From: Buxus sempervirens
Lineage: Eukaryota > Streptophyta > Magnoliopsida > Buxales > Buxaceae
Reading direction: 5' to 3'
Assembly (NCBI GenBank): GCA_947561395.2
Contig: OX387182.1
Coordinates: 36,263,949 to 36,327,948, forward strand
DNA length: 64,000 bases
In this document: positions 1-64,000 of the stretch, piece after piece
Position numbering within the stretch: the stretch's first letter is position 1
Layout of the letters: each line of letters opens with the position of its first letter
Notes under the pieces: model-generated
What the model was told of the DNA's origin: nothing
Database searches by the model: none
Seen by the model: the letters and a program-made list of their open reading frames with translations, nothing else
Position numbers and translations under genes: made by a program

Positions 1-552
1 AACCGACCCACTTTTACATAAAAATCACTTAAATTCAATTTGAAACCCAAAATAAAAATCAATTGAACTAACCAAAGCCCAAAGGGCCTCCCAGGCTTAG
101 ATGGAGGCCCACCAAGGGCATGCGGGCTTAACCAAGCCCACCAAGGGATCCGCAGGCTTTCCAATGGGGCCTGCCTGATCAGACTCAGATCATTTTAACC
201 AAAAAAGATAAAATCAAGTAAAGGGATCCACACCACTTTGGCGGTCCCGCCAGACTTAACCAAATTGAATGCTGGAATAGGAATTGAGTGAGCGAGAGAC
301 CAAAGTTGATTCAAACTAGGGAAACCTAAGGGACCCGTTACTCGACGGGGCAGACTGGGGTGTCTACGGACTTCCCCGGACCGTAACCAAGAACTTGCTT
401 AGAATCTCAAGCTGCAGACCAAGCCTTAATAGATAGAAATAGGCACACAGGTGTTTGCCTGTACCCCATCAGGCAGTGGCGACTCCAAACAATCCCGAGG
501 CACGCATCATTTTGCATGCGCCTCGTCGTGCGACCGAAATCAAGTGCGCACA
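1..552 (+). mobile_element. 3' part of a non-coding LTR element (family A), cut by the window start
   Basis: This stretch is closely similar to the last 500 bases of the element at 47190-50434 and to the ends of those at 41732-43568 and (inverted) 43772-45944. Shared landmarks are the block around 'GGGGTGTCTACGGACTTCC', the 'AATCTCAAGCTGCAGACC' block, and a conserved small hairpin TGCCTG-loop-CAGGCA near 447-475 followed by 'GTGGCGACTCC'. The copy ends in GCGCACA at 552, the same terminus as its relatives. The left end and the target duplication are outside the window. No coding capacity is visible. Confidence 0.75.
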
Positions 553-1539
553 CCTGTTCTTTATTCCCGTACCTTTCTTAGACTGGCGAGTCTTTCTCCT
601 AGGCTTGGAAAAGCTTATATCTCCAGGGATGTAAGACCCTGATTTTTGGTGAGTTATTTATTTATTTAGTTATTTATTTTGATATATAAACTGTGTTTAT
701 CAGGTGATTTTTTTGTGGTTTGAGGGCTTAGCCCATACTCGTATGTACAGGCGTTATATAACCGTTTTTCTGAAAAATTTTATTATTATTTTTATTAATA
801 AAATAAATATATATATATAGCTTGGGCACTTGTTAACATAAGTGGCCGGAACATGTAGGATTTTTCAGTGGGCCAGCGTGCATGGGATCAAGGAAATGGG
901 AGAGTGATCGAGCGGCGTATGTATCAAGGTAAGTATACTAAAAAGGGAAAGTAGGGTTTTGGGGTTTATGAGAATACGCGTACCATACTTACAAAAATGT
1001 TTTCGTTAGTCTGGATATCAGGAGAACTGAGCGATTTCGGCTGGAGTGGCGATTAGGACTCTGCTCGTGAAGAACAAGCATCACAAGGGCTAAGGGAAGA
1101 ATTTTGGAGTTGAACTTCAGTGGGTTATTTCTCTCTGCTCGAGAAGATTTGGTTGGATAGATTTTTCATTCGCGTGCGTGGCCGGAGTAGTGATCGGCCA
1201 AGGTTTTAGTATTCTGGAATAAACGCTTTCAGGTGAGTAGCACTGATTTACAACTGGGGTTTTGTGTTTTATGTTTTCGCGAGATTATTCTGATGCATGG
1301 TTGTAGTTTAAATGATCTCTGAGTTTTTTTTAGTTTTCCGGAACGACATGAAACAGAGTAGGAGACTGAGATTTATCTTGACATTAAATGTATTCAGATT
1401 AAATCCAAAAGTGATTGGGGAGTCTTCTGGGAGTATTAGGAGGGTATTGGAGCAATAACAGACCTAAACAAACCAGCCAGAATTGGAGATCTCGAATATA
1501 CAGAGAACTGAAAATCGCAGGGGGTATCCGCGAACCTGG

Positions 1540-1760
1540 CGCCCACTTGCGTTCACCTAGGAGGTAGGCGCCTAGTTAAGATTATTCTTACCGTCGAGCT
1601 CGCGCGAACCCGGCGCTCAGCTCGCGCGCACTCGAAAACCCGGCGCTCAGCTCGCGCCTATCTCGCGCTCACTTAGCGTCGAGTGAGCGCAAGCTACATT
1701 TTACCCTGTTTTTCTTACCGCCGACCGACGTTCACCTGGCGCCCACTTCAGGAAGTGAGC
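1540..1760 (+). repeat. GC-rich short-repeat block inside the solo LTR
   Basis: This is a locally GC- and CpG-rich island in otherwise AT-rich LTR sequence. It is built from repeated short motifs such as GGCGCTCAGCTCGCGC, GGCGCCCACTT and GTGAGCGCA. Comparable blocks with different motifs sit at a similar place in the other giant LTRs (about 31950-32190, 52650-52930, 36120-36280, 59500-59555). Confidence 0.6.
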
Positions 1761-2361
1761 GCATACCCTATTATACTTACTGAAATGGAAATCTGATTTA
1801 ACCAAGAGTAATTGGGTGTCTTAAGGGTTAAACCACTTCACTATTCACTTGTTTGGGAACCTTGGAATCTACTTTGCCTATGAAAATTATTAGAGGAAAA
1901 TTTAGTGAACTTCTTAAAAGCTTCCAAGTTGAGTTTAGGTTATTTATGAGTGATGTGCCGGATACCAAACCACTAAGAGTTACCAGTTACATTTACTCTG
2001 TTTTATACACTGTTTTGAATGAGGAGTTATTCTATTCTGGTTTCACTTGTTTGGAAACTTTAAATGTATTGTAAAGATTCCCTTGGTATGAATGAATTGA
2101 GTTTTGTTTCTAAATGGTATGTGTTACGGAAATGAGAAAATGCTGAAAGTACTTGAGGTACTGCTTAGTCCAGAGGGACAGGTGATGAACTGTGATGGGT
2201 TTTACATGATGTGGAATGAATGGTTTTACTTTGATATTGGAATTGAGATTATACGATGTTTTACTGTTTTGGTCTAGCTTGTCCTGGATCCAGATGTTTA
2301 AGCTTAGTAATGTGATGTTATTGTTGGTTGTTGGAATTGCATGGCCTTATGTGTTGCCACG

Positions 2362-2502
2362 ACCGGTGTAGAGCAGCTAGAAACCCTGAGTAGGCCTGGT
2401 TGTCAATGCAGAAACCCGGGGAGTAGGCCTGCATTGGATGACGAAACCCTGAGTAGGCCGTCATTTCAGAGTTCCGAAACCCTGAGTAGGCCGGAACTGT
2501 GT
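2362..2502 (+). repeat. Array of four hairpins with a common loop and differing stems
   Basis: Four units share the loop AAACCCTGAGTAGGC (one reads AAACCCGGGGAGTAGGC). Each is bracketed by its own self-complementary stem: CAGCTAG/CTGGTTG (pairs if two G-U wobbles are allowed), CAATGCAG/CTGCATTG, GATGACG/CGTCATT (one wobble) and AGTTCCG/CGGAACT. The stems differ between units but stay paired, which ordinary tandem duplication would not maintain. The array lies about 300 bases upstream of the acceptor-like module of the same LTR. Confidence 0.8.
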
Positions 2503-2781
2503 ACATGGAGGTGTGGAGTGTCTACTTGGCATGTTTAATTGATCAACTAAAAGATAGTCATGACATTGACCAATCGATGTGTTGCCGTACTTAACTGAGA
2601 TGTGATGTGTTTGATTAGAACAAGTTTTGATTTTAACTTGGGAATTGATGTTGGTTGTTTAACCGTATTGAGTGTTTGTCGATGCATAGTTTAAAATTGT
2701 GATCAACTATTTCTGCATGCATGTGCTACTCGCTGAGATATTCGTATCTCACTCCGTTGTTTTGTTTTGTTTGTTTTTCAG

Positions 2782-2858
2782 ATACTCGTGGTGAGGCGAT
2801 TACTGGGGTAGATCCTGCTGAGGCTTATAGGGAGGAGGATTACTATTACCTTCCTTAG
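2782..2858 (+). other. LTR-internal short terminal-exon-like reading frame
   Basis: A pyrimidine-rich tract ending TTTTTCAG (2774-2781) is followed by a short open frame that starts near Gly-Glu (GEAITG) and ends EEDYYYLP then TAG at 2856-2858. Homologous frames follow an equivalent CAG in two other LTRs: GEPRTGA...EDFYYP at 33351-33430 and GEPRAGA...EDYYHS at 51429-51508 (minus). The position directly after an acceptor-like CAG suggests a terminal exon of a spliced LTR transcript. This is inference; no upstream donor was identified. Confidence 0.5.
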
Positions 2859-3237
2859 ACTTGTAGGTTATCTTGTTCTGAATTCGAGAACTTTGAATAA
2901 TTGAGATGTGTTAAAGTTAATTGGGGTTGAACCATATGATTCTAGTTCAGTTTTAAATGTTACAATTTTGGATAAATGAAATTGTGCACTCTATCAGGTT
3001 ATAGATAGATGATTATCCAGCGATCATAATTGATAAGCGATCCTTGCCTAACCTCCGTGAGACGTGTTATATCTTTATTGAACAACACGGATCCGGGGTG
3101 TTACAAGGGATCTCCGTGATTGATAGGTGATGAGAAGCAGATAACTGAATTTCTCTAGTATTATCCTTCATTTTCCTATCAGTTGGGAAGAAGTTCGTTA
3201 AGAGTAAGTTGATGCCTTTATTATCCACTTGGCTCAC

Positions 3238-3576
3238 TGTAATGTCCCGGACCCATACCTAGCAAGATATTGTCCGCTCTGGGCCCACGGGCTGTCACGG
3301 ATTTGTTCTCAAGGGATAACACTAGAAAACTTCCCAGGGGTTACCCATCCTAGCAGTGCTCCCACCTGAGCAAGCTTAACTTTAGGGTTCCTGGGGGATT
3401 TAGTCCCGTGTTGCTCCTTAAAAGGCCTCTTGCTTAGTTGAGGGTCTTAAGACTACTTATAGCATCCCCGAGCGTTGTGGGATCCCAACCATATGCACAT
3501 CCTTGCCTGGTAGCTCACCCAGGTCTCTTACCCCGCCCACATCACAGCCGCCCACTCAGACAGCCAGGATGTCACA
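3238..3576 (-). mobile_element. Solo LTR of a Cassandra-type TRIM element with 5S rRNA-like sequence
   Basis: A 339-bp unit starting TGTAATGTCC and ending GGATGTCACA is flanked by an exact 5-bp duplication CTCAC (3233-3237 and 3577-3581). On the minus strand it contains a stretch strongly resembling the 3' half of plant 5S rRNA, including AGTTAAGC, CTAGGATGGGTAACC and CCTGGGAAGT. LTRs carrying a 5S-like domain define the Cassandra TRIM family. The element probably landed in the LINE remnant that continues to its right. Confidence 0.8.
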
Positions 3577-3726
3577 CTCACAGGCTTAAACTTAGCAGAA
3601 AAAGTGAACGCAGAACCACTATTGGATTGCAACTCATTTTGAAAAGCCTGATCTGTCCAGCTGGGCGTGGGTTGGGCTTCCAACATTTGCGATTCGCTAG
3701 AGAAGGAACTGTAAGGCTGCTCAACA

Positions 3727-4185
3727 TTACCACTTAGGGGCCCATGAACTATAAAAGGCGCCCCCCCTCAAGGATAGGGTAATATGTTTGGTCCGCAAAC
3801 TCGAATGAGTACTAGGTCCCAATGGAAACCCGTCTTGTTCATCCTCGATACCCGAGGGAGGTTCAGGGGACATGCTTTTCCTTCCAACATGACCGCCCTC
3901 CAGATTTGCCGACCGACGCCGGCGGCTACAGGGGATTTGATTGCAAGAAGAGTATTTGGGCGATTCCTCATTTAGCGACATGTTAAGCACTGCACCCGGT
4001 CGAATATTTTCATAGCAATTTAAGGTGTGGCCCAAGAAACCGCAGGAGAAACAGAAATCTGGCAGTCCTTCATGGGCGAAAGTGACCCAGATTTTCTCAC
4101 CATTTAGAGCTTCAACAAAGATACCAGACGGAATTGGCTTTGAACGTGAAAGGGCCCATTTGATACAGACATATTGGGATTCCAC
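3727..4185 (-). pseudogene. LINE ORF1 fragment with a zinc-knuckle-like motif
   Basis: This 152-codon open frame is the best preserved piece of the antisense LINE ORF1. It reads through a segment typical of plant LINE nucleic-acid-binding proteins (YVCIKWALSRSKPIPSG, then EKIWVTFAHEGLPDFC) into C-F-S-C-G-F-L-G-H-T-L-N-C. That resembles the zf-CCHC_4 knuckle, but the last spacer is three residues instead of the usual four, so it may not bind zinc. The upstream part of the protein continues in other frames toward 4560 and 5030, so the gene is broken. Function in life: RNA binding during LINE retrotransposition (family knowledge). Confidence 0.65.
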
Positions 4186-4607
4186 CGATACCGGAATTTC
4201 TATGTCCAGGGCTTTCCAAAATTAATTTCCGAGGTGACAGAGAATCTCCTCATCTACCAGGGATCTTGGGAGATCAAGCAATTGTGACCAAATTATCATC
4301 TTCGGAAGCGGCATGACATCCACTCGCTCCTGGGAATCCATGGTCTCTATGATGCAGAGTGAGTTGTTGACGAACCAAGGCCGTCCCTACATAATGATGT
4401 CAAGGTCCTTTTGGGATCCACATGCCACCAAGAATCGGCATTGGGTGAGCATATTGACAGATAGAATAGCCAGATTTTTCCAAACCCTTTCTATGAAGTT
4501 TCTCAGTGCATTTAGAGAAGAGGGCCCTCCCAAAATCTCCATCACTAGAAGATGACTCCATTTGACATGGAGTCGAGCTTTTTCGTTATCTAGTAGAGAA
4601 AAAACTT

Positions 4608-4972
4608 AAGAAAATTAATTTTTAGTAGTGCTTTATCAAATTATTTAAGATTTAGTCAGCAAAGTTTTGAGTTTTAATTTTTAGTGCACCTTTATCAAAA
4701 TAATTAATTTTTAGTGTCATTTTACTATTACAAATCCAATATTCCAAGATTGCCCTTATATCACTCATCCAAATGACTTGTACAAGTCATTTTATTGTTT
4801 GTACAAGTCTACCCGGAAATAAGTTCTATAAGGGTAATTTTAGAAGAATTTACGAGTAAAATAGCACTAAAATTAATTATTTTGATAAAGGTGCACTAAA
4901 AGTTAAAACTCAAAACTTTGCTGACTAAATCTTAAATAATTTGATAAAGTATCACTAAAAATTAATTTTCCC
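4608..4972. mobile_element. Mutator-type MITE with long TIRs and 9-bp target duplication
   Basis: This 365-bp element has terminal inverted repeats of well over 50 bp. The left arm, starting GAAAATTAATTTTTAGT, and the right arm, ending ACTAAAAATTAATTTTC, are near-perfect reverse complements, including the shared inner part TATTTAAGATTTAGTCAGC. It is flanked by an exact 9-bp duplication AAAAAACTT at 4599-4607 and 4973-4981. A 9-bp duplication with long TIRs is the Mutator/MULE signature. It is inserted in the antisense LINE and has no coding capacity. Confidence 0.85.
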
Positions 4973-5499
4973 AAAAAACTTTATTCGGCTTGGAAGGTAA
5001 CAATAGGCTTTGAAGCCAGTCGAAATATCTTCCATGATTTGTCGTAGTGATAAGGCACTCATCGAAAGGCAACACTCAGACCAATAACACCTGGGGAATA
5101 GAGGGCTTAGCCCATTAGGCAGAAATAACTAAACCAAGAACGATCTTGGGGGATTCTCAAGCGGAGACCTTCCTAGACCATTGAGTAAAAGAAACTACTG
5201 AAGGGGGGAGGCGCCTAACAAACGAGGGGAAAAAGAAACTACAACGGCGGAAGTCGCAGTGGAGTGGCTGAGGATTGGAGGACAGAGACAACGATAGCGG
5301 ATGGGAAGAATACAGAGTAGGAGTAAAACCAATCCTTGATTCCCGCACCACAACCGGTTTAAAAAAAAAAGTCAAAACCGATACAAAGAAGAGAAAAACT
5401 AGCAAAGGACACTCACAAACGAGATGACATCGTCTGCAATGCTTTACTGCATTACAGATTGTTATGGCTGTTAGATGCTGCCATCTCACGATTACTGTT

Positions 5500-6198
5500 T
5501 TTTCATTTTTAAAAGTGTCTTAGGCGAGGGCCACCTGAAAAAAGAGTAGCAGATGATGTCATTCCCTCACAAACCCAACCCACCTGCAGACCTCGAGCCA
5601 CGCCGCCTGTAGACCTCGATGCAGACCTCGAGCCACGCGCTGAGACGACCCGCAACCGCCAAAGCCTCAATCGCCCGCTGTCGCCCACGCAATCGCCACT
5701 TAACTCTTAGGGTCATGTACTTTTTTGTGAAACATCACTAGACGCCTAATAGTTGAGAATGATGTCTCATTCTAACAGCTTTGTAGAGATTATACGTCAC
5801 ACTTTAAAGGAAGAGCGAATGCATATACCACTCACTCTTCTGTACTTGCATAGTCTCTCCACCACTCTTCCGCCTCTTTTCTCGAAACCCTGTCACTTCT
5901 CTCTATCCCCTCCCTCTCTTTACTGTTTTATTTCATTTGACAGATTTCGCATGGCACACCGCGAGTGCTGTGCGAAATTCGGTGCGTTCGACGGGCAGGT
6001 AAAGCGAAATTTTACGCTCCGATGCCCAAAAACGAAACAAAAATCTAGTCTCTGCTTGTCTTTACTCTGATTTTTTGCAGGTTTCATTAGGGCTAGCTCA
6101 AAAACTAAACGAAAATCTAATCCATGCTTGTCTTTACTCTGATTTTGCACAGGTTTCATTAGGGTTATTGATTCATCTATCATAACCTTTACAAGATC
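5500..6198 (+). promoter_or_regulatory. eIF3c upstream region and 5' UTR with a probable UTR intron
   Basis: This is the region before the eIF3c start codon. It contains pyrimidine-rich CTCTCT stretches near 5860-5930, as in many plant translation-factor leaders. A probable 5'-UTR intron opens at GGGCAG|GTAAAG (GT at 5999). Two acceptors are possible because a unit of about 72 bases is tandemly duplicated: TTTTTTGCAG ends at 6080 and TTTTGCACAG at 6152, each followed by GTTTCATTAGGG. No TATA box was assigned with confidence. The ORF-like frame around 5753-6070 is taken to be leader sequence. Confidence 0.5.
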
Positions 6199-6222
6199 AT
6201 GGCGTCTCGTTTCTTTACACCG
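6199..6222 (+). CDS. eIF3c: eIF3c exon 1
   Basis: The exon encodes MASRFFTP, the conserved N terminus of plant eIF3c, and ends CCG|GTTTGT. The intron to 6326 ends in AAATAG. The start was chosen because MxSRFFT is the family start and no upstream in-frame ATG follows the UTR intron. Confidence 0.85.
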
Positions 6223-6326
6223 GTTTGTCCAGTTTCTTAACTTAATCTCAGTTTTGGTAAAAATCATAGGAACCCTAATGGAATTAAAAGAGAAACCTGA
6301 ATGGTTTTTTTTTTTGGGTGAAATAG

Positions 6327-8134
6327 GGTGACAGTGATACGGAGGAAGAGGAGGAGAGTGATTACGAAGATGGAGTTGACAGCGTTGGCGGAGCCGGCGA
6401 GTCTGCTGGGGCCGCTGATGGAAGAAAATACCTTGATGATGGACACGCTAGTGGCAGCGATGATTCTGAAGGTCAGAAGCGTGTTGTGAGATCTGCAAAA
6501 GATAAGCGCTTCGATGAGATGTCTGCCACAGTTGATCAGATGAAGAACGCTATGAAGATTAATGATTGGGTCAGCCTCCAAGAAAGCTTCGACAAGATAA
6601 ATAAGCAGCTCGAGAAGGTTATACGGGTCACAGAATCTCAAAGGGTCCCTACCCTTTACATAAAGGCTCTTGTTATGTTGGAGGACTTTTTAAGCCAGGC
6701 TTTAGCTAATAAGGATGCAAAGAAGAAGATGAGCAGTAGCAATGCCAAGGCTTTGAATTCTATGAAACAAAATCTTAAGAAAAACAATAAGCAGTTTGAG
6801 GATTTGATTACTAAGTACAGGGAGAAGCCGGAGAACAACGAGGAAGGGGATGCGTATGAGCAGTCGGAGGAGGATGAAGATTCAGGTTCCGAGTTTGAAG
6901 AGGATCCATCTAAGATTGCTATCATGTCAGATTCGGAGGATGATGAGGGTGGAGATAACCAAGCTGAGGGTGGTGGCACTTGGGAGAAGAAATTGAGCAA
7001 GAAAGATAAGCTCATGGGCAAGCAATTCATGAAGGACTCAAGTGAGATCACGTGGGATATTGTTGATAAGAAGCTCAAAGAGATTGTAGCTGCAAGGGGT
7101 AGGAAAGGAACCGGAAGAATTGAGCAGGTTGAGCAGCTTACCTTCTTGATAAGGGTTGCCAAGACCCCGGCCCAGAAGCTTGAGATTCTCTTCACTGTTG
7201 TCTCTGCTCAATTTGATGTGAATCGAAGCCTTAGTGGACACATGCCCATAAATTTTTGGAAGGTGTCCTGAACATGCTTGTTATACTTGACATCCTTGCT
7301 CAGTATCCAAATATTGTCGTGGACAATGTTGTGGAGCCTGACGAGAATGAGACCCAGAACGGGTCAGATTACAAGGGTACAATTCGAGTTTGGGGGAGTT
7401 TGGTTGCCTTCCTTGAGAGAATAGATGTCGAGTTCTTCAAGAGCTTGCAATGCATAGATCCCCACAGTCGGGAGTATGTTGAAAGGCTCAGGGATGAACC
7501 GCTGTTCCTTGTTGTTGCTCAAAATGTTCAGGATTATCTAGAACGGATTGGGGATTTCAAGGCAGCTGCAAAGGTAGCATTGAGGCGGGTTGAACTTACC
7601 TATTATAAGCCCCAAGAGATTTATGATGCAATGAGGAAGTTGGCTGAGCTGGCAGAAGGTGGAGCAAATGCAGAACCTGAGTTAGATCAGGAGCTCCAAA
7701 TGGGTGAAGTAAATAGGAGCCCACCTGCTTTTGTTGTTATTCCTGAGCTAGTGCCTCGAAAACCCACCTTTCCAGAGAATAGCAGGACTTTAATGGATGC
7801 ATTGGTTTCTCTTATATACAAGTACGGGGATGAGCGAACTAAAGCTCGTGCAATGCTCTGTGATATATATCACCATGCTATCCTGGACGAATTTTCAACT
7901 TCGCGTGACTTACTTCTAATGAGTCACCTGCAGGATAATATTCAGCACATGGATATTTCAACTCAGATTCTTTTCAATAGGGCAATGGCACAGCTTGGTC
8001 TTTGTGCATTTAGAGTCGGGTTAGTCATTGAAGCACATGGTTGCCTCTCTGAATTATATGTGGGTGGAAGGGTAAAGGAGTTGCTTGCACAGGGTGTCTC
8101 TCAAAGCCGTTATCACGAGAAGACTCCAGAACAG
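6327..8134 (+). pseudogene. eIF3c: eIF3c exon 2, carrying the frameshift
   Basis: The exon opens GDSDTEEEE and runs to HEKTPEQ|GTATGT. The 1808-nt length is four short of a whole number of codons (604). The frame used up to 7264 gives [12 protein letters not shown]-stop; the frame from about 7265 gives [16 protein letters not shown]. Both halves align to eIF3c without any other obvious break, so the lesion is a single small deletion, which also suggests that the loss of function is fairly recent. Confidence 0.85.
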
Positions 8135-10185
8135 GTATGTATTTATTTTCTGCACCTTGCCCCTCTTTTTATTTCGATCTTCTTGTTTATTTCTGAGCTT
8201 TATATCACATAATTTTCTCATTAATTGCTTGCTTGATAATCACTCTTGGTAGTTATACAAGCTTACATAATGTATTTCTTTAATTATGCATTTTTTTATG
8301 AATATGTAATTTTAAGCTTTGCTGTTGAAATATGAAAAGATATTTATTTTTATATAGTAGTAGCAATATATTTTTATATAGTAATAGTATATATTGCAAG
8401 TACACACCTTTTTTTTGGCTGAACATGCAATTGCTTATTTTTCTGTTGATATCTGCAAATGACTTAAATTTCTAGATAGAAAATCTGTATATATCTTAAG
8501 TGGTTTGTGCTATAATGTGTTTGAGAATGCGAGTTATCACATCTCTCTCAGCTTTAGTATTAGTAAGATATGGTTGAACCAATGAGTTGTATACAAGAGG
8601 AGGTTCTTTGGTGTATTTTATTTGTAGAAGACATGGTGCTGGTGGACCAAACTTGAAGGGGAATGGGAATATTGGTGAAGGTAATATTGAATTGAGAAAT
8701 AGAAATTTCCTATAACTTATCACTTCCTTATTGGATCATTTATTTATGAAGTGATATATTAGATTCGAAGGGCCTTGAATTTACATGTGAGCTTGGTGGC
8801 TTAATTGCAGAGTTGTTAAAAGAGATTGAAAAAATATTTTAAAAACTTGATAGGACTGGATGGTCAAAATGGTTGAACCATGTCTTAGCCTGTCAAATGG
8901 TTTGGATCAAATTGATTATGGGTTGCATTTAAAACCCGATGCAAATTTACAAGTCGGCAGTTTGAATCAAGTTGGGCGATTCTTTGAAATAGTAACTAGC
9001 AAGGTGCAAGTGCAATACTGCACCTGTGTAGGAAGGGAAGGGATAGAGGGAGACAATGTGGGAAGGAAACAGTTGCAAAACTGATTGTTTAGTTTTGGAA
9101 AAATTGAGGCAGTTTTGACCGTTGTACCCTTTTATTTATGGATCTTCTTAGTAGCGTGTAAGGGCTGTTTTGGAAAGCTGTGCATTTTGTTCGGTACAAT
9201 TCCCAAGGGGCCTATTCTCGTTATATATATATAGTATAAATGTTAATTGGTTCGGCTTTCCTTAAAACATAAGACTATAAATTTACACATAAGAGTTATT
9301 TCCTTTTGGCTTTGACTGAACCAAGGCGGGTGCACAAAAAAAAAAAAAAAAGGAAAAGAAGTCAAGAACCCTTTCATTGTACCTTCCATGTGATGATTCT
9401 TTCAACGTCCAAAGCTTCAAGGATTCAATAAATCACAACACCAAACATCTATGTGAAGGTTAAGTTCTTTGGTGTCAATCCTCATCACGATAATTTAATA
9501 GCCCATAGGAAGGTATTTTTTTTTCCTTTTATATCATTAATAGTTACGAAGTTTTGATAAGTGTGTGCCTTTTTCTTTTTCCTTTTTTTAAGCTTTATCA
9601 ATAATTACAAAATAGTCACATATGTGTTTTCCAATTTTCTATTGTTTTCTTTCTTTCTATCTTTGCTTTGAAAGCCCTTTTGCTATTTCATACATCTTAT
9701 TATATATATTTTTTCCCTAAATTGTTCAGTATATTGTTTTCCCTAAAATGGGAAATAATAAATTACCTTTTTTCATGTTTTTGATAATTTAATTTTTCTT
9801 ATATTAAACTTTTAAAGCACAAGTAACAAGTTAGCAGCGTTCAAATTCCTTTTTTTTTTTTTTTGGAATTTTATTTATTTAATAATATTAAATGTATGAT
9901 GTCGGGAAACAGGCTGAACTGATTCCAACCTCAGTTAACCTCACTTGAATTGACTTAATCTGGACTGAATTCCTTGTCAGTTCAATGCCTAGTTTGGTCT
10001 TTGGAACATTGGTATGTTTAGCATCAGATGGATTTCATTCAAGCTGAAAAGGTCAAAAGTTTGTGAGAAGCCAATGGGATCTTTTAATTTATATGGCGCC
10101 ATGGACCATAATATTGGACAACAAAGGAGAACTACATATATATGAGTGTAGCTAGCATGTTGATGATAATATGGATTACTATAAT

Positions 10186-10300
10186 ATGACTCATTTCAAC
10201 GATCAACCTCTCCCATAATGATATCTATACTACCTAGTATCGTCATAATATCGGCCAATTCCATTCTTTTAACTAGCTGAGGAAGAATTTGCAAATTGAT
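10186..10300 (-). pseudogene. ndhH: Nuclear copy of the chloroplast ndhH 3' end (NUPT)
   Basis: On the minus strand the frame reads [20 protein letters not shown] then [14 protein letters not shown] and a TGA. This is the C terminus of the plastid NDH complex 49-kDa subunit NdhH. Homology starts abruptly at about 10300; upstream of it the frame is unrelated. Only about 110 bp are present, inside a nuclear intron and without the neighbouring plastid gene. It is therefore a short plastid-DNA insertion with no function as a gene. Identity is near the plastid sequence, with few changes. Confidence 0.8.
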
Positions 10301-11239
10301 AAATGGGATAGTCTTTGAAGTGAAGTGAGTTGTGGCACAATTTTGAGATTCTAGAAGTGATGAAGGAAGATTGGAAGTTATCTTGGTAGAGATGATTGAA
10401 GTGAATTTCATTGCCCATTATCGAACTAAATATTTGATTTCATAAATGGTGAATTGATGCATTAGAATGCACTTTGTTTACTAGAAAAGTTGGCATGAAA
10501 TATTATTGTTGTTGACACTATCGTTGCTATCATAAGTGTCATAAGTGTTTATGATTTTTGGTTTCTTCTTCCTTTTACCGCAATTTGACTAATATTTAGT
10601 ATATGAGGTAATTATTGTATCTCAGTGATTCTAATATGATTACTTTTCCAACTTAATTTAGGGAACCCAATGTCTGTGCCTTTAGGTGCAAATTGCTCCT
10701 CACACTCCACTTTCTCATAACAAAACAATAACAGTTCTAGTGATGTGCTATGAGATTAGTCTGTAGTTTCTTTTCTGGACTAGTTCTTGGATTTATTGCG
10801 TAGTTCAGAGAGTTTGTACAAGTGGTTGCCCATATCATGGATCTGTTGTACTTTTTCTATTTCTTGCATTCCCTCCAAACGTATAATGTAATATCTCACT
10901 AAACATTAAAAAAATGACAATAAAAAAATTTCTTTTCATTTCTAGTTGGGGCTTGCAACATAAATTTTGTTACTCCATACCAATTTGTCAAAAACTCATA
11001 TTTTCAGTCAGATAATAAGCACCTGGTGACTGACTCTGTCCAGGTTCTCATTGGCCTTTGTATTGTCCTCTTAGATATTTCAATTGTATCTTCTCACATG
11101 TCCCAATTGCCTTCTAGGTGTTCTCTTTCCATGCTTAAGTCATCTTAACTCACTGTCTTGTCTTATTTCCTATTTTGGCAACTCTTGGACACTTTCGGAT
11201 ATTTTCATTTCCTACTTTATCTTTCCTGTGTTGGGTAAT

Positions 11240-12180
11240 AAAACCCCTAACCAACTACCTCGTATAGTAAAGTGGGAGTTGCATACACAAAATGCACCAG
11301 GAAAGTTCCTAGGAAGCTGGAGGGGTCACAAACGGTCCCACTTAAGACCCAGCCTTCTTAAGCGATTATTGACCTTTTGACAGAACTTTCCTAGACATGC
11401 ACTTAGTAACATAGCATATCTCCCACACCACTATACTAGGTTTACAAATAATAACTAATGCTATTGGAATAAATAACTGAGAAATAAATACAAATGCAGG
11501 AATACTAAGGCAGAATGTAAATACACAAAGCTAAATAAAATAATACTAGAATTTAACGAGGTTCGGTAAGTACCTACGTCCTTGAGCATTGCTGACCACT
11601 TTTACTAGATGAGGATAAAAAATTTTACAACTTGGATCTCCTTTCAAAAACCCACAAACGGAAGGCTTTCAACAAGAAGGCCTTCTCTCAAAATGAAGAA
11701 AGAAAATTATGTCTAATTTTCAACTTAAGTGGAGGGGACCCCTTTATATACATGTTTTAACCCTCCCTTGGTCCCACACCTAACCGGTGTGGGACCTTTG
11801 AGCCACACCGAGATAACAAATTGGTATCAAAGCAATTGTTCGAAGTTGCAGAAAATGGACAAAGGCAAAAATGCGTTAGATGCTTGTGTAGTTAAAAGTG
11901 CAGAGGATGAGTTTGAATATGCACTAGTTGGACTTCCGTCGACATCACATATAGATGAGTGGCTTATGGATTTAGGATGCACATACCACGTGTGCAAACA
12001 GGAAGTGGTTTTTCAACTTTAAGGAGCTGAACTGTGGAGTTGTTTTTTTTGGAGATGACAACCCATGTAAAATAAATTGAATAGGCTCAATCCAACCAAA
12101 GAATCATGATAGAACAACCATTATCTTGACAGATGTACGTTCCAAATATGAAGAAGAATCTCATCTATTTTTCCTCCTAA
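11240..12180 (+). mobile_element. Copia LTR-retrotransposon remnant
   Basis: An LTR-like stretch ends before a degenerate primer-binding site at about 11823 (TTGGTATCAAAGCA, resembling the complement of initiator tRNA-Met). Then comes a frame with ALVGLPSTSHIDEWLMDLGC, corresponding to the Gag end and aspartic protease start of Copia polyproteins, where the D-T/S-G motif reads D-L-G. Further protease-like sequence (FKELN, GDDNPCK, GSIQPKNHD) follows in other frames to about 12180. Integrase, RT and RNase H are absent. The exact left boundary is uncertain. Confidence 0.6.
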
Positions 12181-15100
12181 GTTTTCTGTTCTAAATTCCT
12201 GGGTATTCTAGCTTGAGAATTTCATCCTATATTCTTAAGCTACATCATCTGATCTGATACAACCTAATGAGCCAAGTGTTCTATTCATAAAAAAAAAAAA
12301 TGAGCTAAGTGTTCTTGTTAACAAGATCATGTGACCATGTATAAGAAGATGGTTACTTGCCCATTGAACGACCCATTGCTCCCATTTTCTCCTATTTCAC
12401 ATATTTTGCATCTTTTTAATATTTCTTTTATGTCCTATCTGGAAACCTTTTTGAGTTAGCATTTTGCCCCTCCAAATTTTTGATGAGATTCATACTCAAG
12501 TTCAGATAGTGCATGGGGAGGCAATTTTTTTAGTGTCCTCTTAGTTGAGTGTGAGAAAGGAGTTTTAGGGTTTATCAGCATCAGAAATTTTCAGCCGTTG
12601 GAGCGCCCTTGTTATTAGATGAGATGAGTACAAAGGAGGTGAATACTGCTTTTTGGTTTGTGTCTGTGGGTTGTTACTGTGTTATTTTCTTTGTTTTCTT
12701 GTTTGTTGGTCCACCTTCTCATGGATCTAATGTATTTGTGCTTCTTCCTTTTTGATTTTTAATGATTATTGAAATCCTTTAATTTCTATAAAACAATTTT
12801 TGTTGATGCCTATAGTATCCTTAAATGTAATTTTCTTCCTTAATTTTTGTAGGCTTTACTGGGTTTACGTTGATACTTGATACTGGTGGAATTAATTAAT
12901 TCAATGACGGTGCTTCATTGAGGTCTCCCTTCTTTTTCAATAATATAGTCAGTTTCTCATGAAAAAAATGTTATTGTTTCATTGAGTTTCTATTAGAACC
13001 ATAATAGGTTCAAACAGGGGTATGGTTGAAGGAAATTTCCCAATTGGACCATTTAAGATTGTATTGGATAGTTTTATTTAACATGATTTTTATGCAACTC
13101 TTTCTAAATTATTTTTTCCTGTTTTTTAATTATTTTAAATTTATATTTTGACCTGATACTTAGATTTGCCCATGGATAATTACATAATTATATAATGAAA
13201 AGGATTTAGTTGATCCAAATTAGGTCACAATAGAATGATCCTAGATGTAGCATTGAGTTTAAAAGCTATACTCATAGCTATCTAACCAGTTTTCCAAAAA
13301 GAATTCATGTGAGGAAATACAGCTCCAATTCATTGACATTTCTCCCATTTTAGCTCCATTTATTGAGCTATAAAAAGATTGAAGGATTTATTATTTTCAC
13401 CATAGAAACTTAGTCTAGAACATTTGTTTGGATCTGGAGAATCTTTGGAAGCTTGAATTTGAGGAAGATTTTTGTTGTAAAACAAAGAGAATAACGAGAC
13501 AAGAAAGACTAGCAAGATGAGAGATACTAAATAGAAGAGAAAATTAGGTATCTAAGAACTCAATATCATTCACCACTTTGCAATTTTGTGTGTACATTCC
13601 ATACATCTCAAGACTCCCTTTTATAGATTTCGAGTCATAATTATGTGAATGCCAAAAGACAATGTATGTTGAAAGAGGTGCATTAAGGTAAATGAATGTG
13701 GAATCCCAAGAGATTGAAAACTCATCTTGGAATTTCAATAGTTGAGAAAATCATCAAGGAATCTCAAAAGTTGGGAAACTCAATGTTCATGGATTCATAA
13801 CAATTTTGTCTTTTTTTTAGGGTTTAATTTTTATTGCAACATTATAAACAATCAACAATTTTATTAGAATATTTTTGTTTAACCTTTCCTCTCATCTTCA
13901 ATGTTATTTTTAATTATCATATTCATGCTACAATGATGGTCAATTCTGTAGTTTTTTCAATACTTGATGTATTGATTAGATCTCTTGATTTCATCTTCTC
14001 TCATTCTTTTTAGATAATTTAAGAGTAGTATTAATACTTATTTATGTGTTAACCGCAGTGATTTCATGGACTAACAGAATGGTAGCCACAATCTTGATTA
14101 TTGGTGTGCCTGTTATTTTGGCCTTCTATTCTCAACCAATTGTTCCTCTATGAAGACCTCCCTTCCTCTCTCTCCTTCCTCCCTTCCCTCCCCTGCCCTC
14201 TTCTCGTCACTTTCCTTGTGGTGACTAATATTTGCAATGTCATTGTCAAGGGACATGCTACCCTTTATTCCTGTTGATATATTCTTGGTATGCTATCAAT
14301 TAATCATCAGCATAGGGGGAAATTCTGGAAAATTTTCCTGAAATGCTGCCATAGAATTTTGAATTTCTTTTTGAAACTTTTTGAGGGTTTAAATAAGTGA
14401 CATATACTTCAAAGCATTAAAAAGAATTGCATATGAGACTACTTATATTACATAGATGTAGTAAGTCACTTTTTTGTTGTATGCTATGTTACATGGACTT
14501 GAGTTTGAGTGTCGATGCGGATATGTATCTAGGAGTTGAATCCACTTGAATCCTAAAACTTTGGATATGGGGACTTGATTGAGGAATATCAGAAATTTGG
14601 ATATGAATATTGGGATTTGGCTGAAAACCTCCAAATAAATATCAATTTTGGCCGAGAAATCTCCAAATAAATATCAATTTGCCAAGTCAGAGGCCAACCT
14701 ATCTCGTTGTTTATTTATTTTTGATTTTTTTCCATAGTTTTCTTTTTGATTCATTGCTTGCAATTTTTGAGTCTGAGAATATATATTGTCTTCTTGACTC
14801 ATTACTTGCAAGCGGGTTATTTATTATTTCCTTTTTTGATTTTTCTTTGATCTTGGATTGCCATGTTCAAGAGAACATGTGAAGGATCTGACACATCCTG
14901 AATCCATACCCATGTCATGTCGTGTTGACACAGTAGGGTCGTGTGAAGTGTCTGTATAACATTATGGAGGAAATATAGAAAAATTATAATTAAATGGTTT
15001 GACTTTTGGTGTAAAGTCTGGCAGAAGAATATATAATAGACATTATAAAAGGAATAAAATGAAAGTTGTCAAAATATATGCTTTAAAACATGCCAACATA

Positions 15101-15419
15101 TTATTAACATAAATCAAAGAAATAAAGAGATTCAGATAACAATACAGGTAGAAGAACTTCATAGAGCATGAATTAAATCCACTATTTTCTTTAATGTCCA
15201 TATAAAATCATAAATAACAAATTTACTTGAATCACATCTATAAAGATGTTGAGTTGGCTCAAACTCCTTATCATTCCCACTTGTCAGCTGACCATACACA
15301 TACGTTCAATGTAGAGGGAGTATTACTCCCAACTCATGGTATATTGATACCAACACTCATATTCTCTCTCATATCTCCAATAATCCTTTAGTTGATATTC
15401 ATCAAGATGCTTGTAAGTC

Positions 15420-16070
15420 AATATTGTGGATAATAGCTGGAGACGGGAAAATGGATAGGGATATGAACAAGGATAATATTACGTGGGGAATGGAATACAA
15501 GGAAGGATATCATATCTATGCCCATGCACACCCCACCCTCACCACAACTGCAACCATTAGGGAAGTCGTGGCAGTATCCATAGGGCATTGTTTTGTTGCC
15601 GTATGCCTCAGACCTCTCTGACCTGTATCTATAGGAGACCTGTATCTATAGGAGGATGATTGAATTGGCAAATGCTTGAGCTTTAACCTTATGGTACTGT
15701 TCTCCTTCATATTGGCCATTTACATCATCTAATGATCTGAAGCTATGAGAAATCAAAATATACTCTCCATCCATATTTTTTCTCCCATTTCCTTCATACT
15801 GAGAATGGCATTGTTAAGGCTCAATCTTTGAGTTTCTCTCTTTTTGTTACCATGGTCTATATCGGGTAGCATGATCAAAGCGTAAGTCCCTAGTAAAACA
15901 ATCATATGCCTTTTGACTGAAACTGTGTACAACTGCTGTGATCTGTCCGTCGTTGCTTATAATTTTCATAGTACTTGGCATTGTCATCACCAGCACTACT
16001 ATCACTATGTGAAGAAGTGCTTTGAAGGGTGTGGTTTTTTTTTTCATGGCAAAAAGGAGTTGAAGAATCC
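15420..16070 (-). other. Unidentified exon-like fragment, antisense to eIF3c
   Basis: On the minus strand, pieces in several frames look protein-like, for example DDNAKYYENYKQRRTDHSS near 15975-16030, SFRSLDDVNGQYEGEQYHK near 15690-15750, and an Arg/Tyr-rich piece (SSYRYRSPIDTGQRG). Stops and frame changes lie between them and there is a small duplication (CCTGTATCTATAGGA, twice near 15630). I do not recognise the family. It could be a decayed copy of a charged nuclear protein, or chance. Confidence 0.25.
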
Positions 16071-17089
16071 AATTAAAATAGCAAAATGGTACAAGATGAG
16101 GAATAAGCTACATTTCACATAAGTTGGTTCATTCTGGGAAATGATCAAACCTTTTTCCCTTTCAAGATACAGTAACCGGATTGTAAAGTTTTCTATTTTT
16201 TTATGTTTTAATTATTCATCCTTTTTTTTAAGACCTACTTCTTTTTGCTTACTTGATTCGTCTTCTGATGATCTGATTTTATTTAATTGTGTTTATTTTA
16301 TATTTTTGTTATGTCATGTTTTTATGTATTGATCATCCTAGATCAGATTCATTTCCCTCTAAATTTTTGTTTTATGAGATCATTTTTGTATGGTTTGATT
16401 TCATGGTGGTTGTTCCATTTTGTTCCTTTTATAGTTTTGCATTCTCACCTTTCCTTATTTATGTATTATTTCTAATTTGATTGTACCACATCCCTCACCC
16501 ACCCCACCACACCCCCCAAAAAAAAAAAAAAAAAAATTTAACGAAGATTATGCTTTGCTACATATTCATTTACTTTGCATGTATTTTTCCCAAAAGTTTA
16601 AAAAGATTTAAAACGTATTTTAGTTTATTTAAGTATTTTTATTATTACATGATTAATTACTATTTAACTAATTTATCAAATAATAAATTTAGCCCATTGA
16701 TTAAATTTTGTATAAAAAATTAATGCTTATTTTTCTTGAGACAAGTAGAAAAGGATTTTTCTTGCACCAACGCTAAACAACTATGGGCTAATTTTGCATG
16801 CATGTGTAAAGCAAATACTGTATAACAAATTAACACGTAATGTACCAATTTTAATTTTTTAATCAATATAAAATTATTTTAAATTCAAATTGTACAACCA
16901 AAAATTAAATATTTTTTTCCCCAAAAAAAAAAGTGTTACCCATTGATGGATCGAGTGTCATTGTACAACACATGAAAAAAAAATCAAGACATTTATATGT
17001 ATGTATATGTGTGTGTCTGTCATAAAAAGTAAGAAAAAAATTCAAGTTATTGTTGCTAGAAGTGCAAAGAGAAGATAATGATTTTGACA

Positions 17090-17168
17090 GAGTGGGATGG
17101 AGAGACAAGATTCGCGTCGCTAACCCTACTTTGGTAGGAAGTGGTTTAATGATAATGATGATGATGAC
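17090..17168 (+). mobile_element. RTE-type LINE 3' tail
   Basis: The sequence GGAGAGACAAGATTCGCGTC followed by GCTAACCCTACTTTGGTAGG and an ATGATGATGATG tail is the usual 3' end of plant RTE LINEs (W-R-x-K-I-R-V-A-x-P-x-x-V-G then a short-repeat tail). A longer copy of the same family lies at 39640-40275. Confidence 0.6.
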
Positions 17169-17699
17169 AAGCGCAAAGAGAAGATGAGACAATAATATGT
17201 TCCATTAGAAGATAATTGCTTATAAAATTTATAGTGGTCTATGAAATAAATGCGTTTGTGAAATATTAAAATATTCATTGCAAAATTAAAATTAACAGCT
17301 AGGAAATTTGTATTCTTTTAATTTCTTACAAAAGATTGTTAGTGAAGAAACTCGCCTTCCTCCAACCTCAGTGGTGTCAATTAAATTTTCAGGTTCTGCT
17401 CATTTCATGAATTAACTCAACACCTTACTGTATGCTGACAACAACCAAACATTGGCTGTGTCTTAATCTTTTGATTTGTAATTTCTCAAAGAAAAAAGTT
17501 CTTGTAATCATTGATCATGGAAACTCTTCCCTACTCTTCACCACAAGGAATGTGATATTTGGAATTTTTTTCGGTTAGTTCGTTCAGAAATTTGGCTTGT
17601 AGTTTATATTTTTTGTGTTCTAGTAATGTGGGTCATTGAATAATTTGGACTCTTTTATCTGCTTCTGATTCCTAGTATTTGATTATGGTTTTACATCAG

Positions 17700-18287
17700 G
17701 AAAGGCTGGAAAGGAGACAACAAATGCCATACCACATGCACATCAATCTTGAGCTTCTAGAGGCTGTCCATCTGATATGCGCCATGCTGCTGGAGGTGCC
17801 TAACATGGCGGCCAACACCCATGATGCTAAGCGCAAGATCATAAGTAAGACATTTTGTAGGTTGCTTGAGATGAGTGAGAGGCAAACCTTCCTGGGGCCT
17901 CATGAGAATGTGCATGACCATGTAATGGCTGCGGCCAGGGCCCTAAGTAAGGGAGACTTTCAGAAGGCGTTTGATGTTGTGAAGTCTCTTGATGTTTGGA
18001 GGTTCCTAAAGAATCAAGAGTCTGTCCTTGAGATGCTCAAGAACAAGATTAAGGAAGAGGCTCTGAGGATCTACCTATTCACTTACTCATCATCATATGA
18101 TTCATTGAGTTTGGATCAGCTCACCGCAATGTTTGATTGCTCGGAGGCTCAGACGCACAGAACAGTGAGTAAAATGGTGATTTTGGCTAAACTTTATGCA
18201 AGCTGGGACCAACCAACCCGGTGCCTTGTCTTCCACGATGTTGAGCATACAAGGTTGCAAGCTCTTGCATTCCAGTTGATAGAGAAG
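17700..18287 (+). CDS. eIF3c: eIF3c exon 3 (PCI-domain region)
   Basis: The 588-nt, 196-codon exon starts [14 protein letters not shown] right after TTACATCAG and ends FQLIEK|GTACCT. It covers [20 protein letters not shown]-type helices and the winged-helix part with [21 protein letters not shown]. No internal stop is present. It lies 9.57 kb downstream of exon 2. Confidence 0.85.
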
Positions 18288-19768
18288 GTACCTCTCTGAT
18301 TTAATGCTGTAATGGATTTATTTACTTGGTTCTGGAAAGAAAATGTTTCATTTGTCTTGACACTTCTGTTGTGCCATCTTCCATTGAAATTTGTGATTTC
18401 ACAAGTAACTTTAGCCTCTGCCATGGAAACCAATTCCAAGAGTTTATATACACGTGTTCGTTCAAAGGATTTCTGGTCTATTTCCCCTTAATTATCTGGT
18501 AAGAATAATTTTTTTTCCTTCTTGCCACATGGAATGATCTGTGGCAAATCCAAACTTCCTATTCATAGGAATTCTTAGGATAAGCATGTTGACAATCCTT
18601 TCTTAGGCCCTATTTATACATGTAGATTGATTTCTGCAAAACACAATATCATCCTTAAAAACTTTTAGTATATTTGCAGTTATCTACAATATATACATTA
18701 AATTTGGGTTTTGGACTCTAATTATACACACAAGCGCATATTAATATAATTGTCAATGTCCACATTTTTTATATGCTTGTATGTGTAATGAATAGGGTGT
18801 GAGATATCAAGCCTGTTATTGGAGTTTTTTTGCAATATTTACATTATATTTTGGTGTCAGATCTAAATTTTTACTACAAACACACGTGCGCATTAATATA
18901 ATTTTTTATGCCCACATCATTTATATGCCTGTATGTGTAATGCATATGGTGTCAGACAGCCAACTTATTTAGCAAATTATATATTTATTTCTTTGTCTAA
19001 TTATTTGAAATATCCTAAAAGAGTTCTGGAAGTCAGATCCAACGGCTTGCTAAATCATTTTATAAAATTGAAGTCACAGCTGCTAGTATGCATACCTTTT
19101 TGCTCTTCTTTTTGATTGTCTTTAAGGCCTACTAGGGAGAGTTACGAGTGGATGAATTTTATTCCTTTAGCTGAGGCTCCACAGGCATTCACTTCCTATG
19201 TGTTTGGTGTCCTTAGGGATTCTTTTTCCTTTGCCATAAAAGTAGAAACTAATTCTTTCCATGGTGCTTGAGTGGTTTAATATCCATATTGAGTAGATGC
19301 TTTACTTTGGAATGCACTGATTGAGACTGAAATCATAGGCATATTTCTCAAATTTCTTCAGCTAAAAATATAGCAGTGTTGCAGACAAGAAGTTTTCTGT
19401 ATGCTTGTGTGGTATAAAGAAGGAAGCAAACACATGAGCAAGGTTTTAAGTTTCAGTGTCGCTGAAATTTGGACGATTCCCTGGAAAAGACAGCTTCCAG
19501 AGAATCAAGCGAAATTTCGGCAGCATCAAAATTTCGCCAATTTAAATTTTTTTTGGTTTTTTTTTACATGAATAGCATTGAAATACATGTGTATAATATA
19601 TAAAATGCATATACATAATATTATATATTAAAATAACTGCCAACATCTAAGAATTGTTAATTTTTTCCTTTTTTTTTTTCTTTTTTATGAACTTTTGGTA
19701 TCTCTTGTTTGTTCTTGAAATTTGATGTAATTATGTTTAATACTTTTTGGTGATTTATTCTTTATTAG
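18288..19768 (+). other. Junction between eIF3c remnant and BIG5 remnant
   Basis: The stretch starts with a good donor (GTACCT) and ends with a good acceptor (TTTATTAG) but no eIF3c last exon lies in it. It includes an imperfect tandem duplication of about 75 bp (18725-18800 and 18879-18952, about 154 bp apart; shared GCATTAATATAAT and TATATGC-TGTATGTGTAATG). Somewhere here two truncated genes in the same orientation were joined. The exact breakpoint is not visible. Confidence 0.5.
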
Positions 19769-20046
19769 TTTGGAGGAAACTGGTGGTACAGAAGCTGTGA
19801 ATGATGGAACAAAGCCAGTATTGGTTTCACATACTGCAGGGGAGGCTGAAAATATCGATAAGCCAGTGGATGTAGGTGGAAACGTTACAGCAGCCTTATC
19901 AAGTGCTGGTCATACCTTGGAAGGATCTGAGGCAGAGCTTGTTCTACTTCCTCTCCAACTTGCTTTTGAAACCAAGAATATAAAATTTCAAAATGCATTT
20001 GGCTATATTTGTTGTGCTGTCAAGGGTGGGGAATGTGGGATTCTTA

Positions 20047-23000
20047 GGCTGTGTTTGGGATTGCTTATTAAAGTGCTTAAATCCTCTCATAGCTTATTTA
20101 AGCACTTTTTTAAGCTAATAACATGTTTGGTTTTGTGAAATGGGTTATCACTTATCCGTAAGTAGTAGAGAAAGGGGACCCATAAGGAGAAGCTCTTGAG
20201 AGTAGCTTCTTCCTCCTCTGTTCCAATAAGCTCGTGTATCTCGATCGAGCTCGACGTTTTGAAACGTTCTTTGCGAAAACTTCTCCTTCTCTCTTTCGCT
20301 CTTGCTCAACGAGAAATGTTTCTCCGGTGACTTCGCCAGCTTTAAATCACTCCGGTCTAACCAGTCTCATATCGTTCTCCCTTAATGAGATTTCTAGACA
20401 AATCTTGCATCTCCTCGAAGACAACACCATTAAATCACATTCTGGCGTTACTTCCCAAACAGTAAGTGGCATTTTACTGTTTCTATGACAACCGTTTCTC
20501 TCATGTTGCATTGTTGTTAGATTTGTTGTTTAGGGTTCATTAGTCTAATCCAGCTGTTTGCAACTCAAGTTTCGTTTTATTCCTCTTATAGCAGTTGGAT
20601 CGTCTGCTCCAGCTTCTGTTTTTTTATTTTTTTTTTCTCTTTTTCTTTCGCTTCTGTTTTTTTTTTTTTCCTCTCTTTCTCTTTCGTGGAAGTGCATTTA
20701 TTCTGGAATTTGTTGGTTATTCACTTATCCATTGAAGAAGTTGTGGTTTCGATGTATGAATTAAGTCAATCATGAATGCATTTGAATTTTCATTGATGGA
20801 ATACATTTAAACTCTGTAATTTAAAGTCTCTATTTGAATTATCTGTAATTTTGTTAGCTGAGTTCGAAGAATGCGATTTCGATTGAAGCCCTTGTTATAT
20901 TATCTGTGTCTAGTGATTCGATCATGTGTAATTTTATCGTTGATTATTCTCGTTGGAGCTTTTTTTTTTTTTTTCCTACTACGGAATAATCATTTCCAAT
21001 GGAGTAGCTCTGTTGTTTGAGAGAGTGAGCAGCTGCAAAAACTGTTATGCATCACTTGATTTTATTTGTTGTTGTTTGTGTGGTTGTCACTTGTCAGTGC
21101 ATTGTCTGTGTTTGATGAATTGTGTGAAAGAGCAAATAGCTAACAAAACTTTTTGGTAAATAATAAATTTTCTTCTTGTTTTATTCAAATGTAGAGAGAC
21201 AAGGTTTTGAGGAAGTGTCTTTGCAGGAGTTCTTGTATTCAGATCTGGTTTCACAGCCTGACTATAATTTGGTTCTATTGGTGTCAGTAGCTTGGCAACG
21301 GTACTGTTGTGTTGTAGACTTGGAGAAACCTGTAACCCAAGTGGGGGGTCTCATTATCCACAAAACCAAAACCATGTGAAAGAGGGGCAATTGGCTATTA
21401 AGTCGAAGGATAGAGAAAAACAATTTATTGGAATGGACAGAGATGTTAACTGTGCTTCAACAAGTTCTGGATGCATGGCATCAAGTCAAGTTAACTGTAG
21501 TATTATCACAGACAAGTCCTACAGAGTTAAGACATCAAATGAGTGGTGAGAAGGAGCATCAGTCCTGTTAAGTAAAGATTCCAGGCTTTGGGTCCCAATT
21601 ATTTCTATGATATTTCAGATTTTAGGTAATTTATGGGCAAACCTTGTCACTGAAAACGAGAAAGAACAAGTCATTCAAAGGCATAAAATGAGACAAGAAC
21701 CAGTTCTATGTATTATTAGTCCAATTGAATTTTGTTTTTCAACCAGTGGCCACATAATTTGAGTCAGCCCCACCTGATAACTTGAGATCAAAAGGGGCTC
21801 TCTTGCAACTTGGGTCTGTTCTACCCAGTAACCAACTTTGGGTTAGATTTGAGTTGGATTCATATATAGGTATTTTGTTCAGTTCTGATTTGAGAAGTAT
21901 GCTAAGCTGAATTAGATTAGTTCAGTTTTGCGATAGAAGTTCAGTTAACTCCAACCAAACTGAATTAGATCAGTTGAGTTGGGTTCATTTATAGGTGTTT
22001 TGTTCAGGTTTGGTATTGGTGAAGTCTTGGTATTGCTCAATCTGATAGCGACATCTTTGTTTAACTATTTTATATAGATAATTTATTATGTTTTTCTTCC
22101 ACATAATGTGGCAAAATCTGGGATTAACTTGTCCTTATATTAATTTTTTATATTGTAATTTCAATAGTTCCCGAGATAATATATGAAAATAGAAAACCAA
22201 AGAGCAATGGGTAACACTGGTTTGGTGGACTAAGACAAATGGAAAAAAGGAGGCAACCTACATGTGTAAACATTCAAAGGCTACTCACACAAATGACATC
22301 ATTACCCCCCATCGCTATATCATTTCCATTGAAGCTATTGCATAAACAAAGTCCTCCCTTCCCACTCCACCCCTACTTGGGCTGTCAAGTGTCAACTAAC
22401 TCATTGACCAGCCACGACACTTAAAATAATTTTCTGTGTGGAGTTGGGCAGTCTTAGAAGATATTTGTCTCCTGGCATAGGTGCTAGAAGAAGAAATCCA
22501 ATGGAATATGTTGATTACCCCTCTTTGTATATAGAATATTAAGGATTTTATATACTGCCTACCCAACAAGCAATAGAGCCGCCATTGAGCATGACATCTG
22601 CCGAGAGATGGGTCTTACATAAAATTTTCATATCCAACCATAATAAGGAACAAATAACTAGGTGGGAATCACTCACACATGCATAGTCACATCACGCAGG
22701 AATATTGAACTATCTTTAATATTTGAATTTCCACCTAGTTATTTGTTCCTTATCATTTTACAAGAATAGAAGTTGAATAACAGGATTTGTCTTCTTTAAT
22801 ATTATCAATTCAGTGTGATACTAAATTTCGGCATGATTGTGTTGGGCAGTACACTTTGCCAATAAATTTCTTAGGTTGTAGCATCAGTGACCTCTCCCAC
22901 AGTAAGCTACAAAATAAGATAGACAAAAAATTATCATTGCTTGCTTATTATTGAAATCTTTAGATTTGGTTGGAGTATTATCTCAAATTTTTAGTTATCT

Positions 23001-23722
23001 TTTCTTATAAATTTTCAGGTCACATGGACTCTGAAGAACAAACCGATATGTTGGTACTCATAACTGCTAAATTGATTCAGTGATATCATAGTCTTTATAT
23101 CGTAAAAGAGCCATGTCGAGTATCAAAACACACAGATGGGCCTTTATGCATGAAATCCTGATGGTATCATCTAGCAGCAGCTGCTTGGGGAGATGGGTTG
23201 TACTAGAGATACAATTGCAAATGCTATAAAGTTTGCACATGATAGTGGTCATATTAGTTTTAGTTAATTACATATTTTGTCATTTGATACATATGCGGGG
23301 TTTTATTTCGTAGATGGTATTTTCTTTTGTTATCAATTAGTTTCTATATTTTCTTGATAGATGAATTTATTTTGTTAGTTACACTTATTCTTTTTTTTTT
23401 AATTCTTTATCAAAACTTATTTTTAACCTTATTTTCCTTTTTTTTGAGTTTTTGTTTTTTATAGGGATCCAAATAAAATACAAGGCTTTGATATGTTTAA
23501 TTTAGATAAAATAAAAAAGTAAGTGCTTTAATACATATGTTTACCAAACAATTTCCTTAACTAAAAAGCACTTATTATATAATTAAGTGCTTAAATAAAT
23601 GTGTTTACCAAACACCAAACTTGTCATATGAGTACTTTTTTATAACTATGGATAAGTACTTAAATAAGCCAACTTATCTTTTAAGTACTTATCCATAAGC
23701 ATTAGCAATCCCAAACGCTACC
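20047..23722. mobile_element. PIF/Harbinger-like element, 3.7 kb, with exon-like cargo
   Basis: The terminal inverted repeats are GGCTGTGTTTGGGATTGCT on the left and a near-complement ending AGCAATCCCAAACGCTACC on the right. Both ends are flanked by TTA (20044-20046, 23723-23725), the 3-bp target preference of PIF/Harbinger. Subterminal regions at both ends repeat AAGTGCTTAAAT-type motifs in opposite orientation. No transposase was recognised. Between the ends lie gene-like pieces: 20234-20462 (Arg/Ser-rich open frame ending CAAACAG|TAAGTGG) and 21190-21550 (REKQFIGMDRDVNCASTSSG). These may be captured host exons; I cannot name their source. The classification could also be hAT if the boundaries differ. 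Confidence 0.6.
22643..22753. repeat. Inverted repeat with 23-bp perfect arms
   Basis: The left arm 22643-22665 begins ATAAGGAACAAATAACTAGG and the right arm 22731-22753 is its exact reverse complement. The spacer is 65 bases. It lies inside the Harbinger-like element and could be the remains of a smaller MITE nested within it. Confidence 0.75.
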
Positions 23723-24083
23723 TTACAATAGGGATGACGTACACATTTTATTTATTTGGTTTTGTTACTAATTGTTATCCCTGACTATTTTATATTTATT
23801 CAAAATGCATCACAGAAACTCATTGCGTATGATCGTTTAGAAGGCGATCCTGGTCTTGATGGTGGCAAGAACGCACCACTTTTTACAGACATTTTGAATA
23901 TGGTTTGTGCGTGTGTTGATAATTCTTCTTCAGACAGGTATTTTTCTGTATATTGGTCATTGCTCTCCAATATATATCTACCTCATAAATGCTTGTAACC
24001 TTTGGAGAAATTCAGAATGTGCAGTACCATACTGCAAGTGCTGAAGGTACTTCTTACTGCTGTGGCATCAACAAAGTTCAGAG

Positions 24084-24399
24084 TTATGTTGAACATGGAA
24101 AATGTGATGTGATCTTATGTCAAGTATTGGATGACATTGATTTTGTGAATAATTTTTGAGCTATTATTTAACCATTAGAAAACTCCTTTCATAAATTTTA
24201 TTTATCGTTTATACCATTCTGTTTTCAAACTTGTCTTATTTGTTCCTGGAGAGGTTATGCAACCAAAAGACCATCTACATTTTGATGGAGATATATCCTT
24301 AAGTTTAATTTTTGAAAAAAGATGGCCAAGTGGAGGCTTTGGTCAAGGGAGGTGCTGCGTTTTGAGTAGCCAATGAAACAACAATAAGACTTACATAAG
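24084..24399. other. Inversion junction interval
   Basis: On the left is BIG5 exon C on the + strand; on the right begins decayed Sec7-domain sequence on the - strand. No TE with clear boundaries sits exactly at the junction. The breakpoint must lie in this interval or in the degenerate edge of the Sec7 exon. Confidence 0.5.
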
Positions 24400-26238
24400 A
24401 CAATATTGAGAATGAAACTCTCCTGAAGTGCTGTCGCTTTGGCAAGTTTTGGAAACCTGTTATGGGTGGCATCTAATTGAGTGCTGAAGATTGCGACACA
24501 CTCATATTATGTACTGGATTGATGTCTTGGGTGTAACTTCTTCCTTATTATACTTCCCAGATGGTACTGTGGAATATTGAAAATGAAGTCTTTGGATAGA
24601 CAGAAAGAGGAAAATCCCCATGTTGGCCAGATAATCATCAACCATTGCCTAAAAGATGAAAAGGATTAGTCAGACAAGTCAAGTCTACTCCTCCAATAAG
24701 GAGAACTCCATTGCAGACATAAACTCTACCTTATCCAAATTGGGAGAATTCCTCAGAAATTGGGCAACTGAAGCTCGTGTCTTTTCAATCAACATATTTG
24801 ATACCAGATACTCTATTCCTTTTGCTGGTTGCCTGTTGAACTGTGCAAGGATTGGAACTATAAATTAAGTTAAAGAAAAAAAAAACGATAAGGATATAAA
24901 ACAAAAGTTTCCGAAAAGAGAAGAAAACAATAGTATTTGATCCACTGTACCTCCCAACTTGGAAAATGAGACGAAGAAAGAACTGAAGGTTTCAGAGTAC
25001 CATTATAGTATGTTAAGATTAAAATTTTCTGACATGTGGACTATCAATCTAACAATTATAAATTACCTCCGCAATGGCAGCTTCCATGGTAGACTTATGA
25101 GCCTTTGCTTTCTCAAAGTTATTAGGAACATCATCCCTACTTTTTATCTCAGCTGATTCTATAGCCAAAACATCCTCATCCGGTGATCGAGTTCTACTAT
25201 TCTACTTAGCAGATTCTCTATGTGACTTTTCCCAATCAACCAATGATTTAACAACATTTACAAGACATTGCAAAAAACAAGAAGCGTGAACAGACAAGGT
25301 AATTACACACCAAAGGAAAAAAAGGAATAATAGAGTAAGACTATTAGTTGTTTGCCACTACAAGAAAAAACTTGCCTGAAGTGAAGAACCTTTTACTGAT
25401 GTTGTTTGAGATGCAGAAGCTGAGTTTGGATCTCCATTTACTATCCCTTGTGCTATTTTTGATAAAGCAGTAACCTTAAAGAAGAACAAGTACAGCACCA
25501 TTATACCCAGAAGAGAAGCTTCAATGCAGATGTGATCATTACAATGGGACAATCTGATGGTTTGTACCATGTCTTCAAATAAATTTGGTGCCTCAAGATC
25601 ATAGTCATAGTTCACAAATATGTCAACAAGCATCTGCGAAGCTTTGCACTCTTTCTCAAGCATCCTACAAGCTTATAGATCAGAAAGTAATTCAACTCAC
25701 ATTTTAAACTCTCCTAAAATTCACAACAGTCAATTGTATTGTATTCAATCAACCAGGAAGATTTCTATACCGAAGAACACTTGTCCTTTGGTTAGAAGGA
25801 CTATCAGATCCATCCAAAGATCGTAGCACTATCAAGGGGAAGAAGACACCAATTTCTCCCTGGAAAAGGTTTGTTAGAAATAAGGCATAGAAGTCAGCAA
25901 GAACAAGAAATTATTGAGAGTACAACAAGGCTAAAGGGAAAATCAAGTACTGTAGACATACTTTAAGACTTTCCCTGAACCGCAGCAAAAGTACCGTGAA
26001 TATTCTAGTTGCATATTGCCAAAGAAATTATATAAAGAAATATGAAATTTATTCTCATAACAAATTGTCATAATGTCAAATGAAGTAAGGATAATATAAG
26101 AAGCATGGCAGGAACCTGAAATATAACTGGGGACTGAGAAACCGACGCCCGCAGCAAAGCATATGAAAGATACGATTTCACTGAGTCAATAAAATGGAAA
26201 TACTTCGTAAATGAGTCACTAACCCCTTCTAGTAAACT
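24400..26238 (-). pseudogene. BIG5: BIG5 pseudogene, middle exons (HUS to Sec7), inverted
   Basis: Read on the minus strand the exons are: 26238-26116 ([28 protein letters not shown]), 26015-25962 (YATRIFTVLLLRFRESLK), 25859-25771 ([19 protein letters not shown]), 25664-25568 ([20 protein letters not shown]), 25474-25376 (LSKIAQG, KGSSLQ), 25267-25067 ([34 protein letters not shown]), 24840-24730 (FNRQPAKGIEYLVSN, ASVAQFLRNSPNLDK), then a decayed Sec7 part from 24648 to about 24400. Lesions: an in-frame TAG at 25202-25204; three acceptors reading CAA instead of CAG (before 26238, 26015 and 25267); a 1-nt loss just after YLG in the Sec7 exon. The intron after 25376 opens GCAAGT, a GC-AG type donor. 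Function lost. Confidence 0.85.
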
Positions 26239-26643
26239 TTGCAATTAACATACGCCTTAGCATTTGAAAGATCACATATCACATTGGAAAACAATAAGAT
26301 TGCATATTTCACTGGAAAAAAAAAATAAATTTGGAAAATGAAAGCAAGAAATAATATGCTCTAAGATCTCAGATGCATAAGAAATCAGCATATCCAGAAA
26401 ATAAGCCTTGTGATTCCCTCACCATACCTTAAAGCAGAATCACTACAACAGGTAAGTCAAGTTTTTGAAATATCTGAACCCATTACTTCTTTTACATATA
26501 TCTTCCAATGATTAAAAAAATTAAATTATTAAAATTTTGTTCACGGAAACATTAATTAAGTTGTAACGCCCCGGATCTGAGTTACATAGGAAAAACTATC
26601 TCATTTCCGGAGGTAAATAAGTAACGCAGGATCGCAGTATCAG

Positions 26644-26677
26644 TGTAGCGCCCCAGATCCGGATCTGGGGCGCTACA
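26644..26677. repeat. Perfect 34-bp palindrome replacing the 5' LTR
   Basis: The sequence TGTAGCGCCCCAGATCC is followed directly by its exact reverse complement GGATCTGGGGCGCTACA. The right half is the normal 3' terminus of this LTR family (compare 33786-33802). The left half is the same terminus inverted. The normal 5' terminus TGTAAAACCCCG (as at 29742) is missing. Confidence 0.9.
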
Positions 26678-26681
26678 ATTG

Positions 26682-26693
26682 TGGTATCAGAGC
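26682..26693 (+). other. Primer-binding site, initiator tRNA-Met
   Basis: TGGTATCAGAGC lies four bases after the LTR-type terminus at 26677. It is complementary to the 3' end of plant initiator tRNA-Met, the usual minus-strand primer of plant Gypsy and Copia elements. Confidence 0.8.
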
Positions 26694-27420
26694 ATAAGAT
26701 CCAAATTAGGAATTAGAAGCCATCTTAGGTTGGGTTTTGGGATTGAGAGCACGATAACTAGAGCCTTTTGAGTTGTCTTTTGGATTTCTTTTCCAGCATT
26801 TTGATTAAGAAATTATTATTTTAAATCTTATATGATTGAGGTGTGATAAGTTAATTGTGTTTAGTTATACCATGGTCTATGACCTTCAAGCTGTCTTTAG
26901 GAATTTTTCCTTATTATGATTAAGCGATTATGATTATTATCTTATATGATTGATGTATGATAAGCCGATTATTTGATTATACTAAGGTCTAGGACCTTCA
27001 AGTGGTCCTTAGGAATTTTTCTTTCCTTATTGTGATTAGGTGATCATTATTATTATCTTATATGATTGATGTGTCATAAGCCAATTGTACTTGGTTGTAC
27101 TGAGGTAGTGTGAGGCATCGGCCAATGCTGAATATTTACCAAGTATCTAACCTTTTGCAATTGGGATTGTGTAATAGATATATTAGATAAGAATATGTGT
27201 AACGGTGAAGTTAGGTGCATGCATGTGGGTGTATATTGTTATGAAGTTAAATTAGGAGGAAACTCCTATGATAATTCCTCCCAACCTTCGTATAGCTGCA
27301 GATATATTGAAGGGATTGGTGGTGGTAGAGTCATGGTATTTTTCCTTTGAATCGTTTTTGCAATTTATAGTATAGGTGAATTCCTTGTTTTGATTTCAAT
27401 TATTAATATTTCAGTCAGTC

Positions 27421-28863
27421 ATGGAAGGGCGTCGGGGTAGACCCAATAGAGCTGCTGCTGCTGCTGCCTTTGTGCCAGCTCCTGAGCAGGTCGATATTCC
27501 AGCTGATGTTCCAGTGGATGCACCACCTGGGGCCCCAGCTCACACGGACCAAATGGATGATGTGTGGAGAGCTTTTGGGCGGGTTTTAGCCCTGTTCGAG
27601 CAACAGGCTGCTGTAAACCACCATTATGGGCAGAATTTGGATCATCTTAGAAATGAAGTTGGTCAAGGACCAATAGAAGATAGGTCTTCCAGGATCATGA
27701 AAGAGTTTAGGAAGATGTCCCCTCCTCCCTTCCATGGTCATCCCGATTCCATGGAGGCGGAGAGGTGGATGATGAGAATCGAGAAGGTACTCGAAGCCAT
27801 AAGATGTCCAGAAGAGGACAAAGTAAGATGTGCCGTCTTTATGCTTGAGGGAGAGGCTGAGCATTGGTGGAGGTCTCTACAACAGGAGCTGGTGGAGAGT
27901 GGTATTGAGGTTACATGGGGAGAATTTAAGAACCAGTTTGATCTCAAGTTCTTCCCTGAGGAAGTGAGGGCACAGAAAGAATTTGAATTTATGACCATAT
28001 CACAAGAGAATATGACGGTTGCACAATATGAAGCTAGGTTCTTCGAATTGTCTCGGTTTGCTCCACACCTTGTGGATACCGACAGAAAGAAGACAAATCA
28101 CTTTGTGAGAGGTCTTCATCCTGATCTTAAAGAGAGGGTGGTGGCCTTTATGGACACCAATTTTTATGAGTTGGTCCGTAGGGCTTCTACCATTGAGGGC
28201 TCCACTAGTAGGAGAGTGGAGGAGGATAGACCAAAAGTGCCACCCCTACCCCATGCAGACCCAAGGTCTAGGGAAGATAAGCGACAGAGGATTGGGTATG
28301 ATGAGCAGAGGAGATATAGAGGAGTAGGGCCATCCGAAGGGCGGAGTGGCATGCCAACTAATGATGTATGTCCTCGTTGCAACAGATTTCATGTACCTGG
28401 CCCATGTGCAGCTCCACCAGGAGTATGTTATCGTTGTGGACAATACGGGCATCGCATATCCCAGTGCCCATGTCAACAAGTTGATGGTGTGTGTCCCCAT
28501 TGCAGCAGATCTCATGTGCCTGGCCCCTGTGTAGCCCCACCAGGAGCCTGTTACCGCTGTGGACAATACGGGCATCTCATACCCCAGTGCCCATATCCCT
28601 CCACATATCAGACACTTCGAACCCGAAGGTCGCGACCTATTGCAGCTCGAAGGGCGCTGCCTATTGCAACGTTAGCCGCTCGATTTCAGAGACTAACGAC
28701 AGATCAAAGAGGACCAATCGGCCCAAGACAACAAGGTAGGCCAGCAGGCAGAGGTGGACCTCAGAGGCTACTACCAGTTGCTCCGCGACTACAACCACAG
28801 GCTAGAACCTTCGCTATGGTTGCCTATGAGGACCCTGAGCCCGAGTTTGACACCCAGTTTTAG
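27421..28863 (+). CDS. gag: Retrotransposon Gag (capsid/nucleocapsid), intact
   Basis: The frame is 480 codons with no break. After a low-complexity Ala/Pro-rich start (residues 10-45) comes the Retrotrans_gag domain (about 95-235; PPPFHGHPDSMEAERWM, AEHWWRSLQQEL, QYEARFFELSRFAPHLV). A charged linker follows, then two CCHC zinc knuckles with regular CX2CX4HX4C spacing at residues 336 and 377 (CYRCGQYGHRISQC and CYRCGQYGHLIPQC). Each is preceded by a C-P-x-C-x-R-x-H-V-P-G-P-C unit, so the knuckle region is a tandem duplication. The protein packages element RNA into virus-like particles. The start is the first ATG after the primer-binding site region and fits the family. No protease, RT or integrase follows. 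Its intactness next to decayed pol fits a gag-only element and a fairly recent insertion. Confidence 0.9.
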   Translation: MEGRRGRPNRAAAAAAFVPAPEQVDIPADVPVDAPPGAPAHTDQMDDVWRAFGRVLALFEQQAAVNHHYGQNLDHLRNEVGQGPIEDRSSRIMKEFRKMSPPPFHGHPDSMEAERWMMRIEKVLEAIRCPEEDKVRCAVFMLEGEAEHWWRSLQQELVESGIEVTWGEFKNQFDLKFFPEEVRAQKEFEFMTISQENMTVAQYEARFFELSRFAPHLVDTDRKKTNHFVRGLHPDLKERVVAFMDTNFYELVRRASTIEGSTSRRVEEDRPKVPPLPHADPRSREDKRQRIGYDEQRRYRGVGPSEGRSGMPTNDVCPRCNRFHVPGPCAAPPGVCYRCGQYGHRISQCPCQQVDGVCPHCSRSHVPGPCVAPPGACYRCGQYGHLIPQCPYPSTYQTLRTRRSRPIAARRALPIATLAARFQRLTTDQRGPIGPRQQGRPAGRGGPQRLLPVAPRLQPQARTFAMVAYEDPEPEFDTQF

Positions 28864-29741
28864 TGGGAGGTATTATTTTCAAGGGTGGACAATTTATTTT
28901 CTACCTCTATAATGTTGGAGCATCAGGATCTTTTTGACTATTTTGCTGGTGGTGTGTTAATTTGATATATTCTTATTGTAGCTCGTTTTGTTGGTACATA
29001 TCCCACCAGAAGGGGTACATTTTGTTGGTATATATCCCACCCATCGAATATGTAAATTGTAAATTTATTGCTATGGACTTACTTGATGTTGACTTATTAA
29101 AGATAAGGTTGAGCTCTCTTGTGTGGTTGACTATGCAACATGCTTAAGGTTTGATGAATGTGAATGAATAGTTCCACTTGGCAGTGACGGTGTAGAACTC
29201 ACTCGCCCGTGGTTGTCTGGCAGTGACGGTGTAGATCTCACTTGCCTTTTTGGTTCAATGCCAATGGATTTGGATGTACTTTGCTGTGATTTGGAGTATA
29301 TTGGAGTTTGTTTGATGTTATATGAATTACCCCAGTTATAGTAGAAGGCGTCACTTATAATTGCGATCAAACTGTTATCTATCTTTGTGATTTTGAAACA
29401 CCATGTACTGTTGATTCTTTAGCATATGTTGTGCATGCTAGTTTGATACCTTCTTTGATCGAGTTTATTTTGTGAGTGTGTAGCCACCAGGAACGACTAG
29501 TAGGGCCCCAAATGGTGTATAGATGTCATGATTAGATTACGCAAAGCAGAACTACATAGTGATTTGATATGTCAACTTCTAAGGAAGTTTTAGGTAATCC
29601 ATGAAATAGATTGGCTCTGAAGACCAATTGTCACTACATATAGGAGACCAAGGTAGAGGTAAAAGGGAGAAGTATCCTACTCTATTTGATGATCTAAAGT
29701 TGAAATTTCGAGGACGAAATTTATTTTGTAGGTGGGTAGAA
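28864..29741 (+). other. Element interior between gag and 3' LTR, no pol
   Basis: No pol domain is seen here in any frame. Two copies of a unit containing GCAGTGACGGTGTAGA and CTCACT (29178-29205 and 29221-29248) match the repeats at 32872-32985 in the LTR, so part of the interior derives from LTR-like sequence. The end has the polyprotein-end-like stretch and purine tract that precede the 3' LTR. Confidence 0.55.
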
Positions 29742-29989
29742 TGTAAAACCCCGTCCCGGATTATACCTTAATTATTAAGCTTAATTATCTAAAGTGTGAT
29801 TATTAGACTAATTAAGGAATTGTGTTATGAAGATGGGGTAAGTATGGATTATACCTAAAGAGTTAGGGGAATCGAATTGAAGTTGTTAAAGAAGAGCTTA
29901 GTTAGTGTTATGTCTTAGTTACAATTGGCTAAGATATCTTTTAATTAGATCTAGTGAATTGGAAATCAAATTCGGAAAAACTGGAGTTA

Positions 29990-31330
29990 AGTGTACCACA
30001 AATCATCTCCCGAGTATACTTAAAGTACCTTCTGAGTGTACCCAAGGTACCTCTCACATGTACCACAAGTAACTCCTAAGAGTACCTAAAGAACCTCCTA
30101 AGGGTACCCAAGGTACCCTCCCAAATACCACTAAAGTACCTCTTGTATTACCCAAGGTATTCCCATTGTATACCCAAAGTACATCAATGTACTACTTCAG
30201 GTACCATCTAAGTATACCTAAAGTATCCCCTAATTATCCCTAAGGTACCCTCGTATATTGCCCAAGGTACCTCTCAAGTGTACCTTAAGTATTTCCCAAG
30301 AATGCCCAAATAACCTCTTAAGTATACCCCAGGTACCCCACTTTTATACCCAAGGTACACCCAAGTATTACCCAAGTTACCACCCAAGTGTTACTTAAAG
30401 TACCCCCCAGTTATACCTAAGGTACCCCTGTGTTCATCTAAGGTATCCCCTTGTGTTTTGCCTAAGGTACCCCATTCGAATACCTAAAGTACCTCCTAAT
30501 TATACCTAAGGTACCTCATTTGTGTTGTCTAAGGTATCTCCTTATTTTAACTAAGGTACCCTACTATCTTACTTGAAGTACCCCTTGTTTAGCTAAGGTA
30601 CATTCCCTTATACAGCTAAAGGTACCCCCTTTTTATAACTAAAGTACCTCCAACATACCTAAGGTACATCCCCTATATTACTTAGGGTACACCCCTTGAA
30701 TTTCCTAGAGGTACTCCACTCATATAAGTAAGGTACCCCCACTGTTTTACCTAGGGTACACCCCCTATATAGCCAAAGTACCTCCTTTGTCTCACTAAAG
30801 TAACCCCTATATAAGTAAGGTAACCCTCCACTGTTTTCCCTAAGGTATAACCCCTTATATAGCTAAGGTACCCCCTCTTATAGCTAAGGTACACCCATTC
30901 TATAACTCAAGTAACCCTTTTAGATTATTAAGGTACACCCCTCATGTTACCAAGGGTACACCTCCTTATATTTCCAAAAGGTACCCCCTGTATAACTAAA
31001 GTACACCCCTCAATAATCAAGGTACCCCTCCTCAATATAACTGAGGTACACCCTCCTAAGCTTATTCAAAGTTTACTCCTTAGAATGACTAAGGTAAATC
31101 TCTTGAAACATCAAGGTACCCCCCTCAAATAACTAGAGTACCCCTCATATAACTGAGGTACCCTTCTGTGTTAACTGAGGTACACCTCCCAAGCATTCCT
31201 AAAGCATGCCTTTTGAAGTGGCTAAGGCAAACACCCCACTTAACACTAAGGTACCCCACTTAATACTAAGGTACCCCCACTCGAATGACACTAAGGTACC
31301 CCTGATATGCCTTAGGTACACCCTAGGGTT
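29990..31330 (+). repeat. GGTACC-rich minisatellite in the LTR
   Basis: Several dozen imperfect units of roughly 20-35 bp are built around (C/T)AAGGTACC(C), separated by short AT-rich spacers, with frequent KpnI sites. Unit length is irregular, so this is not a clean satellite. The homologous array in the antisense solo LTR is at 53565-54390. Confidence 0.8.
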
Positions 31331-32871
31331 TTAGTTGAACAAAAGCCTTGTTTAGGGGCAGATTTGAAAGACCCAAAACTTGGGCATATAAAAGGATGCC
31401 CTAATTTCTAATTAAGGGTTTGAAAACCCATTTCTCTTGTCTTGGACGTATAGAACAAGAGAGAGTGTGGGAGCTTACTTGAAGCTTCAAGAGGAAGAAG
31501 AAGAAGGAGAGAAAAGCTTGAAGGGAAGGTTGCTTCTCCATTAACAAGTAAGTAGCAAACCCTTTAAACAAAAATGAATTTGATGGATTTTCGTATCTCT
31601 CTTTCCTAGGGTTTTGATAAACTGGAGAATCACTTGCATGTAGGGTTTTGTTTCTAAAATTCATAGGGTTTGGTATATCTAATTATCTTGTTCAGTTTTC
31701 TATCGATTTGCCATGGATTTGCAACCTTTAATGATTATATTTCTGGTTAGGGTTTGAGATGGGTATATTGAATGATACTTTATATGTTGGATTCATGTTC
31801 ATGAGGGTTTTGTATGGATTCCTATGTTGGGAAGAGTTTTTGAGTATGTTGGGATGTTTTGGAATCATCACATTTGGTATTGAGAAGGTTGGATAGGGTT
31901 GGTACGAGTTTTGAGTTGAAAATAGTCAAAAATGGTAGAAAACCCGAGGTGGCGATTAATCCTGCAACTTGGCGATTAATCCTGAGCCAAGACCCCCAAA
32001 AATAAGGTTCTGTTAAAATAAATCGCGAAACAGGATTAATCGCCCAGGGCTAATCGCGACCTTAGCGCGCGAACGTTAAACCTTACCGCGCGCGCGCTGA
32101 ACCTGTTTTAAACCTGGGCGCGCGGACCTTTAGCCTTAACGCCCGAGCATTGAGCTAATCGCCTCTGGGCGATTAATCCACGACCTAATCGTGGACCCTG
32201 TTTCATGATTTGTTTAGCCTTTTTCTCTCAAACCCTTTCCCAACCAAGCCAAGGCTCTCGCATAGCACCTTTATTACATGAAAGACATTTAAGTAAATGT
32301 CCTGTGTATTTATTGCTCCATTTACTTAAGTCTTTACATGTAAATAAGGTTTTACCCCCCATTTGGAACCAATAAAAATACTCCCAGGGTCCAACTCCCA
32401 ACCAATAAAAAGTCAACTTTTCAGTTTGTGCCTAAATTTCCAGTTTTCCCGATTTTCAAAAAGGGGCCACTTTTTGAGTTTGATATCCAAATGAGTGATT
32501 CGGAAGCCCAGAAAATTCTGGATGATTTGTATACCCTCCAATAGACTACAACCAGAATTTGAGCCCCAAACTCCTTGTAAAATTGTTTAGAAAAATTCGA
32601 CACCGAAAAGTCAACGTTTTTATCCATACTTAGAATATTTTTGAGGTCCGAAACTTTTTGTCTCGGAATCAGCTGATTTTTGGTAGGGTGACTTTATTGG
32701 GGATCCTAAGATTATCCCACTTCTTAAATGCGTAATTCGTGGACCTTAAAAGGGGTATGTGTTTTACGGTGAATTGGCTTTGACTGTGAAGTGCTTGTTG
32801 GTTTGTTCTTACGCATTGGGAATATTAATTTGATTTGGTAAAGCTGTGATGAGCTTCTTCTATGGGATTTA

Positions 32872-32985
32872 AGTGACGGTGTAGATCTCACTTGGTCGTG
32901 GTTAGTTGGCAGTGACGGTGTAGATCTCACTTGCCCCTTTGTTGAATGCTAGTGACGGTGTAGATCTCACTTGGCCTAGATCAAA
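32872..32985 (+). repeat. Three hairpin repeats in the LTR
   Basis: Three copies of AGTGACGGTGTAGATCTCACTT are spaced about 48 bp apart. Each folds as AGTGA-loop-TCACT with flanking pairs that differ between copies (GGCA/TTGCC in the second). The same unit occurs twice at 29178-29248. Confidence 0.7.
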
Positions 32986-33350
32986 TGGTAGTGGATGGGG
33001 AATTCCACTTGGTTTGTGAATTTAGTACTATATCTTGGTTTGTGGGATGTGATATTGGTTCTAGTAACTGCTGATAAAGGTTTGTCCTACATCGTGAGCT
33101 CTACAGGTTTGACTTACATTATCAGTCCTACCAGGTTTGTTAGCTAATTTTTATGGGTTATATTATTAAGATGCTTGACTTGAGAATATGAATCGCATAA
33201 ACTGCCTCTACTCATGATGTTATATAAATTGCCTAAACTATTCCAATCATGATGTTATGTGAATTGTATTAACTGCTTCCATTCATGCATGTTTGCTACT
33301 TGCTGGGACTTTAAGTCTCACGCGTTTTGTTTTACCGGATTTGTTTTCAG

Positions 33351-33430
33351 ATCCGTTTGGTGAGCCACGTACTGGGGCAGCTATTGAGGGTGAGTCTGAG
33401 CGCAAGCCCGAGGACTTTTACTATCCGTAG
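33351..33430 (+). other. LTR-internal short terminal-exon-like reading frame
   Basis: After TTGTTTTCAG (CAG at 33348-33350) an open frame runs through GEPRTGAAIEGE to EDFYYP and TAG (33428-33430). It is homologous to the frames at 2782-2858 and at 51429-51508 (minus). Upstream are ATGCATG, TGCTACTTGCTG and the small hairpin GGGACT-TTA-AGTCTC. Confidence 0.5.
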
Positions 33431-34261
33431 TAGGGGTTCTCTTTATGTTATTGTATATAGTTCCTAGAAACTATCAATGGGAATGTAATTATTCTTTTTG
33501 GATTTGTAGGCGTGGGAGTTATCTTTAAATTATCATTCTTGTATCTGAATGCTCATGTGAGAGGCAGTGAGGGAGAGATCTTAGTTGCCTTTTGGGGTAT
33601 CTAAATGTTGTATTTTGGAGTTATTATACAGATGCCATTTTATTATATGGAAAATTTTAAATTCCATGCTTCTTTATCACTCTGATGATTACATTGTAAT
33701 TGCTCACATCAATTATGCTTATCAGGTTCTTTTGGGCCCATAAGTAGGTCTCGGGTACGGGTTGGTGCTGTGATAGGGCAGACCCGGATCTGGGGCGCTA
33801 CAATCAGAGTGAAGGAAAGACATGAATACCACAATAATTATAAAATCAGGGTGCGCTGCAAAACCCAAAACAAACAATATATATATAAAACTAAAACTCA
33901 CATAACCGAGTAATTACCTGCATACATTGATCTCTCCGAGCAGCTGAAAACAAAACAAAATAATGCGGAATGAGATACGAATATCTCAATAAGTAGCACA
34001 TGCATGCACAATACATGGCTCGAATAATGTCCCGGTAATGATGGCGATAATATGATTAATCCGATTAAGCTCACAATAATTCAGCAGACCAAGTTGTTAT
34101 ATTTAATGAACTTCAACAGATAAGTAAAATCGCAATGGTAATATCGAACGATCAAAACTAGACCTTAACAGTAACCAATTATCAGCATTGAAGAATAAAA
34201 CACACCCGAGGTCAATGTTATGCATGCACTTTAATTGAGTAATTCAACACACTAGAGCGAC

Positions 34262-34425
34262 ATCCAAGCCTCCTGGTACACAGTCCTGCCAACATAGGCT
34301 CGGTACTCTGAAATGACAGCCTACCCAGGAACTTGTCATCCAGTGTCGGCCTACGCCGGGTTTTGACACTGACAACCCGGCCTATCCAAGGATACGGGCT
34401 ACTCTACCCTGGTCATGGAAACACT
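34262..34425 (-). repeat. Hairpin array in the outer solo LTR
   Basis: On the minus strand, at least three units end their loop in TAGGC, as in the array at 2362-2502. Stems are AGCCCG/CGGGTT (one wobble), CAGTGTC/GACACTG and ATGACA/TGTCAT. A fourth unit is too altered to pair well. The stems differ from those of the array at 2.4 kb apart from one related stem (ATGAC). Confidence 0.65.
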
Positions 34426-35106
34426 CGCGGCTATGAAATTACAACAATAAAGCAACACATTACATTATGAAGCTTAGACTCTGGATCCAGGACAAGCTAG
34501 ACCAAAACAAAACACTCAACACATAAAACCAAGCTCTGGTAGCAAGGTATACCAACCTCTAGTATTACCATCAATAACACAAACCAAACTCATCACGGGT
34601 CACTCAGGACCAGAATGGTAATACCATGGAATTTCTGTTGGAAATCTAACCCAAACACCAAACCAAAACAGTGATATACTTCCTGACTCACATAAATACC
34701 TTTTCAAAAAAACTGCTCAGCACCTTGTAATGCGATAAAACTCAGGTTAAATGATTTCACAAGTTGGAAAACAATCAGTAAAACATGACTAAATAATATC
34801 ACTACCTCATGGAACAAGACAGAAACAAACTACCTATTGGCTCCTCAAATTGACCTTTAGAACTCATATTTCCTTCCAGTAATTTATGGAATGATCTCAA
34901 TGGTTTTGACCAACTTATAATACTTCTAACACATTAATCTAACTCCTAGAAAGTAGCTTGAAGAGTTAGAGTGGAGAAAAACAACTGAGAATGGTTAGCC
35001 GCACATCACCTGGTAACTGGGTGGGTGCGTTGACCTCGAGATAGTAGGCGGCACGGTCGGCACACCTACCAAATGAGCTACCGCCGAGTAAAATTAGTAG
35101 GCGGCA

Positions 35107-37657
35107 TGTAACGCCCCGGTTCTGGGTCAAAATTTTTTGAACCCGAGGTGTTATGAGAAGTAACAAAAGCAACTAAAATCCATATCAAATTAAAACCTTG
35201 ATTAATTACATCATCAGAGTTATATGCGGAAACATAAAATAATATTCACTAACAATTAATCTTTAAGCTTTACAATTTCCTTAAGCTCATGAATCTAGTC
35301 TACAACTAAACTGGCTAACCCCTTTTAAATACTAGCCCAATGCTTGTCGTCCTCGCCAAGATTACCTGAAAAATTGGGGAAAACTGGAGTGAGAATAAAT
35401 CTCAACAAGTAGCAAGGTGCATGCATGAAATCAATCCATGTTTATATAAAATAAGTCATGAGGTATGCGATTAAATCAGAACAACAAGTAGAAAAACGAT
35501 AATATAGAAATCATGGCAAACAGCATACCATCATGTAACATCACATAATGAAAAATAATCACAAACACCAAGAAGTAAACCAAATAACTAGTAACTAGCT
35601 TCCCACCGAGTACACGGATCGAGGAAGTATCCCGCCGAGTACACGGACCGAGGAAGTATCCCGCCGAGTACACGGACCGAGGATATACAAATAACCAAAT
35701 CCGCCCATGCGGAAACAATAAATCAAGCACCAACTTTGTCACACTAGTGACCCAAAAACCCACACAAGTGGAATCAAATATATGCTTTAAGATCACGGTT
35801 TCAATGGATAAAATAATCTAGGTATATGTAAAATCATTCGGAACTCAAAACATGTCCAGATAGACCAAAAACAGGTGTAGGAACTCTTAGAATCAAGTTT
35901 GGTTAAGAATAGAATCGTTTGGAACAATGGTATTCAGTAGAAGTGCCTCTTTGGCAAAATCTACCCAAAATATTTATAAAAATGAATTTTAACATCCACC
36001 AATGCAAACAATCTCCAAATACTCTAAACTTGATGGTACATAGGTTTAAAATGGATAAGAATAATTCTGTAGTGAAAAACTAGGCTGAAAGGCCAAATTT
36101 TCAAAATCAGACAGACAGGTCGCTCGAGTGGCAGTCGGGCGCTCGAACGGCCTTATATTTTAGGTTGTTTCAGGGTTGGTCGCTCGAGCAACTGTTCAGG
36201 CGACAGGTCAATCTGGGAAAATTGCTCTCGGGTTTTGAAAAACCATATAGGGCGCTCGAGCGACTGCTCAGGCGGCTCGATACGAAGAAAATCCGAATAT
36301 TTACGAAATTCAATAAAAATTCCAAAATTAAATATCCAATACATCAAATCCATTATAAATCATTCTAAAACACTTTATAAACATGTTAGAACATTTTAAC
36401 CAAAATAAAACTTCGTTTATAAACCAAATCATATCAAAACCAATCATATAACCATACTTTAATAGTTTTTGAGAAAACCTCAAACAAACACATAACACTT
36501 ATGAAAATATTTGTCTCAACGAACATGGTTTGTTTCTAAATCATCTCATAATATATCTAAATAATAAAACACGAAAATCATGCAATTCCTTCAGTTTTCT
36601 AGGTGTTTGCTATTTGCCTCATTACATGAACTAAGTCTGCCCAGAAATCTGCTCGCCTAGCCATTTTCTAAGCTTGATCGCACCACTTTAAACTCCTCCA
36701 AATCCAATCTCCACCGTTCAGATTGAAGCCCCTCATGAGTAGAACAAAATCCTAAACTTTTAGCCCATTCCAACGGTTGGATCTTCCTAATTCGTTGTTC
36801 GAAATTGGCTGATCGGCCATCTCTGCAACTCTTTTTTCTTTCTAAATCTCTCCTTTTCTCTTCTCTCTTCTTTCCCTTATTTTTCTCCAAGCCCAAGCAC
36901 GAATTTCCCTCTTCTTTCTCCTTATTTTTAACTTGCTAAAATCCCTAATCTTTCCCTAGACCTTCCCTTTTATAAGCTCACTTAATTAGAAGTCCCACTA
37001 GGTTTAGGAGACCTTCTAAATATGATTCCCACTCTTAATTGGAAACCTCCTTATCTTAATTTATTTTCGTACTACTTTAATTTCCTATTTTAAAATATTA
37101 CTAAAACACCGCAAAGCTCCTCTTATCCTCAATTTTAAGGCTCCTTATCAACTATAATCACCAATATACCATTTTTCCTACTTTTAGACCATAATTTGCT
37201 ATTTAAATTCAAACCTAACCCAAATTATGTCTAGTTAAATATTTCAAGTCTAATAATTATTTGCTTACTCAATATATTAATTTGGAAAATTGGAAAATGA
37301 CTAAAATACCCTTTCCTTGTAATTCCATACTTAACCTTTGAATCTTTTTCCAAAAATTCTCCTCTTTATTCCTTACATCAATCTTAACCATATAATGCAC
37401 TTAGATTAATACATATCTTCTCCAATCCTTTTTATTTAATTTACTCTCCCAATTTATCTAAATCAACCCTTCTCTTTCCTATTTAAATGAAGTCACTATT
37501 TAAATTCCTAATTACTCAAAATTATTGTTTATTTATTTAGTTACTAATATCTCTTTAGATCATAATATTATTCCTCAAATACCTAAATTAAATCTTAACT
37601 TCTCAATATTTAGGCTTATTTAATTTACTTTATTTTAGGAAAATCCAGGGTTTTACA
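35107..37657 (-). mobile_element. Solo giant LTR nested in the outer LTR, 2.55 kb
   Basis: The LTR runs from TGTAACGCCCCGGTTCTGGG to CCAGGGTTTTACA, flanked by CGGCA (35102-35106) and CGGTA (37658-37662), a 5-bp duplication with one change. On the minus strand it starts TGTAAAACCC and ends GGGGCGTTACA. It contains three direct 33-bp repeats with GCCGAGTACACGGACCGAGG (35600-35690), a GCTCGAG-rich GC block (36120-36280) and an acceptor-like CAG (35366-35368, minus) followed by NLGEDDKHWASI and a stop. Confidence 0.8.
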
Positions 37658-38681
37658 CGGTAGCTCAGCGCATACTTGTTATTTCAACGTCTCTGTTAGC
37701 TGTAGTTCGACACGACTGACCGGAAATTTAGCTTTTATGAGAACAAAATCAAACTCCTAACACCTCAAATAGACTTACACCACCAATTTGAAATTAATCT
37801 ACCTAGGTTCATGCTCCGAGTTAACCATTTGATCACAAAAACACCTCACAACGAAATTCAAGGTTCGCAATACCTAACTCAGATTATAATCATGCAATTG
37901 GTTGCAAAGCTACGAATAAATCCAATGCTACTTACAGATTTTGAAGCAACCCTGAGACAAGAATCTCTTTGATTCCTCAACGAGTTCTCAGATATTTGCC
38001 TCCAGGATGGAATTCACGAATAATCTCTGAGATTCCAATTTCAGGTCAAATCTCACTAGATCTGCATCCCTTTGATAGGATTTAACTGAATCAAACCTAA
38101 TTAACTAAACTTTCCTGAGATTCGCACTTATTTGCTGAGAATTGCAGCTCTCAATTAGATCAAAGTGCTGCCACCAAAAGCTCCTCAACCACTCTCGAAC
38201 AATAATCAAACAACCACCAATTGAGCTCTCTGATCACTAGAAAATCTCCAAATCCTAGCTCACCTCTTCCTCTCTCTCCGATCTCAACAAAACCAAACAA
38301 TAAGCTGAACTGAGCCGCCTATTTATAGGCTTCGACGGCTCTCAACCATCTCATGCTTTGCTGTATGCTCACCCACAAAATTCTTCTACGCTATCACTTA
38401 ATTATCCTTTGATTAGACCCTTGCCTTTCTAACAATTAATCTATCCAGCACCCAAGGCAACATAATAATTCTCAACATATTATTATCTTTTATTCAGCTA
38501 AATTTTATAACCATCACTTGTTTTTAATTAAATCTATTCTCATTTAATTTCTAGAATTCCACAATCACCCTTGCCTAACTATTATCTACAATATTCACAT
38601 AATATTCTTATTAAAATTATCAATAAATCTTTAAATTAACATTAAACAAAAATCGGGGTTTTACATAAGTATAGAACTAAC

Positions 38682-38911
38682 CTGCAGAAGATCAAGAGAC
38701 AAAAGCCTTGTCTTAGTCGTAACCTCATCATTCTCTTCCTTCATTCCCATCTACAAAATTTAATTTTTTAAGGAATTTAACTAAAGAAGCTCATTCATTA
38801 AGATTATACAGACTATTGTGTCATAAAATACAGGAACCAACCTTACAAAGTGTGCGAAATAACAGCAAAGCATCACGTTGCCCTATGCTCACGCTCTCAA
38901 GATCAATCCCA
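38682..38911 (-). pseudogene. BIG5: BIG5 pseudogene, two exons upstream of the LTR nest
   Basis: On the minus strand, 38911-38842 encodes [20 protein letters not shown] then LCK, and 38750-38682 encodes MGMKEENDEVTTKTRLLSLD then LLQ. Both have intact TAG acceptors and GT donors. They join in phase with the exon ending at 46427 and with the exon starting at 26238. The 12.1 kb LTR nest sits in the intron just after 38682. Confidence 0.85.
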
Positions 38912-39639
38912 CTAAAAATAGAGGATTAAAGAGTCTTAAGTATCCAAAAAGCAGATTATATTCACCCAGATCAAGAAATTTACGAAAGTTTGAGGCATGT
39001 AAGTTGACATTTTGGACTTTCTTTCTGCCATAAAAATAGAAGTTTTTTTTTCTTTTCTTCATTGTCATGCACATGCATGGTTGTGGGGTGGAGGGCTTAT
39101 GGATGGTTGGGGGGGCTTGGAGGAGAGGGATTGTGGTTGGGTGGAAAGCACCAGAAGAAACATTTGTAAACTATAACATTAATAACCATGGGAAGCTTTT
39201 TACAACTTAGCCTGACACTAATTGTTTCCAATTTGTCATGGTATGCTACAAAGATTACTTTATTTCAACAATTCAATAAAACAGGCAATTCACTTTCTTG
39301 AACACAAGCCCAAATAAGCTTTCCAGAATAATCGTGGCAAAGCATTTTTTCTGAGTGTCCCCGAGGGGGGGGGGGGGGTGGTGGTGGTTGTGTTTACTTT
39401 TAAACACTAGAGAAGAATTTGCTTTTAAACAGGCTCAAAACTTTTACTCGTTTTATTCTAATAAAGATAACACTATAGCGTCAAAGAGGTGGAGCAGTAA
39501 CAAGTACCGATCTTATTTGCCATTAACTACACTAGAGAAGAAATAAATATTAAACTAGAATTGTGGAGAGAATAAGCCATGTAATGACCAAATATAAGAA
39601 ATGTTCTTTAATACAAATAACAATATAACTAATAAAAGT
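38912..39639. other. BIG5 intron sequence, no gene seen
   Basis: The sequence is AT-rich, with a 14-base G run at about 39365 followed by GGTGGTGG. I see no coding region or element boundary here. Confidence 0.5.
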
Positions 39640-40275
39640 ATTAGAATTGACAATCAGGATATCTCTAAGTAATAAGTTCAAATATGTTGGATCAATGATA
39701 CAAAAAGATGGAGAAAGTGATGAAGATGTTGCACTTAGAATTACAGCTGGTTGGCCTAAGTGTAGGTGTGCTTCTAGGGTTTTGTGTGATAAGCGTGTTC
39801 CACTTAAATTAAAGGATAAATTTTATAAGACAGCATTTGGACAAGCTATGCTGTATATATGGTGTAGAATGTTGGGCAACAAAGAATCAATACGTTCAAA
39901 AGATGAGTGTTATCGAGATGAGGATGCTAAGATGGACTTGTGGCAAAACAAAGAAAGACAAATTAAGAAATAAAACGCATTAGAGGTAAAATGGAAGAAA
40001 GTAGGTTAAGGTAGTTTGGTCATATAAAACGAAGACCTAGAGATGCACCTATTAGAAGGTGTTAGATTATGCAGACTAAAGGGCCTAAGCGAGCAAGAGG
40101 GAGACCTAAAAAGATATGGATAAAGCTTATAAAACAAGATTTACAAAACATAAATTAACTGAAAATATTATTTTTGATATAGTGAATGGAGAGACAAGAT
40201 TCGTATTGCCGACCCCAATATGGTGGGAATTGGCTTATGATGCTGATGATGATGATGACCTCATCTTGGGGGTGC
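39640..40275 (+). mobile_element. RTE-type LINE, 3' fragment
   Basis: The frame 39647-39973 carries [46 protein letters not shown] and AFGQAMLY, the C-terminal part of RTE reverse transcriptase. Degenerate downstream frames give RWFGHVKRRPRDAP-like, RARGRPKKTW-like and R-x-R-I-x-x-x-P pieces. The copy ends in a GATGATGATGATG tail at about 40255, typical for the clade. The 5' part is missing and the frame is broken after 39973. Confidence 0.75.
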
Positions 40276-41731
40276 CTTCAACATATCATATCTATATCTG
40301 TCACTGATGTGCCCTACAACTGATCCACGATGTGCCTATGGATCAGCTTTAGTCTTGATGTGTTTTTCTGTGTTTTACAGTCATCCTAGGCTTATTATGG
40401 ACTGCTTTTTTTGCCCATAATTCATGGGTCCTTGTTTTTTTCTAAAATTATGTCTTAATGAATTTGCCATTTTACCATAGAAAAAAAAAAGGAAAAAGAA
40501 AAAAAAATCACCCATCCCTCTCATCCGATTGAAATTTAACACTCTTAGGTTATCATATAAGCAAGTGACTTTCCTCAAACACCAACTAAGATGCTTAAAA
40601 ATACAATTCCACTGCACGTTCAATTTTAATACTGAGACAAGAAAGTTCCTTGAAGCACCAAATGATGCACTCTAAGGGGGGAAAACAGAAAAAAGAATAA
40701 ACAATGTATTTGACTAACACACAGAATAAAAGGATAAAGCATTTCAGGAGCCCTGAACTTTTAACAACTAAGAACTACTTTTTAGTAAGTACAATGATTT
40801 ACATCTTATCTATCCTTCTTTAGTCCACTTCAGGAAAACATCTACTATATAATGGCAGTCCAACCTTAAACAATGCTAATTATGGACAAGGCTTAAGATT
40901 TTAATATTGATCTCGTTGGTTATATTGCCCTGACCAAAATTGGGAAAATCCAGCTATCCATTGGAGGAAATGTCTATATCAACAAGGAAAGATAATGCAA
41001 TGAAGAAGCTTAAAATGTGATGGGCAAAAGGCAATTATAATTTTCTTTACGAACCACCTCATAGCTTTGTATTTGTAAGGATAAAAGAAATTTTCATGGA
41101 TCGTGTAATTTCATATGGGATATAAGATATATTAACTTGAATTTTTTTTATAAGTAATGAAATATATATATATATAGATAATGATAAGAAAGAGGAAAAA
41201 TACAAATATAGCACCTAACAGAACAGGTGCATATCCCCTTCAATGGCTGACAACATACCAACCACAATCATAGCTCCAACTACCCTAGAGTACCCCTACA
41301 AGATATATCATCTTGTATCAATCTCCAAGTGGAGCAATTATTTGAAATATTCCAATTGTTTTGATAAGTGAAAACATGGAGTGGCAAAAATTTCCCACTA
41401 TTTGGCCAATTGCAAAATCTGTTTCCTCATTTTTTGAGATTGTCATGTTTATACATATACATTGCCATTTTTTATGCTTTGACGTGGGATATCTCTCATG
41501 TTCAGCCCCTAATTAGTGAATGGCTAATAGTCTATGGTCTTCCTAGGGGTATGGATAACCTGGCTTGGTTCCTCCATTGGATAGCAAAATATCAAGCCCT
41601 TAAATGAAAGTGTGAGTTTACCATGAGCCTCAAGCAGGCCAGCCAAGAAAGTTCTAATGGCCACAGAAAGGGAGGCATTTGATATCCATGTAATTTACTA
41701 ATTCTAGCTATAGAGTAGCAAAAAATTTATG
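40276..41731. other. BIG5 intron sequence, no gene seen
   Basis: The stretch is AT-rich and has a TATATA run near 41165. A weak open frame at 41368-41607 shows no family signature. Nothing else is supported. Confidence 0.4.
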
Positions 41732-43568
41732 TGTCAGCACCTCATTTTTGCACCCCCAGAATTGCTGAAAATAAAAACCCCAGCTGAAAGGTCAAACCTC
41801 GAGGGGGCAAAAGTTGACTTTTAATCAAGTGATAATTGACCACCTTGCTTCATCCCAGTGGATAGAGAATCCCGACACGGTTCCAACGCAACTGAGTTTT
41901 CTGGAATCGGAGCCCGGATGGAGAAGATATGAGCAAAACAGTCCTAGGGGTAAAGTTAAAATATCTTAATTGAACTAATTAAGATAAATGAGAAATAATA
42001 AAAATTGGGGAAGTCTAATTCGTCCGAGTGGGCGGCTGAGTTGCCTCAGCAGTCAACTCAACCAATCAGAGCAAGCGGCGAGCGAAAAGTAACCGTACTT
42101 ACAGTACGGTTGCATGGCGCGTCAGACTGCGCCTGACCAATTTGTCCCTTAATCATTACTGAAAAGACAGGGACAAAACTGTACATACCCTGCGGTTTTG
42201 ACCAAAACCGCACGGTATGTGCGGTTACTGTTCATTTTTGGCAAAACCGCACTGAGTATGCGGTTTTATCTTTTTGTTCTATAAATAGGCAAATCTGAAC
42301 ACTTTCAGGGGGTTGGTGATTCCTGGATGATCTCCACTGCTTCTCCCCCACTGCCTCTGATCCGAAAACCTCCCTTTTGCGCTACCTTGCTCCCCCAAAC
42401 TCAAAACACTCTTCTTTTGACCCTCATACCCCTCTCCACTCTCTTCTTTTCACTCAAGAACTTGGAGAAGAAGGGGAAGAGTTGCTGTTGGTGACCAAAG
42501 GAGGAGCTCCAGCCATTTTGTGTGCTTCAAAAGGGGTTCGAATACACCTCTCAAGGGTGTGTAAACCCTAAGGTAATGTTTTCTACAATCGTTTGTTCAA
42601 TATAAATCAAAAGGGGTTTATTTCAAGCATGATTAGGGTGTTATCCATCTTTGGCATCTTTTTCTTTTCTCCTTTAGCATGATAATCTCTCTTTCCTTTA
42701 TCTATGTCCATCATTTTGGCATGAGAAAACTCCCATGGTAAGGGGAGCATGCTTTCGGTTTCAAGGAAGGGATTATTCCACTTCAAGCATGGTTTAAGGA
42801 CCTCTTAGTATGTAATTTTGTTATTGGTTATCCCATTCGAATGGGGGAGGGTGTTCCCCCTTGCTTGCTCATTTAATGTACCCCATATAAACCCCCCTCT
42901 CTTCCCTTCCTGATGTTTTACTTTTACATTCAATAAGTTGTTGTTTTGGCATGCTTAGTGGTTATGAAGTATGCATCCTTGGAATATTAACATGCTTCCC
43001 TTTCCCCTTTTATATGCTGTTTTTCGGATGCTAGGTGTGTCATGAAAGTGCAGGGTATGTGACCAATTCTATTGTGGCCTTCCTGATGCGTGCTTTACCT
43101 AATACCCCCCTTTTGTTATCGTGAGCTTAAGTAGCTGTTGGGAGGAGACAGCAGGTTTCCTCTCCTTTTCCTTGCTTCATGGCCTCTCACTACGATGGGT
43201 CTTCGAACTATGGCTCAAGTTTAGAGCATATCTTGTTTACTGTTTCGCACTATTAGTATGCTGGATATACTGTAAAATGTGCATGCTGGCATAGAAGTAA
43301 GGTGAATTTAGAATTGAGTTGACTCAAACCAGGGAAGCCAATGGGACCTGTCACTCGACGGGGCGGACTAGAGTGTCTACGGACTTCCCCGGACTGTAAC
43401 CGAGCCCTTTCTCAGAATCTCAAGCTGCAGACCAAAATAAATATCCTTAGGGCCTCCAGGTGTTTGCCTGCACCCCATCAGGCAGTGGCGACTCCCTTTT
43501 CCCGTTGTACCTTTTAGGAGGCTCGCACGTGCTTTTTCGTGCGCCCTCACCGGCGTGATGTGCGCACA
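41732..43568 (+). mobile_element. Solo LTR of non-coding family A, 1.84 kb
   Basis: The LTR runs from TGTCAGCACCTCATTTTTGC to TGCGCACA, with an exact duplication TTATG (41727-41731 and 43569-43573). It shares its start with 47190 and 45944 (inverted) and its end blocks with 1-552. It carries strong hairpins at 42091-42267. An insertion into a BIG5 intron. Confidence 0.85.
42091..42267 (+). repeat. Three strong hairpins in a family A LTR
   Basis: Hairpin 1 is AACCGTACT-TAC-AGTACGGTT (42091-42111). Hairpin 2, at 42183-42220, has an outer stem ACATACC/GGTATGT and an inner stem GCGGTTTTG/CAAAACCGC. Hairpin 3 is AAAACCGCA-loop-TGCGGTTTT (42243-42267). The stems are related (ACCGCA, ACCGTA) but not identical. 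Confidence 0.75.
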
Positions 43569-43771
43569 TTATGTAAGCAGGTCCTGGATATTTTCCCTTA
43601 TATTGTTAAAGTTACTATTGAATGCCATAACATGTCTTTTACTTTTATTGGAAGCGTTGACAAAAAGGTTTTACTCATGAAATCACTTTCTAGTTAATAA
43701 CCCAAAAGAAGAGTTAGCAGGAGAAGAGGAGGGGCGGGGGGTGGAATGGGAATGATCTTGCTTGGTGTCTC

Positions 43772-45944
43772 TGTGCGGGGTTGCATGGCGGGGCGCACGT
43801 GGATGGGTGAGTGCCTCCTAAAGGGTAATCGGGAAATTTGGGAGTCGCCACCACCTGATGGGGTGCAGGCAGACACCTGGGTGCCAAAAATTTGTCTATT
43901 GGTCTGCGCTTTTTCAAGATTCCGGTTAAGGTCTTGGTTACGGTTTGGAGAAGTCCAAAGACACCCCGGTTTGCCCCGTCAGTTGATGGGTCCCTCGGGT
44001 CTCCCTGGTTTGTGTTAACTTGGTCTAAACTCACCCTACTCCTAAGCCAAACATGCACATTTGTTTGAAATCTTGGTGGGGACCACCAAAGTGGTGTGGG
44101 TCCCCTTTTATTTGATTTTATCTTTTTTATCCATTTATGAGATGGGTCTGGTATGGGTCCCGTTGGATGGCCCATTGAATGCCATGTTGGGCTCAAGTCA
44201 AGCCCAAGGGTCTGGTTAGGGTTACGTTGGATAACCCTATTTATTGGATTTGGTTTGGAAGTTAATTAAATAATTGAGATTAGTGGGTTCAGGTTTTTAA
44301 GGTCCATTGGGCTTGGAATTGGCCCAAGGGATTATCCAAGTTGCCCTTGAGGACCCATTATTGAAATGGACCCTGGTTTGGACTAGTCGGGATATGGGTC
44401 TCGTTGGAAGGCCTAAAATGCCTTATTGGGCCCAAGTGAGCCCAAGTCTCACACATAAGGGCCTGGGCTACCCCAGAGGCCCTAAAGGTCTAGTTAGTCT
44501 TATTTTAAGATCGGGCAAGTGGGCCTAGGCCCGAGAAAACATGGTTTGGGGCTTACTGGGCTCTGCCCGCAGAACCTATGTGGTCGGGCCCTGTGTTTAC
44601 GGTTCCGGCCCAAAAAGCCCAAAAGTCCAAAAACTCCACGGGGGCCATGGTCATCTTCTTCCCAAAGGTCTTGCGAATGTTTGTGGGTTTCTGAGCAGAC
44701 CCACAGTGGCTTCAAAACTCTATTTTAGGCTAAAAAGCAAGCTTTTTCTTTGAATTTTTGAAGTGGGAAGAATCCCTGATTTTGAACAACCATTAGAGCC
44801 TTGGAATAGGGACTCTGGGGGTCCCCGTTTGGTGTTGAAAATGGTCTCTCCTTTCTCCCCTATGAGAGAGGGAGAAGGAAGGCTCAAAAGGCCTAAACCA
44901 AGTCTTGTTCGCCCAAGCCATTCATGCATTCATTCAAACCATATATTAATCATACACACCATTAACGAAATGGCAGGTATCATGCATACACATAATGATT
45001 ATAAGGTGCACAAAATCAGTAAATAAAAAGGGAATATTAAAGGGGGTTTGCATGCTTTCTTGAAGGTGACTCATGGGGGTATGGAGATGGTCCAAACAGT
45101 GAAAAATCATATTGGAAATAAAGTTATTTATTAGTGTTCTCAGTGGGAAAGAAAGGTGATAAAACTAATCCTACCATGCTTCCTAAGATGCAATACGTGG
45201 AGGAGACACATGTGTGCACAAATCATACTCATGCATGCACCCCAAAAATAATCAAAAACAGTAGATAAAAGTAAGGTGATTGTGTGTGACAATGCATCCC
45301 ATGCTTTATATGCAAAAAACCCCCAAAAGAGTAAGAAACACATAAAGAAAAGAAGCATACAAAGGGATAACAAGTAGCACATATTAAATGAAGTAAAAGA
45401 GGGAGGGATTTTAGGGGTACAGCAGAAGTAAGGAGGACAGGCCCTCCTAATAAAAATAACGGCAAAAGAGATCAATGATAAATTTGCTTAAATGACACCT
45501 CTTCTTCTTACTTTACCAATGGAACTCTCCTCCCAAATTCGTATGGAGACTCCCCCTTACCATGGGGACTCCAATGGCATGAAAAAGAAAAGGAGATGGG
45601 GAGAAGGAGACAACAAAGAGTAGACCCAAAAATAGTTAAAAGGAAACATACTTATTAAAACTTCGTTTCAACATATGTTGAATACAATGCTATAAAAAGA
45701 CTTACCTTAGTATTATTTTCTCTTGGTGATGTAATGGTCCTCTTCAATGAACGTGGACAGCAAATTTGAAGGCTTCCTTTAGCTCAAAAAAAGACTCCTC
45801 TTATCCTTTTATCCAATGGGAAGAAGCATGGTGGTCGGTTTGCACCGGATTAAAAGGTCAACTTTTATCCCATTAGGGTTTGACTTTTCAATTAGGGTTT
45901 TCATTTTTCGCACTTCTGGGAGGTGCAAAAATGAGGTGCTTACA
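43772..45944 (-). mobile_element. Solo LTR of non-coding family A, inverted, 2.17 kb
   Basis: Its right end TGAGGTGCTTACA is the inverted family start (TGTAAGCACCTCA). Its left part contains the inverted 'GTGGCGACTCC' and 'GCCTGCACCCCATCAGG' blocks. GTGTC lies at 45945-45949 on the right and at 43765-43769 on the left, two bases away from the apparent TGTGCG start, so the duplication is likely but the left terminus is slightly uncertain. It lies 190 bp from the same-family LTR at 41732-43568, in the opposite orientation. Confidence 0.7.
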
Positions 45945-46426
45945 GTGTCTTTATAGAGAGAGAGAGAGAAATAGAGAGATGCATTTTTTTAGGTCATTGT
46001 AAAGTTTTGTTCATATAACTGATTTAAAAGAATGAAATGTTCTGCTATTAACATACATTACTTGAATGTGTATATTATACAATTTATCTTGTCATAGTGG
46101 GTGTCTTGTTGCTATTTGGATTCAATAATGTTCAGATATAGAGATGATGGATCTGGATTTTGACCCTACCCCTACATGCACTGCACATGGAGGTTTTTGC
46201 ATGGTTTTGATTGTTAGCTGTGTAGACATTTTATGAAGTTTCACCCAAAGAAAGGGCATTTTCCAAATTTCACTTACGACCACAAAATGTAGTACATTTA
46301 ATAAAACATATTCCACAATTTAAAAATTCTCATCTTTATAAAGCTAAAATTTCTAGGAAAGCAAAATTAAGACTTGGCTGACATATGCAAAAGAGCAAAG
46401 TGATAAATTTAGCAACATATGTATAC

Positions 46427-47186
46427 CGCATTATCTTTTTACCATCTTCAATATGGATAGCCTTGTCAAGAACAGCTTCTAAACCCTGAAATACAAATGA
46501 GAAAATTGTGGTATAAATATTCTAACAACCCTACAAAAAGTATAGATGAGTTCTTAAGGACAACTCAGAAACCAATAGCAATGAAAAGAATTTTGATCAA
46601 TAAGAATAAGATGGGAGCAAATGGTAACCTTAATAACAACACCTCCTGCCAGATTTTGGAGTTCCTTGACAGATGCAAGTGATTCTTTGTTCCGGTTCAT
46701 GGAAAGTGCATCTCCTAGAGTCATTCCTGTCTCATCTTGCTCATCTAAGTCTCCCCATTTTTTGAGGTTGAGTTATCTCCTATATCAGCTTTGGTGTGTG
46801 CAGGACTACCAGAAGGAGTTGCATAATCCTTGGTTCCCACTAAAACATTGCCAGTTTGCCAGTTTCTTGTTTGACAAAAAACTCCAGTGAAGATATTCCC
46901 ATCTCCCGTGCATATCAATCTGTAAAAAATAAATCTAGAAATGAGGAATTCAGAATGACACACCTGATTAGATTCCATTCGCTTGAATATAATGCTGATT
47001 ATTTGAGTCAACATTTCCTTTGATGTTGCTTGATTTACTGGGCTTTTTCTAAACACAGAACTCACAAATCAAAACTTATACTTCGAAATCAAAAACAAAA
47101 TGAAAATTGACGTGAAAGTGAGAAATACATATTAAGAGCAATGTTATAGCATATTCTAATCACTCCCAGCATGGTTTCTTTATGTA
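46427..47186 (-). pseudogene. BIG5: BIG5 pseudogene, four exons following exon C
   Basis: On the minus strand: 47186-47129 encodes HKETMLGVIRICYNIALN; 47048-46964 encodes KSPVNQATSKEMLTQIISII then FKRMESNQ; 46919-46629 encodes a variable linker then DEQDETGMTLGDALSMN and SLASVKELQNLAGGVVIK; 46485-46427 encodes GLEAVLDKAIHIEDGKKIMR. These are the direct continuation of the + strand exon ending TKFR at 24083. The third exon changes frame near 46745-46755 (stop TAG after GET in the first frame). Acceptors and donors of these four exons are otherwise canonical. The acceptor CAG of the first (47187-47189) is part of the duplication made by the element at 47190. Confidence 0.85.
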
Positions 47187-47189
47187 CTG

Positions 47190-50100
47190 TGTAAGCACCT
47201 CATTTTTGTGCTCCCGGAAGAGCCGGAAAGGCAAAACCCAGCTAAAAAGGCAAACCCTGAGGGGTAGAAGATTGACTTTATGATCAAGTGAAAATTGGCC
47301 ACATTGCTTTATCTCAATGGATAGAGAATCCCGACACGGTTCTAACGCAACTGAGTTTGCTGGAATCGGAGTCCGGATGAAGGATCTATGGGCCAGTCAA
47401 ACTTGAGGGGGAGCCGAAAGTTGACTTTTTGCCGAACCTCGGGCCAGGTGCTTAGCCCTATGTCAATGGATAGAGGACTCCGATACAGTTCTAACGCAAT
47501 TGAGTTTGCCCAAATCGGAGTCCGGATGAAGAAGATATGAGCTGTCGAAGTTTCCGAGTAGCAAAACCAGAAACTGCACATGTGGCAAAGAAACTGCACA
47601 CGTGGCTAAAAAAGCAGCAAAATATCTCGAGGGCAATCTTTAAAAATCAAAACTTGCTAAATATCTTAGGGACTAAACCAAAATTCGCAGGGGGCAATCT
47701 GTAGATATCTAAAAGTGTCAAATCAGTTGAATCGGTCAAGTCGAGGGGCAAATTTGTAAATATCGTGTTTGTATCCGATCATATATGTCGGATACACATA
47801 ATTGTGTGAATATCCGACATATATTTCCGGATACAAGAGATTTGCCCGGGAGATTCGCGTGGATTCGCTGACAGATACGCGCAGAAAATTGAATTTTTGA
47901 AATAATTGTGTTTGTATCCGACATTTTATGTCGGATACAAATGAAGCTTAGTGTATCCGACATTAAATGCCGGATACAAAGGAAGTGTAGTGTATCCGAC
48001 ATTAAATGCCGGATACAAAAAGTTTGCTATAAAAAGGCAACAGCAGCCCCATTTTGAGGGTTGGCTTGGTTTTTGCTGTTTTCCCCTCTTCATCCCCATT
48101 GTTCCTGGTACGAAACCCTTCCCTCTCACCTCTCCTTGCCTCCAAAGCCACCCAAACAACCTTCTAGGACTGTTCTACCCCTTCCTTGCCTCTTCTTCTT
48201 CATCTCCATTAAACAAAAGCTTGGAGGAGGAACTTGGTGATCTTGGGAAGAAGCTGCTCCAGCAACTGTATTTGCTTCAAAGGGAACCTCCACATTATAC
48301 AAGGGCTTCAAAGCCCCAAGGTATTGTTCCCCATAACCATTTACACCACATATATGAAAGTGAGCCTCTAGCATGATTTTTAGAAAAAGTATGCTCTCTC
48401 CTTTCTTTTGAGTTATTTTCTTGCACTATCTCCATGTATTTTCCTTCCATTGGTATCCCATGGAGTTCTCCAAGGTGAGAGGATTCATAGGTGTGGTTCC
48501 ACAGGAGAGGGTGAGAGATTTTTGACACCTTATCAAGTCATTTGAGCTGCTGGAATTTCTGTTTGGCCATGATTATCCTCTTATTTGATAGAGGAGCATG
48601 TTCCTCTCATCTAATCTAATGTACCCTACGATTAACCCCCATTCTCTTCCTTTCTTTAAGAGCTTTTTAGATTGATTGATGGAGTTATAATGAGGTGAGC
48701 ATGTTGATTTGTTTGTTTCCACTTCACTTGCACATGACTTAGCTGCTATTTTGGACATGCATGAGATCCTCCAGCATCCATCTACATTTGGGAGCCACAT
48801 GTCATTGCCATATAACCTTGCCATCCCCTTTTGTTTGCTGTTTTTGTGTTTACCATGATTCCCAAGTCCACTTTAGGTAGGAATGGCAGGTGCACTCTCA
48901 CATACACTTTGGTAGGTAGTTTGTGCTTTAAATTCTATAATGAGTCCAATTTATGTGGGTGTTTGGGTCACTGGTTCTCGTGGTAAGGAAGGAACCACAG
49001 CAAGGACTCTATTTGGTCCTTATTCCACCATTGAGTTGAGCCACCAGCAGTTCCCATTAACCCACTGCAGTAGCTTGCTGTCCAGCTAGCTCATTTGCTA
49101 TCCTAGCCCCATCTTTTCCCTTTGGTTCTCAAAATCCCTTCAAGAGAAGCCAAGTGGCTCTCATTTGAACCACTGTGGGCCCACCCAGGGGGCCCACACC
49201 ATTGCTGGAACACCCTAGAAGACCCAGGAACCTAAGCCCAATGCAAAAATCCGAAAAACCAAGTTCTTAGGTTGATCCGAAAACTCAGGTCGGATCAACA
49301 GGGCCTTGTTCGTAACCAGCCAAAGATGCCGGATACACTGGTCCTTAAGTGTAACCGGCATCTCAGGCCGGCTACATTGCCAGAATGCCATTTTTGCTAT
49401 TTTTATGATCTTGTGCTATTTTCTTGATTTGTTTGGTCAATCCGAATGAACCAAAAGTGTTTCCGAGTGACCCGGAAACCCAAGATGGGCCATGGACCGA
49501 TCCGGTCCAATTTGATTTCCAGTGGGCCTTCCAACGGGGCCCACCCAGCCCGATAAACTTACTTTTTGCTCAAAATAAGGTTAATCAAGTTAACTGCGTA
49601 GGCCAGACCATTTGAGGCCCACTAAAGCCCACTTTGGAAGCATGCTAGCTTAGACTTAGGCATGGTTTGGCCGAGACCACTGGGGCCTGTTGGGCCCACT
49701 AAGCCCATTAAACCCAACAAAGATTAGGGCACCCAGGCCCTAACTTAGGAAGTCTTGGGCTTTCAAGCCCAAGCCCAGGTAAAGGGCCCCAAGCCCAAGG
49801 CCTGGCCCGTTTTGGCACAAATTAAGCAAGATAAACTTAAATCATTTGGCAACCAACTGTGTGGCCCACTCAAGGGCCCACAAAGCAGTCCTGGGCCACT
49901 TGTGCATAGAAATCACAAAAAACCTTTCAATTTGAACCATTAAATAAAATCAAGTCATTTGAACTGAGCCCAAAGGACCTTTCGGCTAGACCGAGGCCCA
50001 TCAGGGGACACGTGGGCTCAACCAAGCCCACCATGGAATCCGCGGGCCTTCCAACGGGGCCCGCCCAATCAGATTCATCTCATTTAAAGCTAAGAAGATA

Positions 50101-50434
50101 AAATCAAGTAAAGGGATCCACACCACTTTGGCGGTCCCACAAGACTCAATCTAATGTGCATGCAGGAATAGGAATCGGGTGAGTAGACCAAGGCTGACTA
50201 AAAAACCAGGGAATCCTATGGGACCCGTCTTTTGACGGGGCGGACCGGGGTGTCTACGGACTTCCTCGGACCATAACCGAGAACTTGCTTAGAATCTCAA
50301 GCCGCAAGCCAAGCCTTAATAGAAAAACTTAGGCACCCAGGTGTCTGCTTGCACCCCATTAGGCAGTGGCGACTCCAAACAATCCCGAGGCACGCATCAT
50401 TTTGCATGCGCCTCGTCGTGTGACCATGCGCACA
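47190..50434 (+). mobile_element. Non-coding family A LTR element, 3.25 kb, inserted at a splice acceptor
   Basis: The element runs from TGTAAGCACCTCATTTTTG to ATGCGCACA with an exact duplication TACTG (47185-47189 and 50435-50439). It is longer than the 1.84 kb relative at 41732. Near its start a block of about 100 bp is duplicated (about 47316-47383 and 47466-47545; both with GTTCTAACGCAA and AATCGGAGTCCGGATGAAG). It has a hairpin array at 47771-48016 and further hairpins at 49271-49375. No gag or pol is seen. Confidence 0.85.
47771..48016 (+). repeat. Hairpin array with GTATCCG/CGGATAC stems
   Basis: Five hairpins lie here: 47771-47795 (GTATCCGA/TCGGATAC), about 47810-47834 (TATCCG/CGGATA), 47914-47938 (GTATCCGACAT-TTT-ATGTCGGATAC, 11 bp), 47953-47977 and 47992-48016 (GTATCCGACATT/AATGCCGGATAC, with one G-T opposition). 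Further hairpins in the same element at 49271-49299 (GTTGATCCGA/TCGGATCAAC) and 49351-49375 (GTAACCGGC/GCCGGCTAC) have altered but largely paired stems. Confidence 0.75.
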
Positions 50435-51428
50435 TACTGCATTGAACATGTCATATTAAAATCTTTGACCAAAAAGTTTCAACGTACAAGCATACACACA
50501 TGTAAAAGTGCCAATAGGAGACAAGATATGAAAGGGGGTTAAGATACATAGGTAATGTAAAGTAGAGACCTATTGAGGTGATATTGAGAAAGTACAAAAA
50601 GGTCAAAGGACTTAAAGGGAATGGGTTTTGTCCATGCATGCATATAAATATGCCAACAATATTATGGTCTGCCAAGCTAGTTTTAGTGGTTTGGTGTGAA
50701 ACAAGTTCTCCTACAAGACCTCAAAGACCTCTTGAGAGGCTACATAGAACAAGGGAATAGACATATATGGGCAAGATTGGATAGATTTCTTGTAAGTTCT
50801 CAAGGAATGGCTAATCTGTCTACAACGCAAGTTCTTCATCAAAGCCCAGGTACACCCTCTTGCCCATCTATGTTTAAGTTTCAAAAAATGTGGCTGTCTC
50901 ATAATGATTTCAAAGAAGTTGTATCTGCATGTTGGGATTTGGTTTCTCTTTTTGTATTCTTGGAAAAAAGTTGAAAATTATGAAGGGCGTTCTCAAATCT
51001 TGGAACTGGGAGGTTTTTGGCAATGTGCACAGAAAAGTGGATGAACTCACTAAACATGTGCATGATCTTGAGCTTTCTCTATCTTCCACATGGGATAATC
51101 AAGTTGTAGCGCCCCAGATCCGGGTCTGCCCTATCATAGCACCAACCCGTACCCGAGACCTACTTATGGGCCCAATAGAACCTGATTGACACAATTAACA
51201 TGGGCAATTACATCGTAATCATCAGAGTGCATAAGCTAAAGAAGCATGGAATAAAATTTCCATCCAACAAAATAATCACATGTATTATAATCTCTAAAAC
51301 ATGATATCTGTGTGAGCAAAATACAACTAAGGCAACTAAACGCTCACAAGTTTATAAGTCCAAAAATAATATCTACATCCCAGATACAATTTCCCAACAC
51401 AAAATACTATGCTATAAAGAGAACCCTA

Positions 51429-51508
51429 CTATGAGTGATAGTAGTCCTCTAGCCTGTACTCAAGCCCACCCTCACTATTTGCCCCTGCACGTGGCTCACC
51501 AAGCAGAT
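51429..51508 (-). other. LTR-internal short terminal-exon-like reading frame
   Basis: On the minus strand, after TTTTCAG (CAG at 51509-51511), the frame reads LLGEPRAGANSEGG and ends LEDYYHS then TAG (51429-51431). It aligns with the frames at 33351-33430 and 2782-2858. An open frame extends upstream across the CAG to about 51653, so here the region could also be read without splicing. Confidence 0.5.
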
Positions 51509-51785
51509 CTGAAAACAAATCCGGTAAAACAAAACACGCGTGAGACTTAAAGTCCCAGTAAGCAGCAAACATGCATGGATAGAACAGTTTATGCAATTTT
51601 ATAACATCATGATAATATTCACAATATAAAGTACCAAATGTAAACCAAAACATCTCAATCAGATATAAAGTGTAATTTCAAGTCAAATATCTCAATCGGG
51701 TAACACATGAAATCAAATCAAGAAATACAATCAAATACTGCAAGCATGTCATGGTAGGACTTGTGGGTTAGCGTGTCTCTCAATT

Positions 51786-52145
51786 AGATTAATGACTACT
51801 GTCCAAGATTAAGGCCAAGCGGAGTACTTCTACATTGCCAGACGAATCAAGGCCAGGCGGAGTACTTCTACACTGCCTGGTGAATCACCACAGATGGACA
51901 GGGACAGTAAGGCTAACAAGCCAACACCAACACATGGACTAGACTCACAACTTACAACAAACCATTCAAATCAGCGAGTAAGACCAGTGTTCAAACCAGG
52001 GCCAAGCGGAATACTTCTACACTGCCCGACGAATCAAGGCCAAGCGGAGTACTTTTACATTGCTCGATAAATCAAGGCTAAGCGGAGTACTTCTACATTG
52101 CCTGACGAATCAAGGCCAAGCGGAGTACTTCTACACTGCCTGGTT
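51786..52145 (-). repeat. Tandem hairpin repeats in the antisense solo LTR
   Basis: Six units have the loop AGTGTAGAAGTACTCC (minus strand) and variable stems: CCAGGC/GCCTGG (perfect), CCAGGC/GCTTGG, TCGGGC/GCTTGG and TCGAGC/GCTTGG (paired if G-U wobble is allowed); two units pair poorly. They are spaced irregularly in two groups. Confidence 0.65.
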
Positions 52146-53564
52146 CATAAAAATACAAAATCAATTTAAACGAGTACCATAAAATCCTCAAAATCCGTTT
52201 TGGATGAGTAGGATAGTCTTAGGATTCCTAATAAGGCTACCCTACCAAAAATCAATGAATTTTCTGAGACAAAAAGTTTTGGACCTAAAAAATATTCTAA
52301 GTCTGGTTAAAAACGTTGACTAACGTTGACTTTTCTAATTTTTCTACACAAAACCACAAGGAATTTCGGGCTCAATTTCTAGTTGTAGTCTAATGAGGGG
52401 TAAAAAATCTTCTGGAATTTTATGGGCTTTTGAATCACTCATTTGGGTATCAAACTCAAAAAATGGCTTTTGATGAAAATCGGGAAAACTGGAAATTTAG
52501 GCATGAACTGGAAAGTTGACTTTTTATTGGTTGGGAATTGGGCCTTGGGAGTATTTTTATTGGTCCCAAATGGGGGGTAAAACCTTATTTAAATGTCTTT
52601 CATGTAATAAGGGTTAAGGAAGAAAAGGATCAAGAACTTTCAAAACAGCACTCACGATTAGTCTTTAGATTAATCGCCCAGGGGTGATTTGCCTTGACGC
52701 TCACACGTTGAGGATGGACGTTCGTGAGTCCAGGCCAAAACAAAGCCAACGTGCGCGCGTCCCTCATGGACGTTCGCAAGCCCCAGGTTTCAAACAGGGC
52801 CGACGTGCACACGTCCTCTTGGACGTTTGCACGTCCATCCTCACGATTAATTGCCCAGACTAATCCTGATTCACGATTAGAATAACAGAGACTGATTTTT
52901 AGGGGTTTTGGCTCAGGATTAATCGCTAGGTTGGGTTTTTGAAATATTTTGGCTGTTTTCAACCCAAAACTCATATAAATCATCTCCAACCTCTCCAACA
53001 TCAAATGGAATGATCATAAAACATCCGAACTTACTTAAAAACACTTTCTAAGACAGATAATCATCCCCAAATCCGCATGAACACAAATCCAACCCATGAA
53101 ACATCATTCAAAATACCAAACTCAAACCCTAATCTAAAATATAATCAATAGAGGTTGCAAATCCATGGCAAATAAATAGAAAACTAAACAAGATTGTTTT
53201 ACAACCAAAACCCTACGAATTTTAAAAGCAAAAACCAGCGTGCAAGATCATTTCTTCAAATAAATCAAACTTTAGAGAGAGAAAATACGAATTTTGTAAT
53301 ACATTTTGTTTTGAAGGGTTTGCTACTTATTAATGGAGATGCACAATTCCTCTTCAAGTTCTCCTCTCCTTCTTCTTCTCCTTCCTCTTGAAGTTTTCTA
53401 GCAAGCTTCTACAACTTCCTCTCTTGTTCTATACGTCCAAGACAAAAGGAATGGTTCTCAAAACACTTAGAATAGAAATTAGAGCATCCTTTTATATGCC
53501 TAACTTTTGGTCTTTCAAATCTACCCCTAAACAGAGCTTCTATTCAACTAAAACCCTTAGGGTG

Positions 53565-54390
53565 TACCTAAGGTATGCCAGGGGGTACCTTAGTGTTATT
53601 TGAGGGGGGTACCTTGGTGTTAAGTGAGGGGTTCTTAGTGTTAAGTCGGGGTACCTTGGTGTTTCAAGGGTTTTTCCTTAACTATTTCAAGGGGTATACT
53701 TTAGGGATGCTTGGGGATACCTTAGTTATACAAGAAGGGGGTACCTTAGTTGTAGGAGGGGTTACCCATTTGTTATACAAGAAGGGGGTACCTTAGTTAT
53801 AGAAGCGGGTATCTTAGTTATACAAGGGGGTACCTTACTTATATAAGGGGTACTTTGGTTATACAAAAGGGGTACCTTATTTATATAAGGGGGTACTTTA
53901 GTTATACAAAGGGGGTACTTTAGCTATATAAAGGGGTGTACCTTAGGTAAAATAAGGGGATAATTTAGGTAGTACTTGGGTGGTACCTTGGATAATGCAT
54001 GTGGGTACTTTGGGTAATGCATGGGTGTACCCTAGGCATACTTGGGTGGTACCGTGGGTAATAATTTGGTGTACTCTAGGTATACTTGGCTGGTACCTTG
54101 AGTAGTACATGGATGTACTTTGGGTATACAATGGGGGTACCTTGGGTAATACAAGAGGTATTTTAGTCGTATTTAGGAGGGTACCTTGGGTATACTTGAG
54201 AGTTACTTTAGGTGTTCTTAGGGGATACTTTAGGTACATTTGAGAGGTACCTTGGGCACTCTTAGGAGGTTCTTTAGGTACTCTTAGGAGTTACTTAAGG
54301 TACATGTGAGAGGTACCTTGGGTACACTTGGATGGAAATTTGGGTACACTTGGAAGTTACTTTAAGTATACTTGGGAGATACTTTGTGGT
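53565..54390 (-). repeat. GGTACC-rich minisatellite in the antisense solo LTR
   Basis: This is the counterpart of the array at 29990-31330, with units around GGGGTACCTTAGTTATA of roughly 25-30 bp. It is shorter (about 0.8 kb against 1.3 kb), which explains most of the length difference between the two LTR copies. Confidence 0.8.
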
Positions 54391-54659
54391 ACACTTAACT
54401 CTAATTTTTCAGAATTTGATTTTCAATTCACTAGATCTAATTGAAAGATACTTTGGCCAATTGTAATTAAGACATAATACTAACTAAGCTTACCTTAATA
54501 ACTTAAATAAAGTTCGATTTGATTTCTCTAAATCCTCAAGTATAATCCGGCCACATTTACATCATCTTCATAACACAAGTACTTAATTAGTCTAATAATC
54601 CCATTTTAGATAATTAAACTAAATAATTAAGATATAATCCGGGTCAGGGTTTTACACAA

Positions 54660-57600
54660 GTGGCTTCCAATTTGCAACAAGTCAAAGTTAATCTCTCTAA
54701 TCATGTCAATTACCAAGAAACCTTCTATCGTCAACAAGAAAGAACTAAATGGTTTCAGGAAGGTGATAGAAACACTAAATTTTTTTATGCATCTCTGCAA
54801 GTTCGTCGACAAAATGCTTTAAATGCTCTCAACGGGTCAAGTGTGTTATCAAATTCTGATGAAGCAATTAATTACTTTGCAAATCAATTAACCAAAGATC
54901 AGCAGTTGATATTGAATGAATGTCTTTCTCATATTCCTTCTTTGGTCAGCGAAGCAGATAATGATATGTTGACTAAAATCCCGTCCATGGAAGAGGTTAC
55001 TATTGCTGTTTTTGATCTCTATCCAGATAGTGCTCCAGGTCCTGATGGTTACACAAGGTGGTTCTTTCAAGGTAGCTGGGACATAGTGAAACTTGCTGTT
55101 TTTAAGGCTGTCAAAGAATTTTTTGAAGGTGGTTTTCTTCCTACTTCGTGCACAGCATCTCATATTACTCTTATACAGAAGATAGATCATCCATCATCTA
55201 TTGCTGATTTTCGCCCAATCAGTCCATGTAATTATACATACAAAATCATCTCAAAGGTTTTGGCCTCCAGATTGGCTTCCATTCTTCCTAGAATTATTAG
55301 TCCTGAAGAAAGTGCTTTCATCAAAGGCAAGGTCATTTCTGATAATATTTGTCTTGTTCAACAGGAAAATATTGTAGGTAATATCATTCTAAAATTAGAC
55401 ATGGCAAAAGCTTTTGATCGTATGGACTGGTTTTTTATTTTTGAAGTGTGCAAAAGATTTGGTTTTTCTAGTACTTGGTGCAATATAATTTTCTGTTGCA
55501 TTTCCAATTGCTGCTTTAGCATATAGATTCAAGGGAAAGCATGTGGTTTTTTTTAACTCCTCTTGAGGCCTCTGCCAAGGAGATCCTTTATCTCCTCTTC
55601 TTTTCATTCTTGCTGAGGAAGTCCTTAGTAGAGGCATTAAAAATCTGGTATTATTTGGAAAAATTGCAAGATACTACTCTGGAAGAAATAGCATTCAAGT
55701 TTCTCATCTTCTTTATGCTGATGATATTTTGATATTTACAAATGGGACCAAATCTTCTCTTTATCATCTAATTCATTTTCTTGATTTATATGAGAAGGCA
55801 TCTGGCCAGAAGCTAAATAAAAGCAAAAGTTGTTTCATAGTATCATCCAAGACTACTGCTTCAAGAATAGCTTTGATTCAATAGGCCACTGGGTTTTCAA
55901 GGTTGGTTGGACAAAATTCAAAAGAAGATAGAATTCAGAAGAAGATAAGTGGATGGAAATCCAAATTGTTATCTCATGGAGTTAAAGTTACACTCATTCA
56001 AAGTGTATTATCTAGCATACCTCTTCATTTGTTATCTGCAACTCTAGTCCCTAAAACTATCATTACAAGATTGGAATCATTATTCAATAATTTCTTTTGG
56101 GGAGAAAGTGCAGATTATGGTTATAAAAGACATTGGGTAGCCTGGGATCAAATTTTCCTCCCTAAAGAGGAAGGTGGTTTGAGAATTAAGACTGTGAAGG
56201 ATGTAATGAAGAGTTTCCACATTAAAATGGGGTGGAGAGTCATGCATGATAATGGTCTTTGGGCAAGTTTTATAAGATCAAAATATTGCCATTCAACTTC
56301 TCTCAAGCAAGCTGATTTCAAATCCGGTATCTCAAAGATTTGGAGAGCAATTTTAAAAGTGAAAGATGATATTGTTTCCAACACCGGGTGGATTATTGAA
56401 GAAGGTATGGTTAATTTCTGGTATAATAGATGGTCTCCTCATGGTCTTCTTGCTGATTATGTGAATGAAGATAATATATCAAATCCTAACCTTCAAGTGG
56501 CCGGTATAATAGAGAATAACACCTGGAACTTGGAAATTATTTAGCCTTCTCTTCCTCTTGACATAAACAGATCCATTGAAACAGCTTGTCCCCAACTAAA
56601 TTCTCTTCATGATAAAGCGGTTTGGCTTCCTTCTCCAAATGGCAAGTTCTTTGTTAGTTCAGCTTGGCAACACACTAGACGCAGAGCTCCTATCTCATCC
56701 ATTAATAATTTTTGGAAGTCTTTTATTCCCTCCAAAATCTGCACTTTTGCTTGGAGAATTCTCAAAGGAGAGCAATCCCTACAAATGATAGAATAAAAAA
56801 TTGTGGGATTCTTTTGTGCTCCAAATGCAGTTGTTGCAAGCATGCCAAGGAAGAAAGTCTTGATCACCTTTTCTCGCTTGGTGATATTGCACAGAAATTT
56901 TGGATGCACTTTGCTCAGAAAACAAACATTCAATTCCATCCATTGCATGATACAAATAGTAGAATATCTTACTGGTTTGGCCGAATAGGTAAAAAAGACC
57001 AGTTGGGATTACTTCTTCTTTCTTTGCCTTTATTTGTTATTTGGGAAATATGGCTTGCAAGGTGCAATCATTGGTTAGAAGACCAAGTAATGGAGGCTGA
57101 TAAAATTATTTTCAAGATCACTCATAGGCTATAAGAAGCTGTTTACCTTACTAAGCCTAAAGTTCCTTGTTCTTCTTCTAGAAAGATTGTTCTTGATTCT
57201 CTTCACATATACTGTCCTCATATTAGCAGCTCTCAGGCTAAGTTAGTCAAATGGGAGAGGCATCACACAAGCACCATTATTCTTAACATTGATGGCGCCT
57301 CTAAAGGCAATCCAGGTGTGAGTGGACGTGGAGGAGTTCTTAGAGACAGCTCTGGTAATTTCATCATGGGGTTTTCAGCGCATTATGGGATTTCTTCTAA
57401 TACTAATGCAGAAATTTTGGCATTAAGAGATGGGCTTCAATTGGTAGATAATGAAGGTTTTCATAACTTTATCATTGAATTTGATTCTAAAGTTATTACA
57501 AATACTATAAATTATAACACTTCTATTCCTTGGAAGTGCACTTTTTTTATTATTTATAATTAATGAGAGAAATGATATAAATAGAGTAGAAAAAACAATA

Positions 57601-57970
57601 CAGACAAAAGGACCCATGAGAAATGGGTCCTCAAAATACGAACTCATAATGCATAAAGAGCATAAAATGCATAACAAACAGACCCCACATAAAAATCCCT
57701 GCTAAGAAGCCATAAGAGAGAGGCAGAAGCTGTGCCAATCTCTCACAATCTCTGAAATAGACAGTCCTCTGAACTCAATGCGAACGGAAACCCACAAGGC
57801 AATCGACGTCATAGAATTTTCCAGGACATGCTCCACATTGGAAGTGCACTTTTTGGTGGAAAGAAATTCTTTCAAGAATAGAAAAGTACAATAGAAGTAT
57901 TCAACACATTTATCAAGAAGCTAATACAGTGGCTGATGCTCTTGCTAATGAAGGATGTAACTTTTTGCTA
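54660..57970 (+). pseudogene. LINE ORF2 remnant: reverse transcriptase and RNase H
   Basis: The longest frame, 54660-55526, covers TKWFQEGDRNTKFFYASLQV, DSAPGPDGYTRWFFQGSWD, DFRPISPCNYTYKIISKVLA and KLDMAKAFDRMDW. The frame then breaks; the catalytic YADD lies at 55714-55725 in another frame (LLYADDILIF). The next parts are 55903-56544 (WKSKLLSHGVKVTLIQSVLS, NFFWGE, HWVAWDQIFLPKEEGGL), a zinc-binding-RVT part near 56700-57130 (CSCCKHAKEESLDHLF) and RNase H at 57285-57545 (NIDGASKGNPGVSGRGGVLR, NAEILALRDGL) resuming at 57855-57960. At least four lesions are present, so no active enzyme is encoded. Confidence 0.85.
57547..57837 (-). mobile_element. Small antisense non-LTR insertion with 17-bp target duplication
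   Basis: The 291-bp insert is flanked by an exact 17-bp direct repeat TTGGAAGTGCACTTTTT (57530-57546 and 57838-57854). On the minus strand it ends in an A-rich tail (ATTATAAATAATAAAA). Its start resembles a LINE C-terminal region (ENSMTSIALWVSVRIEF). A long target duplication with an A-rich tail marks target-primed reverse transcription. It is a 5'-truncated LINE or a LINE-derived SINE, inserted in the RNase H region of the host LINE. Confidence 0.75.
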
Positions 57971-58015
57971 ATAAAGTAAGGAAATTCCCCACTCCCACAC
58001 ATATAGCACAAACTA

Positions 58016-58299
58016 GAAAAGAAAACCCCAAAAAAAATGTCTACTCAATCATCCACAATAGCATGTCAATGCACTAAAGAGAATAAGATATTCTAGATGT
58101 GAAAAAGAACCAACCCATAAATAAGAGGCTTTCTATGTACTCCCTACAGATAATCAGATAAATATTAACATAACTATCAATCAGAGGAAGAAAAGAAAAT
58201 TAAGAGGTTTTCTATGTACTCCTTACAACTTCAGCCCAGGGCACATAAGCAAGGAGAAAACTTTATGAATTTATTCTCCCTTGATGATTATTGATTGTG
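58016..58299. other. LINE 3' end and flank, no gene seen
   Basis: An A-rich stretch near 58015-58035 may be the LINE tail. A short direct repeat (TTCTATGTACTCC at 58130 and 58211) is the only other structure seen. Confidence 0.4.
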
Positions 58300-58304
58300 T
58301 TATA

Positions 58305-61217
58305 TGTAAAACCCCGAATTTCCACCTAATAAATAAATAAATAATAAATAAAAGACAATATGAGTTAAGTGAAGATTTAGAGGTAAGTAATTCAAATAGG
58401 TCATAAATTGTAAATAAAGAAAGAATTTTAATGAAATTAACCTAAAAGAGTAAAAAAGGTATTTTGGTAATTTTCAGAAAAAGGTAATTAGTAAATAGAT
58501 CATTAAATAATAATTAGCATTGGAAAATAGAAGAAAATAAATTATTTTGACAAGTTAGAAATTAAAAGAAATTAATAAAAGCCTAAAAGTGGGAAAAAGG
58601 GTAATTAGGAGATTTCACGTCTTAATTTGGAGAAAATAAGGTTGTAGGTGATAATAATGTTTAATTAAATATTTTGCAAGAAAATAGGTTATAATTAGGA
58701 GTTTAGATAATAAGAAACTTAATTAGGATTGTTAAGTAGAAAAATAGAAGGTGGAGAAAAAGTAGGAATTAAATTAGAAGGTGTTAGACATTAATTAGAC
58801 CATGGTTGGGTTAGCCCAAATTAAATTAGCCAATTAGGGTTGGTTTAGAATTTCTAAAGCTTAGTATAAATAGGAAACTACGGTTAGACAAGAGAGAATT
58901 TTCGTGGGTTTCTTATGGAGAGAAAGGAGAGAGAGAAAGGAAGGAGGTTTCTAATGGAGGTGTTTGACCAGCCACCATCAAAATATGATCGGGGAAAATC
59001 CGTACGGTGGATCGCCTTCAAATTTGGAGGTTTTGTTCATCACTGATGGAACTACATTGTATACGATGGAGATTTGAATTGAAAGAGTCTAGCTTGGTGC
59101 GTTTGGGAGCAAAAGTCAGGTCTAGAATTAGAAGTTTCAATGGAAGAAGGATTTAGCGTATAAAGCAAGTAGTAACCCTTGGAAAACGTGAGGAACTGCA
59201 TGATTTCATTTTCTGTGATTTCATATGGATTGAATGGATTAGTCAGAACAGTATTTACATGGAATTAAATTGTTTATATTTTAGTATTTGGTGTTCTTGA
59301 AGGATTTGTTGAAATAATGGAGAAAACTTGGTTTGATCATGAAATAAATTATAGGATGGTATTTTATTAATAAGAATTGATCTAGAAGGTTTTAGGAATG
59401 TTTTTGAATGTTATTAGATTAATTTAGACCAAAGAAACATATAGCAAAAGTATAAAAATCCGAACTTTGCAAATCTGGAAAATTCTGTTAAAAATTGCAC
59501 TAGCGCCTAGGATCGCCCAGCCCTGTAGAGGTAGGCGCTCTAAGCAGAATTTGTAGATTTTGGTGACTTTTAGAATCCGAATAAATCTCTAATAATTTTT
59601 CTAGTATCTTAACTATTCTAACATCTTTATGAAGGCCTAATTGAGGTATAGAAAATATAAAAATTAAATTTAATAAACATCCAAATATTTAATGTCTTAA
59701 TGGTAAAATAGTGTATAAAAAGGCCTAAACAATGGAGAATAATGTTAGAAATAATATCCCTGGTATTTATAGCTTATAAACATCTTCTAAACTTTATTTT
59801 AGGTCTGTAGAACATGCTGGAGAAATAAAATACAGAAAATTCAAATAGAAACTAGCTTAGGTGTTAAGGTAGGAAATTGGATTCTAATAAAAGGGATTAA
59901 TAAAGAAAACTCTAAGTAAGATTGGATTTACTTTATTTTGAGCTTTAAATAGGAATATTGGCTACTGGAATTGCATAAACTCAGATTTTATCGGATTTAT
60001 GATACTTGAGTTTTATTTTAAATATAATTGGAAGAATTGCATATGTTATTCTGAAAAAGCCTATAATTGGATTTGTAATGATTGAATCATGATTTTCACT
60101 TGGAATGGAATACTTGGGTATGGTTTGGTATGTGGTATGATGTTGTTCACTTTACTTTTACGGTTGGGTGATACGGCTTCTGTGGTTGAGTTGATATTAA
60201 CTTTTATGGCAGAGATGGGTAATCCTCTGTGTAGAGATGTGTAATCCTTTACGGGTAAAAGTGTGTATGCCTCCTACAGTAGCGTGTCCTCCCATATGTG
60301 GTTTCATCGTGGTTTGTGTTAGTGGACTTAGCTGTATATGGATCCATAGTTTCGGCTGGTTAGCTAAGTGGTATTTAGTTTGGGTTGAGTTACTCCTATA
60401 TGCGAGCGCGCTTCCCTTTGCAAGTTAGTTTGCTCTGGGAAGGTCCTATGTCTGGAGGGACACCCCGGTGAGCCGCTGGTGATTTCCTGTACATGTGGAT
60501 AAGCGACCACACTCCATGTATTGATTCTGGTGCTGCATGCTGGTGGTATGTCCAACTCTGCGGGGTTTGTGTGCAATAAGTCGGTGACTACGGCTCTTGC
60601 CTAAGCTGTGCTGCATGGGGCTTGAGTATCATTAAGTAGCACTGCCCCTAAGCCGCACGGTGGAATAGCAGTTAGTTGAGTGTCATCTCAAATACTTATC
60701 ATCCTTGTGAGTCCTGCAATGGCACGTGTTTTATCGCCTTATTTGTAATTGTCCTGAATAACTGGGATTTCTCGTCTTATCGTTGATTAATCGAATACCT
60801 CATGATTATTGCTTACATTGGTCTGTTTCAAATTGCATGCACCTACTACTTGTTGAGATGTAAATCTCACTCCGTTTTCCCCTATTTTTCAGGTTGCTTG
60901 GAGAGATCGCGAAGATGGGGTTTTAATTTGATGGGTAGAATTATAATTGGTATTAATGCCACATGTTGATTAGATAAACTTTATGGTAAACTGAATTGAT
61001 ATTATTGAATAAAGAATTGTTTTTATTGGCCACCATAACTCTGATGTAATTAATTCATTAAAGTTTTAAAATTATTGTGAATCTTGGTTTGTATCTGACC
61101 CCAGCTTCGTGGTAACACCTCGAGTTTGGTTGTTGAACCGGACTTGGGTTGTTACAGTAGCGAACCGGGTTCGGGTTGGGTGCCGGTTTTGCACTGACCC
61201 GGGTTCGGGGCGTTACA
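58305..61217 (+). mobile_element. Solo giant LTR, 2.91 kb
   Basis: The LTR starts TGTAAAACCCCGAATTTCC and ends GGTTCGGGGCGTTACA, flanked by an exact duplication TTATA (58300-58304 and 61218-61222). It carries a short GC block (AGGCGCT motifs, 59500-59555), the module TGCATGCACCTACTACTTG, the hairpin TGAGAT-GTAA-ATCTCA (60854-60869 or so), TTTTTCAG (CAG 60890-60892), and then LLGEIAKMGF and a stop. Same superfamily as the LTR at 630-3105. Confidence 0.85.
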
Positions 61218-61222
61218 TTATA

Positions 61223-61643
61223 CGCCAAACCAGTTTAGCAAGAAATAACACAAATAATTACATATGGAAAGCGAGGAAGAAAGACTTAAATAATAAAATG
61301 CCTTTTGGATCGTGGAATAAACCTTATGATCCTTTAATTGTAATATCTGGAATTTTATTAAATATTTTAATTAGTTAATCTGAGAATTATTGGGGATTTA
61401 TTCATTAATCTGGTATTATCTTATTCTCGGAACTGCAGAGGGAAACTAAGATGAGAAGTTTAAAGGAGATCCAACAGCTAGATAAAAAGTTATAAAGGTA
61501 AGTAACGCTTTATGAAAATCTCTTTTATTTAATTGGTTAGTGTTGATGAGGTACCTAGAGGAGCAACACAAAGTCTCTTCCTTTAAAATATTAGGGTTAA
61601 TGAGGTTTATGCATGCATGGGACTTTGAAGAGAGTTTCATTTG
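61223..61643. other. No gene recognised
   Basis: AT-rich sequence. A short stretch near 61441-61500 (after GGAACTGCAG, up to AAAG|GTAAGT) is bounded by acceptor- and donor-like sequences but has no recognisable protein. Confidence 0.3.
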
Positions 61644-61651
61644 GTTTTTGT

Positions 61652-61902
61652 CAGTGGTGAAACTAGGACTCCAAATCTGAGGGGGCAAAAAAAATTTTCA
61701 ATTAACACTTCTCATGAAATATAAAAATTTTAATAAGTTAGGGGGACAAACCATAAATTTTAGAGGGGGCAAAACATAAATTTCAATTAAAACATATAGG
61801 AAAAAATATATTTTAAATTAAAAAATAAAATTTTAGTTGGGGGGGGGGGGGGGGGGGGGTGGCGCAATTCTCCCCTCTAGCTGTAAGGTGGTTCCGCCAC
61901 TA
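61652..61902. mobile_element. hAT-type MITE with 8-bp target duplication
   Basis: The termini are CAGTGGTGAAACTAGG and GGTGGTTCCGCCACTA (imperfect inverted repeats), flanked by an exact 8-bp duplication GTTTTTGT (61644-61651 and 61903-61910). The 8-bp duplication and the CAGTGG-type terminus indicate hAT. It contains a run of about 21 G near 61840. Non-coding. Confidence 0.8.
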
Positions 61903-62494
61903 GTTTTTGTGGTTGGTGGCTGAAGCAAAAGAAGGAAGAGGTAACTTCATGCCAAAAAAAGTTCAGCAAGGATATGAGTTCTTATCATCGATTTACGAGT
62001 GGTTTGTGGATGGATTGATCAAGGAAATTTTCGGAAGTAGTTTTACTTGGGATTTATTGCATGGGAGATAAGTAGAAAGACTTCTAAATCCAAAACCTTG
62101 CATGTTTTTTGGTTTAGACGACAAACAGAAGTCTTGTGAGATTTATATTGCTTGGATTTTAGAGTTTTGTATGATCTAGAAATCTGTTTTATTGTATTAC
62201 TTGATCAAAGCATGTTTAGAGATGAATTTATTGTGTTTGGATGTTTTGATATATTTTTTAGATTTCTGGAAATTCTAACAAGATTTGAATGCAACGAATA
62301 TGTTTTCTGGGTGGTTTAGAAGAGTTTTATATCATATCCTCTCCACCTAAGTGCGACACGCGTCCCTCCCTTTTCCTCTCTCCTAAGTGAACGGCAACGG
62401 CCGTTCGCTATCCATCCGTTGGAACCTCCCGCTCAAGCATGCGCAAATCATCACACTTAGTGTATTTTTGCAATCTTTACAAATTTAAGAACCG

Positions 62495-63150
62495 GCCATG
62501 GTGGGACTTGTAACCAGGTATGGTGGGACTTGTAACTAGGTATGGTGGGACTTGTAACCGGGCATGGTGGGACTTGTAACTAGATTTGTAACGGGGCATA
62601 GTGGAACTTGTAACGGGGCATGGTGGGAGTTGTAACTAGGCATGGTAGGACTTGTAACGGGGCATGGTGGGATTTGTAACCAAGCATGGTGGGACTTGTA
62701 ACGGGGCATGGTGGGACTTGTAACAGGCATGGGGGGACTTGTAACCAGACATGGTAGGACTTGTAACGGGGCATGGTGGGACTTGTAACCGAGCATGGTT
62801 GGACTTCTAACGGGGCATAGTGGGACTTATAACCATGCATGGTAGGACTTATAATAGGCATGGTGGGATTGTAACCAGGGATGGTGGGAATTGTAACCAG
62901 GCATGGTGGAACTTGTAACAGGCATAGTGGGACTTGTAACCAGACATGGTAGGACTTGTAACGGGGCATGGTGGGACTTGTAACCAGGCATGGTAGGACT
63001 TGTAATCAAGCATGGTGGGACTTGTACTTGTAACGGGGCATGGTGGGACTTGTAACCATGCATGGTAGGACTTGTAACAGGTATGGTGGGACTTGTAACA
63101 AGGTATGGTAGGACTTGTAACGGGGCATGGTGGGACTTGTAACCAGGCAT
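62495..63150. repeat. Minisatellite, 22-23 bp unit
   Basis: About 28-30 imperfect tandem copies of a unit reading GGCATGGTGGGACTTGTAAC plus a variable CAG/GG/TAG end. Two unit types (…AACCAG and …AACGGG) alternate over parts of the array, suggesting a higher-order dimer of about 45 bp. Long minus-strand frames across it are products of the repeat and not genes. Confidence 0.85.
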
Positions 63151-63502
63151 TATTACTGTCAGTAAGTGTATCCTTTGCCATAGTTAAGAAGCCTAAATGA
63201 TTAATTTGAACCTATATAAAATTTTCTTGTGACTTAATTACCTACAATGGTGGTTTTGGTCCATAATTATAATTTTGATATGAGAAAATTTTATAGCCTA
63301 AAAATGGGAATAGGATGAAAATTGATGTAACCACGTGCTCATAAGGCGTATGCCTTGTCAAATTAGTTTTTACTGATATATTTCCAGTATCAACAATTAG
63401 TTTTTACTGATGTAACCATGGCCGCCTAACGGATCTGGAAACTCTGTTTTCCTCATTATTTTGAGCTACAGATTATTTGAAGAGAAGTCAATGTTAGGGC
63501 CA

Positions 63503-63671
63503 ATGATGAAATTGAAACCTCTTTGGTTCTTAACGGTGGCCCTAGTATTGATATCCACCACGGCCCAGCTTCCTTCACAAGACATTTTGGGACTACTTGA
63601 GTTCAAAAAGGGAATCAAACATGATCCCACGGGTTACATTCTTGATTCATGGAATGAGGAGTCTATTGAGC
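63503..63671 (+). pseudogene. GHR1: GHR1-like LRR receptor kinase, first-exon fragment
   Basis: The frame opens MMKLKPLWFLTVALVLIS (signal peptide, ending near TTAQ) and continues QLPSQDILGLLEFKKGIKHD, PTGYILDSWNEESIE. This is the LRRNT_2 N-terminal domain of GHR1-type LRR receptor-like kinases, in plants a plasma-membrane protein of guard-cell signalling. The conserved continuation with paired cysteines and LRRs is missing: after about 63671 the sequence turns into GAAGCAAGAGGGAAGGGACG, a unit repeated at 63737-63765, and stops at 63695. An upstream ATG at 63491 adds four residues. Only about 57 codons of roughly 1000 are left. Confidence 0.75.
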
Positions 63672-64000
63672 GAAGCAAGAGGGAAGGGACGGAGTGAGGA
63701 GCTTCTCTTTATCTCTCTTTATTTTATTCGTTTGAGTGAAGCAGGAGGGAAGGGACGGAGTGAGTAGAAGGACGAAAACTAACGGAAAGAGAGCAAACAG
63801 CCCTTGGGTTTGTTGAGGTGAGAGGAAAGTATGCTTGGACGCGTGTCGCATGCTAGGCATTCGAACGACGGTTCGAAAGACCGTTCGGTGGAGAGGATGC
63901 GGGCTCCCTTAGGTGTTGAAACCAGAAAACTCAGTAAACCCAGAAATTTTCAGATTTGGGCGGCAACTGACCCATGCTCGAGCAGCCATCAAGTACAGCT
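63672..64000. other. Repeat-like flank of the GHR1 fragment
   Basis: A unit GAAGC(A/G)(A/G)GAGGGAAGGGACGG is repeated (63673, 63738). Near 63836-63900 the sequence ACGCGTGTCGCATGC...GGTGGAGAGGAT is an inverted, partial match to ATCCTCTCCACC...GCGACACGCGTCC at 62335-62373. These could be subterminal parts of one element enclosing the minisatellite and the GHR1 fragment. Confidence 0.35.

Follow-up and report, generated by a model that had tools for sequence, protein, structure and literature searches.

The retroviral packaging signal (Psi) follows the splice donor within the 5′ leader, and only unspliced RNA carries it. The hairpin array described here resembles Psi in comprising several hairpins with exposed loops, possibly following a splice donor; it differs in lying within the LTR of a Ty3/gypsy-type element, with its four hairpins in one junction, and binding by Gag is only hypothetical here. 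Among the retroviral export elements, the CTE has two alike loops. As a class (CTE/RTE), these elements are structured RNAs that act on intron-containing RNA (PMC4829213, excerpt), as the array may do.

In the plants, the Caulimovirus leader (CaMV) offers a case of reverse-transcribing RNA with a structured leader, a splice donor and a packaging signal (PMC5902531, excerpt). The structure there is one large leader stem-loop, in contrast to the LTR array of small hairpins found here. According to excerpts of PMC12786077, plant LTR elements are generally without introns, EVADE and Ogre, with functional introns, being exceptions, and it is unclear whether CAR-like export motifs are present in plant LTR elements; at the present locus the intron is putative and lies within the LTR. 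The plant retrozymes are non-autonomous retrotransposons with hammerhead ribozymes (PMC4918200, excerpt), whereas no ribozyme family match was found in window positions 1-4500. In one survey, LTR profile models for the plant Metaviridae could not be built because LTR length was too variable (PMC3601003, excerpt). Our impression from literature searches is that little is known of the cis-acting signals in the RNA of plant LTR retrotransposons, and neither LTR introns nor hairpin arrays of this kind were seen described among the matches listed from the open-licence literature.

The window, i.e. the whole stretch of 64,000 nucleotides from Buxus sempervirens that was analysed, contains at positions 2365-2511 of the forward strand four hairpins with stems of 7-8 bp, together with an outer closing stem, GTGTA/TACAT. 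The relevant features are as follows.

630..3105, forward strand: solo LTR of a Ty3/gypsy-type retrotransposon, with ends TGTAAGACC...GGGGTGTTACA and a target duplication
2365..2511, forward strand: whole array, in which the closing stem and four hairpins form a five-way junction
2366..2370, forward strand: 5′ arm of the closing stem, GTGTA, by the pairs of alignment A2 (see below)
2502..2506, forward strand: 3′ arm of the closing stem, TACAT, by the same pairs
2374..2402, forward strand: hairpin H1, CAGCTAG/CTGGTTG, 7/7 pairs, two of them G-U
2404..2436, forward strand: hairpin H2, CAATGCAG/CTGCATTG, 8/8 pairs
2437..2465, forward strand: hairpin H3, GATGACG/CGTCATT, 7/7 pairs, one of them G-U
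2470..2498, forward strand: hairpin H4, AGTTCCG/CGGAACT, 7/7 pairs
34269..34410, reverse strand: homologous array of type C in an older truncated LTR; this place (L172) is also in the alignment of the covariance model

A sequence-only reading of this DNA had described four units with a shared loop and self-complementary stems, two of them with G-U wobble. The four stems do indeed pair throughout (7/7, 8/8, 7/7 and 7/7), and the wobble pairs are found in H1 (two) and H3 (one). The shared loop held for three of the four units, in which the 15-nt sequence AAACCCTGAGTAGGC is exact; H2 carries a 17-nt variant, AAACCCGGGGAGTAGGC. Near-identical loops, AAACCC-N-GAGUAGGC, are present on all four hairpins of the window's family. 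When random 7-nt arm pairs were drawn with the base composition of the array, 7/7 pairing occurred in 156 of 200000 (7.8e-4), as against four of four array units, and of the 24 possible pairings between 5′ and 3′ arms, the actual arrangement gave 28/28 pairs and the next best 23. It is apparent that the pairing of the four units is not due to chance.

For the window array the MFE structure is the cloverleaf fold and the centroid differs; for another copy, L144, the MFE and the centroid are both cloverleaf. The covariance model scored 158.4 bits (E 7.3e-43) at 2365-2511, a place (L142) that is itself in the model's alignment. A hairpin-cluster scan of the window chained three of the array hairpins only when the minus strand was read, and chains of three were obtained in 5 of 10 block-shuffled windows; one unrelated chain was observed, at 28116-28214 on the forward strand. 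An Rfam scan of window positions 1-4500, with E values up to 1, gave no match in the array and two outside it, both below the gathering score. A tRNA-like element was considered and rejected (ARAGORN, 0 genes in 600-3200). The same applies to a miRNA or small-RNA precursor, one of the options raised in the sequence-only reading: such a precursor needs a long near-perfect stem and the array stems are only 7-8 bp, so this option is unlikely.

The array had been placed inside an LTR, and this was borne out: the solo LTR at 630-3105 (TGTAAG...TTACA) has an AGGGA target duplication on each side, at 625-629 and 3106-3110. In three of the 30 family-A loci (L146, L162 and L169) a primer-binding-site-like sequence, TGGTATCAGAG, which we take to be for iMet primer binding, begins 4 nt after the LTR. 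An open frame downstream at L169 matches retrotransposon gag (Pfam Retrotrans_gag, 1.2e-19; Ty3_capsid, 5.1e-8). The LTR, target duplication, primer binding site and gag identify the host element as Ty3/gypsy-type; it belongs, we suspect, to the Tekay/Del chromovirus lineage.

A related array had also been reported within an LTR at 26562-38665. The array is present, at 34269-34410 on the reverse strand, in a truncated LTR of the older family; no LTR pair at 26562/38665 was seen on self-comparison of the window in pieces of at least 120 nt. This array matches the window array unit by unit, with different H1 and H2 stems, and its own MFE structure is a different fold.

Three locus searches were performed in the species' own genome (676.5 Mb), with 30 loci kept from each; the candidates scored were 40 of 1067 for type A, 40 of 870 for type C and 40 of 2742 for B5/B3. 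Type A is a young family and type C an older one, and B5 and B3 derive from LTRs mostly with two clusters. A pattern fixing both ends of the H1-H3 region had 3824 matches in the genome, compared with one for the reversed pattern. The four sequence types share one architecture and have different stems. In type B3, H1 is longer by one base pair, with both partners present, and the H4 stem is also different; in L145, the inner H4 stem of the second cluster is TATCCG/CGGATA. Second clusters, which lie outside the model's alignment, matched the covariance model at 86.7-110.5 bits.

Variation between types is seen in the loops of H1, H3 and H4 (up to 6/15 positions in H3). The H2 loop showed 0/15 differences in six type comparisons, after exclusion of three columns with gaps or insertions, and is constant except for a 2-nt insertion in one type; the H2 stem differs at up to 6/16 positions. 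Since the H1 and H4 loops vary between types, loop constancy characterises H2 and the window's family and does not extend to all units.

Two or more arrays, some with different stems, lie close together at L145, L160 and L156/L202. The clusters at L203, L204, L207, L223, L226 and L248 are shorter by approximately one unit, apparently through loop-to-loop deletion. Beyond the species, GGTCTAGCTTGTCCTGG was found at five loci in viral contigs and a 14-base pattern in at least 117 stretches of genome contigs; both sets look unrelated, as blastn of the LTR against all 122 listed loci (5 + 117) gave no match at E 0.01. Two more searches of viral contigs returned 19 loci and 0 loci.

For the analysis of covariation, anchor searches yielded 141 clusters, including two chance matches (L214-2460 and L149+356). 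Removal of one chance match, of six clusters shorter than 125 nt and of duplicates left 101, and removal of L149+356 left the 100 distinct clusters of alignment A1, which covers 15 pairs of H2 and H3. Alignment A2 holds 67 of these 100 and covers 30 pairs, from the closing stem, H1-H3 and the outer part of H4. The 28 second clusters were left out of A2 because their H1, with its extra pair, does not align, as were L202, L145, L243, L247 and L250, and the inner pairs of H4 were not counted because they have no alignment between types.

In A1, 95.5% of the cells are paired and 111 are double-change cells, compared with a shuffle mean of 46.4 (0/500 shuffles); the corresponding values for A2 are 94.8% and 143, compared with 55.4 (0/500). 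When the partner was slid by one to three columns, at most 37.4% of the cells paired in A2 and at most 51.6% in A1. These shuffle and slide controls are not corrected for the relatedness of the copies, which represent few lineages of one genome, and neither the number of pairs with a double change (seven in A1, eight in A2) nor the numbers of pair types exceeded the shuffles. RNAalifold, run on A2 with no structure supplied, predicted the closing stem and four hairpins.

Individual pairs gave the following counts. Of the 67 A2 rows, closing-stem pair 3/144 is U-A in 38, G-C in 27 and G-U in 2, and the outermost closing pair, 2/145, is unpaired in 29. H1 pair 15/34 is C-G in 41 of the 67, A-U in 14, U-G in 6 and other in 6; at 12/37, G-U is the commonest state (40/67). 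The 100 rows of A1 gave, for H2, A-U 71, G-C 23, G-U 4 and other 2 at pair 44/73; C-G 51, U-A 32, U-G 9 and other 8 at 47/70; and C-G 54, A-U 19, U-G 15 and other 12 at 48/69. H3 pair 83/99 is G-C in 53, A-U in 29, G-U in 11, other in 6 and a gap in 1, and pair 76/105 is G-U in all 100. The outer three pairs of H4, the only ones scored there, are paired in 98.5% of A2 cells, with no double change.

When the majority states of the four types were compared at the 15 pairs of H2 and H3, five pairs differed; all five are still paired, four through a double change. A lack of covariation across copies, or pairing in this copy alone, had been set beforehand as grounds for refuting the reading; neither was observed in these comparisons, which are not weighted by lineage: double changes exceed the shuffles in A1 and A2, and the stems pair in many copies.

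Genome-wide pair counts, which are exact pattern matches and not independent events, were obtained for two H2 pairs. Pair 44/73 was A-U in 4756 matches, G-U in 645, G-C in 196 and A-C in 31, the last compared with 193 expected under independence. The effect was weaker at pair 47/70 (U-A 127, U-G 479, C-A 205), where U-A compares with about 36 expected, the C-G figure used being an upper bound. That G-U outnumbers A-C suggests sense-strand RNA, since both are mismatches in DNA.

The sequence-only reading had left two possibilities, selection on an RNA fold or the pairwise rewriting of stems by some mechanism, and this framing is supported; the persistent G-U pairs and the G-U excess over A-C favour selection on the sense RNA. 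Hairpins are known sites of template-switch events, and if one arm is copied from the other in the course of replication or reverse transcription (quasi-palindrome correction), double changes could arise without RNA selection. Misaligned copying at loops does seem to occur, as 6 of the 141 clusters, judged by eye, have the look of a loop-to-loop deletion; these join the arms of two different units, so recombination at loops tends to break the design and not to make it. Moreover, template switching should erase wobble, yet G-U is retained in 100/100 rows at 76/105 and 40/67 at 12/37, and outnumbers A-C by 645 to 31 at 44/73, and the occurrence of A-U, G-U and G-C arrays at one pair fits stepwise change via wobble. 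This explanation is accordingly considered improbable. It is very improbable that the matched stems reflect only chance descent from a few founder lineages, with no selection: the independent types are few, the shuffles ignore relatedness and mutations within types look neutral, but all five of the differing H2/H3 majority pairs still pair, four of them through changes on both sides, covariation is also seen in the closing stem, and the extra H1 pair of the second clusters has both partners. A protein site in the DNA, with the pairing incidental or a DNA cruciform, is scarcely credible. The AAACCCT motif, which we assume to be telobox-like, is present in three of the four window loops, but AAACCCG or AAACCCA replaces it in many loops of the other types, and the stem covariation and the unequal G-U and A-C counts at 44/73 (less strongly at 47/70) point to RNA of one strand. 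Selection on the RNA fold of the array is very probable.

Observations standing against selection were also made. The folding energies of the arrays are mostly ordinary, with z values of -1.01 for the window array, -0.79 for the copy at 34269-34410, and -1.32, -2.76, -1.57, -0.34, -0.37 and -2.21 for six further copies; of these six, L144 and L204 alone give the complete cloverleaf as their MFE structure. Within types, changes at G-C pairs from C to T, giving G-U, numbered 103 and those from G to A, giving A-C, 83, counts that do not differ (p 0.16); of all single changes within types, 125 keep pairing and 103 break it. As pair-keeping and pair-breaking transitions do not differ in this test, the copies look like decaying fossils. 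Hyperconservation of the array (0.999) was considered and rejected: for 20 of 39 copies chosen by their flanks, the mean identity of the array (25-nt steps) was 0.97-0.99, not above the 0.96-1.00 of its surroundings, and the higher value was inflated because those copies had been picked by array match. We read these results as constraint that would have acted while the lineages were active, followed by neutral decay of the insertions.

Two further features concern a putative intron of the LTR.

1233..2781, forward strand: putative intron holding the array, with donor AG/GTGAGTAGC and acceptor TTTTTCAG
2734..2751, forward strand: hairpin TGAGATATTCGTATCTCA, directly upstream of the acceptor pyrimidine tract; it recurs in two families

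Of the 30 loci of each family, 24 in family A and 11 in family C have a donor-like site (AG/GTRAGTAGC) upstream of the array, compared with 0/60 for the reversed motif, and an acceptor-like site accompanied by a hairpin is found downstream in 30 and 20 of these loci, respectively; the reversed control covers the donor alone, and the loci were picked by array similarity. In the 32 loci with both sites, the distance between them ranged from 1112 to 1962 (median 1582). Positions 1231-2780 of the window contain 42 ATGs. With a donor-like site before it and an acceptor-like site after it, the array may be restricted to unspliced RNA, and given a TATA-like stretch near 806-819 in the window sequence, it would fall in the transcribed leader.

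The fold is well supported, and its function we infer. While the lineages were active, selection would have kept the RNA fold, the loops presumably being the recognised part. If the intron is real, the array would be confined to unspliced full-length RNA and, on the model of retroviral elements for export and packaging, could be a mark for genomic RNA; on that RNA it might, more speculatively, serve nuclear export and/or packaging or dimerisation through contacts of the repeated loop. The proposal as a whole, a cis-acting RNA fold of the LTR that is under selection and acts on unspliced genomic RNA, appears to us evenly balanced, and the role on unspliced genomic RNA is put forward tentatively. 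Its most specific form, in which an LTR intron and an intronic four-hairpin export or packaging signal mark unspliced RNA only, with the repeated loop as putative binding site, is rather unlikely. To the packaging, dimerisation and splicing control proposed earlier, we would add the export of unspliced RNA. Of these, control of LTR-intron splicing by the fold, which would hide splice sites or draw them together instead of acting on unspliced RNA, is an unlikely alternative: 270 nt separate the end of the array from an acceptor-like site that carries a hairpin of its own, and both splice-site-like motifs recur, but the array starts approximately 1.1 kb past the donor-like motif, and this model offers no obvious reason for a repeated loop.

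In that most specific form of the proposal, a plant Ty3/gypsy-type element would split translated from genomic RNA in the manner of a retrovirus. The array copies allow a test of whether plants separate splicing from packaging or export. Occurring naturally in their thousands, with stems that are compensated, they are also a ready target for defining the RNA folds that plant retrotransposons require.

Other repeats were observed in the window. A shorter form of the acceptor hairpin, TGAGATTTATTCTCA, precedes a similar pyrimidine tract near 35400, in a different LTR on the minus strand, and a 29-nt tandem repeat (2.9 copies, 96% matches) is found at 35601-35683 in another LTR, approximately 235 nt before its acceptor-like site. 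A 116-nt tandem repeat (2.5 copies) at 26798-27086 is situated upstream of a gag reading frame, 27394-28863. The GGTACC-rich tandem arrays at 29992-31322 and 53559-54656, with units of approximately 22 nt, lie in two inverted copies of one repeat, and a 22-nt tandem array of 25.6 copies occupies 62586-63150.
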